NCBI GenBank assembly: GCA_903830625.1
Contig: CAIKUK010000023.1
Span: forward strand, 1-45,003
Direction of reading: 5' to 3'
Length of the DNA stretch: 45,003 nucleotides
Origin: Candidatus Yanofskyibacteriota bacterium
GTDB taxonomy: Bacteria > Patescibacteriota > Minisyncoccia > 2-02-FULL-40-12 > GWA2-44-9
Shown here one piece after another: positions 1 through 45,003 of this stretch. Positions within the stretch are counted from its first letter, which is position 1. Every line of letters begins with the position of its first letter. A model generated the notes under the pieces. The model had not been told where the DNA came from. It ran no database searches and saw only the letters and a program-made list of their open reading frames with translations. The position numbers were made by a program, and so were the translations under genes.

Positions 1-13
1 AACATAAAATAGT

Positions 14-241
14 ATGAGTAAAGAAAAAATAGATAGAAAAAAATTGGAAGAAATGGTGACTGGTATAGTGGAAGGATATGCGGATGAGTTTAGGGAAGCA
101 GGAGTGGAAGCGGGTAAAAAAATTGAGGGTAATAATTTTACTATGACGCAGACCAATAACCGTAAACCAGGCGGAGAGCATCCAGTCCAGTTTAAACCAG
201 GAGAGTCGAACGTGGATTCTATAGAGAAGGACAAAAAATAA
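14..241 (+). CDS. hypothetical protein, 75 aa
   Basis: ORF followed by a strong terminator hairpin; no family recognised. Confidence 0.5.
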   Translation: MSKEKIDRKKLEEMVTGIVEGYADEFREAGVEAGKKIEGNNFTMTQTNNRKPGGEHPVQFKPGESNVDSIEKDKK

Positions 242-270
242 TAAACATAAAAGTACCTGGTTTCGTATTC

Positions 271-310
271 AGAATCATAAAACCGGCCTTATGGCCGGTT
301 TTATGATTCT
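271..310. terminator. bidirectional Rho-independent terminator
   Basis: AGAATCATAAAACCGGCC-TTAT-GGCCGGTTTTATGATTCT inverted repeat between convergent ORFs. Confidence 0.8.
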
Positions 311-653
311 ACTGGACTGATTTGAAAATATATTCGAAAACTTTCGGTTCGTGTTCAGCGAGGTCGGCCAGAATCTTCCTATCAATGGCCACTTCGGCCT
401 TGAGTAGTTGATTGATGAATTTGGAATAGGTAAGGCCATGTTCGCGAACGGCGGCGTTTATCTTGATAGTCCAGAGCTGGCGCATGGTGCGTTTCTTTTT
501 CTTGCGGTCAGCGAACTGGAAACTCCAGGCATGCAGGGTAGCTTCTTTGGCCTGGCGGTACTTTGATTTGCGGGTCCACAAAAAGCCCTTCGTGTGCTGA
601 AGGAGTCGCTTGCGTCGTTTGGTGGCTCTTACGCCTCGTTTAACTCTAGGCAT
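309..653 (-). CDS. rplT: 50S ribosomal protein L20 (start at internal MPRVKRG)
   Basis: MPRVKRGVRATKRRKRLLQHTKGF... typical L20; the ORF track extends 32 codons too far upstream. Confidence 0.95.
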   Translation of the reverse strand: MPRVKRGVRATKRRKRLLQHTKGFLWTRKSKYRQAKEATLHAWSFQFADRKKKKRTMRQLWTIKINAAVREHGLTYSKFINQLLKAEVAIDRKILADLAEHEPKVFEYIFKSVQ

Positions 654-768
654 GGGATGTTTACCTATGAGCAGAGCGAATAGCTGTAAACTTGCCACCC
701 GCCTAAGTTTTCCTTTGGAAAATTTTGGCGGGTAACTTCTTACAACCACTCACTTTGTTCGTGGGTAA

Positions 769-966
769 TCAGTTAAAAATTAAAGCTTTGACTTTATCGT
801 TCATTTCTCGGGGAGTTTCCATGTCACCGTGTTTCTCACGGGACTGGTTGCCATCAGCTCGGGCATTAAAATGATTCTGCTTGGGCGGTCGTTTCATTAT
901 TTTCCCCGTGCCGGTGATTTTAATCCGTTTCGAGAGCGCTTTTTTTGTTTTTCCTGAATGTGCCAT
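769..966 (-). CDS. rpmI: 50S ribosomal protein L35
   Basis: short basic protein between infC and rplT in canonical order. Confidence 0.9.
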   Translation of the reverse strand: MAHSGKTKKALSKRIKITGTGKIMKRPPKQNHFNARADGNQSREKHGDMETPREMNDKVKALIFN

Positions 967-1046
967 TTTCTTTTTATTTTCAAGCGAGCGAGCGAAATGG
1001 AATTATTTACATTTCCGAGCGAGCGCTGAAACTATGAGCGAAGCGA

Positions 1047-1616
1047 TTACTTGACTTCTTTTTTTATGGTAATGACCCAACCGTACGGGCCGCGTTTAAT
1101 CTGTTCTTGAATGGTGTAGGGGACAGTAATGTTCGTGAGGAACTGTTGGAGCTTTTCTTTGCCCATCGGCGCGAGCGCTTTTTCCCGTCCGCGAAGGGTT
1201 AGCTCCAGTTTCAAAATATTGCCCTCGTTCAAAAATTCCAGCGCCTTTTTAGCTTTGAAAGCCGCGTCATGAGCGCCGGTCTTGAAACCGATTCTGACTG
1301 TCTTTAATTCCACCCGCTGTTTCTTGGCCCCGCCGGTTTTCTTTTCCTGGCGTTCCTTTTGGTAAACATATTTGCCGTAGTCCATGATCTTGGTGATCGG
1401 GGGCTGGGCATTCGGACCGACTTCAACCAGGTCTAAATCATTATCCCGAGACAACTGAAGCGCCTGCTGAATGGTCATGACGCCAAGCTGTTTGCCCTCG
1501 GAGTCAATCACTTGCACCTGAAGGGCTCGGATTTGGTTGTTGATTTGTAGATGTTTTACCAACTTGTTGGGATTTCTGTCAGAGGTTATTCTAACATGCC
1601 TCTTGAGAATACGCAA
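1047..1616 (-). CDS. infC: translation initiation factor IF-3 (exact start uncertain)
   Basis: INNQIRALQVQVIDSEGKQLGVM...DLDLVEVGPNAQPPITKIMDYGKY; infC-rpmI-rplT order. Confidence 0.95.
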   Translation of the reverse strand: MRILKRHVRITSDRNPNKLVKHLQINNQIRALQVQVIDSEGKQLGVMTIQQALQLSRDNDLDLVEVGPNAQPPITKIMDYGKYVYQKERQEKKTGGAKKQRVELKTVRIGFKTGAHDAAFKAKKALEFLNEGNILKLELTLRGREKALAPMGKEKLQQFLTNITVPYTIQEQIKRGPYGWVITIKKEVK

Positions 1617-1653
1617 CGCCCAGCCTTATCCTTACCTATTACGAACATTCCTA

Positions 1654-1683
1654 TTGACACATCAGTAAACTTAGTTGTATAAT
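1654..1683 (+). promoter_or_regulatory. sigma70-like promoter TTGACA-18-TATAAT
   Basis: consensus hexamers upstream of AAGGAGG-ATG at 1724. Confidence 0.75.
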
Positions 1684-1723
1684 ATTGTATCAGACATTTT
1701 GTTGTTCCTTGTAAGGAGGTCAA

Positions 1724-1993
1724 ATGGGTAAACGGAAACCCGCAGTTCGGACAGGAGTCAAGAAGTCTGCCATCAAGCCGGGGAGCGTGAGGGACGTTCG
1801 ATTAGCTGGTACCAGTGGCACGCAATCGACTCCTCTTGGAGGGTGGGTGCTTGATTTCTCCATCAGTTTTTTCAATCTGCGTGCCGCTGCCGAAGTGGAG
1901 GTACAGAAAATCCGGGCCATTATCAGCCGGGACGATGAAGTTACCGGCGACAACGGAATCCCCGAAAGATCCCGATGGGGGAAGTCCCGCTGA
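1724..1993 (+). CDS. hypothetical protein, 89 aa
   Basis: strong promoter, AAGGAGGTCAA-ATG, own terminator. Confidence 0.6.
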   Translation: MGKRKPAVRTGVKKSAIKPGSVRDVRLAGTSGTQSTPLGGWVLDFSISFFNLRAAAEVEVQKIRAIISRDDEVTGDNGIPERSRWGKSR

Positions 1994-2005
1994 CCCAGGT
2001 TTTTG

Positions 2006-2052
2006 GGTCGGAGTTGGTAGCTAAGCACTATCGACTCCGACCTATATTTTTT
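2006..2052 (+). terminator. Rho-independent terminator
   Basis: GGTCGGAGTTGGTAG-CTAAGCA-CTATCGACTCCGACC followed by a T-rich run. Confidence 0.8.
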
Positions 2053-2064
2053 ATAATTAATAAA

Positions 2065-2751
2065 ATGATAAAAGTTCTATACGAAGACAATCATCTCATT
2101 GCGGTCTATAAACCAGCGGGAGTTTTGGTTCAAAAAGGGGAGGGGCCGGAACATGACGACGACACGCTTTATTGGCAGACCAAGATGTTCCTAAAAGAAA
2201 GAGACAAGAAACCCGGTAATGTTTTCTTGGGTGTTTTGCATCGCCTGGACCGAAATGTATCCGGGATTATTCTTTTTGCCAAAACTTCCAAAGGCGCAGC
2301 CAGATTATCGGAGCAAATCCGCGAGCGAACGATTAAAAAAATATATCACGCCGTTGTTATCGGCACGCCAACGCCAGCCTCCGGCACTTTGGAACATCGT
2401 TTAACTAAAGATGAAAGTTCCAGACAAGGTTTGATTGACCCGGAAGGTGACTTGGCTATTCTGCATTACGAAACTTTAAAATCAGGCCCGAAAAATTCTT
2501 TGCTGAAAATTGAATTGGAAACGGGAAGGTTCCATCAAATTCGCGTTCAGCTTTCGTCTATCGGCCATCCCATCTTGGGGGATATGAAATATGGTGCGCC
2601 TGCTTTGCCCGCCGAAGCCTTGGCGAAGGAGGGAAGCTCAAATTTTCTAGCTCTCTGCGCCACCGAGCTTCATTTCAAAACCGCGACTACTGACGAAGAC
2701 GTCAAAATAGCCATTGAAATACCTAAAGAATGGGGCAAATTCGTCATTTAG
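2065..2751 (+). CDS. RluA/RluD-family pseudouridine synthase
   Basis: MIKVLYEDNHLIAVYKPAGVLVQ...GVLHRLDRNVSGIILFAKT (HRLD motif)...GRFHQIRVQLSSIGHPILGD. Confidence 0.9.
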   Translation: MIKVLYEDNHLIAVYKPAGVLVQKGEGPEHDDDTLYWQTKMFLKERDKKPGNVFLGVLHRLDRNVSGIILFAKTSKGAARLSEQIRERTIKKIYHAVVIGTPTPASGTLEHRLTKDESSRQGLIDPEGDLAILHYETLKSGPKNSLLKIELETGRFHQIRVQLSSIGHPILGDMKYGAPALPAEALAKEGSSNFLALCATELHFKTATTDEDVKIAIEIPKEWGKFVI

Positions 2752-2795
2752 ATTAGCTTTGACTTCCGTCTCATTTTCTGGTATACTGTAGGGAT

Positions 2796-3176
2796 GGGGA
2801 TGAAAGGCCTCGACACTGGTTCTTTCTACAACTGACGCTGAGAGTGGATGGTTGTTAACCACTTTAATTTCCCGACTAAATCTTGTAACTGGCAATCAAA
2901 ATACCAATTACGCTTTCGCCTAACGTTTCGTTAAGCGTTCGTCCCGCCTTGGCGGGATAAGCCATTCCACCGCGATGCTCGCTAGCGGATCATGGAGTGT
3001 CATTAGCGAACTTTAGCAGAACCGTGGTCCTTCCGAATTCTGCCGAAAAAATTGTAAGGGCTAGCGTGCGTTTATTTTGTTCATTTTTTAAGCGCTCGCA
3101 AAAAATCAAATGAAATATCTCAGTACACGTCGTTGTGGTAAACCTCTGGACCCGGATTCAATTTCCGGCATCTCCA
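2796..3176 (+). ncRNA. ssrA: transfer-messenger RNA (tmRNA); tag ORF 2891-2923 encodes GNQNTNYAFA*
   Basis: GGGGATG acceptor 5' strand pairs with CATCTCC (G3-U70 type pair kept), T-arm CCGGA-TTCAATT-TCCGG; internal GGC AAT CAA AAT ACC AAT TAC GCT TTC GCC TAA; CCA apparently not encoded. Confidence 0.9.
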
Positions 3177-3188
3177 CTAGATATTAAT

Positions 3189-3214
3189 CAAAACTCGCCT
3201 GACGGCGAGTTTTG
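3189..3214. terminator. terminator downstream of ssrA
   Basis: CAAAACTCGCC-TGAC-GGCGAGTTTTG. Confidence 0.75.
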
Positions 3215-3222
3215 AGTTGGAT

Positions 3223-3490
3223 AAAAAAGAATTGGCCCACCGCGGGACGTGCAAGGCGAAAGCCTGGACGTCGCGCGGTGGGCCGGACTGTGGGGTGGAC
3301 CTCTCGGCCTCCTCAGTGACCTGCTAAGCAGAGTATGGGATACGCTTGGTGAGATCCCTTTTACCCCGGCCCCCTTGATGTGGGGGTCATTGGCCTTGCG
3401 GGCGACTAGCTAGCCCGGAGCACCACGGATGAGGACTTCCAGTAGGTTGGCCTCCCCAGGAAACCGAGTTTACTCAAAAGTGCTGTGAAC
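3223..3490 (-). ncRNA. structured non-coding RNA of unidentified family
   Basis: minus-strand promoter TTGACG-16-TATTAT (3524-3497), no convincing ORF, multiple stems including an 11-bp long-range helix, 3' hairpin 3234-3284 followed by TTCTTTTTT. Confidence 0.65.
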
Positions 3491-3496
3491 CTTTTA

Positions 3497-3524
3497 ATAA
3501 TAGGCCAACGTTATTAATCGTCAA
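3497..3524 (-). promoter_or_regulatory. promoter TTGACG-16-TATTAT
   Basis: hexamers read on the minus strand upstream of the ncRNA. Confidence 0.65.
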
Positions 3525-3565
3525 TACCTCTCTGTTGAGAACGCCTGCCTGCCGGCAGGGGCGAC

Positions 3566-4012
3566 TTAATCTTCACTAAGCCCTCTTTGTTTTCGTCTTG
3601 CCGAATCCTTGTTCTTTAACGATGAGCGTTTATCGTATTTCTTTTTGCCGCGGGCAATACCAATGAGGAGTTTGAGCTTCCCCTTAGAGTCATAAATCTT
3701 TAAGGGGATAAGGGTGAGGCCTTGAGATTGGGCTAGGCCGGTAATAACGTTGATTTGTTTTTTAGATAATAGAAGAGTGCGGCTGGCGGTGGGGTCATAA
3801 TCGGGAGGCGTGTTGTTTGGTTGATAGGGAGAAATAGTGGCGCCGATGAGCTGAGGCCGGCCGTTTATCATTTTTACGAACGAACCTTTGATGGAAGCCT
3901 TGCCCGATTTGATAGCTTTGACTTCGGTGCCTTTCAATACTAAACCGGCCTCGAGCGTTTCCAGGATTTCATAATCAAAGCCCGCTTTGGAATTATTCAC
4001 GTATTCCGCCAT
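3566..4012 (-). CDS. smpB: SsrA-binding protein SmpB
   Basis: NNSKAGFDYEILETLEAGLVLKGTEVKAIKSGKASI...KKKYDKRSSLKNKDSARR. Confidence 0.95.
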   Translation of the reverse strand: MAEYVNNSKAGFDYEILETLEAGLVLKGTEVKAIKSGKASIKGSFVKMINGRPQLIGATISPYQPNNTPPDYDPTASRTLLLSKKQINVITGLAQSQGLTLIPLKIYDSKGKLKLLIGIARGKKKYDKRSSLKNKDSARRKQRGLSED

Positions 4013-4044
4013 AGAGCCATAATACTTGGTTCTCCGAAAAACAT

Positions 4045-4072
4045 AAAGCGCGCCTTTCGGCGCGCTTTATGT
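4045..4072. terminator. bidirectional terminator
   Basis: AAAGCGCGCC-TTTC-GGCGCGCTTT. Confidence 0.75.
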
Positions 4073-4073
4073 T

Positions 4074-5132
4074 TTATTTTCTTTCTTCAAGTACCGTCTT
4101 CGTCTTTATTTCTTTACCCTCGCGCAAGATAGTGAGCTCAATCTCGTCACCAACTCGGTGCTTTTTTAATATTTCTATCAGGTCGGTGTCTTCGGGAATT
4201 TCTTCGCCGTTAACGTGAGTGATGATGTCATTTTCTTTAATGCCGGCTCGGTCGGCGGGGGAACCAGGGACAACGGCGATGGAATTCGGACGGTGGTCTC
4301 GGACAACCAACGCGCCTTTATCGCGGACAAGATGATATTGATTCTGTAATTTTTTATTGAGCGGGAGACAAAGTAGGCCGAGAAATGGTTTGACTATCCG
4401 GCCGTATTTAGTGATATCATCCAAATCTTGTTTGGCCCAATTGATTGGTATGGCAAAGCCGATGTTCTGGGCGCCGAAGATAATGGCAGTGTTAATGCCG
4501 ATGGCTTCGCCATTTAAATTGATAAGCGGTCCACCGGAATTGCCTTGGTTGATGGCGACGTCGGTTTGAATGACGCCTCGGAGATGTTCCATTTCGCCTT
4601 CAGTGCCGAGAGCGGCCGAGATTGAACGAGCCATGCCGGAAATAATGCCTTTGGAAACGCTGTTTCGGAACATGCCTAACGCATTACCGATGGCGATGGC
4701 CGTTTGGCCGAGTTCAATCTTGTTGGAATCGCCGAGCATGACCACGGGCAGGTCTTTAGCTTCTATTTTAATGACGGCGATATCGCTGACCGGATCGCGG
4801 GCCAAAACTTTGCCGGGATATTCTTTGCCGTCGTTGGTGATAACCGTATAGTCAGCGTCCGTATCAAAAACAACATGCTTGTTGGTCAGAATAAGACCAT
4901 CGGCTTGAACAATGAATCCGGAACCGCCGCCGACTTTAACTTTTTCTCCGGTGGCTGGCGCGCCTTCAGCCGGGCTCTGGCCGAATCCGAACGGGTTGGG
5001 AAATTGCATCATCGGGAAAGGCATCACTTGATGGAGCGTCGGGACATATTTTGAGATAACAATGCTAACCACGCCCGGGTAAACTTTTTTGACCGCCTCG
5101 ATGGGTAGCGCGTCGTATTGAGTGGAATCCAT
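4074..5132 (-). CDS. HtrA/DegP-like trypsin-fold serine protease with C-terminal PDZ domain
   Basis: TNKHVV (His), DIAVIKI (Asp), NQGNSGGPL (Ser), PDZ region GSPADRAGIKENDIITHVNGEEI; no obvious signal peptide. Confidence 0.9.
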   Translation of the reverse strand: MDSTQYDALPIEAVKKVYPGVVSIVISKYVPTLHQVMPFPMMQFPNPFGFGQSPAEGAPATGEKVKVGGGSGFIVQADGLILTNKHVVFDTDADYTVITNDGKEYPGKVLARDPVSDIAVIKIEAKDLPVVMLGDSNKIELGQTAIAIGNALGMFRNSVSKGIISGMARSISAALGTEGEMEHLRGVIQTDVAINQGNSGGPLINLNGEAIGINTAIIFGAQNIGFAIPINWAKQDLDDITKYGRIVKPFLGLLCLPLNKKLQNQYHLVRDKGALVVRDHRPNSIAVVPGSPADRAGIKENDIITHVNGEEIPEDTDLIEILKKHRVGDEIELTILREGKEIKTKTVLEERK

Positions 5133-5180
5133 ATAGATAGTATATTATCACAGTAGATAGAAAAGACTAGAAGCAACTAA

Positions 5181-6881
5181 ATGAACAAAACAACCCCGCA
5201 ATTAATCAGAGAAGCCCTGGCCGCGGTCAGCGGTGATGTTTCTTTTGACGTTTTGGTCCCGCTGGATCGCCGGCTGGGCGATTATTCCACCAACGTTGCT
5301 TTTGTATTGGCCAAAAAAGAAGGCCAGAAACCTTTGGACGTGGCCAATGAATTAAAAGAAAAACTGGAAGCTGGGGAACTAAAGTCAATCTGCGAAATTA
5401 AATCGGCACCGAACGGCTATTTGAACTTTTTCCTGAAACCGGAATTTTTACAGAAACAGCTGGTGGAGATAAATAAAGACGAGAATTATGGCGCCGGCAC
5501 CGAAGGCGCCGGCCAGAAAGTTATCGTGGAATATTCTTCGCCGAATATCGCCAAGCCGATGCATATCGGTCATTTACGCTCTACCATTATTGGCGATGCG
5601 TTGGCGAATGTTTACGCCAAGCTTGGTTACGAAGTCATCCGCTGGAATTTTATCGGCGACTGGGGAACGCAATTTGGTAAATTAATTTCGGCTTACAAAA
5701 AATGGGGCAATGCCAAAGCGCTGGCCAAGAATCCAATCAAAGAAATGCTTCGCTTGTATGTTAAATTTCACGACGAACTTAAAAATAATCCCGAACTGGA
5801 AAAAGAAGGCCAGGCAGAATTTAAAAAGCTAGAAGAAGGTGATGTTGAGAATAAAAAGATTTGGGATTCTTTCCGTGCTGAATCTTTGGTTGAGTTTAAT
5901 AAGGTATATCAAGAATTGAATATTAATGCCGCCGGGATAGTGAAAGGGGAAAGCGATTACGAATCAAGATTGAAACCGCTTATTGCGGAGCTGGAAGAAA
6001 AAGGCCTTGCTAAAGAAAGCGAAGGGGCTTTAATTATAGACTTGGGAAAATATAAACTACCGCCGGGCTTATTACGCAAATCGGACGGTGCGACTTTGTA
6101 TCTAACCCGCGATATTGCCAGTTTGGAAGACCGCCTCCAAAATTATAATCCGGCAAAAATTTTGTACGTTGTCGCCAATCAGCAGACTTTGCACTTTGAA
6201 CAGTTGTTTGCCGTGGCCAAAGAATTAAAAATGGACAGCGCCGAGCTGGTCCACGTAAAATTCGGCATGGTTCTCGGCGAAGACGGCAAGAAACTGGCCA
6301 CGAGAGAAGGGAAGGTTGTCCCGCTTCAGGAAGTGATTGATAAAATAACGGCCATGGCTTATGACACGGTCAAACAAAAAAATTCCGGTCTGAGCGATGA
6401 CCAAGCCAAAGAAGTGGCGCGCACAGTCGGTATCGGCGCGTTAAAATACAACGACCTCAAACAGCATCCGTATTCCGATATTGCCTTTGACTGGAAAGCG
6501 ATGCTGGATCTGTCGGGCAACAGCGGGCCATATATTCAATACACTTACGCGCGCTTGGCGAACATCTTGAACAAAGCCGGGGAACATGGAAACGGCGATG
6601 TGGGTTTGCTGGTTGAACCGGAAGCGAGGGCGCTGATGCTCCAGCTTTTGGATTTTCCGGAAGCCATTTCCAAATGCGCCGAGCTTCATACTTTGAACGG
6701 TTTAGCTTTGTATCTCTATGACCTGGCCCATCTAACCAATCAATTCTATGAACGAATTCATGTTTTGGAGGATGAAAATATTGAAAGACGAAATGCGCGG
6801 TTACTCTTAATTGAAACTGTGGCTAAAACACTTAAACAGGGTCTTGGTATTCTTGGTATTGTCACTCTAGAACGGATTTAA
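5181..6881 (+). CDS. argS: arginyl-tRNA synthetase
   Basis: VEYSSPNIAKPMHIGHLRSTIIGDAL; DALR-type C-terminus. Confidence 0.97.
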   Translation: MNKTTPQLIREALAAVSGDVSFDVLVPLDRRLGDYSTNVAFVLAKKEGQKPLDVANELKEKLEAGELKSICEIKSAPNGYLNFFLKPEFLQKQLVEINKDENYGAGTEGAGQKVIVEYSSPNIAKPMHIGHLRSTIIGDALANVYAKLGYEVIRWNFIGDWGTQFGKLISAYKKWGNAKALAKNPIKEMLRLYVKFHDELKNNPELEKEGQAEFKKLEEGDVENKKIWDSFRAESLVEFNKVYQELNINAAGIVKGESDYESRLKPLIAELEEKGLAKESEGALIIDLGKYKLPPGLLRKSDGATLYLTRDIASLEDRLQNYNPAKILYVVANQQTLHFEQLFAVAKELKMDSAELVHVKFGMVLGEDGKKLATREGKVVPLQEVIDKITAMAYDTVKQKNSGLSDDQAKEVARTVGIGALKYNDLKQHPYSDIAFDWKAMLDLSGNSGPYIQYTYARLANILNKAGEHGNGDVGLLVEPEARALMLQLLDFPEAISKCAELHTLNGLALYLYDLAHLTNQFYERIHVLEDENIERRNARLLLIETVAKTLKQGLGILGIVTLERI

Positions 6882-6885
6882 AGCC

Positions 6886-6930
6886 AGGCAAAAAGGCGGT
6901 TTTTTCGTTTGAAAAAACCGCCTTTTTGTG
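6886..6930 (+). terminator. Rho-independent terminator
   Basis: CAAAAAGGCGGTTTTTTC-GTTT-GAAAAAACCGCCTTTTTG. Confidence 0.85.
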
Positions 6931-6947
6931 CTAACGTCAAATAGTCT

Positions 6948-7087
6948 ATGCCGGGTAGTGACAAATTCGACTGTTTTGCAAGCGCAAACCTAGAATTAAT
7001 GCCTAGCTAGATAATTTGGGTAATATTTATATTGCGTCTTGTCTGACAAAACAGAAAGCGCAAGTCGAATTTCTACTATCCCGGTAT
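6948..7087 (+). promoter_or_regulatory. ileS leader hairpin (motif copy A)
   Basis: ATGCCGGGTAGTGAC-AAATTCGACT ... AGTCGAATTT-CTACTATCCCGGTAT; 3' arm runs into the ileS ATG. Confidence 0.65.
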
Positions 7088-10000
7088 GTATGATTTTAAA
7101 GAGACGGAAGAAAAGGTCGGAAAATTTTGGGACGAACACGCTATTTTTGATAAATCACTTGAACTTCGCCGGAAGGGGAAGCGTTTCGTGTTCTGGGAAG
7201 GCCCGCCGACGGCCAACGGTAAGCCTCATATCGGCCACTTTTTAACCCGTCTGCCGAAAGATTTGTATGGACGCTATAAAACCATGCGCGGCTTTTTTGT
7301 TCTCCGCAAAGCCGGCTGGGACACCCACGGTTTACCGGTGGAAATTGAAATCGAAAAAGAACTCGGCTTTACTAATAAAAAACAGATTGAAGAATACGGC
7401 ATCGCTAAATTCAATCGCAAAGCCCGGCAAAGCGTTTGGAAATACACCAAAGAATGGGAAGACATGACCAAGCGGATGGGCTTTTGGCTGGACATGGACC
7501 ATCCTTATGTTACCTACGAGACAAATTATATGGAATCGGTCTGGTACATCCTTAAAGAAATTTGGGAAAAAGATTTGTTGTACCAAGCTCACAAAATTGT
7601 ACCGTTCTGTGTTCGGTGTGGAACTGCGCTTTCGGCGCATGAGGTGGCTCAAGGTTATAAAAAAGTGACCGAGCGCTCTATTTATTTAAAATTTAAAATA
7701 AAAAACGAAGCGAATACATATATTCTTGCCTGGACAACCACGCCCTGGACTTTGCCGGGGAACGTCGCTCTCGCGGTCGGGCCGGAAATTATGTATGTGC
7801 GGGCAAAAAAAGATAACGAGACATTTATTCTTGCCCGCGATCTGGCCAATAAAATTATCGGCGAAGGTTTCCAGATTGAAAAAGAAATACCTGGTAGTGA
7901 ACTGGTCGGCTTGGAATATGAGCCGTTATTCAATGTGGAAGAATTAAAATCAAATACATCATATAAAGTTTATCCGGCTGATTTTGTTTCCACGGCTGAT
8001 GGCACAGGCGTGGTTCATATCGCGCCGATGTACGGCGAAGACGATTACAATCTTGGCACGCAATTTGATTTGCCGAAAGTTCATACCGTTACGGAACAGG
8101 GGAAATTCATTGATACTCTGGGCGATGGTTTAGGTGGCAAAGCTATCATTGAAGACGGCAAGAAAAGTAAAGCCGTTGAAGATTTTATAGTTGAAAACCT
8201 TAAAACCAAGAACATATTATTTAAAACCGAAGATTACGAACACGATTATCCGTTCTGCTGGAGATGCAATACGCCACTCATCTATTTTGCGAAAAGTTCG
8301 TGGTTTATAAAAACCTCCGTGCTTAATAAAGAACTGCTTGCCAATAATGCCACGGTTAATTGGGTCCCGGGACATATTAAAGAGGGCCGATTTGGTGGTT
8401 GGTTACGAGAGGCGAGAGACTGGACATTATCCCGGGAACGTTATTGGGGCACGCCGTTGCCGATTTGGGCTTGTTCGCAGTGCGACCACAAAACCGCCAT
8501 CGGTTCAGTCAAAGAACTGGAAAAATTATCGCTCGGTTCCAAGAACACCTATTACGTCATGCGTCATGGGGGGACTATGCGAAACGAGAATACCGAAAAG
8601 ATTATCAGCTCACGGCTGGAATCCGATGTTTATCATTTAACCAAAGATGGTCGGGCAGTTGTGGAACGTTCTCTCGAACTATTAAAACTAGATGGTATTG
8701 ACGCAATCTACGCTTCGCCGTTTTTGCGCACTAAAGAAACCGCGGAAATCGCCGGCCGAGTTTTGCACCAGAAAGTTGAGACCGATGATCGATTGGTTGA
8801 AAGCGGCAGTCCGCTTGAATGCGAGGATAAACCAAGCACAAAAGCGGCCACTTGCATGGCCGGCACCGAAACCACGGAATCTATCCGAACGCGGGTCACT
8901 GATTTTATGAAAGAAATAGATTCCAAATACCGCAATAAGAAAATTTTGATTGTCACTCACGGCACGCCGATGTATTTGATACAAGCTATTGCTCGAGGCT
9001 ACACGGAGACTGAATTGAAAAATCCGGATGTTTTTCCGTATTACGTGCCTAATCTGGCGGAAATCCGCAAACTGGATTGGCGCAAGATTCCGCGCAACGA
9101 ATTCGGCGAATTGGATTTACACCGGCCATTCATTGATGACGTGGTTATCAAATGCCCGAAGTGTAAATCCAAGATGAGAAAAATACCGGACTTAATCGAT
9201 GTTTGGTTCGATGCCGGTGCGATGCCTTACGCCCAATGGCATTATCCATTTGAGAACAAGGACGTTTTTAAAAAACAATTCCCGGCCGACTTTATCACGG
9301 AAGCTATTGATCAAACCCGCGGCTGGTTTTGGACGCTTTTGGGTATCTCCACGCTTTTGGGCCGAGGCGCGCCTTACAAAAATGTTTTGGTTTTAGGTCA
9401 CACGCTGGATGAAAAAGGCCAAAAGATGTCCAAGTCCAAGGGTAATTTCGTGCCGGTGATGCAACTGATGGATACTTACGGCACGGATGTCATCCGCTGG
9501 TATTTCCTGTCCACGATTGCTGCCGGAGAAAGTAAGGCTGTCATTCCTAAAGAAATTGAAGATAAATTAAAAGGCTTTTTCTTCACGCTTCAAAACTGCG
9601 TCCGTTTTTACGAATTGTATGCCACTGAAGCGGGCGGGGAAGTAGTGAAACTGACCACGCTGGACAAATGGCTGATGTCCAAATTAAATCGCACTATAAA
9701 TCTCGTTACGGAAAGTCTAGAGACATATGAAGTGGCTGTTGCTGGCCGGGCCATTGATCAGTTTGTGACCGAAGATTTATCCAACTGGTGGCTCCGTCGT
9801 TCCCGCCGGCGCAAAGAAGCTTTACCGTTATTGCGCCAGGTGTTATTAGAAGTGGCAAAAATTTTGGCGCCATTCACGCCGTATATGGCCGAAGATATGT
9901 ATCACCGATTGCAAGGCAATCGGCAATTTACAATTTCCAATTCTCAATTTCCAATGAATGAACCCGAATCTATTCATTTGACTGATTGGCCCAAGGTTCA

Positions 10001-10520
10001 GAAAAAATATATTGATGACAAACTTGAAGCCGAAATGGCCTCGGCTCGGGTAGTGATTGCTTCCGGTTTAGCTGAACGTAAAAACAAGCAATTCAAAGTC
10101 CGTCAGCCATTATCTGCCGTCACGCTTAAAGGCGGAAAGTTTAGCCGTGAATTGGAAGCGCTAATCAAAGAAGAATTGAATGTGAAGAAAGTGGCTTATA
10201 ACAAAGACCAAGAGAATGAAGTCGCGCTTGATTTTGAACTGACGCCGGCGTTGGTCCGCGAAGGTTATGCTCGCGAACTGATGCGTCAGATTCAGGACAT
10301 GCGCAAAGAGGCCAAATATCAGATGGAAGAATCCGTTATAGTGGATTGGCACAGCGAAGACAAAGAAATTATTTCTGCCATTGCCGAGTGGGCCGAGGAT
10401 ATCAAGAAAGACACGGTCTTAAAATCACTTGAACAGAAAGAAAAGCATGGCGATTATGATTTGTATAAAGAATCCTTATTAGCTCCGGATAAAAAGATTT
10501 GGCTTGGAATTAAAAAATAA
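7086..10520 (+). CDS. ileS: isoleucyl-tRNA synthetase with inserted histidine-phosphatase (PGAM-like) domain
   Basis: PTANGKPHIGHF, KMSKSKGN; insert YYVMRHGGTMRNE...IYASPFLRTKETAEIAG...ILIVTHGTP between SVKELEKLS and DLHRPFIDDVV. Confidence 0.95.
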   Translation: MYDFKETEEKVGKFWDEHAIFDKSLELRRKGKRFVFWEGPPTANGKPHIGHFLTRLPKDLYGRYKTMRGFFVLRKAGWDTHGLPVEIEIEKELGFTNKKQIEEYGIAKFNRKARQSVWKYTKEWEDMTKRMGFWLDMDHPYVTYETNYMESVWYILKEIWEKDLLYQAHKIVPFCVRCGTALSAHEVAQGYKKVTERSIYLKFKIKNEANTYILAWTTTPWTLPGNVALAVGPEIMYVRAKKDNETFILARDLANKIIGEGFQIEKEIPGSELVGLEYEPLFNVEELKSNTSYKVYPADFVSTADGTGVVHIAPMYGEDDYNLGTQFDLPKVHTVTEQGKFIDTLGDGLGGKAIIEDGKKSKAVEDFIVENLKTKNILFKTEDYEHDYPFCWRCNTPLIYFAKSSWFIKTSVLNKELLANNATVNWVPGHIKEGRFGGWLREARDWTLSRERYWGTPLPIWACSQCDHKTAIGSVKELEKLSLGSKNTYYVMRHGGTMRNENTEKIISSRLESDVYHLTKDGRAVVERSLELLKLDGIDAIYASPFLRTKETAEIAGRVLHQKVETDDRLVESGSPLECEDKPSTKAATCMAGTETTESIRTRVTDFMKEIDSKYRNKKILIVTHGTPMYLIQAIARGYTETELKNPDVFPYYVPNLAEIRKLDWRKIPRNEFGELDLHRPFIDDVVIKCPKCKSKMRKIPDLIDVWFDAGAMPYAQWHYPFENKDVFKKQFPADFITEAIDQTRGWFWTLLGISTLLGRGAPYKNVLVLGHTLDEKGQKMSKSKGNFVPVMQLMDTYGTDVIRWYFLSTIAAGESKAVIPKEIEDKLKGFFFTLQNCVRFYELYATEAGGEVVKLTTLDKWLMSKLNRTINLVTESLETYEVAVAGRAIDQFVTEDLSNWWLRRSRRRKEALPLLRQVLLEVAKILAPFTPYMAEDMYHRLQGNRQFTISNSQFPMNEPESIHLTDWPKVQKKYIDDKLEAEMASARVVIASGLAERKNKQFKVRQPLSAVTLKGGKFSRELEALIKEELNVKKVAYNKDQENEVALDFELTPALVREGYARELMRQIQDMRKEAKYQMEESVIVDWHSEDKEIISAIAEWAEDIKKDTVLKSLEQKEKHGDYDLYKESLLAPDKKIWLGIKK

Positions 10521-11105
10521 ATGAAACGAGTATTCATTATCCATGGCTGGGAGGGTAACCCAAATAATGCTTGGTTTCCCTGGTTACGAAAGGAGTTGGG
10601 AACTCAAGGATTTGAAGTCCACACTCCAGCCATGCCTAATCCCGATGAACCAGATAAGGATTCCTGGGTTACTTATCTAGCCCAAACGGTGGGGATTCCA
10701 GATTCTGAGACGTATCTTATTGGGCACAGTATCGGATGTAAGGCGATTATGCGCTATTTAGAATCTTTGCCTGAGAATAATCAGATTGGTGGAGTAATCT
10801 TTGTGGCGAGTTGGCTCACATTGACCCACATGGAAGATCGGACGGATGATGAAAAACGGGTAGTTACTAATTGGAGCAATCCACCGTATAACTTTGAAAA
10901 AATAAAAAATATAGGGAATAAATTTGTGGCAATATTCTCTGATGACGATCCAGAAGTGCCGTTAGAAAATACTGAAGTTTTTGAGAAAGAATTTGGCGCA
11001 AAAATTATTATAGAATCAGGGAAGGGTCACTTCAGTGACGACGCTGGCATTAAAGAATTACCTGTCGTGTTGGAAGAATTATTAAAAATGGCCAATGAGA
11101 ACTAA
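10521..11105 (+). CDS. RBBP9/YdeN-type alpha/beta serine hydrolase
   Basis: VFIIHGWEGNPNNAWFPWL..., LIGHSIGC nucleophile elbow, GHFSDDAG. Confidence 0.85.
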   Translation: MKRVFIIHGWEGNPNNAWFPWLRKELGTQGFEVHTPAMPNPDEPDKDSWVTYLAQTVGIPDSETYLIGHSIGCKAIMRYLESLPENNQIGGVIFVASWLTLTHMEDRTDDEKRVVTNWSNPPYNFEKIKNIGNKFVAIFSDDDPEVPLENTEVFEKEFGAKIIIESGKGHFSDDAGIKELPVVLEELLKMANEN

Positions 11106-11805
11106 AGCGATTGTGATACGAAAAATGCCGGTCAACGAATACGACCAGATTGTGACTTTGTATTCGGAGGATTTTGGGACGATGCGGGCGATGGCGCGCG
11201 GGATTTGCCGGCCGACGTCGGTCCAATCCATGCATTTGGAATTGCTCAACGCGGTGGAGTTTGAAGTCATTCACGGCAAGGCCTTGCCGATTATTTCTTC
11301 GGCCATGATGAGCCGCCAGCACCTAGGCGTGAAAAATTCTTTGTGCAAATTGGCGGCGGTCCAATTTTTCACGGAAGTATTGGATAAGATTGCGTTTGAA
11401 AATGAAAAAGATGTTCATCTTTGGGAATTTTTAAATATGATGCTGACAGATTTTGATTCTGCTCCGGAAGGGGAGCTGCTGCCGCTTTTCCGGAAACATC
11501 AGGCGGGATTTTTGAAAGTTTTGGGCTATGCACCCCAGACCGAACGCTGCGTAGTCTGTTCGGCCGATCCGTTGGCTGGTCCCGAAAAGATGGTCGCTTT
11601 GAGCACCGAGCTGGGCGGAGTGATGTGCCCGGAATGTTTTTTGGCCGGCGGCCGGGGCATTATGTTTGATAAAGCCGACTTGGGGTTATTGAATGGCAAA
11701 GGGACAGTATCCGCCAGTAAACACTCAACCCTGGATACGTTTTTTGAATACACGGTCGGACGCAAGATTTCCTCTCTCGGTTTTCTATACCAGGTGTTAG
11801 AATGA
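11095..11805 (+). CDS. recO: DNA repair protein RecO
   Basis: MRTKAIVIRKMPVNEYDQIVTLYSEDFG...; CVVC/CPEC zinc-like cysteines. Confidence 0.85.
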   Translation: MRTKAIVIRKMPVNEYDQIVTLYSEDFGTMRAMARGICRPTSVQSMHLELLNAVEFEVIHGKALPIISSAMMSRQHLGVKNSLCKLAAVQFFTEVLDKIAFENEKDVHLWEFLNMMLTDFDSAPEGELLPLFRKHQAGFLKVLGYAPQTERCVVCSADPLAGPEKMVALSTELGGVMCPECFLAGGRGIMFDKADLGLLNGKGTVSASKHSTLDTFFEYTVGRKISSLGFLYQVLE

Positions 11806-11866
11806 TATAATAGCTCCGGGTTCCTTAATTGAAAATTGTAAATTAGAAACTGAAAATTTTTAACCT

Positions 11867-13648
11867 ATGGCTGACTTCAATATCACACCGCTTAATCCGG
11901 ACTTTGTCCCAACAAAGCCTGTTTCGTCGATGTCGCGAAAAGTCTTGTTTTGGTCCACTATTACTGCGGTTGTCTTGGGAATTATCAGTGTGGTTTTATT
12001 TTTATACGGCGGTTCTTCGTTTACCGAGAGCGGGGTTATTCTGACTATAACCGGCCCGAACCAAGCTTCAGTTGGGGACGAAGTAATCTATAAAGTTCAT
12101 TATCAGAACAATACCAAGACCGATCTTCACCATATAAAACTTTCGTTTACTTATCCGCAGAGTTCGGTCATTGTCCAGGACGGACAAATTATGGAAAACA
12201 ACGGCAATGTCCAAACCACAGACGAGCCGGATCTGGCATCAGGTGCTTCAAAGGATGAAGAGTTACACTCGTTCATTATTGGCGACAAAGGCAATATCAA
12301 AGTCGCCCAGGCCAAGATTGAATTCGATGCCGGAGATTTAAAATCAACCTTTCAAAAAACCGCCCAGCTCTCGACGACCATTTCCGATGTGCCGGTGGCT
12401 CTCACACTTGTCGGTCCGCCGACTTCGGTGTCGGGTCAAGCGGTTACTTATATTCTCGATTATCGCAACCAATCCTCAGACGATATTTCCGGCTTACAGT
12501 TATCACTAACTTACCCGGATGGTTTTAGGGTCACTAAAGTTTCACCGGGCGCTACGACCGGCAACAATGTTTGGAATTTACCGGTGGTTAAAAAGAGCGC
12601 CGGTTCCAGAATTACTATTCAAGGAACTCTCACGGGTCGGGAAGGTGATTCAAAAACTATAAACTTGTTATTGAAACGTAATATCAACGGCACGTATATC
12701 GATTATGAAAAAGCAAACGTGACGACGGTAATTTCGTCGCCATTGCTTAATATTGATACCACTGTGAACGGCAGTGCTGACTATATTTCTCATGCTGGCG
12801 ATACTTTAACCTATTCAATCCGTTACACTAATGCCTCCAATTTTACATTTAGCGGGCTGAACTTATCCGTCAAACTGGTTGGCAGTATGTACGACCTGTC
12901 ATCATTAGATACGCGCGGCGGATTCTATGATTCTTCCAACGGCACCATCAACTGGAACTCAACTGTGGTTCCGGCTTTTAATTCACTGTCACCTAAGGCT
13001 AATGGTACGGTCATATTTTCGGTGAAATTAAAACAAACACAAGGTTCTGGTTCAAGCAATACTTTGGCTCACGCCACCATTACTCTGGAGACGGAAAACG
13101 TGCCTGATACGGTTGAAGTCAACAAAATCAGTGTCTCCGAGGATATTCTGACCAAGATTACCAGCCAGCCGACATTTACTCAAAGAATGTATTATAACGA
13201 TGCGTCATTTGGCGCATCTGGCCCGATGCCGCCACAGGCCGGCAGGAGTACTACTTTTACTATTCATTGGGTAGTAACCAATCCGGGCAACGAGCTTTCT
13301 GGTGCTAAAATTGTCGGCACTTTGCCTCAAGGTGTCACTTGGAAAAATGTAGTCAGTGTCGGCAGCGGCCAAGCCCAGCCGACCTTCAATAGAAATACAT
13401 CGCAAGTCGTTTGGAATATTGGCACCTTGCCATATGGTATCGGCACAAGTGGCACGTCGGCCTATGAACTGACCTTCCAAGTGGCTATCACGCCATCGCC
13501 GAATCAAACTGGTCTGGCGGCCCCGATTCTGACGGGTGTTTCTCTTTCCGGCATTGATAGCTTTACTCAGCAAAATATCGCCGTATCCAATTTGGATTTA
13601 AATACCAATTCCACAGTTGACAGGCCAGGTGAAGGAACGATACAGTAA
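11867..13648 (+). CDS. membrane-anchored surface protein with DUF11/CARDB-like beta domains
   Basis: N-terminal TM segment, repeated 'GxxVTYxLxYxNxS' style modules. Confidence 0.65.
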   Translation: MADFNITPLNPDFVPTKPVSSMSRKVLFWSTITAVVLGIISVVLFLYGGSSFTESGVILTITGPNQASVGDEVIYKVHYQNNTKTDLHHIKLSFTYPQSSVIVQDGQIMENNGNVQTTDEPDLASGASKDEELHSFIIGDKGNIKVAQAKIEFDAGDLKSTFQKTAQLSTTISDVPVALTLVGPPTSVSGQAVTYILDYRNQSSDDISGLQLSLTYPDGFRVTKVSPGATTGNNVWNLPVVKKSAGSRITIQGTLTGREGDSKTINLLLKRNINGTYIDYEKANVTTVISSPLLNIDTTVNGSADYISHAGDTLTYSIRYTNASNFTFSGLNLSVKLVGSMYDLSSLDTRGGFYDSSNGTINWNSTVVPAFNSLSPKANGTVIFSVKLKQTQGSGSSNTLAHATITLETENVPDTVEVNKISVSEDILTKITSQPTFTQRMYYNDASFGASGPMPPQAGRSTTFTIHWVVTNPGNELSGAKIVGTLPQGVTWKNVVSVGSGQAQPTFNRNTSQVVWNIGTLPYGIGTSGTSAYELTFQVAITPSPNQTGLAAPILTGVSLSGIDSFTQQNIAVSNLDLNTNSTVDRPGEGTIQ

Positions 13649-13662
13649 TCAAGCGATTTACT

Positions 13663-14964
13663 ATGGCTGAACAAAACAAGTTAGAAAAAATAGTCGCTCT
13701 CTGCAAAAGACGCGGTTTTGTTTTTCCCGGTTCGGAGATCTATGGCGGATTGGCCAGTACCTATGATTATGGCCCGCTGGGCGTGGAACTAAAAAACAAT
13801 ATCAAACGGGCCTGGTGGAAATATTTTATTCAGGACCGTACTGATATGACCGGTATTGACGGCGGGATTATTTTAAGCCCGAAATTATGGGAGGCGAGCG
13901 GTCACGTCGCCAATTTCAAAGATCCGCTCGTGGAGTGCAAAAAATGTCACCACCGTTTCCGCCCAGACAAACTGGCCGACCCTTCCAAGTGTCCGGATTG
14001 CGGCGGAGAATTCACCGAAGTCAAAATGTTCAGCGGATTGTTCAAAACCACTATCGGCGCCATTGAAGAAGAAGGCCTGACCACTTATCTGCGTCCGGAA
14101 ACCGCCGGCGCCATCTTTGCGAATTATAAAAATGTACTTGATTCAACGAATTTTAAAATCCCGTTCGGCATCGGCCAGATCGGCAAGGCTTTCCGTAACG
14201 AAGTCACAACTGGTAATTTCATTTTCCGAACACTGGAATTCGAACAGGCTGAAATAGAATACTTTATCGCGCCGGACGCGGACTGGGATTCTATTTTTGA
14301 ACAATGGGTGGAATATATTTACGGCTTTGCTGAACTTATCGGTTTGCCCAAAAAACAATTCTTTAATCACGAAATACCGGATGCCGAACGAGCTTTCTAT
14401 TCCAAACGGACGATCGATATTGAATATCAGTTTCCGTTCGGCCAAGAAGAGCTTTGGGCCATTGCTTACCGGACCGATTATGATCTCTCGCATCACCAGG
14501 CAGCCTCTGGTACGAATTTGGAATATTTTGACGATGTGACCGGCAAGCGTTTCCTTCCGCATGTTATTGAACCAACCTTTGGTGTTGACCGTACGCTCCT
14601 AGCCATTATTTCCCAAGCTTACGATGATAGTGATTCGGAACGGACTGTTCTTCGTTTGTCTCCTAACCTAGCGCCATACAAAGCGGCTGTGTTTCCGTTA
14701 TTGAAAAACAAACCGGAACTGGTGGCAAAAGCCCGCGGCGTTTATCAGGATTTAAAAAAGCATTTCAATATCGTCTGGGACGAGAGAGGGAATATAGGCA
14801 AACGCTATTTCTCACAGGATGAAATTGGCACGCCATATTGCATCACCGTGGATTTTGAAACTTTGGAAAACGACACCGTCACTATCCGCGACCGCGATAC
14901 CATGAAACAAGAACGCATCGCTATCTCGGAACTCCAGGCATATATTCAGAAATCCTTAGAGTAG
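13663..14964 (+). CDS. glyS: glycyl-tRNA synthetase (single-subunit, dimeric type)
   Basis: RGFVFPGSEIYGGLASTYDYGPLGVELKNNIK... Confidence 0.95.
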   Translation: MAEQNKLEKIVALCKRRGFVFPGSEIYGGLASTYDYGPLGVELKNNIKRAWWKYFIQDRTDMTGIDGGIILSPKLWEASGHVANFKDPLVECKKCHHRFRPDKLADPSKCPDCGGEFTEVKMFSGLFKTTIGAIEEEGLTTYLRPETAGAIFANYKNVLDSTNFKIPFGIGQIGKAFRNEVTTGNFIFRTLEFEQAEIEYFIAPDADWDSIFEQWVEYIYGFAELIGLPKKQFFNHEIPDAERAFYSKRTIDIEYQFPFGQEELWAIAYRTDYDLSHHQAASGTNLEYFDDVTGKRFLPHVIEPTFGVDRTLLAIISQAYDDSDSERTVLRLSPNLAPYKAAVFPLLKNKPELVAKARGVYQDLKKHFNIVWDERGNIGKRYFSQDEIGTPYCITVDFETLENDTVTIRDRDTMKQERIAISELQAYIQKSLE

Positions 14965-14982
14965 TCAGAAAAATTTAATTAA

Positions 14983-15017
14983 AAAACAAAAATCAACCCT
15001 CAGGGTTGATTTTTGTT
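14983..15017 (+). terminator. Rho-independent terminator
   Basis: AAAAATCAACCCTCAGGGTTGATTTTTG. Confidence 0.8.
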
Positions 15018-15059
15018 GGAATTGTGTTAGTTTAACAAACGAAAGGAAGGACTTTAACA

Positions 15060-15581
15060 ATGGCTAATATGATTGGAAAATTGGTTGACCGCTACCCCAG
15101 ACTGCCGACTCTTTTGGCGAACATTTCGTCAAGCAAGCTCATCCAGCTCATCAAGGACAACGCCATCGATCCGGCACTGGATCACGAACAGACAGTTCAG
15201 AAGATTCAATCATGGTCGCCCTCGGTCAAAAGGGCCGCCGAATGGGCATTGTATCTTCTAAGCGGTGCTATTCGGACTATGCCCGAACCAGAACATCCCA
15301 TTGCTATTGCGTTGCAAGAAGCTCTTGCGGAGAGTCTGACTCAAGTGGGCATCAAGGTCAATGAAATCCCGGCAATCTCGGTAATTGAACGGAGAGAAAT
15401 CATCGATGCGGCGATGCCTCTGGTGAGAAGTCAGCTTGCCCAAGAAACAGTAAAGGACTCTGGGTTCAAACAAGCTCTCGTGGCCATTGGAGGCGGTGCC
15501 AAAGAATTCACTGCCGAAGCAGGAAGCCGAATGTCCAGATACCGCGAAGCGCTTCGTGATAAGCGCCTTGGAGGCAAGTGA
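15060..15581 (+). CDS. hypothetical protein
   Basis: GAAAGGAAGG SD-like site; ORF overlaps the next gene by ATGA. Confidence 0.65.
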   Translation: MANMIGKLVDRYPRLPTLLANISSSKLIQLIKDNAIDPALDHEQTVQKIQSWSPSVKRAAEWALYLLSGAIRTMPEPEHPIAIALQEALAESLTQVGIKVNEIPAISVIERREIIDAAMPLVRSQLAQETVKDSGFKQALVAIGGGAKEFTAEAGSRMSRYREALRDKRLGGK

Positions 15582-17101
15582 TGGAAAAGAACTGGTCGGT
15601 GGTCATGTTCGATTTCTTTGAGAACCTGTTCGGCTTGGCCGGCGAGATTGGTTTGACCATTCTCAGTCGGGCCTATCGCTACATCAAGTTCGTCTTGAAG
15701 TGGTCGGGCATCGGTCTGGCTCTCAGCGCGATTGTTGGCACCATCGGCGCCCGCTTCGACCAATCCGGGGTCGTGTTTGTGGGCATTGCCGGCGTGGGAC
15801 TCAGTATCGCCTTTGCCTTTCTGGCCTTGTCTCCCGTGGTTTACCTTCTGTGGACGGCGGGAGAAAAAGACCGGAAGATCGGGCGAATCGCCCAAACCGC
15901 GTTTGTTCTCATGACCGGCATGCTTGTTCTGGGCGTGTACGTGGCAGTGTTTCACGCTTGGCAGAGTCCTGAATTCTGGATCCTGTTGGTCGCAGTCGGT
16001 ATTCTTATCATGGCCACGGTCATGGCCGGCAGTTCCATCAGTCCGGAGGCAATCGGGGGTTGGGCCAAACGAGTCAGTATCATCGTTGTCGTGCTTATGG
16101 CCGCGTCTTTTGGTATCAATCAGCTTCCGGACTTCTACCGAGCCAAGTTTACCGACAGCGCCAAGATGACGATCGGCCTCGACAGCGACGAAGTGGCCTA
16201 TGAGAGCATCGACAAGTTCTTCTCCGGCGACGGCAAGCCTATCATCTGGTATACGGAAAACAGCGGCAACCGGAAGTTCTACAAGGCGCCGGGATTCGAC
16301 AAACGGACGGGCGATTCCCGTATCGCCATTACCAAGCAGATCGTGGAAGAGGAAGATTCCCGGCGTACTCTGGAAAAACAGTCCGAAGAGAAGAGGGTTG
16401 CTGACGAGCAAAAAGCAGTAGCTGACGCCGAAGCGGCCAAACTTCAAACTGAAGCAGCTAGGCTCCAAGCCGAAGAAGAGAAGAGGCAAAAGGCTCAGCA
16501 GGCCGCTGAAGAAACAGCCCGTCAACAGCGGGAGCAGGAGATACAAGCGACGCAGCAGCGCGCTGAAGCCGAACGCGCCGCTCAAGAAGCGGCGCGAGAA
16601 GAGCAACTGCGTCTGGCTCGGCAACCGATACCAGTGGCCAGCACGATCATGGGGCCGAGCGACCAATCACAAGATATCGTGGTTACTCGTCCGAGTACAC
16701 AGTTCATGTATCAGGGAACGACGTTTGTTCCAGAGCAAAGCGTCGTTACGTTTGACATCACTGGCGTGAAACCGAATTCGGACAAGAATAAGTACGACGT
16801 GACGCTCCAGCCGGAGATGCTCATCTCCAATGGTCAGAAGTACGATATCTCTCGGCGAGCGGAACCGGTCCAGCTTACTGTGAAGAAAGATAACTCGAAC
16901 AGCATCCGGAACGCTATCATTGGGGCTGGTGTGGGCGCCGCTGGCGGCGCCCTACTCGGCGGCAAGAAAGGCGCCTTCGCCGGTGCAGCTATCGGTGCCG
17001 TGGCCGGCACAATTATTCCGATGGTCAGCCATGGCTACAAATTCCAGCTGACGGCCGGCGACCCGATGCCGCCAGTCATTATCAGGCCGATGGTTCCCTA
17101 G
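15581..17101 (+). CDS. membrane protein with coiled coil and glycine-zipper segment
   Basis: several TM helices, long EAQK-rich coiled coil, C-terminal IGAGVGAAGGALLGGKKGAFAGAAIGAVAG; ATG preceded by GGAGG. Confidence 0.7.
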   Translation: MEKNWSVVMFDFFENLFGLAGEIGLTILSRAYRYIKFVLKWSGIGLALSAIVGTIGARFDQSGVVFVGIAGVGLSIAFAFLALSPVVYLLWTAGEKDRKIGRIAQTAFVLMTGMLVLGVYVAVFHAWQSPEFWILLVAVGILIMATVMAGSSISPEAIGGWAKRVSIIVVVLMAASFGINQLPDFYRAKFTDSAKMTIGLDSDEVAYESIDKFFSGDGKPIIWYTENSGNRKFYKAPGFDKRTGDSRIAITKQIVEEEDSRRTLEKQSEEKRVADEQKAVADAEAAKLQTEAARLQAEEEKRQKAQQAAEETARQQREQEIQATQQRAEAERAAQEAAREEQLRLARQPIPVASTIMGPSDQSQDIVVTRPSTQFMYQGTTFVPEQSVVTFDITGVKPNSDKNKYDVTLQPEMLISNGQKYDISRRAEPVQLTVKKDNSNSIRNAIIGAGVGAAGGALLGGKKGAFAGAAIGAVAGTIIPMVSHGYKFQLTAGDPMPPVIIRPMVP

Positions 17102-17123
17102 AAAGGGGGTTCAGAAACCATTC

Positions 17124-17152
17124 AGGGCCCCGCGCACGCGCGGGGCTTTTAC
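17124..17152 (+). terminator. Rho-independent terminator
   Basis: GCCCCGCGCACGCGCGGGGCTTTT. Confidence 0.75.
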
Positions 17153-17248
17153 TTTCCCCGAAGATTTTACGGGGTGACTATCAACACGCCTTATTTTAAT
17201 AATTAGGTCAAAACAGGCCCTTTTGGGCCTGTTTTTGATGGGTTTGCA

Positions 17249-17272
17249 TTTGGGGGTGAATTGTGGTATAAT
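17249..17272 (+). promoter_or_regulatory. promoter with -10 TATAAT at 17267-17272
   Basis: TTGCAT-17-TATAAT upstream of a ~70-nt leader and AAGGAGG. Confidence 0.55.
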
Positions 17273-17351
17273 TGAAGTACATAGCAACGGTTATGGCACA
17301 TTCCGTGCCTAGACCATTTGACAATCAACTTTGGAAATTAAGGAGGCAGCC

Positions 17352-17804
17352 ATGCGCAAGCTCAATCTCGCGCTCATCGTTCTCGTCGTTCTGGCGCTGG
17401 CTTCCTCCAGCGTTTTGGCTCAAGAGGTGACGGACGGTGGTGAATCCCGCCAGCTCAAAATTGCGGCGTGGATGTTTGCCGCTGGAGCTGCCAGTGATGA
17501 CGCCTCAACCTGCTGGGCTCTAAATCGGTATCGAGATCATATCTGGGAGGCAAACCCGCTAATTAAGGGGTTGGATCAACAGCCGGTTCTATTGACGACC
17601 GTTTCTGTCGCAGCCGACGTTGCGGGTGCCTGGGCCTGGACCCATTTTGTGGGACGGAAACACCGGCGGATAGCTATTGTTGGCTTCTATGCCATGGCCG
17701 GCGTTCGGACGTGGTTAGCGATTAAGAACACCAGGAACATCCGGAGTGCGGCGCGAATGCCGACTCTGCCGCCACCGGGAACATTTGTTTTACGAGTGCC
17801 TTAA
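17352..17804 (+). CDS. secreted/membrane hypothetical protein with signal peptide
   Basis: AAGGAGGCAGCC-ATG; MRKLNLALIVLVVLALASSSVLAQ signal peptide. Confidence 0.7.
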   Translation: MRKLNLALIVLVVLALASSSVLAQEVTDGGESRQLKIAAWMFAAGAASDDASTCWALNRYRDHIWEANPLIKGLDQQPVLLTTVSVAADVAGAWAWTHFVGRKHRRIAIVGFYAMAGVRTWLAIKNTRNIRSAARMPTLPPPGTFVLRVP

Positions 17805-17818
17805 CACTGGAGGATGTC

Positions 17819-18400
17819 ATGCGCAAAACATTCGGCTTCGTTCTCGTCGCGGTTCTGGCGCTGGCTTCCTCCAGCGCGTGTCACAATCCGAATTCTCCAG
17901 ACGGATATAACCCGAACGACCCCATCGACAAGGACAATGTCCCTGTCTGCACGGGCAACTGCACACTGGCCACGGCGACCTTCGGGGTCTACGAGGGCGA
18001 CTGCGTGGATGACGCGGCGATGTGTACCAGAGAGATTTTTCCGACCGAAGATGCGTCTCTCTGGGTTGACGGCAGGGAGAAGACGTACATTCTGACAAGC
18101 TATCGGCAAAGGTACACACTCCATTTCTGGGTGACCCATTCGGGTGTGCCTCAACGGAAAGTCATCATGGGACTTACGGCACCGCTTGGAGCCTCTGCGG
18201 GACAAGGGTCAGGCTTTTTTGAGAAAGATATCCCGTCTCCTGTCCACATTGCCGCTTCGTTCAATATGACCTTCCCTGATGGTGTTAGCGCGACAACCAC
18301 GGGTTTGGGGAGTGTGTTTTTTCAGGAAAACCAGTGGGATCTCTCTCTTAACCCAAACAGTTGGGAAAAGAAACTGGGATTCAGGGTGGTCAGGCCGTAA
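17819..18400 (+). CDS. predicted lipoprotein
   Basis: GGAGGATGTC-ATG; MRKTFGFVLVAVLALASSSAC lipobox. Confidence 0.7.
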   Translation: MRKTFGFVLVAVLALASSSACHNPNSPDGYNPNDPIDKDNVPVCTGNCTLATATFGVYEGDCVDDAAMCTREIFPTEDASLWVDGREKTYILTSYRQRYTLHFWVTHSGVPQRKVIMGLTAPLGASAGQGSGFFEKDIPSPVHIAASFNMTFPDGVSATTTGLGSVFFQENQWDLSLNPNSWEKKLGFRVVRP

Positions 18401-18427
18401 GCGAAAGGAGACAACTCGACCGTCCAA

Positions 18428-18462
18428 GGCCATGCTTCTCGAAAGGAGCATGGCCTTTTTGT
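18428..18462 (+). terminator. Rho-independent terminator
   Basis: AAGGCCATGCTTCTCGAAAGGAGCATGGCCTTTTTG. Confidence 0.8.
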
Positions 18463-18498
18463 TTACAATTTAATTTTCAGGGGTGATACAATGTATTC

Positions 18499-18990
18499 AT
18501 GAAGATAAATATGCCCAAGAGAACCTTGATAGGAATTTCTCTCGGTTTGGCTTTAGTCTTGGTAATAAGTGGTTACTATTTTTATAATTCAAAACTTGCC
18601 GGGGATAATAATTCAAATGAATTTTTGGGGGCAGTTACGGATATAAAAGGCGAAGTCATTACTTTGCGTGGTAATTTTGTTTCAATGCCCAATGCCGCCT
18701 CGCGCTCGTTCTCGTTTGTCATAAATGAAAAAACTGTTTTTAAAAAAATCAGCACCAGACTCCCGTCGCTGGAAGATATTAAAAAAGAAATAGAAATTTC
18801 TAAAAAATCAAGCGGCAGTTTTACTGTAACTCCTACCGAGGAAGTTGGATACCTTGCTGATCTTGAGAATTATTTACTGCAAGGAGACTCTGTGTATGTA
18901 AAAGCAGATTTTCCTAATTCCGTTGATAATTCTGGAATTCCGGTGGCATCTCTTGTTTCTTATCATATAATAATTAACCCGGCTGAATGA
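18499..18990 (+). CDS. hypothetical protein with N-terminal TM anchor
   Basis: ORF with TACAAT 6 nt before ATG. Confidence 0.6.
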   Translation: MKINMPKRTLIGISLGLALVLVISGYYFYNSKLAGDNNSNEFLGAVTDIKGEVITLRGNFVSMPNAASRSFSFVINEKTVFKKISTRLPSLEDIKKEIEISKKSSGSFTVTPTEEVGYLADLENYLLQGDSVYVKADFPNSVDNSGIPVASLVSYHIIINPAE

Positions 18991-18997
18991 TGCTTTT

Positions 18998-21127
18998 ATG
19001 ACTAATTTTATTAAATTTTATAAAAATAAAAATTTATCTTTAGTTTTAATTTTAATCCTAGCAAGTTTATTAGGGGTATTACATACAGCAAGTGCAAGAG
19101 AAGAGTATGATGACTGGGGTTATTACCAATGCTCTCGCCATGGGTGGCACGAACAGAATTATTGTGATTATGTCTATAATTATATTTCTGGTTTTCCAGA
19201 AGCCGTTTCTGTTAATTGGCAAGCAAATGGTCATCGTCATGGGAGTTCAGAGATTTGGACGGCTGTCTGTCTAACTAATATATTTACTGGCGGTGCTGAT
19301 TGTCAATATTTTAATTGTCATGGCGATCAATGTGGTTCAGAATATGGCGATGAGCATCCTTTTAATAATCTAGGGTGGGGAGTTTTTGGATTATCTGGAT
19401 TGGCCGAATATAGAATCAGCCGGGCTGCATATGTAGAGGATGCCGAAGTTCAACTTGCCGTACAGACAACCTCTCAATACCCCGATCCTATTTATGGTTG
19501 TACTGACCCGAACGCCACTAATTATGATCCTGAGGCCAATACCAATGACGGCAGTTGTGTTTATGGCCATTTTGTTAACTTAAATTTTTACGTTAAAAAT
19601 CAGTACAACCAAGCCGTTTCAGGAGCATATATTGCCATAGATCAAGATTTTGGTAATGGAACTACCCGCACTGCTGACGGCAGTGGTTTTGCCAATTTCG
19701 GCGTTCTAAACAATAAAACGATCGGCTACTATGTTTCCGCTAATAGTTGCAGTGGTAATAGTGGCTCAATTTGGTCAAATGAAGGAGCTACAGCCAACGT
19801 GACGCTTAATTGTATTGTCGGCCGGTATAAATGCGTAAATCAAGGTCAATGCTCTTGGGTTGACGGTGATGTAGGGTCTAATCAATGTAGTCAAAATTCT
19901 GATTGCTGTGTATCCAATTATGGCAGTTCCTGCACTTCGGCTGCTAATGCCTGCGGTCAGACAAGTTCCGGCACTATATCATGTAATGGCAGTTGTTCAG
20001 CCACAACGCCTGCTCTCCCGCCCAATTACGGCACCTCCTGCACTTCGGCCGCTAACGCTTGCGGTCAAACCAATACTGGCACGATCTTATGTACTGGCCT
20101 TTGTTCGGCCACAATCCCGGCTAATCCATCCGGCTATGGCAGTTCCTGTACCTCATCGGCTAATGCTTGCGGTCAAACTAGCACCGGCACCATCCTATGC
20201 GACGGCACTTGTTCGGCTACACCCCCACCGCTAAGTTCTTGTCCGGCGACATCAGTTTCCATTTCTTCTAGTCCGACTTCGGTGATATGGAACGGTTCGT
20301 CAACGATTACTTGGTCTTCGCAGAATGCCACTTCCTGCACGGCTTCGGGCGACTGGTCGGGGAGCAAATCAGGTTCAGGGTCAGTATCTACGGGTGCTCT
20401 GACTCAAGTCAGAACCTACACCTACACCTTGAGTTGCACCGGATTAAACGGCACGGATACAAAAAGCGCTACTGTTGCGGTGGCGGCGCCGGTGCCAAGT
20501 GTGGGCCCTGGCAATCCAACTTATTCCATACCAAATTATTGCGCTTCTGGGCCGGGGGGATATGTCACTTGGTCATATACTGATCCGGCTAATAGTCCGC
20601 AGACTGCCTATGAAATTCAGATTACCAATATCGGCAACTTCAACAACCCGATGTATGACAGCGGAAAATTAAATTCCAGCAGTCGTGTTTTCGCCATACC
20701 CAATGGAATCTTGACTTGGAATACGACATACAAAGCCCGAGTCAGAGTTTGGAATAGTTATGATAGCGTATCTGCTTGGTCAGGCGATACAGGCAGTTGG
20801 ATGACACCAAGCTATGCCTACCCCAATGTCATTCCGCTATACCAGTTCACTTGGCCGACTTCACCTAAGCCTCAACAAAATAAATTGCTGCAATTTACCG
20901 ACCATACTGTGTTTGGGGGAGGCAATGAAAACAACCGCCAATGGAGCTGGACCTTCGGTGATGGGGGAACGTCGACTCAACAAAGCCCAGCCCATACCTA
21001 TTCCACGGTGGGTAATTACACAGTCAGAGAAACGGTTACCGATGCCGCCAATCAGACTTGTTATTACGAACAAACTATTAATATCCAAAAACCGATACCG
21101 GTCATCAAAGAGGTGGCACCGAAGTAG
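18998..21127 (+). CDS. large secreted cysteine-rich protein with tandem repeats and C-terminal PKD domain
   Basis: signal peptide; GCTDPNATNYDPEANTNDGSC; three 36-aa Cys repeats; WTFGDGGTSTQQSPAHTYSTVGNYTV (PKD). Confidence 0.75.
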   Translation: MTNFIKFYKNKNLSLVLILILASLLGVLHTASAREEYDDWGYYQCSRHGWHEQNYCDYVYNYISGFPEAVSVNWQANGHRHGSSEIWTAVCLTNIFTGGADCQYFNCHGDQCGSEYGDEHPFNNLGWGVFGLSGLAEYRISRAAYVEDAEVQLAVQTTSQYPDPIYGCTDPNATNYDPEANTNDGSCVYGHFVNLNFYVKNQYNQAVSGAYIAIDQDFGNGTTRTADGSGFANFGVLNNKTIGYYVSANSCSGNSGSIWSNEGATANVTLNCIVGRYKCVNQGQCSWVDGDVGSNQCSQNSDCCVSNYGSSCTSAANACGQTSSGTISCNGSCSATTPALPPNYGTSCTSAANACGQTNTGTILCTGLCSATIPANPSGYGSSCTSSANACGQTSTGTILCDGTCSATPPPLSSCPATSVSISSSPTSVIWNGSSTITWSSQNATSCTASGDWSGSKSGSGSVSTGALTQVRTYTYTLSCTGLNGTDTKSATVAVAAPVPSVGPGNPTYSIPNYCASGPGGYVTWSYTDPANSPQTAYEIQITNIGNFNNPMYDSGKLNSSSRVFAIPNGILTWNTTYKARVRVWNSYDSVSAWSGDTGSWMTPSYAYPNVIPLYQFTWPTSPKPQQNKLLQFTDHTVFGGGNENNRQWSWTFGDGGTSTQQSPAHTYSTVGNYTVRETVTDAANQTCYYEQTINIQKPIPVIKEVAPK
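19916..20239 (+). repeat. three tandem 108-nt (36-aa) repeats inside the CDS
   Basis: (N/G)YG(S/T)SCTSxANACGQTxxGTIxCxGxCSATxP... starting at 19916, 20024 and 20132. Confidence 0.85.
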
Positions 21128-21132
21128 GCGCT

Positions 21133-21170
21133 TAAAACCGCCCGCTATCTAGCGGGCGGTTTTAACTTGA
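21133..21170 (+). terminator. Rho-independent terminator
   Basis: AAAACCGCCCGCTATCTAGCGGGCGGTTTT. Confidence 0.8.
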
Positions 21171-21203
21171 AAATTTGGTAAAATAAGATATAATTTCGGG
21201 ATT

Positions 21204-21713
21204 ATGACAGAAAATCATCCTTTGCCGTTGCACAATGTTCGGATAAAAAAACTCAAGTCGCTTTTGGCTATCGTTGAGAATTCCGTCAAAGGCGGGGATA
21301 ATTATTTGTTTAGGAATCTTTATGCCGATGAAAACGGCCAGGAGATAGATATTTTGGAGAACGGGGGCAACTCCTGTGCTGTTTTTATTTCCTGGATACT
21401 TTTAGCTTTGGAATTAATTAAACGTCCTCATGCCACTGTTTATGCCACCGAAAAAGATTTATTGGTTAGCGGGTGGTTTGAAATTAAGGAATTAAAACCC
21501 GGGGCGGTAATTATTTGGGAAAAAAGAAATGGTTCAATGATGAATGACCGCGAGATCCCCAAAGAACATATGGGATTTTATGTTGGTAATGATGAGGCCA
21601 TCAGTAATGATTCTCAAGGCACTGGTTTCCCGTGGCGGCATCACGTGACCTATAACGGGACTAGAAAAGTGGAGAAAATACTCTGGCATCCCGCTCTTGA
21701 AGACCTTGGATAA
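21204..21713 (+). CDS. hypothetical protein, possible NlpC/P60-like cysteine peptidase fold
   Basis: NSCAVFISWILLAL ... LKPGAVIIWEKR ... EHMGFYVGNDEAISND pattern. Confidence 0.5.
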   Translation: MTENHPLPLHNVRIKKLKSLLAIVENSVKGGDNYLFRNLYADENGQEIDILENGGNSCAVFISWILLALELIKRPHATVYATEKDLLVSGWFEIKELKPGAVIIWEKRNGSMMNDREIPKEHMGFYVGNDEAISNDSQGTGFPWRHHVTYNGTRKVEKILWHPALEDLG

Positions 21714-22003
21714 TGTATTACATGTACGTGTTAAAAATGGTGAACGGTAAGTTGTACATCGGGTTTACAAATGATATTCGTAAAAGAGTAAAAGAACATC
21801 ATAATGCTGAAGTATTTACAACGAAGAAGTTTTTACCTGTGAAATTAATTTATTACGAATGTTATTTATCCAATGAAGATGCTAGACAACGTGAATTAAT
21901 GTTAAAAAAGTTTGGAAGTTCTTATAGCCACTTGAAACATAGAATTACTAACAGCATAAAAGGTCTTCAAGGGCGGGAGCATCCGGAGTTGGATAATGGA
22001 TAA
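21713..22003 (+). CDS. GIY-YIG single-domain nuclease
   Basis: YYMYVLKMVNGKLYIGFTNDIRKRVKEH. Confidence 0.85.
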   Translation: MYYMYVLKMVNGKLYIGFTNDIRKRVKEHHNAEVFTTKKFLPVKLIYYECYLSNEDARQRELMLKKFGSSYSHLKHRITNSIKGLQGREHPELDNG

Positions 22004-22011
22004 TAATTACC

Positions 22012-22055
22012 CAACCCACACACTTTTGCTCGTACGAGCAAAAGTGTGTGGGTTG
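22012..22055. repeat. 44-nt perfect palindrome
   Basis: CAACCCACACACTTTTGCTCGT|ACGAGCAAAAGTGTGTGGGTTG. Confidence 0.95.
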
Positions 22056-22066
22056 CCAAGCGATAC

Positions 22067-22612
22067 ATGTTGGAGATAAAAATAGACCTGCCGGTCTGCA
22101 ATCAATTTGACGATAATCATGATAAGCAATGGGCGCACCGGATGTGCGCCATTTGTTCGTTATGGATGTTATTAAAATTACATAATTCCGAATTTAATAT
22201 TTCGGCAGAAGAACTTCTGCGAGAAGGATTATCGGCGGATGCCTATCTTGAAAATGTCGGCTGGAAGCATGCCGGTATTGTTGAACTGGCGGGCCGGCAC
22301 GGTTTAGAATTACAATACGCCCCGAGATTTTTTTATACTTTGGAAGAGAAAGAAACTGGCATGGCGATTATCAATGCCAATCTCAAAAACAATCATCCGG
22401 CCATGGTTTCAGTATTCCATCATTTAAATCCGGCCAAAGGCGGACACATGGTGGTGGTGCATGGTCTTCAAGAATTTAGCGGACAGACAATCGGCTATTA
22501 TATTCAAGACCCAGATGCTTCATTCCGTGGTCATAATTATTTCCTCACTAAACAAGAATTTGTAGACGGCTGGCGCGGGGGATTGATTTACCAGGACCAA
22601 TTGCAAACCTAA
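22067..22612 (+). CDS. peptidase C39-like family protein
   Basis: QWAHRMCAICSLWMLLKL ... GGHMVVVHGLQ ... YYIQDPDA. Confidence 0.7.
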   Translation: MLEIKIDLPVCNQFDDNHDKQWAHRMCAICSLWMLLKLHNSEFNISAEELLREGLSADAYLENVGWKHAGIVELAGRHGLELQYAPRFFYTLEEKETGMAIINANLKNNHPAMVSVFHHLNPAKGGHMVVVHGLQEFSGQTIGYYIQDPDASFRGHNYFLTKQEFVDGWRGGLIYQDQLQT

Positions 22613-22684
22613 AAACCGCCGACAGAGATTCTTAGAGCGGCTAAAGCACGCTCAAGAAACTTCTCCGAAAGGCGGTTTTTAGGT
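22612..22684. terminator. hairpin terminator between convergent genes
   Basis: CTAAAAACCGCC ... GGCGGTTTTTAG. Confidence 0.6.
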
Positions 22685-22690
22685 TACGTT

Positions 22691-22971
22691 TGGCGGGGCC
22701 GACGGGGCTCGAACCCGCAACCTCGTCCGTGCACTGGTTCAGAACTTTCGTACTGAGGTGGACTATATCATTCCCATAGATTAAATCTTTAGGGACTCCG
22801 GTATCTAGTCTCTACGGCGCTCTCATCTTGCTGAAGATAAGTTCCCACGGTGTTCGCATGTCTTGCTGAAGATTTAGCCTTCACCGTTATCCCGGAATTT
22901 TTCAATCCGCCTTTCGGCTGGAAAGCTGCATATCTACAGGGACGCACTCTAACCAATTGAGCTACGGCCCC
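22691..22971 (-). tRNA. tRNA-Asp(GUC), interrupted; exon 1 22971-22936, exon 2 22731-22691
   Basis: spliced GGGGCCGTAGCTCAATTGGTTAGAGTGCGTCCCTGT/CACGGACGAGGTTGCGGGTTCGAGCCCCGTCGGCCCCGCCA folds as a full cloverleaf with encoded CCA. Confidence 0.93.
22732..22935 (-). other. group I self-splicing intron (204 nt) between U35 and C36 of tRNA-Asp
   Basis: exon ends in U, intron ends in G; P1 CUGU/AGAUAU/GCAG with U-G at the splice site; Q-like AAUCUUCAGCAAGA, R-like AGAGACUAGA, S-like GAUAUAGUCC; P7 GACUA/UAGUC. Confidence 0.9.
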
Positions 22972-23639
22972 AAATGTAATGTGTTGATAGCCTTTTGAAA
23001 AGTTTTATATTTTCTCATCAAGTAGGCATCTACTGGTACATTATCATACATAAAATGGAAAAGTGCAAGCCCGTCGTAATGAGAAAATCCGAGTTCGTGA
23101 CCACTTTTTCTATTGGAAATGAATCCTCCTTTACATATTTCGGATTCTTTTATTATGGACTGGAGTGACAGAAGAAATTCTTTACTGCCAGAGCTAAATT
23201 TAACCTGAAATATCCATCGTGGCTTCTTTCGGTCGTTTACTTGATGTCGTTTGAAATATACGCATCCGTCCCCGTCAAAATAGCCTCGAACGAAATGGCT
23301 TAAATATTTATTTGGAATTGCCGGCATCTTTATGGTGAGACTTTTGTTTGGGGTCATTCCAAGTCGAGTTAAATCGTTAAAAATTTCTTTACTACCAATC
23401 TGTAAGCGATAAGAAGGCTTCCATTCGTGGCGTATCCTTTTTGTTATTTTATGGTTTGAATTTAAAGTTCTTCGTGTATTTTCAATTATTTCTTTGTCTA
23501 TGGAAACAAATTCCATAAAATGGGCACCTCGATTGTTTTTAATCATATTCCCATCCGCCGCGAAAAAACCTAAAACATAAGCCATTTCGGGCCCCCATTT
23601 TTTGAAAAAATTCTGATTGACGGTCTTATGGATTGACAT
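22962..23639 (-). CDS. LAGLIDADG homing endonuclease
   Basis: two motifs AYVLGFFAADGNM and FVRGYFDGDGCV; TAG stop lies within tRNA-Asp positions 8-10. Confidence 0.9.
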   Translation of the reverse strand: MSIHKTVNQNFFKKWGPEMAYVLGFFAADGNMIKNNRGAHFMEFVSIDKEIIENTRRTLNSNHKITKRIRHEWKPSYRLQIGSKEIFNDLTRLGMTPNKSLTIKMPAIPNKYLSHFVRGYFDGDGCVYFKRHQVNDRKKPRWIFQVKFSSGSKEFLLSLQSIIKESEICKGGFISNRKSGHELGFSHYDGLALFHFMYDNVPVDAYLMRKYKTFQKAINTLHLGP

Positions 23640-23844
23640 AGTTACTTCTTGATTTTAACATAATAAACCCGCTCCAAACAGTTGATTAGATGGTTCGAGT
23701 CACTCCCGCCCAAAAACATAATGCAATAACGGTCTTGGCTTAAAATTAAAATATGTTAAAATAAAAAAGTTGGTGTTTGAGCAGGTTTAATTAATTTTTA
23801 TATTTGACTGGCGTTTTTGCTAAGTAAAATATAAAAGAAAAAAT

Positions 23845-24474
23845 ATGAAGAACAGAATCTTGATGGCCGGTGTTTTGGCGATGACTTTCGCTCTTGTCGG
23901 TAATGCTTATGCTGTGGGTCAAAAAAGTAATAATGGAACGGAAACTGCCACCCCAGTTCAAAATCAGAATCAAGTCCAAAATAAGGGAGAAACAAATCAA
24001 ATTCAGAATAGTGAACAAGAAGAGACACAAAGCCAAAACGAATTAGATTCAGTCATCGCCGAGCAAAGGAGAAGCCAAGTGGCCAATACTGTACAAGAAA
24101 TGTTACAAGTAGCCGACAGAAACGGAGGAATTGGTCAGCAAGTAAAAGTTATTGCCCAAACCCAAACCCAAAATCAAGAAAAATTAGAAGCGAGTTTACA
24201 AAAAGTCCAGAGCCGAAGCGATTTTGCTAAATTCTTTGTTGGACCAAATTATGGCGAGATTAACAATGCTGAAAAAATATTGGAACAAAATCGCGAACAA
24301 ATCAAACAGTTGAATCAGGTTAAAAACAAACTTGTTAATTATGGTGATCAACAAACTTTAACCGAGCAGATTCAGACACTAGAACAAGCCAATTTAGAAG
24401 TTGAAAATTCATTGGGGGCAGCGCAAAAAGGATTCAGTTTATTGGGCTGGGTATTTAGATTGTTTTCTAAATAA
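23845..24474 (+). CDS. secreted Q/N-rich coiled-coil protein
   Basis: MKNRILMAGVLAMTFALVGNAYA signal peptide. Confidence 0.65.
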   Translation: MKNRILMAGVLAMTFALVGNAYAVGQKSNNGTETATPVQNQNQVQNKGETNQIQNSEQEETQSQNELDSVIAEQRRSQVANTVQEMLQVADRNGGIGQQVKVIAQTQTQNQEKLEASLQKVQSRSDFAKFFVGPNYGEINNAEKILEQNREQIKQLNQVKNKLVNYGDQQTLTEQIQTLEQANLEVENSLGAAQKGFSLLGWVFRLFSK

Positions 24475-24492
24475 TTTTCAGTCGATAGTACC

Positions 24493-24528
24493 AAAAATAC
24501 CGCTGGAATTCCGGCGGTATTTTTGGTA
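24493..24528. terminator. hairpin terminator
   Basis: CAAAAATACCGCTGGAATTCCGGCGGTATTTTTG. Confidence 0.75.
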
Positions 24529-24530
24529 CT

Positions 24531-24764
24531 ATGCTAACAGACAACATGCATCGGTCAATACTTATTCTTATTGGCACTGGGGTTATTGCGGCCATAGCTG
24601 TCGGCATCTTGGCGGTTTCTTATGACCCTTATCAAACTTCTTTTTCTGTCAGAGCATTATTTTTCGGCGGGCTGGGCATCATTGGTATCAGTTTGACCGG
24701 GCTTATATATTATTCCCTCAGGTTATTGTTTAAACGTTTTAACAAATCGCAAAATGGAAATTAA
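24531..24764 (+). CDS. small membrane protein
   Basis: two predicted TM helices; overlaps pheS start. Confidence 0.5.
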   Translation: MLTDNMHRSILILIGTGVIAAIAVGILAVSYDPYQTSFSVRALFFGGLGIIGISLTGLIYYSLRLLFKRFNKSQNGN

Positions 24765-25920
24765 CATTCCCAAAGAAGAAGAAAATAAACTCCACCAGCA
24801 GCTGGAAACACGCCACGATCCGGAAGCGGAACGGATGAAGCGGTTTTTGGCCATGCCTGACCTGACTCGCGTGCCGGACAGTCCCATTCATGAAATAGTA
24901 GAAAGGATTTTGGCGATGCCGGATTATAAAGATTTTGACGTGATTAATGTGCCGGAAATTGTCCCTTATGATGTCAGTTTTGATTTGTTTGATTTTCCTA
25001 AAGACCATCCGGCCCGTTCTAAATCAGACACTTATTTTGTTGATGACGGCCACGTTTTGCGCACCCATACGACGGTGATGTGGAATTATTATCTCGCCCA
25101 AGCCAGCGTTAAAGAAAAAATGGCCAAAGGCGAACCGGTCGGTTCGTTTTCTTACGGAAAAGTTTACCGAAAAGACGAGATTGACCGTCATCATATGAAT
25201 GTCTTTCATCAGATCGACGGCTGGTATTTAGCTCTAAAAGAAAAAGAATCTATCGGCATTCCGGAATTGCAGAAAGTTTTGACTGATATTGCCAAAGCGG
25301 TTTTCGGTCCGGACGTGAAATGCCGATTTGCTCCCGATACTTTCCCATACACCGATCCGTCATTGGAAATGGAAGTGGAAGTTGTCCGTCCCGCCTCCGC
25401 CGGAGGCTCTGGCGAGGCAAAGTGGGTGGAAGTTTTGGGTTCGGGCGTGGTGAAGGGGAAAGTGCTTGATAATCATGGCGTCGATTCCACCAAATGGAAT
25501 GGCTGGGCTTTTGGTTTTGGCGTGGAACGTTTGGCTATTGTCAGTATGGATTTGCCGGACATCCGTTTGCTCTGGTCCGAAGACGAACGGGTTAAAAAAC
25601 AACTCAAGCTTGGAAATAAATTCCAGGAAGTTTCCAAATATCCGCCGATAACGAGAGATATTTCTTTTGTCGTCAGCAAGGATTTCATCCCCAACAATTA
25701 TTTTGACCTTATTCGCGATATTGGCGGGGACTTAGTGAATGAAGTTCAGCTTTTGGACAAATACGAGAACGATGACAAATTCGGTTCGGACAAGATGAGC
25801 TACACTTATCGCATTGTTTATCGCTCTATGGAACGTACGTTGGAGACCGCTGAAATTGATCCAATCCAGCAAAAAATTTACGAAGAAACAAAACGTCAAT
25901 TCTCAGCCGAAGTCCGCTAG
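24754..25920 (+). CDS. pheS: single-chain phenylalanyl-tRNA synthetase (PheS catalytic core + C-terminal FDX-ACB domain)
   Basis: class II motifs (FSYGKVYRKDEIDRHHMNVFHQIDG, GWAFGFGVERLAI) plus KYPPITRDISFVV...TYRIVYRSMERTLETAEIDPIQQKIYEET FDX-ACB. Confidence 0.9.
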   Translation: MEINIPKEEENKLHQQLETRHDPEAERMKRFLAMPDLTRVPDSPIHEIVERILAMPDYKDFDVINVPEIVPYDVSFDLFDFPKDHPARSKSDTYFVDDGHVLRTHTTVMWNYYLAQASVKEKMAKGEPVGSFSYGKVYRKDEIDRHHMNVFHQIDGWYLALKEKESIGIPELQKVLTDIAKAVFGPDVKCRFAPDTFPYTDPSLEMEVEVVRPASAGGSGEAKWVEVLGSGVVKGKVLDNHGVDSTKWNGWAFGFGVERLAIVSMDLPDIRLLWSEDERVKKQLKLGNKFQEVSKYPPITRDISFVVSKDFIPNNYFDLIRDIGGDLVNEVQLLDKYENDDKFGSDKMSYTYRIVYRSMERTLETAEIDPIQQKIYEETKRQFSAEVR

Positions 25921-25924
25921 AAAA

Positions 25925-26035
25925 AGACAGCCAAAAACTACCCTTTTGCCCAGACCCGGGAAACCAGTCCCGGCGGTTTCCCCACTACGTGGGACCCCTT
26001 CCACTACTGGGCTAAAGGGTAGTTTTTAGCTGTCT
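25925..26035. repeat. long inverted-repeat element between pheS and gyrB
   Basis: AGACAGCCAAAAACTACCCTTTTGCCCAG ... CTGGGCTAAAGGGTAGTTTTTAGCTGTCT with internal GGGAAACC/GGTTTCCC and CCCAC/GTGGG stems. Confidence 0.8.
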
Positions 26036-26084
26036 AAAAACACTTGTATTTAGGTCTATAAAATGCTAAAATTAGAGTATTAAT

Positions 26085-29000
26085 ATGACCAAAGAAAAGG
26101 CAGAAAAACCCGCCCGACTGAACGATATCAGTCGTTCGGGCGGGGAGCTCAAAAAATCCACCTATTCAGCCAAAGATATCCAGGTTCTAGAAGGTCTCGA
26201 GCCCGTCCGCAAGCGGCCGGGCATGTATATCGGCTCAACTGGCGTTGAAGGTCTTCACCATTTGATTTGGGAGGTTTTTGATAACTCGCTTGATGAAGCG
26301 ATGGCTGGCCATGCCCGCAATATCGATGTGGCCTTATTGCCGGACAATAAAGTGATGGTGGCCGATGATGGCCGAGGTATTCCGACCGACATCCATCCTA
26401 AAACCAAAAAGTCGGCGCTGGAAACGGCGGCCACGGTTTTGCACGCCGGCGGTAAATTTGAACAAGGCGCTTATAAAGTTTCCGGCGGATTGCATGGCGT
26501 CGGTCTTTCGGTGGTGAACGCGCTTTCCACTTGGATGCGAGCCGAGGTTTTCCGCAAGCCGGACATGTTTGCTCAGGAATATAAGATTGGCAAACCGCAG
26601 GGACCGGTCAAAAAAGTCGGCACGACTAAAAAAACCGGTACGGCCATAACTTTTCAGCCCGACCCGACCATTTTCCCGGAAATTAATTTTGATTTGCCGA
26701 CCATTCTGAACCATCTGCGCCAGCAGGCCTATCTGACCAAAGGTGTGAAGATTAATGTCACCGATGCCAGGAATCCGTTGATGGTGGCTGGACCCTCCTC
26801 CGCTGAAGCTTCGGCGGGCAAGGAAAAAGATAAACAAGTGGAAGTACCGTTAGAATACACTTTCTATTTTGAAGGCGGTATTAAATCGTATGTTGATTTT
26901 TTGAATCATGGCGAAGAAACCAAAAACAAAGAGATTTTCTATATCGGCAAAGACCAGCAGGATATGTTCGTGGAAATTTCGCTTCAATTTATTGAAGAGC
27001 TGACCAGCCGGGAATTATCGTTTGCCAATAACATCCATACCGTTGAAGGGGGAACACATTTGACTGGTTTCCGCTCCGCCCTGACCAGAGTTTTAAATGA
27101 CTATGCCCGCAAGAACGGATTCTTAAAAGAAAAAGACGATAATTTATCGGGCGAAGATGTCCGTGAAGGTCTGACCGTGGTTATATCGGTTAAACTTCGC
27201 GACCCGCAGTTTGAAGGCCAGACCAAAGCCAAGCTGGGCAACACCGAAGCCCGTAACGCCGTGGAAACGGTCATGAATGTGGAATTTGCCGACTGGCTAG
27301 AGCGCAATCCCAATGACGCCCGGGCCATCCTGGAGAAGGTTATCTTGGCGTCCAAGGCCCGTTTGGCGGCCAAAGCGGCTCGCGACACCGTTCTACGCAA
27401 AGGCGCGCTGGAAGGCATGACCTTGCCGGGCAAGCTAGCCGATTGTTCCAGCCGAGACGCTTCCGAATCTGAATTGTTTATTGTGGAGGGCGACTCGGCC
27501 GGCGGGTGCTTTGTCGGAGATACAAAAGTTGCTTTACTTGATGGCAGGAACATTTCATTTAAAGAATTAGCAGAAGAGGATATGGCAGACAAGAAAAACT
27601 ATTGCTATACCATCAAAGACGACGGCAATATTGGTGTGGCCCAAATTTTGCATCCGCGAATTACAAAAAATAACGCAGAAATTATTAAAATTACCCTAGA
27701 TAATAAAGAAGAAATTAGATGCACTCCAGATCATAAATTTATGCTTCGGGACGGAACGTACAAGGAAGCCCAACACCTTACAAAAAAAGATTCACTCATG
27801 CCTTTATATAGAAGGTTGTCTAAAATTGCCGGCCGGATAACCGTCAAAGGTTATGAGATGGTATATAATCCCGCCGAGCATTATTGGCGATTTACTCATG
27901 TTTTGGCGGATCAACATAATCTTGCCCATGATGTTTATGTTGTCGAAGGTGGAGATGCTCGGCATCACAAAGATTTTAACAAGCTGAATAATAATCCCGA
28001 CAATATCGTCCGGATGGGGAAGCAGGAACATCTGATTTTCCATACTCAATGGCTTGAAAAGACAGCCCGAACACCAGAGGTATTAGAAAAATTGCGCAAA
28101 ATTAGACAAAGTCCTGAATATCGCGCCAAAATAAGTCAGACCATGAAAATGCCAGCCATGCGGGCAATGCTTAGCAAGCGCGCGAAAAAACAATGGGAGA
28201 ATAAAGAATACAAGGAATTTATGAGTTCCAAGTTTTTAGAATTTTATAATTCAAACGAGAAATATCGGCAAGAAAATAATAAGCTTCTGAATGAAGCCCA
28301 AAAAACTTATTGGGCCAGCAAATATAATCGCCAAGAACAGTCCAAGAAAATCGCGAATTTCTTTGATAAAAATCCTGAATATCGAGCTTTACTTTCTCGG
28401 CAAGCGAAACAGCAGTGGAATAACAGGGAACTGGTGGCTTGGCGGAGCTTAGAGACAAAAAAACAGTGGAATTCAGCGTTCAGGGCCAAGAGGAAAGAAG
28501 CTTATAATAAAACATATTTTACGCATACTATTAAGTTCATGAAGAGTATTTTCGACCGTGATTATACTCTCGATCGGTACGATGTTTTAAGGGTTCAGGA
28601 TAAAAATCGAAATTTACTTCGAAGCGAAACATTCTGCCGGAGATTTTTTAATGGTGATTCTATGGCTATGGTGGACGCAGTAAAAAACTATAACCATAAA
28701 ATTAGAAAGATAGAGAAATTAACTAACCGGACAGATGTTTATGATTTAGAAGTCCAGGGTACGCATAATTTTGCTTTGGCAAGCGGTGTATTTGTTCACA
28801 ATAGTTCGAAACAAGCCCGCAACCGCCACACCCAAGCCATTCTGCCTTTGCGCGGTAAGATTTTGAATGTGGAAAAAGCTCGGCTAGACAAAATGCTGGC
28901 CTCACAGGAAATACGCAACCTGATTATCGCTATGGGTACGGCCATCGCCGAAGAATTTGATTTGACCAAACTTCGTTACCATAAAATTGTCATCATGACC

Positions 29001-29567
29001 GATGCCGATGTTGACGGCGCGCATATCCGCACTCTTTTGCTCACGCTTTTCTACCGTTATTTCCCGGAAGTAATCGCTGGCGGGCATTTATATATCGCTC
29101 AGCCGCCACTGTATAAAGTTCAAAAGGGAACTAAGATTTTTTATGCGTATAACGATGTTGAAAAAGACAAAGTGCTGGATGAGTTCCGAAAAGATTCTAA
29201 CGAAAAAGCAAAATTAAAGAAGCCGGTTAAACCAGTTCAAGGCGATTGGGAAGTAACGGCGGTTGACTCCGACGCCGAAGGGTCGGAGCAGGCGGCCACA
29301 GATGAAGTTGGAGCCAATGGCTTGGCCACTCCGGACGACAAGATTGCCGGCGTATCGCTCCAGCGCTATAAAGGTCTTGGAGAAATGAACGCCGAACAAC
29401 TTTGGGACACCACTCTTAATCCTGAAAACCGAATCCTGCTGCAAGTAAATGTTAAGGACGCCCAAGCGGCCGATAAGGTTTTTGATGTCTTGATGGGTTC
29501 TGATGTTATGCCCCGCAAAAAGTTCATCCAAACTCACGCCAAGAGCGTCATTAACCTGGATATTTAA
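26085..29567 (+). CDS. gyrB: DNA gyrase subunit B precursor containing an intein
   Basis: KRPGMYIGSTGVEGLHHLIWEVFDNSLDEA..., GDSAGG | SSKQARNRHTQAILPLRGKILNVEKA split by intein. Confidence 0.97.
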   Translation: MTKEKAEKPARLNDISRSGGELKKSTYSAKDIQVLEGLEPVRKRPGMYIGSTGVEGLHHLIWEVFDNSLDEAMAGHARNIDVALLPDNKVMVADDGRGIPTDIHPKTKKSALETAATVLHAGGKFEQGAYKVSGGLHGVGLSVVNALSTWMRAEVFRKPDMFAQEYKIGKPQGPVKKVGTTKKTGTAITFQPDPTIFPEINFDLPTILNHLRQQAYLTKGVKINVTDARNPLMVAGPSSAEASAGKEKDKQVEVPLEYTFYFEGGIKSYVDFLNHGEETKNKEIFYIGKDQQDMFVEISLQFIEELTSRELSFANNIHTVEGGTHLTGFRSALTRVLNDYARKNGFLKEKDDNLSGEDVREGLTVVISVKLRDPQFEGQTKAKLGNTEARNAVETVMNVEFADWLERNPNDARAILEKVILASKARLAAKAARDTVLRKGALEGMTLPGKLADCSSRDASESELFIVEGDSAGGCFVGDTKVALLDGRNISFKELAEEDMADKKNYCYTIKDDGNIGVAQILHPRITKNNAEIIKITLDNKEEIRCTPDHKFMLRDGTYKEAQHLTKKDSLMPLYRRLSKIAGRITVKGYEMVYNPAEHYWRFTHVLADQHNLAHDVYVVEGGDARHHKDFNKLNNNPDNIVRMGKQEHLIFHTQWLEKTARTPEVLEKLRKIRQSPEYRAKISQTMKMPAMRAMLSKRAKKQWENKEYKEFMSSKFLEFYNSNEKYRQENNKLLNEAQKTYWASKYNRQEQSKKIANFFDKNPEYRALLSRQAKQQWNNRELVAWRSLETKKQWNSAFRAKRKEAYNKTYFTHTIKFMKSIFDRDYTLDRYDVLRVQDKNRNLLRSETFCRRFFNGDSMAMVDAVKNYNHKIRKIEKLTNRTDVYDLEVQGTHNFALASGVFVHNSSKQARNRHTQAILPLRGKILNVEKARLDKMLASQEIRNLIIAMGTAIAEEFDLTKLRYHKIVIMTDADVDGAHIRTLLLTLFYRYFPEVIAGGHLYIAQPPLYKVQKGTKIFYAYNDVEKDKVLDEFRKDSNEKAKLKKPVKPVQGDWEVTAVDSDAEGSEQAATDEVGANGLATPDDKIAGVSLQRYKGLGEMNAEQLWDTTLNPENRILLQVNVKDAQAADKVFDVLMGSDVMPRKKFIQTHAKSVINLDI
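27507..28802 (+). other. intein (432 aa) with HNH-type homing endonuclease region
   Basis: N-terminal CFVGDTKVALLDGRNISFKEL, C-terminal VYDLEVQGTHNFALASGVFVHN|S; internal HHKDFNKLNNNPDNIVRMGKQEHLIFH and repeated (N)PEYRAxxSxxAKxQW modules. Confidence 0.93.
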
Positions 29568-29569
29568 CG

Positions 29570-29646
29570 GTTGACCGGGTAGTGAAAGTTCCGACTACGG
29601 CAAAGCCGTATGCAGAAATATCGGAACTTCTACTAACCCGGTTGAC
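29570..29646 (+). promoter_or_regulatory. hairpin motif copy B between gyrB and secE
   Basis: GTTGACCGGGTAGTGAAAGTTCCGA ... TCGGAACTTCTACTAACCCGGTTGAC; followed by TTGACA-17-TATCCT. Confidence 0.6.
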
Positions 29647-29721
29647 ACGTTGGCCGGGATTTGGTATCCTGCATATCAAATAGCCCCGGGAGGGGTTTTA
29701 GAATAGGTTTTAAATAGATTC

Positions 29722-29904
29722 ATGAATAAAATAGTCCAATTTTTCCGAGAAGTTCGCGTGGAAATGTCCAAAGTGGTTTGGCCGACCGGCCAACAGCTTG
29801 TGGCTTATACGCTCCTGGTGATTCTTTTAAGCGTTTTGCTGGCCGTGTTTCTGGGGGCGCTTGACCTGGGTTTTCAAACCATATTAACCAAGTACATTTT
29901 ATAA
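29722..29904 (+). CDS. secE: preprotein translocase subunit SecE
   Basis: FFREVRVEMSKVVWPTGQQLV; upstream of nusG. Confidence 0.93.
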   Translation: MNKIVQFFREVRVEMSKVVWPTGQQLVAYTLLVILLSVLLAVFLGALDLGFQTILTKYIL

Positions 29905-29907
29905 TCA

Positions 29908-30453
29908 ATGCCTAAGCAAATCACGACTGGAGAACGCAATTGGTTCGCAATTCATACCTATGCCGGATATGAGGATAATGTGGCGCGCAATCTGACCCAG
30001 CGCGTGGAATCGCTTGGTTTTGAGGATAAGATTTTTAATGTTTTAGTGCCGAAAGAAAAAAAGATTCGCATTAAATCCGGCAAGCGCGAAACGATTGAAG
30101 AGAAGATATATCCCGGATATGTCTTGGTGGAAATGATTGTGGATGACGCTTCGTGGTACGTAGTCCGCAATACGCCTAATGTCACCGGTTTTATCGGTGC
30201 CGGCACGGTGCCAACTCCGTTGGCGCCAGGCGAAGTGGAAGTCTTGCTCAAACGCATGGGCGTGGATGAACCGAAATATAAGATTGACGTGGCAGTCGGC
30301 GATAGAGTCAAGATTACCGACGGACCATTCAAAGATTTTGACGGCAAGATTGCCGAGATTGACCCGGAAAAAGGCCGGATCAAAGTCTTGGTCACCATTT
30401 TCGGGCGCGAAACGCCGGTAGAGCTAGATTTCCTTCAAATTAAAAAACTGTAA
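29908..30453 (+). CDS. nusG: transcription termination/antitermination protein NusG
   Basis: [19 protein letters not shown]..., KOW region [19 protein letters not shown]. Confidence 0.96.
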
Positions 30454-30458
30454 ATCAT

Positions 30459-30878
30459 ATGGCTAAGAAAATAAAAACAATTGTTAAACTGCAGGTTATC
30501 GCCGGAGCGTTGGAACCGTCCAAAATCGGTCAGGCTTTGGGACCTCATGGTTTGAATCTTCAGCAGTTCATGGCTCAAATCAATGAAGCCACCAAAGACC
30601 AGGCTGGCCAGCAAATCCCAGTGGAAATTACAATTTATGAGGACCGCACTTTCACTTTCATTCTCAAAACTCCACCGGCCGCTTATCTTCTGAAAGTAGC
30701 GGCTGGCATTGAAAAAGGTTCCGGCGTGCCAAACAAGACCAAGGCCGGCAGTGTCACCAAAGACCAAGTTCGCAAGATTGCCGAACAGAAAATGGGCGAC
30801 TTGAACGCCAACGATATTGAAGCCGCGGCCAAAATCATCGAAGGCACGGCCCGTTCGATGGGGATTGAAGTTAAGTAA
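30459..30878 (+). CDS. rplK: 50S ribosomal protein L11
   Basis: [38 protein letters not shown]. Confidence 0.96.
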
Positions 30879-30892
30879 AATCGAAATTAAAA

Positions 30893-30928
30893 CTAAAGCC
30901 CCGACTTGCGTCGGGGCTTTAGTTTGAG
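30893..30928 (+). terminator. Rho-independent terminator
   Basis: AAAGCCCCGACTTGCGTCGGGGCTTT. Confidence 0.8.
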
Positions 30929-30976
30929 TACAATCTTTCCGAGTACGTTCACAATCACATACAGAAAAGAGGTCTC

Positions 30977-31720
30977 ATGATTCTTAACCCATATCCTGGA
31001 CTCTTCGTGGCCGTTGACGGTATCGACGGTTCCGGCAAGTCAACACTGACCAGGATGTTGGTTGACTGGTTGCGCCTGGAAGTCTTTCCGACGCCACCAG
31101 ATTCAGGTGTGACTGGCCAGGCCGTTCTGGAAACCAAAGAACCGAACAAGGATGGTCCTTTCGGTAAGTTGATCTACGCCGATCTGGCCCAAGAGGGAAG
31201 CGGTCTCCACGCAAGGAATCCGATGCGTTTCCAGGAGTTGTTCGCATGTGACAGTCTGATTAATTCCCGCGACAACGTCATTCCTCACTTGGCAAAGGGC
31301 GGTATTGTTGTCTCTGACCGTTGTCGGGCGTCGATGGTCTACGGCGCCATGACTCAAGAACAGATCAAGGATCTGATGGCCATGAACCAGAGGATTATTG
31401 GCGAGAGTTTCATCTGGCCGGACATTGTTTTCATCGTCGACGTGCCGGCGGATGTGGCCATGGAACGGCTCAAACGAAGCCATCGAGATTTTCTTGATGG
31501 CCACGAACAGTTCGCGGTTCTGGATCGCACGAGGAACAACTTCCGCTACCTAGCCCGGGAATACCCGAACTGCGTTCTCATTCCGGATAAAGGCGACCGT
31601 AGCCCAGAATCAAAGTTGGCCTTTATCCAGGAATACGTCCAAGAGTTTCTGAAGAAAAGGGCTTCTCGAGTTGTTGAGGTTCAAGATTCTAAAAACCAGG
31701 CCTTATGGGCCATAACCTGA
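30977..31720 (+). CDS. tmk: thymidylate kinase
   Basis: [21 protein letters not shown] (P-loop), [14 protein letters not shown]. Confidence 0.88.
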
Positions 31721-31743
31721 TCCATGATCAGAAAGGGGCAAGA

Positions 31744-32298
31744 ATGTCTATCAAATCCGATCGGTGGATTCGGTGTATGGCCATGAGTATGGGCATGATC
31801 GAACCGTTCGCCGAAGGTCAAGTCCGGCCGGGAGTTATTTCCTACGGCGTTTCGTCATACGGCTATGATCTCCGGGTCGGCCGAAACTTCAAGGTGTTCA
31901 CGAACGTGTACAACTCAATCGTGGATCCGAAGAATTTTGACCCCAAGTCCTTCGTGGATATCGAGACCGATGTCTGCACTATTCCGCCGAACTCCTTCGC
32001 GTTGGCCGGAAGTGTCGAATATTTCCGGATTCCGCGAAACGTTCTGACGGTGTGCCTGGGCAAGTCCACCTATGCCCGCTGCGGCATTATCGTGAACGTG
32101 ACCCCGTTTGAGCCGGAGTGGGAGGGTCACGTCACTCTCGAAATCTCCAACACAACGCCTCTTCCGGCGAAGATCTACGCTAATGAGGGTCTCGCCCAGG
32201 TATTGTTCTTCGAGAGTGACGAAGAGTGCGAAGTGTCCTACAAGGACAAGAAGGGAAAGTATCAGGCTCAACGTGGTGTCACATTGCCCAGGCTCTGA
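31744..32298 (+). CDS. dcd: dCTP deaminase
   Basis: [14 protein letters not shown] ... [52 protein letters not shown]. Confidence 0.93.
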
Positions 32299-32322
32299 TT
32301 GTTCTTGGCAGACCTAAGACAG

Positions 32323-32357
32323 CAAGCCCCGGTGGCGGATTCCGGGGCTTTTTTCTT
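32323..32357 (+). terminator. Rho-independent terminator
   Basis: AAGCCCCGGTGGCGGATTCCGGGGCTTTTTT. Confidence 0.75.
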
Positions 32358-32384
32358 TGAATAAATCGTGGTAAATTAAGCATT

Positions 32385-32452
32385 ATGCCAGGTAGTAGAA
32401 CTTTCGAATGCCTGGCGGCTATTATCACATCGAAAGTACACTAACCTGGTAT
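32385..32452 (+). promoter_or_regulatory. gatB leader hairpin (motif copy C)
   Basis: ATGCCAGGTAGTAGA-ACTTTCGA ... TCGAAAGT-ACACTAACCTGGTAT ending in the gatB ATG. Confidence 0.65.
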
Positions 32453-33926
32453 GCCAAACTTTTTGTATAAACCCGTAATTGGTCTAGAAATTCACGCCGC
32501 TCTCAAAACCAAGACAAAGATGTTTTGTGATTCCATCAATGATCCGGACGAAAAGCGTCCGAATTGGAATGTCTGCCCTATCTGCATGGGCCACCCCGGA
32601 ACTCTGCCGGTCATCAATGAAGAAGCGGTCCGAAAAGTTATTCTAACCGGCCTGGCGCTCAACTGCTCTATTGCCCGCGACACTTTTTTTGAACGCAAGA
32701 ATTATTTTTATCCCGACCTACCGAAAGGCTATCAAATCTCTCAATACCAAAAACCGCTCTGCGAGCATGGCACACTGACACTGGAGAATGGCAAAAAGAT
32801 TCATATTACCCGCATTCATTTGGAAGAAGACGCCGGGCGTCTTCAGCACGATTCATCGGGTGATTTTTCGTTGGTGGATTACAATCGAGCCAGCGTGCCA
32901 CTGATGGAACTGGTCACCGATCCCGGCCTTACTACCGGCGAAGATGTCCGGCTGTTTGCGGAAGAATATCAGCTTATCTTGAAATATATCGGCGCTTCGG
33001 ATGCGGATATGGAAAAAGGCTTGATGCGCGTGGAAGTTAATATTTCATTAAAAAATGCCGACGGTTCTTATGGCACGAAAGTGGAAATCAAAAACCTCAA
33101 TTCCATTACCGCCGCCGCCTTATCGGTGGATTATGAAACGGCTCGCCAGAAAGAACTAATTGAAAGCGGGGGAGAAGTAATTGCCGAAACACGCGGCTGG
33201 GATGACAACAAAAAAATCACTGTATCACAGCGCACCAAAGAAGAAGCCCACGATTACCGATATTTTCCGGAACCGGACTTACCACCGCTTCATTTTGAAG
33301 AAGCAGATATTGAAGCCATCAAAACTACGCTTCCGGAATTGCCGCAGGCCAAACGTGAAAGATTCAAGACGCAATATGGTCTCCCTGAAGCCGATATTGA
33401 AACGTTTACGACCAATAAGCCGCTGGGAAACTATTTCGAGCATGTTGCATCGGAACTTTTGTTGTTCGATAAGTTGGGCCATTTAGAACGTCCGGCCAAT
33501 GAACATCAAGAGCGCCTATTTAAATTGGCTTCCAATTACATCATTACCGAACTACAAAAACACCTTATCGCAATGGGTTCGGAAAATATAAAAATTTCTC
33601 CTGAATCTTTTGCCGATTTGGTTGTTCGGATATTTCACAAACAAATTTCTTCTTCCGGCGCTCAAGCGGTATTGGAAGAAATGTTTAAGACCGGAGCCAG
33701 TCCCGAACAAATCATCAAAGAAAAAGATCTGGGCCAGGTTTCCGATACCGGTGAGCTTGAGGCAGTAGTGGATAAAGTCCTTGCCGACAATGCCAAAGCG
33801 GTAGAAGATTACAAAAAAGGCAAAGAAGCGCCTTTGAAGTTCCTGATTGGCATGGCCATGCGCGAATCAAAAGGTAAAGCCAATCCTCAAGTCCTAGAAG
33901 AAATAATTAAAAATAAACTAAAATAA
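32451..33926 (+). CDS. gatB: Asp-tRNA(Asn)/Glu-tRNA(Gln) amidotransferase subunit B
   Basis: VIGLEIHAALKTKTKMFC..., PDLPKGYQISQYQKPL, EDAGRLQHD, NRASVPLMELVTDP. Confidence 0.97.
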   Translation: MPNFLYKPVIGLEIHAALKTKTKMFCDSINDPDEKRPNWNVCPICMGHPGTLPVINEEAVRKVILTGLALNCSIARDTFFERKNYFYPDLPKGYQISQYQKPLCEHGTLTLENGKKIHITRIHLEEDAGRLQHDSSGDFSLVDYNRASVPLMELVTDPGLTTGEDVRLFAEEYQLILKYIGASDADMEKGLMRVEVNISLKNADGSYGTKVEIKNLNSITAAALSVDYETARQKELIESGGEVIAETRGWDDNKKITVSQRTKEEAHDYRYFPEPDLPPLHFEEADIEAIKTTLPELPQAKRERFKTQYGLPEADIETFTTNKPLGNYFEHVASELLLFDKLGHLERPANEHQERLFKLASNYIITELQKHLIAMGSENIKISPESFADLVVRIFHKQISSSGAQAVLEEMFKTGASPEQIIKEKDLGQVSDTGELEAVVDKVLADNAKAVEDYKKGKEAPLKFLIGMAMRESKGKANPQVLEEIIKNKLK

Positions 33927-33927
33927 A

Positions 33928-34152
33928 ATGATCAAAGAATTCTTTGTGAAATTAACCAGTAATTGGAGAGAGAGGCCAGAGATGCGGGAAACTAAAATTA
34001 ACGAAACAATGAGAAGAAATCAGGAAGAATCAATAAGAGTGAAAGAAGAAGAAGAGATGCGCAAACGAAGCTTGCGTGAGGATGGAGTAACTCCCAGAAT
34101 TGATATGAGCAGGCCTACGGATCCACCAAAAAATCACGAACAAACCCTGTAG
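33928..34152 (+). CDS. hypothetical protein, 74 aa
   Basis: ORF immediately after gatB; 3' end overlaps convergent miaA. Confidence 0.4.
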   Translation: MIKEFFVKLTSNWRERPEMRETKINETMRRNQEESIRVKEEEEMRKRSLREDGVTPRIDMSRPTDPPKNHEQTL

Positions 34153-35059
34153 CTTCATCCAGATTTTTTACCCAGTGGATTTCTTTATTTCTTTTGAACC
34201 AGGTCATCTGGCGTTTGGAATATTGACGGATAGCTTGTTCAAGTCCGGAAGCCATTTCTTCTTTTGAGATCTTGTCCTGAAGATACTGGCTGACCCAGCG
34301 ATACTCTAAACCGAAATCATATAATCTTTGCCATGAAATTCCGTTCGCGCGGAGTTTTTTAACTTCGGCAAGCATGCCTTGTTTGAGTCGCGCCGAGAGG
34401 CGAGTAGTAATTCTCTTGTCCAAGTCTTTCGGATTCAGGCCAAGCCAGAACACTTCGTATGGCGACTCTTTTTTCAAAGGACCGACCGGCTGGCCAGTAG
34501 TCATGACGATTTCTAGCGCGCGAATAAGACGGCGGGGATTATGCCGGTCAATATTCTTGGCTCGTTCCGGGTCTAACTTTTTTAGCTTTTCGAATAGCTG
34601 TTCGACAGTGAGCTTGCCGAACTGCGCGCGCAATTTGTAATTCGGCAGTACTTCCGGTAAGGCTAGATTGTACACAAGAGTATCAATGTATTGGCCAGTG
34701 CCACCAACAATTATGGGAAATTTGCCGTGCCGAACAATATCAGCGATGGCTTTTTGGGCTCGCGATTTAAAATTGGCAACCGTGAAATTGGTTTTCGGAC
34801 TGACGACATCAATAAGATGATGGGGGACACCCGAAGAATAATAAATATTCTTCGGGAATTTTAAATTTAAAATTTTAAATTTTGATTTAGGTAAAGTTTT
34901 GTCTCGCAAAACTTTACCTGTCCCGATATCCATGCCTCGATAAACCTGCCGGCTGTCGGCCGAGATAATTTCGCCTTTGAATTTTTGGGCCAATTTAATG
35001 GCAAGGTCCGACTTGCCGGAGGCAGTCGGACCGACGATAACGACTAAACGAGGTTTCAT
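34115..35059 (-). CDS. miaA: tRNA dimethylallyltransferase (start at MKPRLVVIVGPTASGKSDLA; in-frame upstream ATG at 35134)
   Basis: GPTASGKSDLAIKLAQ, IISADSRQVYRGMDIGTGK, VGGTGQYIDTL. Confidence 0.95.
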   Translation of the reverse strand: MKPRLVVIVGPTASGKSDLAIKLAQKFKGEIISADSRQVYRGMDIGTGKVLRDKTLPKSKFKILNLKFPKNIYYSSGVPHHLIDVVSPKTNFTVANFKSRAQKAIADIVRHGKFPIIVGGTGQYIDTLVYNLALPEVLPNYKLRAQFGKLTVEQLFEKLKKLDPERAKNIDRHNPRRLIRALEIVMTTGQPVGPLKKESPYEVFWLGLNPKDLDKRITTRLSARLKQGMLAEVKKLRANGISWQRLYDFGLEYRWVSQYLQDKISKEEMASGLEQAIRQYSKRQMTWFKRNKEIHWVKNLDEATGFVRDFLVDP

Positions 35060-35135
35060 CCCGTACGAAGTAGCCCCGCCAAGGTCCGTAGGACTCGTGC
35101 CTTTGGCACGAGCGAGACTTCGTATGGGATTCATT

Positions 35136-36926
35136 TTATTTTTTCTGATCAATCTCTTCTTTAAGTTGGGCGACGGCGGTTTCAATAAGGATAACACCCT
35201 GATCGCCATCTTTGCGTTTGCGGACGGCTACCGATTTGGCTTCAACCTCTTTATCTCCAATGACGAACAAATAAGGAGTCTTTTGGACTTCGGCATTGCG
35301 AATTTTTTTACCGAGAGTTTCATTTTGATTATGCAATTCAGCTCGGATGCCGGCGTGTTTTAGTTTATGGACTACCGCTTCGGACCAAGCCTGTTGGTTT
35401 TCGGAAATGTTGATGACGGCGACTTGAACTGGTGCGAGCCATAACGGAAAAGCGCCGGCATAATGTTCTATCAGGATACCCATGAATCTTTCAATGGCGC
35501 CAAGAATGGCGACGTGAAGAACGGCAGGCGCGTGTTCTTGGCCGTCTTCGCCGACATAACGCATATGGAAATTCTCCGGCTGGTTGAAATCAAGCTGAAC
35601 GGTGGTCAATTGCCACTTTCGGCCGATAGAATCTTTGACCATGACGTCTATCTTCGGTCCGTAGAAAGCGGCTTCGCCTTCTTCCACTACGTAGGGCCGA
35701 CCCCATTTTTTAACGGCTTCAACCAGTATTTCTTCCGATTTTTTCCAAACTTCATCATCGCCGAAATATTTTTCAGGATGTTTCGGGTCGCGGATGGAAA
35801 TCTGAACCGAATAGTCTGTAAGATTAAATGTCTGGTAAACCTTGTCTGTCAGGCCGAGAATCATTTCAATCTCGCTTTTTATTTGGTCGTGGCGGACAAA
35901 ATGATGGGTATCGTCTTGGGTTAACGCCTTTACCCGGACCAGGCCGCTTAGTTCGCCGCTTTTTTCATTACGGTAGACGGTGGTATTCTCGGCGATACGG
36001 TACGGCAAATCGCGATAGCTGTGGGGTTCGGAATTATAGATTTCAAAGTGATGAGGACAATTCATGGCTTTCATCACAAATTTATTGCCGTCTTGGTCGG
36101 TCATAACCGGCATCATAGAGTCGTATTTTCCGAAGTGGCCGCTTTTTTCGTACAAATCTGTTTTGGCGATATGGGGAATATGCACAAATTTATATCCCAG
36201 AGCTTCTTTTTCTTCGCGCATATATTTACCTAGCTCATGAAATATCATCTCGCCCTTAGAAAGAAATAACGGCAAGCCCGAACCGACGAGCGGACTGAAA
36301 GCGAAAAGGCCCAATTCTTTGCCTAATTTTTTATGGTCTCTTTTTTCCGCTTCGGCCAACATAACTAAATAATCACCAAGCTCTTTCTTGGATGAAAAAG
36401 CGACAGCATAGAGGCGCTGCATTTGGGGATTTTTTTCGTCGCCACGCCAATAAGCGCCGGCCACCTTGGTCAGTTTGAAACCATCTTTGGGTAAATCACC
36501 GGTATTTTCCACATGCGGTCCTTTGCAAAGATCGGTAAACTCGCCGATGGTGTAAAAACTTATTTTGCCGTCTTTTTGCTGTTCAATATCTTCATCGGTG
36601 ATAGCCATTCTTTTTCCCGACTTAATATCTTCAAGCAATTCCGCTTTATATTTTTGGCCTTCGTTCTCGGCTTCTTTTAGCGCTTCTTCAACAGGAATAT
36701 ACCGGTGTTCAACATCTATTTTCTTGGCGATTATCTCTTGCATCAATTTTTCTATCTTGGGAAAATCTTCTTCGTTCAAAGGATGGTCCAGGTCCAGGTC
36801 ATAATAAAAACCGTTATCAACCACAGGGCCAATGCCGAATTTAACGTCGGGGTATAACTGTTTTACGGCGTAGGCCATCACGTGGGCCAAAGTGTGGCGC
36901 GCAGTTTCTATGGGGTATTTCTTCAT
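35136..36926 (-). CDS. thrS: threonyl-tRNA synthetase
   Basis: RHTLAHVMAYAVKQLYPDVKFGIGPVVDNGFYYD..., MNCPHHFEIY. Confidence 0.97.
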   Translation of the reverse strand: MKKYPIETARHTLAHVMAYAVKQLYPDVKFGIGPVVDNGFYYDLDLDHPLNEEDFPKIEKLMQEIIAKKIDVEHRYIPVEEALKEAENEGQKYKAELLEDIKSGKRMAITDEDIEQQKDGKISFYTIGEFTDLCKGPHVENTGDLPKDGFKLTKVAGAYWRGDEKNPQMQRLYAVAFSSKKELGDYLVMLAEAEKRDHKKLGKELGLFAFSPLVGSGLPLFLSKGEMIFHELGKYMREEKEALGYKFVHIPHIAKTDLYEKSGHFGKYDSMMPVMTDQDGNKFVMKAMNCPHHFEIYNSEPHSYRDLPYRIAENTTVYRNEKSGELSGLVRVKALTQDDTHHFVRHDQIKSEIEMILGLTDKVYQTFNLTDYSVQISIRDPKHPEKYFGDDEVWKKSEEILVEAVKKWGRPYVVEEGEAAFYGPKIDVMVKDSIGRKWQLTTVQLDFNQPENFHMRYVGEDGQEHAPAVLHVAILGAIERFMGILIEHYAGAFPLWLAPVQVAVINISENQQAWSEAVVHKLKHAGIRAELHNQNETLGKKIRNAEVQKTPYLFVIGDKEVEAKSVAVRKRKDGDQGVILIETAVAQLKEEIDQKK

Positions 36927-36977
36927 GATTTAGATTATAGCCTAAAGAATAACAAATATAAAGCCAAAATGAATGGT

Positions 36978-37006
36978 TTGACTTTTGTGTTATAATATGA
37001 TATAAT
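36978..37006 (+). promoter_or_regulatory. promoter TTGACT-17-TATAAT
   Basis: consensus hexamers upstream of GGGAGG-ATG at 37063. Confidence 0.75.
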
Positions 37007-37062
37007 GTAAGTATTAGGGTTGGTTCTGCTATGAACGTTTACAAACAGCTTTGGGAGGTCAT

Positions 37063-37440
37063 ATGAAGCATCTGCTTTTGGCCACGATCCTTGTCTGCGT
37101 TTTTGTGTTCGGTGTCGCGTGCAACAGCCAGTTCAGCCCGGCGGCGCCATCGTCGTTGATTGGTTTGCCGGGCGGCGGTGGACCTCTTGCGGTCACACCA
37201 CGATTCGCCCTGGTCGACCTGCGGTATCTCGATCAAACCAAAGGGCAGTGCTACTACGCTTCGGGCGGCGACGGTCACTATAACTGGAGCCTTGATCCCA
37301 ACAAGATCACCGGCGCAAGCGGCTTTATCTTCGGGAATGGTCGGGAGGGTTGTTTCCGGCCGAACGGACCGACCACAATTGAAGGCATTCTCCGATCGGG
37401 AGACGGCCAGGAGGTGCGATTCAACGGGAATTTCTATTGA
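37063..37440 (+). CDS. predicted lipoprotein
   Basis: GGGAGGTCAT-ATG; MKHLLLATILVCVFVFGVAC lipobox. Confidence 0.65.
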   Translation: MKHLLLATILVCVFVFGVACNSQFSPAAPSSLIGLPGGGGPLAVTPRFALVDLRYLDQTKGQCYYASGGDGHYNWSLDPNKITGASGFIFGNGREGCFRPNGPTTIEGILRSGDGQEVRFNGNFY

Positions 37441-37453
37441 AGGAGGTGATGGT

Positions 37454-37657
37454 ATGAGAAGTGATGCTTGGCAATTCGTGCATGTTCCAACCGGCGGCGT
37501 GTTCCGTGATCCACTCGTTCCTGATGCGGTTTTCATCAAGTTGTCGGAACCTGTCAATGTTTCGGGCCCGAAGAACGCCCGAATGGCAGGGGATCACATC
37601 ACCGGGACCAGCTATCGGTTCTTCGAAGATTCCCATTTGGTCGTTCCAGTCACCTAG
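37454..37657 (+). CDS. hypothetical protein, 67 aa
   Basis: AAGGAGGTGATGGT-ATG strong SD directly after the preceding ORF. Confidence 0.55.
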   Translation: MRSDAWQFVHVPTGGVFRDPLVPDAVFIKLSEPVNVSGPKNARMAGDHITGTSYRFFEDSHLVVPVT

Positions 37658-37662
37658 GCCGC

Positions 37663-37713
37663 CGTGTGCGTGACCTTGGTCACGCACACGCCCCGTTTTC
37701 ACGGGGCTTTTTG
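37663..37713 (+). terminator. two consecutive hairpins, second terminator-like
   Basis: CGTGTGCGTGACC-TTGGTCACGCACACG then CCCCGTTTTCACGGGGCTTTTTG. Confidence 0.7.
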
Positions 37714-37732
37714 TTTAACAAGACGGAGTTTT

Positions 37733-40700
37733 TTAGGCCGTTAAAACGGCGATGGTTTTAACATCATCACAGAGCATTTTTAAGACGCCATCACGGTCAT
37801 TAATCTTGCCGGTGGCGACAACAATAGTGTTTTCTTTAAACATGTCGGGATATTTTTCATAAACATTCGGGAAGACAACCACTTCTATCTTTGAGGTTAG
37901 GTCTTCTACCCACGAGAACATCATTGGCCGGCCGGCTTTGGTCACAATTTTTTGGACCTTAGTGACCACGCCGCCAATCCTGATTTGCTTGTTGGCATTG
38001 GGTTTTAAATCTTTGATAGCGGTCACTCTTTCCGATTTCATGGCCGGCACAAATTCGTGGAGAGGATGAGCAGAAACAAATAAGCCGAGCAATTCTTTTT
38101 CCCACATCAGTTTTTCGGAGTTGCGGGCCGGTGTAGTTTCGCTTAAGCGTAAAGCCGGCAAGGCCACCGGGTCGTCGCCGAATAAACTGGCTTGGCCCAT
38201 GGTCTGGCTTTTTTGTTTGTCATGGGCAAAGTTGAGCAAGTTTTCCAGATTGAGCAGTAATTTATTGCGTTCGCCCATGGAATCCAGCGCGCCGCACTTG
38301 ATAAGCGACTCCAACGATTTTTTATTGAGGTCTTTATCGTTGACCCGAGTGACAAAATTCTCAATATCAGTGAATGGGCCGTTCATCTGACGTTCAGCAA
38401 TGATGGCATCGGCAATGCCCTCGCCCAGATTTTTAATGGTCAGCAATCCGAATCTAATCTGATCTTTCCCGGTTTCATTGTTTTGGCCTTTGATGACCGT
38501 AAAATCTTTGAACGAACTGTTTATCTCCGGCGGCAAAACCGGAATTTTCAGCCGTTGGCATTCTTCAATGACTTGAGCTACCTTTTCGATGTCGCCGGAT
38601 TCGGCCGTCAGAATGGCGCACATATACTCGGCTGAGTAATTAGCTTTCATATAGGCGGTCTGATAAGCGACCCGGCCGTAGCAGGCAGCATGAGCTTTGT
38701 TGAAACCATAACCCTGGAACGGTTCGAATAAAGACCAAATGTGTTCCGCCTGCTCGGCGGTCATGCCGCTGTGCGTCTGACAGCCTTGAACGAAAATCAC
38801 ATGCTGTTTGGCCATCTCGGCCGGAATTTTTTTGCCGACCGCTTTTCGGAACTTGTCGACTGATTCCCAATTGTAGCCGGCCAATTCCATGGCCGTGAAC
38901 AAAAGATCATCCTGATAAACAAGAATTCCGTAAGACTTGGCCAGGAATTTTTCGGCTTTCGGATGAAAATATTTGATTTGGCTTCGGCCTTGTTTACGGG
39001 CGATGTATTCCGGAATGTTATTGATCGGGCCGGGACGATACAAAGCGACCATGGCGTTGATGTCGTGGATAGTGGTCGGTTTGAGCTCCATCAGATATTT
39101 GGTCATACCCGAAGAACCACCGAGCTGGAAAACGCCTTCGGTCCCGCCCGCGGCCAGCATGGCGAATGTTTTTTTGTCATCAAATGGAATCTTTTCAATA
39201 TCAATGGTAAGGCCTTGGTGCTCTTTAACTAATCGGACGGCATTTTCCAAAATGGCCAAGTTGCGGATGCCCAGCACATCCAGCTTAAGCAGGCCCACGC
39301 CGTCTTCGCCGACGGTATACATGTCGTATTGGGTGATAAGATTGTTGCCTTCTTTGGGGTCAAACTGGATGGGTACATATTCAATGAGCGGTTTGGGCGA
39401 GATAACCAAGCCGGCGGCGTGGACGGAAACATGGCGAACGGTGCCTTCTAATTTTTTGGCGATATCGATGATTTGGCGGGTTTCCAGATCGCGGTCATAA
39501 AGACTTTTCAATTCCGGTTCCAGTTCCATGGCTTTTTCGATAGTCATCGGGAAGCCCTGAGAACCCATGGGAATCAGTTTGGCCAGCCGGTCGCCAGTTT
39601 CATACGATTTTTCCATGGCCCGGGCGACATCGCGGACAGCGCCGCGGGCCAGCATCGTGCCGAAAGTTCCGATTTGAGCGACTTTGTCGGCGCCATATTT
39701 CTTTTTGGCGTATTCCACCACTTCCTGGCGCCGATTGTCGGCAAAATCCATATCTATATCCGGCGCTGACGGCCGGAAAGGATTCAGGAATCGTTCGAAC
39801 GGGAGCAGGAATTCAATCGGATTGACGCTGGTAATGCCGGACAGATAGGCAACTAAAGAACCGGCGGCTGAACCGCGGACAGTAGTATAAATATTGGACT
39901 CATGAGCAAAGCGGAGCAAATCAGCGACGACCAAAAAATAAGGGCTGTAACCCTTATTCCTAATAACTTCAAGTTCGTATTGGCGTCGCGTTTCAATTTC
40001 CGAATTGTTCTCTAGTCCGTGCTCAATAACTCCTTTCTTGGTCAGTTCATCCAGCATTTCGTCTGCGGTTTTTCCGGCTTCGAGAGCAAAGTCGGGGAAA
40101 ATGAATTTACCGAGAGTCAGTTCGACATTGCACCGGTCAGCGATTTTTTGGGTGTTCTCAACGGCCTCCGGAATATCTTTGAATCTTTCCATCGCTTCTT
40201 CGGTGGAAAGAAAATGATATTCTCCTTTGCCGGAAAATATTGCCGGGTCGCTAATGTCGCTGTGAGTGGCAATGGCCACCAGAGTTTTGTGAGCCGTGGC
40301 ATCTTCCGGACGCAGATAGTGAGAGTCTTGAGTGGCCACGAGTGGGATATTGAACTTTTTAGAGAACTCAACGATGGTGTTTTTCCAGTCTTCATAAAAA
40401 TCCACGTCGGGATGGTTCATGATTTCAAGGTAGTAATTTTCGGTACCGAAAATAGATTGATATTCAAGCACGATGGCTTCGGCTTTGGCTTTGTTGCCGG
40501 ATTGAATGGCTCGGCCTAGCTCGCTGCCCGGGCAACCCGAAAGACAGATCAGGCCTTCGGCGTGCTCGCGAAGCAAGTCTTTATCCACGCGAGGCTTGTA
40601 ATAGAAACCCTCCAGATGGGCCGCCGTTGTGAGTTTGATTAAATTCTGGTACCCCGTGTTATCTTTCGCTAACAGAGTGATGTGGTAGCGCTTGTTATCA

Positions 40701-41008
40701 ATCTGGGGTTCTTTGTCGAAGCGAGTCCTGTTAGCGACATAGGCTTCCACGCCGATGATGGGTTTGATGCCATTCTTTTTGCAGGCCGTATAAAAATCAA
40801 TAGCGCCGTACATTACGCCGTGGTCGGTCAGCCCGATGGCATCCATATTGTGTTCCTTCGCTAACTTTACCAGGCCCTTTATTTGAGACATCCCATCGAG
40901 AAGAGAGTAATGGGAATGGGTATGTAGATGAATAAAATTCACCCCCACACTCATCAAGCGACTATCTGGCGACTGGGAATTTTCGCTTGTATGAGTGGGG
41001 GGGTTCAT
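37733..41008 (-). CDS. dnaE: DNA polymerase III subunit alpha (likely start near GTG-AAT-TTT-ATT-CAT, about 40942; longer in-frame starts exist)
   Basis: NFIHLHTHSHYSLLDGMSQ (PHP), RGSAAGSLVAYLSGITSVNPIEFLLPFERFLN, PDIDMDFADNRR. Confidence 0.97.
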   Translation of the reverse strand: MNPPTHTSENSQSPDSRLMSVGVNFIHLHTHSHYSLLDGMSQIKGLVKLAKEHNMDAIGLTDHGVMYGAIDFYTACKKNGIKPIIGVEAYVANRTRFDKEPQIDNKRYHITLLAKDNTGYQNLIKLTTAAHLEGFYYKPRVDKDLLREHAEGLICLSGCPGSELGRAIQSGNKAKAEAIVLEYQSIFGTENYYLEIMNHPDVDFYEDWKNTIVEFSKKFNIPLVATQDSHYLRPEDATAHKTLVAIATHSDISDPAIFSGKGEYHFLSTEEAMERFKDIPEAVENTQKIADRCNVELTLGKFIFPDFALEAGKTADEMLDELTKKGVIEHGLENNSEIETRRQYELEVIRNKGYSPYFLVVADLLRFAHESNIYTTVRGSAAGSLVAYLSGITSVNPIEFLLPFERFLNPFRPSAPDIDMDFADNRRQEVVEYAKKKYGADKVAQIGTFGTMLARGAVRDVARAMEKSYETGDRLAKLIPMGSQGFPMTIEKAMELEPELKSLYDRDLETRQIIDIAKKLEGTVRHVSVHAAGLVISPKPLIEYVPIQFDPKEGNNLITQYDMYTVGEDGVGLLKLDVLGIRNLAILENAVRLVKEHQGLTIDIEKIPFDDKKTFAMLAAGGTEGVFQLGGSSGMTKYLMELKPTTIHDINAMVALYRPGPINNIPEYIARKQGRSQIKYFHPKAEKFLAKSYGILVYQDDLLFTAMELAGYNWESVDKFRKAVGKKIPAEMAKQHVIFVQGCQTHSGMTAEQAEHIWSLFEPFQGYGFNKAHAACYGRVAYQTAYMKANYSAEYMCAILTAESGDIEKVAQVIEECQRLKIPVLPPEINSSFKDFTVIKGQNNETGKDQIRFGLLTIKNLGEGIADAIIAERQMNGPFTDIENFVTRVNDKDLNKKSLESLIKCGALDSMGERNKLLLNLENLLNFAHDKQKSQTMGQASLFGDDPVALPALRLSETTPARNSEKLMWEKELLGLFVSAHPLHEFVPAMKSERVTAIKDLKPNANKQIRIGGVVTKVQKIVTKAGRPMMFSWVEDLTSKIEVVVFPNVYEKYPDMFKENTIVVATGKINDRDGVLKMLCDDVKTIAVLTA

Positions 41009-41218
41009 TGAGGTTTAAGCATGATTCATGGGATCAACCCATGCACGCTCGGATCAGTACTTACGTATTGTAACAGTCGCCGGTAGGGACGCAATGTGGA
41101 CAGTTATTTTCATTTGCAAAAGAAATATTTTTATGTTATGCTTTCTGCACGATTAGTCATTAACTGCCAGGCATTAGCCCGCTAATTACTGACAGTTCGT
41201 CACTAATCTCACATCTAA

Positions 41219-41443
41219 ATGGCGGTTCCGAGACACCATATGGCCAAAGGGAAGCAGCTGCGACGTCGCAGTCATTTGGCTTTGGAGGGCAGCGTCTTAT
41301 CGAAATGCTCGCATTGCGGTAAAATGACTATGCCGCATCAGGTTTGCAAGTTCTGCGGCTTCTACAAGGGCCGGGAAGTGGTTGATGTTCTCGCTAAAGA
41401 ATTAAAAAAGCGTGAGAAAAAGACTGCCTCTCGAGCTAAATAG
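41219..41443 (+). CDS. rpmF: 50S ribosomal protein L32
   Basis: MAVPRHHMAKGKQLRRRSH, CSHCGKMTMPHQVCKFCGFYKGREV. Confidence 0.93.
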   Translation: MAVPRHHMAKGKQLRRRSHLALEGSVLSKCSHCGKMTMPHQVCKFCGFYKGREVVDVLAKELKKREKKTASRAK

Positions 41444-41481
41444 TTTGCGTCTCAATCGTTAATTCATTCTGATCTTTCAAT

Positions 41482-41970
41482 ATGGCCAGCAGGCACCTAT
41501 CACGAAGCGTTGCTATGCAATCCCTCTACGAGTGGGATTTTAAAGGCAGCAAAAAAGAAGAACTGGCTGAAATTGTCGGGCGTAATATTGAAGAATTCGC
41601 TTCCGGCGTTGATGATCCGACTTTTATCATTCAGCTCGTCCAAGGCGTGGTTAAAAATCTGGACAAAATAAACGCCATTATCGAAAAAGCGGCGCCACAA
41701 TGGCCGTTATGCCAAATCGCTATCGTTGATCGCAATGTTTTGCGCATCGGTTTGTACGAATTGCTTTTTGGTAGCCGCGATGAAGTCCCGCCCAAGGTAG
41801 CGATTAACGAAGCTATTGAACTGGCTAAATCATTCGGCGGCGATTCGTCCGGTAAATTCGTGAATGGCGTGCTTGGGACCGTTTATCGTGAAATAGGCGA
41901 GCCGGGGAAAGATGAAACTTCAAAGCTTAAAGATAGTGAAGAAGAATCGATTGAACCTCAAGAAAAATAA
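41482..41970 (+). CDS. nusB: transcription antitermination factor NusB
   Basis: [14 protein letters not shown]...[15 protein letters not shown]...[30 protein letters not shown]. Confidence 0.93.
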
Positions 41971-42656
41971 TGGTGGATACTTCTCTGTTAGAAAAAAAAA
42001 TTAAGGTGGATTTTAAAAATAAGAACCTGCTACTGCAGGCTTTAACCCATCGTTCCTATATCAATGAAAATCCGAAGTGGCCTCTGGATCACAATGAACG
42101 TTTGGAATTTTTGGGTGATGCCGTGCTGGAACTGGTGGTCACTGAACATCTTTACAAAACTTATCCCAATCCGGAAGGGGAACTGACCAATTGGCGGGCA
42201 GCGCTGGTGAACGCCATCAAGTTGGCCGATATCTCCAAAGTTTTTGACTTGAATGAATTCATGCTTCTTTCGCGCGGCGAAGCCAAAGATATGGGCCGAG
42301 CCCGCCAGTACATTCTGGCCAACGCCATGGAAGCGGTCATCGGCGCTATTTATCTTGATCAAGGTTATACCAAGGCAGCCGAGTTCATCCAGACTTTCAT
42401 TTTGGTTGAACTGCCGAACATCATTGAGAATAACCTTTACCGCGATGCCAAGAGTTTGTTTCAGGAGAAAGCCCAGGAACAGCTCGGTATCACTCCGAAT
42501 TATGAAGTTATCCAGGAATGGGGACCGGACCATGCCCGTCAGTTCAAAGTCGGCGTTTATCTCAATAAAGACCTCATTGCCGAAGGCGAAGGTCCTTCCA
42601 AACAAGAAGCTCAACAGCGAGCGGCCGAAGAAGCTTTGAAAGTCAAAAGCTGGTAA
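41970..42656 (+). CDS. rnc: ribonuclease III
   Basis: LTHRSYINEN, NERLEFLGDAVLELVVTEHL, dsRBD C-terminus. Confidence 0.96.
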   Translation: MVDTSLLEKKIKVDFKNKNLLLQALTHRSYINENPKWPLDHNERLEFLGDAVLELVVTEHLYKTYPNPEGELTNWRAALVNAIKLADISKVFDLNEFMLLSRGEAKDMGRARQYILANAMEAVIGAIYLDQGYTKAAEFIQTFILVELPNIIENNLYRDAKSLFQEKAQEQLGITPNYEVIQEWGPDHARQFKVGVYLNKDLIAEGEGPSKQEAQQRAAEEALKVKSW

Positions 42657-42704
42657 AAAACGTAAAGCCCGCGGCTTTACGCGGGCTGGGCCTAACGGCC
42701 TAGC

Positions 42705-42983
42705 CTAACACAGTAGAACATCGACCTTGATTTTCCTTGGGTGTTCTTCTCCCGGGGAAAAGACCTCGAGCTTGGAGCCTTGGAGGACATCGAGCAGTGC
42801 TCCTCTGGAATTCAGGGTCCGAATCAAATGGTGTAGAAACTCTCTAACCCGATGGGTCTGGTCGTAGGTGACGGCGATCTGGTTGGCTATAGGGCATCGC
42901 CAACCCTGATTGTAGGTTATAGAAAGGCCGTGGCTTTCAAAGAACTGTTCGAGTGTCTGCTTTTGTGTGTCTGTAGTCGACAA
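42705..42983 (-). CDS. hypothetical protein, probably TTG start
   Basis: AGGAGG-TGCCT-TTG spacing on the minus strand; the track GTG at 42989 would overlap the SD. Confidence 0.5.
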   Translation of the reverse strand: MSTTDTQKQTLEQFFESHGLSITYNQGWRCPIANQIAVTYDQTHRVREFLHHLIRTLNSRGALLDVLQGSKLEVFSPGEEHPRKIKVDVLLC

Positions 42984-43061
42984 AGGCACCTCCTCGGCAA
43001 TATTTTACCACTCTTGCTCAATAAGCTCAAATTTGCTATTATATTTGAGCTTATGTTGATT

Positions 43062-43487
43062 ATGCGTCTACAACGGATCGGGAAACGAGGCCAGGCCTAT
43101 TTCAGGATTGTGGTCACCGAACACACCAAGAAACCTCAAGGCGAGTACCTTGAGCTTTTAGGTTCATACGATCCGCATAAAAAGGATTTGAAAATAAAGA
43201 AAGAGCGGGTTGAGCATTGGATTTCCAAAGGGGTTCAACTTTCGCCGACGGTTAATAATTTATTCGTTAATAATAAGATCATTGCTACCGCCAAGAAACT
43301 AAGCTGGAAGCCGAAAGTTGTCACCAAACCGGTAGCTGCCGCCGCTGCGCCGAAGGCTAAAGCAGATTCGGATAGCGCACCGCAAGCGGAAAGCGCGCCG
43401 GTACCAGTAACCGAAGCGGCATCGGAAGTTCCGGTAGAAGCGCCAGCCGAAGCGCCAAAAGAAGAAACTCTCCCGACTACCGAGTAG
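43062..43487 (+). CDS. rpsP: 30S ribosomal protein S16 with Ala/Pro/Glu-rich C-terminal tail
   Basis: MRLQRIGKRGQAYFRIVVTEHTKKPQGEYLELLGSYDP. Confidence 0.93.
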   Translation: MRLQRIGKRGQAYFRIVVTEHTKKPQGEYLELLGSYDPHKKDLKIKKERVEHWISKGVQLSPTVNNLFVNNKIIATAKKLSWKPKVVTKPVAAAAAPKAKADSDSAPQAESAPVPVTEAASEVPVEAPAEAPKEETLPTTE

Positions 43488-43541
43488 TCGAGGATCCTCG
43501 ATTTTTCAGCCAAGCTCTGCTTGGGAAAAATCGGGACAGTC

Positions 43542-43583
43542 TAGAATAAAAGCCCCGAAATCAGTCGGGCTCTTTTATTCTGC
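43542..43583 (+). terminator. Rho-independent terminator
   Basis: AGAATAAAAGCCCCGAAATCAGTCGGGCTCTTTTATTCT. Confidence 0.7.
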
Positions 43584-43608
43584 TTTTAGTTTGCGTATAG
43601 TATCTAAA

Positions 43609-44244
43609 ATGAGAGTTATCAAAATCGATCTAAATAAAGATTTCAGCTACGCTATTAACGAAGCTCTGGATATTCTAAAGCTGGGCGGGACTATTGTTTA
43701 TCCAACCGACACCGTTTATGGACTGGGCTGTAACGCGCTGGATGAAATTGCCGTTCGGCACGTTTTTGATATCAAAAATCGGAGTTCAAAACCATTACCC
43801 ATTTTGGCTCGCGACATGAAATGGGTTGAAGAGCTGGTCTATCTGGATGACCAACAACGAAAACTGGCCAACAAGTTTTGGCCTGGTAAGTTCACGTTAG
43901 TTTTGCCCAAAAAAGAAATCGTGCCGCCTATTGTTACCACTGGTCTGCCCACCGTCGGTATTCGCATTGCCGATTATGTTTTTACTGATAAATTATTAGG
44001 TGCCTTCGGCTATCCGCTGGTATCGACGTCGGCCAATATCTCCGGCGAGCCGGCGACGGGGAAGATAGACGATATTATCGCTTCGCTTAGTGTTCAACCG
44101 CGTCGGCCGGATCTGGTCATTGATGCCGGCGTTCTGCCGCCTTCCAATTCTTCGGTGGTCATTGATTGCTCGACCGATAAACCAAAAGTGCTTCGGGTCG
44201 GACCGTCAAAACCGGAAGACCTTTTGAAGCTTCTGGATATTTAG
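43609..44244 (+). CDS. tsaC: L-threonylcarbamoyladenylate synthase (Sua5/YciO/YrdC family)
   Basis: GGTIVYPTDTVYGLGCNA..., KNRSSKPLPILA, STSANISGEPA. Confidence 0.93.
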   Translation: MRVIKIDLNKDFSYAINEALDILKLGGTIVYPTDTVYGLGCNALDEIAVRHVFDIKNRSSKPLPILARDMKWVEELVYLDDQQRKLANKFWPGKFTLVLPKKEIVPPIVTTGLPTVGIRIADYVFTDKLLGAFGYPLVSTSANISGEPATGKIDDIIASLSVQPRRPDLVIDAGVLPPSNSSVVIDCSTDKPKVLRVGPSKPEDLLKLLDI

Positions 44245-44285
44245 AGTGCTTCAAAATCTAACATATGTTAGATTTTGAAGCACTC
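44244..44285. repeat. 42-nt perfect palindrome, terminator-like
   Basis: GAGTGCTTCAAAATCTAACAT|ATGTTAGATTTTGAAGCACTC; includes last base of the tsaC stop codon. Confidence 0.95.
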
Positions 44286-44318
44286 AAGAGAAGTTGAGGG
44301 TTATGTTATAGTGTAATT

Positions 44319-44843
44319 ATGAATTTAAACTTGTTTTTACTGGTTAATAGTTGGGTTGGTCGTTGGGGTTGGCTTGATGGATTAATGGTTTTCAGTGCCG
44401 AGTATTTATTGTATGTGATGATTCTGGTCGTACTGATCTATGTGATTTGGAATTATCGCCGATATCGGGACATGGCGATTGTGGCTATCGGTTCAGCTAT
44501 CGTGGCCCGGTTCGGTGTGGCCACATTAATTCGGCATTTTTATTATCACCTTCGGCCGTATTGGGTCATTGCTCAAACTCATCTCTTGCTGGCCCGAGAA
44601 ACTGAAAGTTCTTTCCCGTCCGGCCATACAATTTTTGTTTTTGCTCTAGCCACGGGCGTTTATCAATACAATAAAAAAGCGGGGCTATGGTTTTATGTTT
44701 TGGCCAGTTTGGTCGGCTTCTCACGTATCTTTGCCGGTGTTCACTGGCCTTATGATGTCGTGGCTGGCGCCGTGCTCGGTATTCTGACCGCGTTTGCGTG
44801 CGGTTGGCTGTTTAAAAAATACAAACACAAATTTGGATGGTAA
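44319..44843 (+). CDS. PAP2-family phosphatase (undecaprenyl-diphosphatase-like)
   Basis: SSFPSGHTIFVFALATGVY, GFSRIFAGVHWPYDVVAGAVLG. Confidence 0.9.
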   Translation: MNLNLFLLVNSWVGRWGWLDGLMVFSAEYLLYVMILVVLIYVIWNYRRYRDMAIVAIGSAIVARFGVATLIRHFYYHLRPYWVIAQTHLLLARETESSFPSGHTIFVFALATGVYQYNKKAGLWFYVLASLVGFSRIFAGVHWPYDVVAGAVLGILTAFACGWLFKKYKHKFGW

Positions 44844-44845
44844 TT

Positions 44846-44877
44846 AAAACCGGTCGCCTATGGCGACCGGTTTTAGA
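44846..44877 (+). terminator. Rho-independent terminator
   Basis: AAAACCGGTCGCCTATGGCGACCGGTTTT. Confidence 0.8.
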
Positions 44878-45003
44878 TTGTGTCTCTATTGTACCAAACT
44901 CGCACCTATTTCCAAAACAAAGTGAAGTAATGACTTCGCACGCTCCGCGTGCGTGGTGAAGCGAAACTGAAGCGTACGCTCGAAGAAAGCCCCACGTACT
45001 GGC

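Follow-up and report, generated by a model that had tools for sequence, protein, structure and literature searches.

A lineage-specific GC-rich insertion between smpB and the tmRNA gene in a 598-kb Candidatus Yanofskyibacteriota genome

Organization of the tmRNA-smpB locus

The window, by which we mean the whole stretch of 45,003 nucleotides that was analysed, is contig C23 of a host genome (G000) of 598 kb in 24 contigs, scored as 100% complete; so small a genome suits an assignment to the Patescibacteria. In this contig the tmRNA gene (ssrA) and smpB are arranged tail to tail, and the element studied here lies between both genes on the strand of smpB, which confirms the location given in the original prediction of a structured RNA gene. 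The locus comprises the following features:

2796-3179, plus strand: tmRNA gene (ssrA), with the tag GNQNTNYAFA
3188-3215, both strands: bidirectional terminator (inverted repeat I3), from alignment with L007, L009 and L012
3216-3565: lineage-specific insertion of 350 bp, flanked by the terminator common to tmRNA and smpB and by the stop codon of smpB
3228-3223, minus strand: run of six T, 3' of the hairpin, read directly
3284-3234, minus strand: very strong terminator-like hairpin, GGCCCACCGCG...CGCGGTGGGCC, with a UUUCG loop
3285-3490, minus strand: putative transcript body, GC-rich, without ORF and without excess structure
3524-3497, minus strand: promoter-like site TTGACG-16-TATTAT, matching 10 of 12 consensus positions
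3566-4012, minus strand: smpB

The insertion has a GC content of 0.60, whereas the genome averages 0.45, and only 0.4% of the windows of the genome reach such a value. As a separate observation on the neighbouring gene, a palindromic insert follows the tag stop at one shared position in the tmRNA of the window (about 2937-2962) and in that of the sister L005, but its sequence differs between the two (TCCCGCCTTGGCGGGA, ACCAGCTTAGCTGGT); the sister L007 has none.

The tmRNA-smpB junction in relatives

In the sister L007 the end of tmRNA, the hairpin of the bidirectional terminator and the stop codon of smpB follow each other in direct succession, with no room for the element, and the same bare junction was found in the other genera L009, L012 and L017, the spacer measuring 33-42 nt across all four. 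The terminator at 3188-3215 thus serves both tmRNA and smpB in relatives and is parted from smpB in the window by the insert. Aligned with these relatives, 3216-3565 is shown to be an insertion directly 3' of the smpB stop codon; repeated loss in the sisters, instead of insertion, could in principle give the same picture. A target-site duplication, a transposase or an att repeat that would reveal how the insert entered was not found.

Other relatives carry different material at this position. The junction of L005 contains a small ORF that, by reading the sequence, resembles a GIY-YIG endonuclease, and those of L011 and L024 contain other ORFs. L018 has, between tmRNA and smpB (1247-1444), a distinct and species-specific sRNA-like unit with the promoter-like site TTGACA-17-TATACT, about 100 nt and a terminator, and behind this unit stands another CATCTCCACC, resembling the tmRNA 3' end, which suggests an insertion that duplicated that end. 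The tmRNA-smpB junction is therefore a spot that tolerates different small inserts in different relatives, and none of this ties the element to trans-translation. The functional link, a question that the location had raised, did not hold: junctions in relatives with unrelated inserts or none argue against it.

The element shares with the genomic islands at tmRNA genes (Islander, PMC4383910) that it is extra DNA beside ssrA. It differs from them in that it lies beyond the tmRNA terminator and behind smpB, spans only 350 bp, has no integrase and shows no duplicated tmRNA 3' end.

Searches for homologs of the element

BLASTN searches against 28 genomes of the family and 45 of the order returned the element itself as the sole match. 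A covariance model of the element core, built from this one sequence, gave no match in 387 genomes of the class and 382 of the phylum, and none at E<=10 in the three sister species, although a fast-evolving functional RNA could slip past both kinds of search. Searches of phage and plasmid collections by BLASTN yielded no homolog. An exact 20-base pattern, run against 85,462 species genomes, hit only a clpC-like coding region (GEIPFTP), a chance match. Lack of conservation had been named beforehand as counting against the predicted RNA gene, and no conservation was found.

The flanking genes behave differently, as identity with L005 is 81% for smpB and 83% for tmRNA, and with L007 77% and 82%, respectively; in both comparisons the flanks align with the window and nothing aligns within the insert. 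With flanks aligning at 77-83% in the sisters, a housekeeping RNA would have shown up. The literature yielded nothing specific on such an element.

Promoter-like site and terminator

The site TTGACG-16-TATTAT, presented originally as a clear promoter, is present, but such sites do not exceed chance, since 3 of them occur in the 1.55-kb region compared with 1.2 +/- 1.2 in shuffles. A promoter at 3524-3497 is therefore plausible on its sequence match and by itself not significant, chance matches being expected in the region.

The predicted 3' hairpin followed by a T run proved to be the one part of the prediction that exceeds chance. On the minus strand, the stability of the hairpin at 3234-3284 has z = -7.9, a value equalled by 0 of 300 shuffles, and it ranks first by stability among 4003 sites with a hairpin and T5 in a genome-wide scan that covered about 96% of the 598-kb genome plus the window. 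The promoter/terminator scan did not list this hairpin by itself, probably because its stem is interrupted. With the T6 run, the element has what defines an intrinsic terminator, a GC-rich hairpin and then a U tract on the same strand; read from its sequence, the hairpin is a terminator and does not belong to a folded RNA domain. It resembles intrinsic (Rho-independent) terminators in its long GC-rich stem, its tight loop and the T run that follows on the minus strand, and differs from them in that the stem is unusually long (about 20 bp), in that no site of this kind in the genome is more stable, and in that AATTC sits between stem and T run. No T run follows the hairpin on the smpB side (3546-3563) on the minus strand, and the terminator of the insert is therefore the next clear one for smpB.

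Folding of the transcript body

The original prediction listed internal pairing, including an 11-bp long-range helix, which was not confirmed as meaningful. The full element folds with z = -3.5, and this value is due to the terminator hairpin: the body without the hairpin (198 nt) is no better than shuffles, with z about -0.1 (-0.06 and -0.13 in two runs). A 166-nt core gave z of -1.3 to -1.6, and the longest stem was at least 11 bp in 44 of 200 dinucleotide shuffles (22%). Among the controls from the same genome, the RNase P RNA scored z = -6.6, an ORF-free unit on contig C10 scored z = -6.8, and the tmRNA, which is pseudoknotted and a weak scorer, had z = -2.3.

Given that the body matches shuffles and that stems of at least 11 bp are common by chance, the helices drawn in the element are no evidence for a folded RNA. 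Stability above shuffles, as a structured RNA family would have, was found for the terminator hairpin only and not for the body, and the search for covarying helices, with zero homologs found, had zero covariation to show. The claim of structure thus disappears once shuffles, controls and relatives are brought in, and it takes more than a promoter-like site, GC-rich DNA and a strong terminator beside ssrA to call a structured RNA gene.

Comparison with known RNA families

An Rfam scan of the element found nothing at E < 0.3; the weaker matches, to snoRNA, microRNA and sRNA models, lie far under the gathering scores and are attributed to chance. The earlier failure to fit RNase P, SRP or 6S RNA was borne out, and the scan pointed to no other family either. 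For RNase P RNA (RF00010) the element had no match at E<=10, and the genome has its own at C24:10357-10777 with 108 bits. For 6S RNA there was likewise no Rfam match at E<=10, and the predicted fold of the element is multibranched, as opposed to the single long hairpin with a central bubble of 6S.

The bacterial SRP RNA model (RF00169) matched neither the element nor any other position in the host genome at E<=10. This gap, together with an Rfam scan of the genome that gave neither SRP nor 6S RNA above threshold, is what would speak for a highly divergent housekeeping RNA of one of these two kinds. Against this stand the lack of any match in the element at E<=10, the sisters, which lack the element although their smpB and tmRNA DNA is 77-83% identical, and the behaviour of RF00169 itself, which fails in all eight family genomes tested, a lone weak match (E = 7.6) appearing in G015. 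Since the model fails across the family, the missing SRP RNA does not point at the element and is a family-wide detection problem, and we consider a divergent SRP or 6S RNA extremely improbable. As a side observation, in the host assembly no 6S, 23S or 5S RNA scored high enough to pass the Rfam thresholds.

A new structured RNA family tied to trans-translation would fit the location between smpB and ssrA and the z of -3.5 for the whole element. The z vanishes when the terminator is left out, the same junction in relatives holds unrelated inserts or none, no credible Rfam match appeared at a permissive threshold, and no relatives were found in the sister, order, class and phylum samples. The evidence does not support a new structured RNA family, and we judge one serving trans-translation very unlikely.

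A base-pairing link to tmRNA was likewise considered and rejected, as the words common to both transcripts, GCTTTCGCCT and CGTCCCGC, are same-sense and not complementary. Likeness of the element to tmRNA, to RNase P RNA, to the ORF-free unit on C10 and to other GC-rich intergenic stretches of the genome did not go beyond shuffles except for the C10 unit, for which a marginal 26-point match was obtained (3 of 100 shuffles as good, in 20 comparisons). Elsewhere in the window, a group I intron match at 22739-22961 on the minus strand lies below the gathering score (E = 1e-4) and is followed by an apparent tRNA 3' half; another, in L048 (8642-8852), is above threshold.

Coding potential and orphan-gene cassettes

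The element region accommodates no ORF with a common start, and six-frame pieces of the element had no match in Pfam. With a host-trained model, codon scores did not exceed those of shuffles, and with a cassette-trained one no frame stood out, so that the absence of a convincing ORF stated at the outset stands.

A promoter-like site with a strong terminator some 260 nt away, combined with the lack of an ORF and a GC content of 0.60, would suit an orphan, species-restricted sRNA gene with its own promoter and terminator, acting in trans by base pairing or protein binding and with little stable fold outside the terminator. Many bacterial sRNAs are species-restricted and weakly folded. Promoter matches of this quality are, however, expected by chance in the region and there is no conservation as a sign of selection, and we regard this explanation as possible but rather unlikely.

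The genome contains about 17 short ORFs of high GC content that have strong Shine-Dalgarno sites and terminators of exceptional strength, among them those in L058, L054, L067, L052, L039 and at 37454-37657 of the window. These cassettes were found by listing the strongest terminators of the genome, a list that also includes ordinary genes and overlapping alternative frames. The few cassette ORFs that were scored have a codon usage unlike that of the host, and the one tested for homologs (88 aa) is nearly species-specific, its sole match being a weak one from a single sister species (49% over 45 aa). The element resembles these orphan-gene cassettes in its promoter-like site, GC-rich body and very strong terminator, as well as in being lineage-restricted and placed between conserved genes; it differs in having no readable Shine-Dalgarno site with an ORF and no codon signal. 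A short ORF with a Shine-Dalgarno site that ends just before the terminator, as in the cassettes, was not found in the element, and the resemblance is one of layout, not of sequence, and not one of membership.

This layout, identical to that of the coding cassettes of the genome, would also suit a small protein-coding cassette that has decayed. A Shine-Dalgarno-like GGGGAGG lies on the minus strand 8 bases 5' of a CTG (3441), from which a frame interrupted by a single TAG runs into the terminator; it could be a decayed start, a weak candidate. There is no codon-usage signal in any frame under either the host- or the cassette-trained model, the frame does not stop before the hairpin, and Pfam gave no match, all of which makes a decayed coding cassette improbable.

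As an observation in its own right, the unit on C10 (L056 1500-1830, minus strand; G000:C10:21399-21729) is ORF-free, GC-rich and strongly folded (z = -6.8), has a terminator and adjoins a dnaJ-like gene. Rfam returned nothing for it at the gathering threshold, and BLASTN found no homolog in the 45 order genomes.

Interpretation of the insertion

The reading that we favour, and hold to be likely without being firm, is that of a species-specific GC-rich cassette of 350 bp behind the smpB stop that now provides the 3' UTR and terminator of smpB and possibly yields an orphan transcript. It builds on what comparison established, namely the insertion, the parting of smpB from its old terminator, the lack of an ORF and of detected homologs, and the strength of the hairpin. 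The cassette (3216-3565) would have been inserted between smpB and the terminator formerly common with tmRNA, bringing along its promoter-like site and its exceptionally strong putative intrinsic terminator. The smpB mRNA would now run into the cassette and end at 3284-3223, and a short orphan non-coding transcript starting at 3490 from the cassette's own promoter may also be made. The cassette would have the layout of an orphan-gene cassette with its ORF missing or decayed. The simplest account gives it no role beyond that of a 3' UTR and terminator, and outside the terminator it looks like common intergenic DNA of one species that may be transcribed.

A more far-reaching idea, which we think doubtful, is that the element belongs to a pool of non-coding RNA cassettes, each specific to a species, that are gained and lost between conserved genes in Patescibacteria-like genomes. 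Such cassettes, with their own promoter, a GC-rich RNA and a very strong terminator, would be a parallel to the orphan protein cassettes, and L056 1500-1830 and the L018 insert at the ssrA-smpB junction would be further members. If expressed, non-coding cassettes would supply very small genomes with young RNAs from a source that has received little study.

A covarying hairpin repeat

A repeated long-hairpin element, R2 (alignment A4), has a conserved GCCGAG(A/G)G, a hairpin with a TTCGCTGGAA loop and the common sequence GCCGAGAG. In six sequences, aligned by sequence, 8 of 9 pairs have changed on both sides, a result matched by 0 of 500 shuffles, and R2 folds with z of -6 to -8.6; it has no Rfam match at the gathering threshold. 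The element is not a member, as the R2 model, run with filters off, reached at best 1.6 bits in 3200-3600. R2 looks like a structured mobile repeat or an RNA family and deserves follow-up more than the element does. Two copies lie in this genome, and four relatives each have one no more than about 1 kb away from smpB, the copy in L005 being weak (E = 0.0025):

L060 2240-2500 (G000:C14:42039-42299): R2 copy
L039 19584-19638 / L083 1507-1725 (G000:C9:19435-19659): R2 copy
L006 1284-1482, L009 2448-2566, L018 2130-2186 and L005 1215-1272; also L081 and L084: R2 copies
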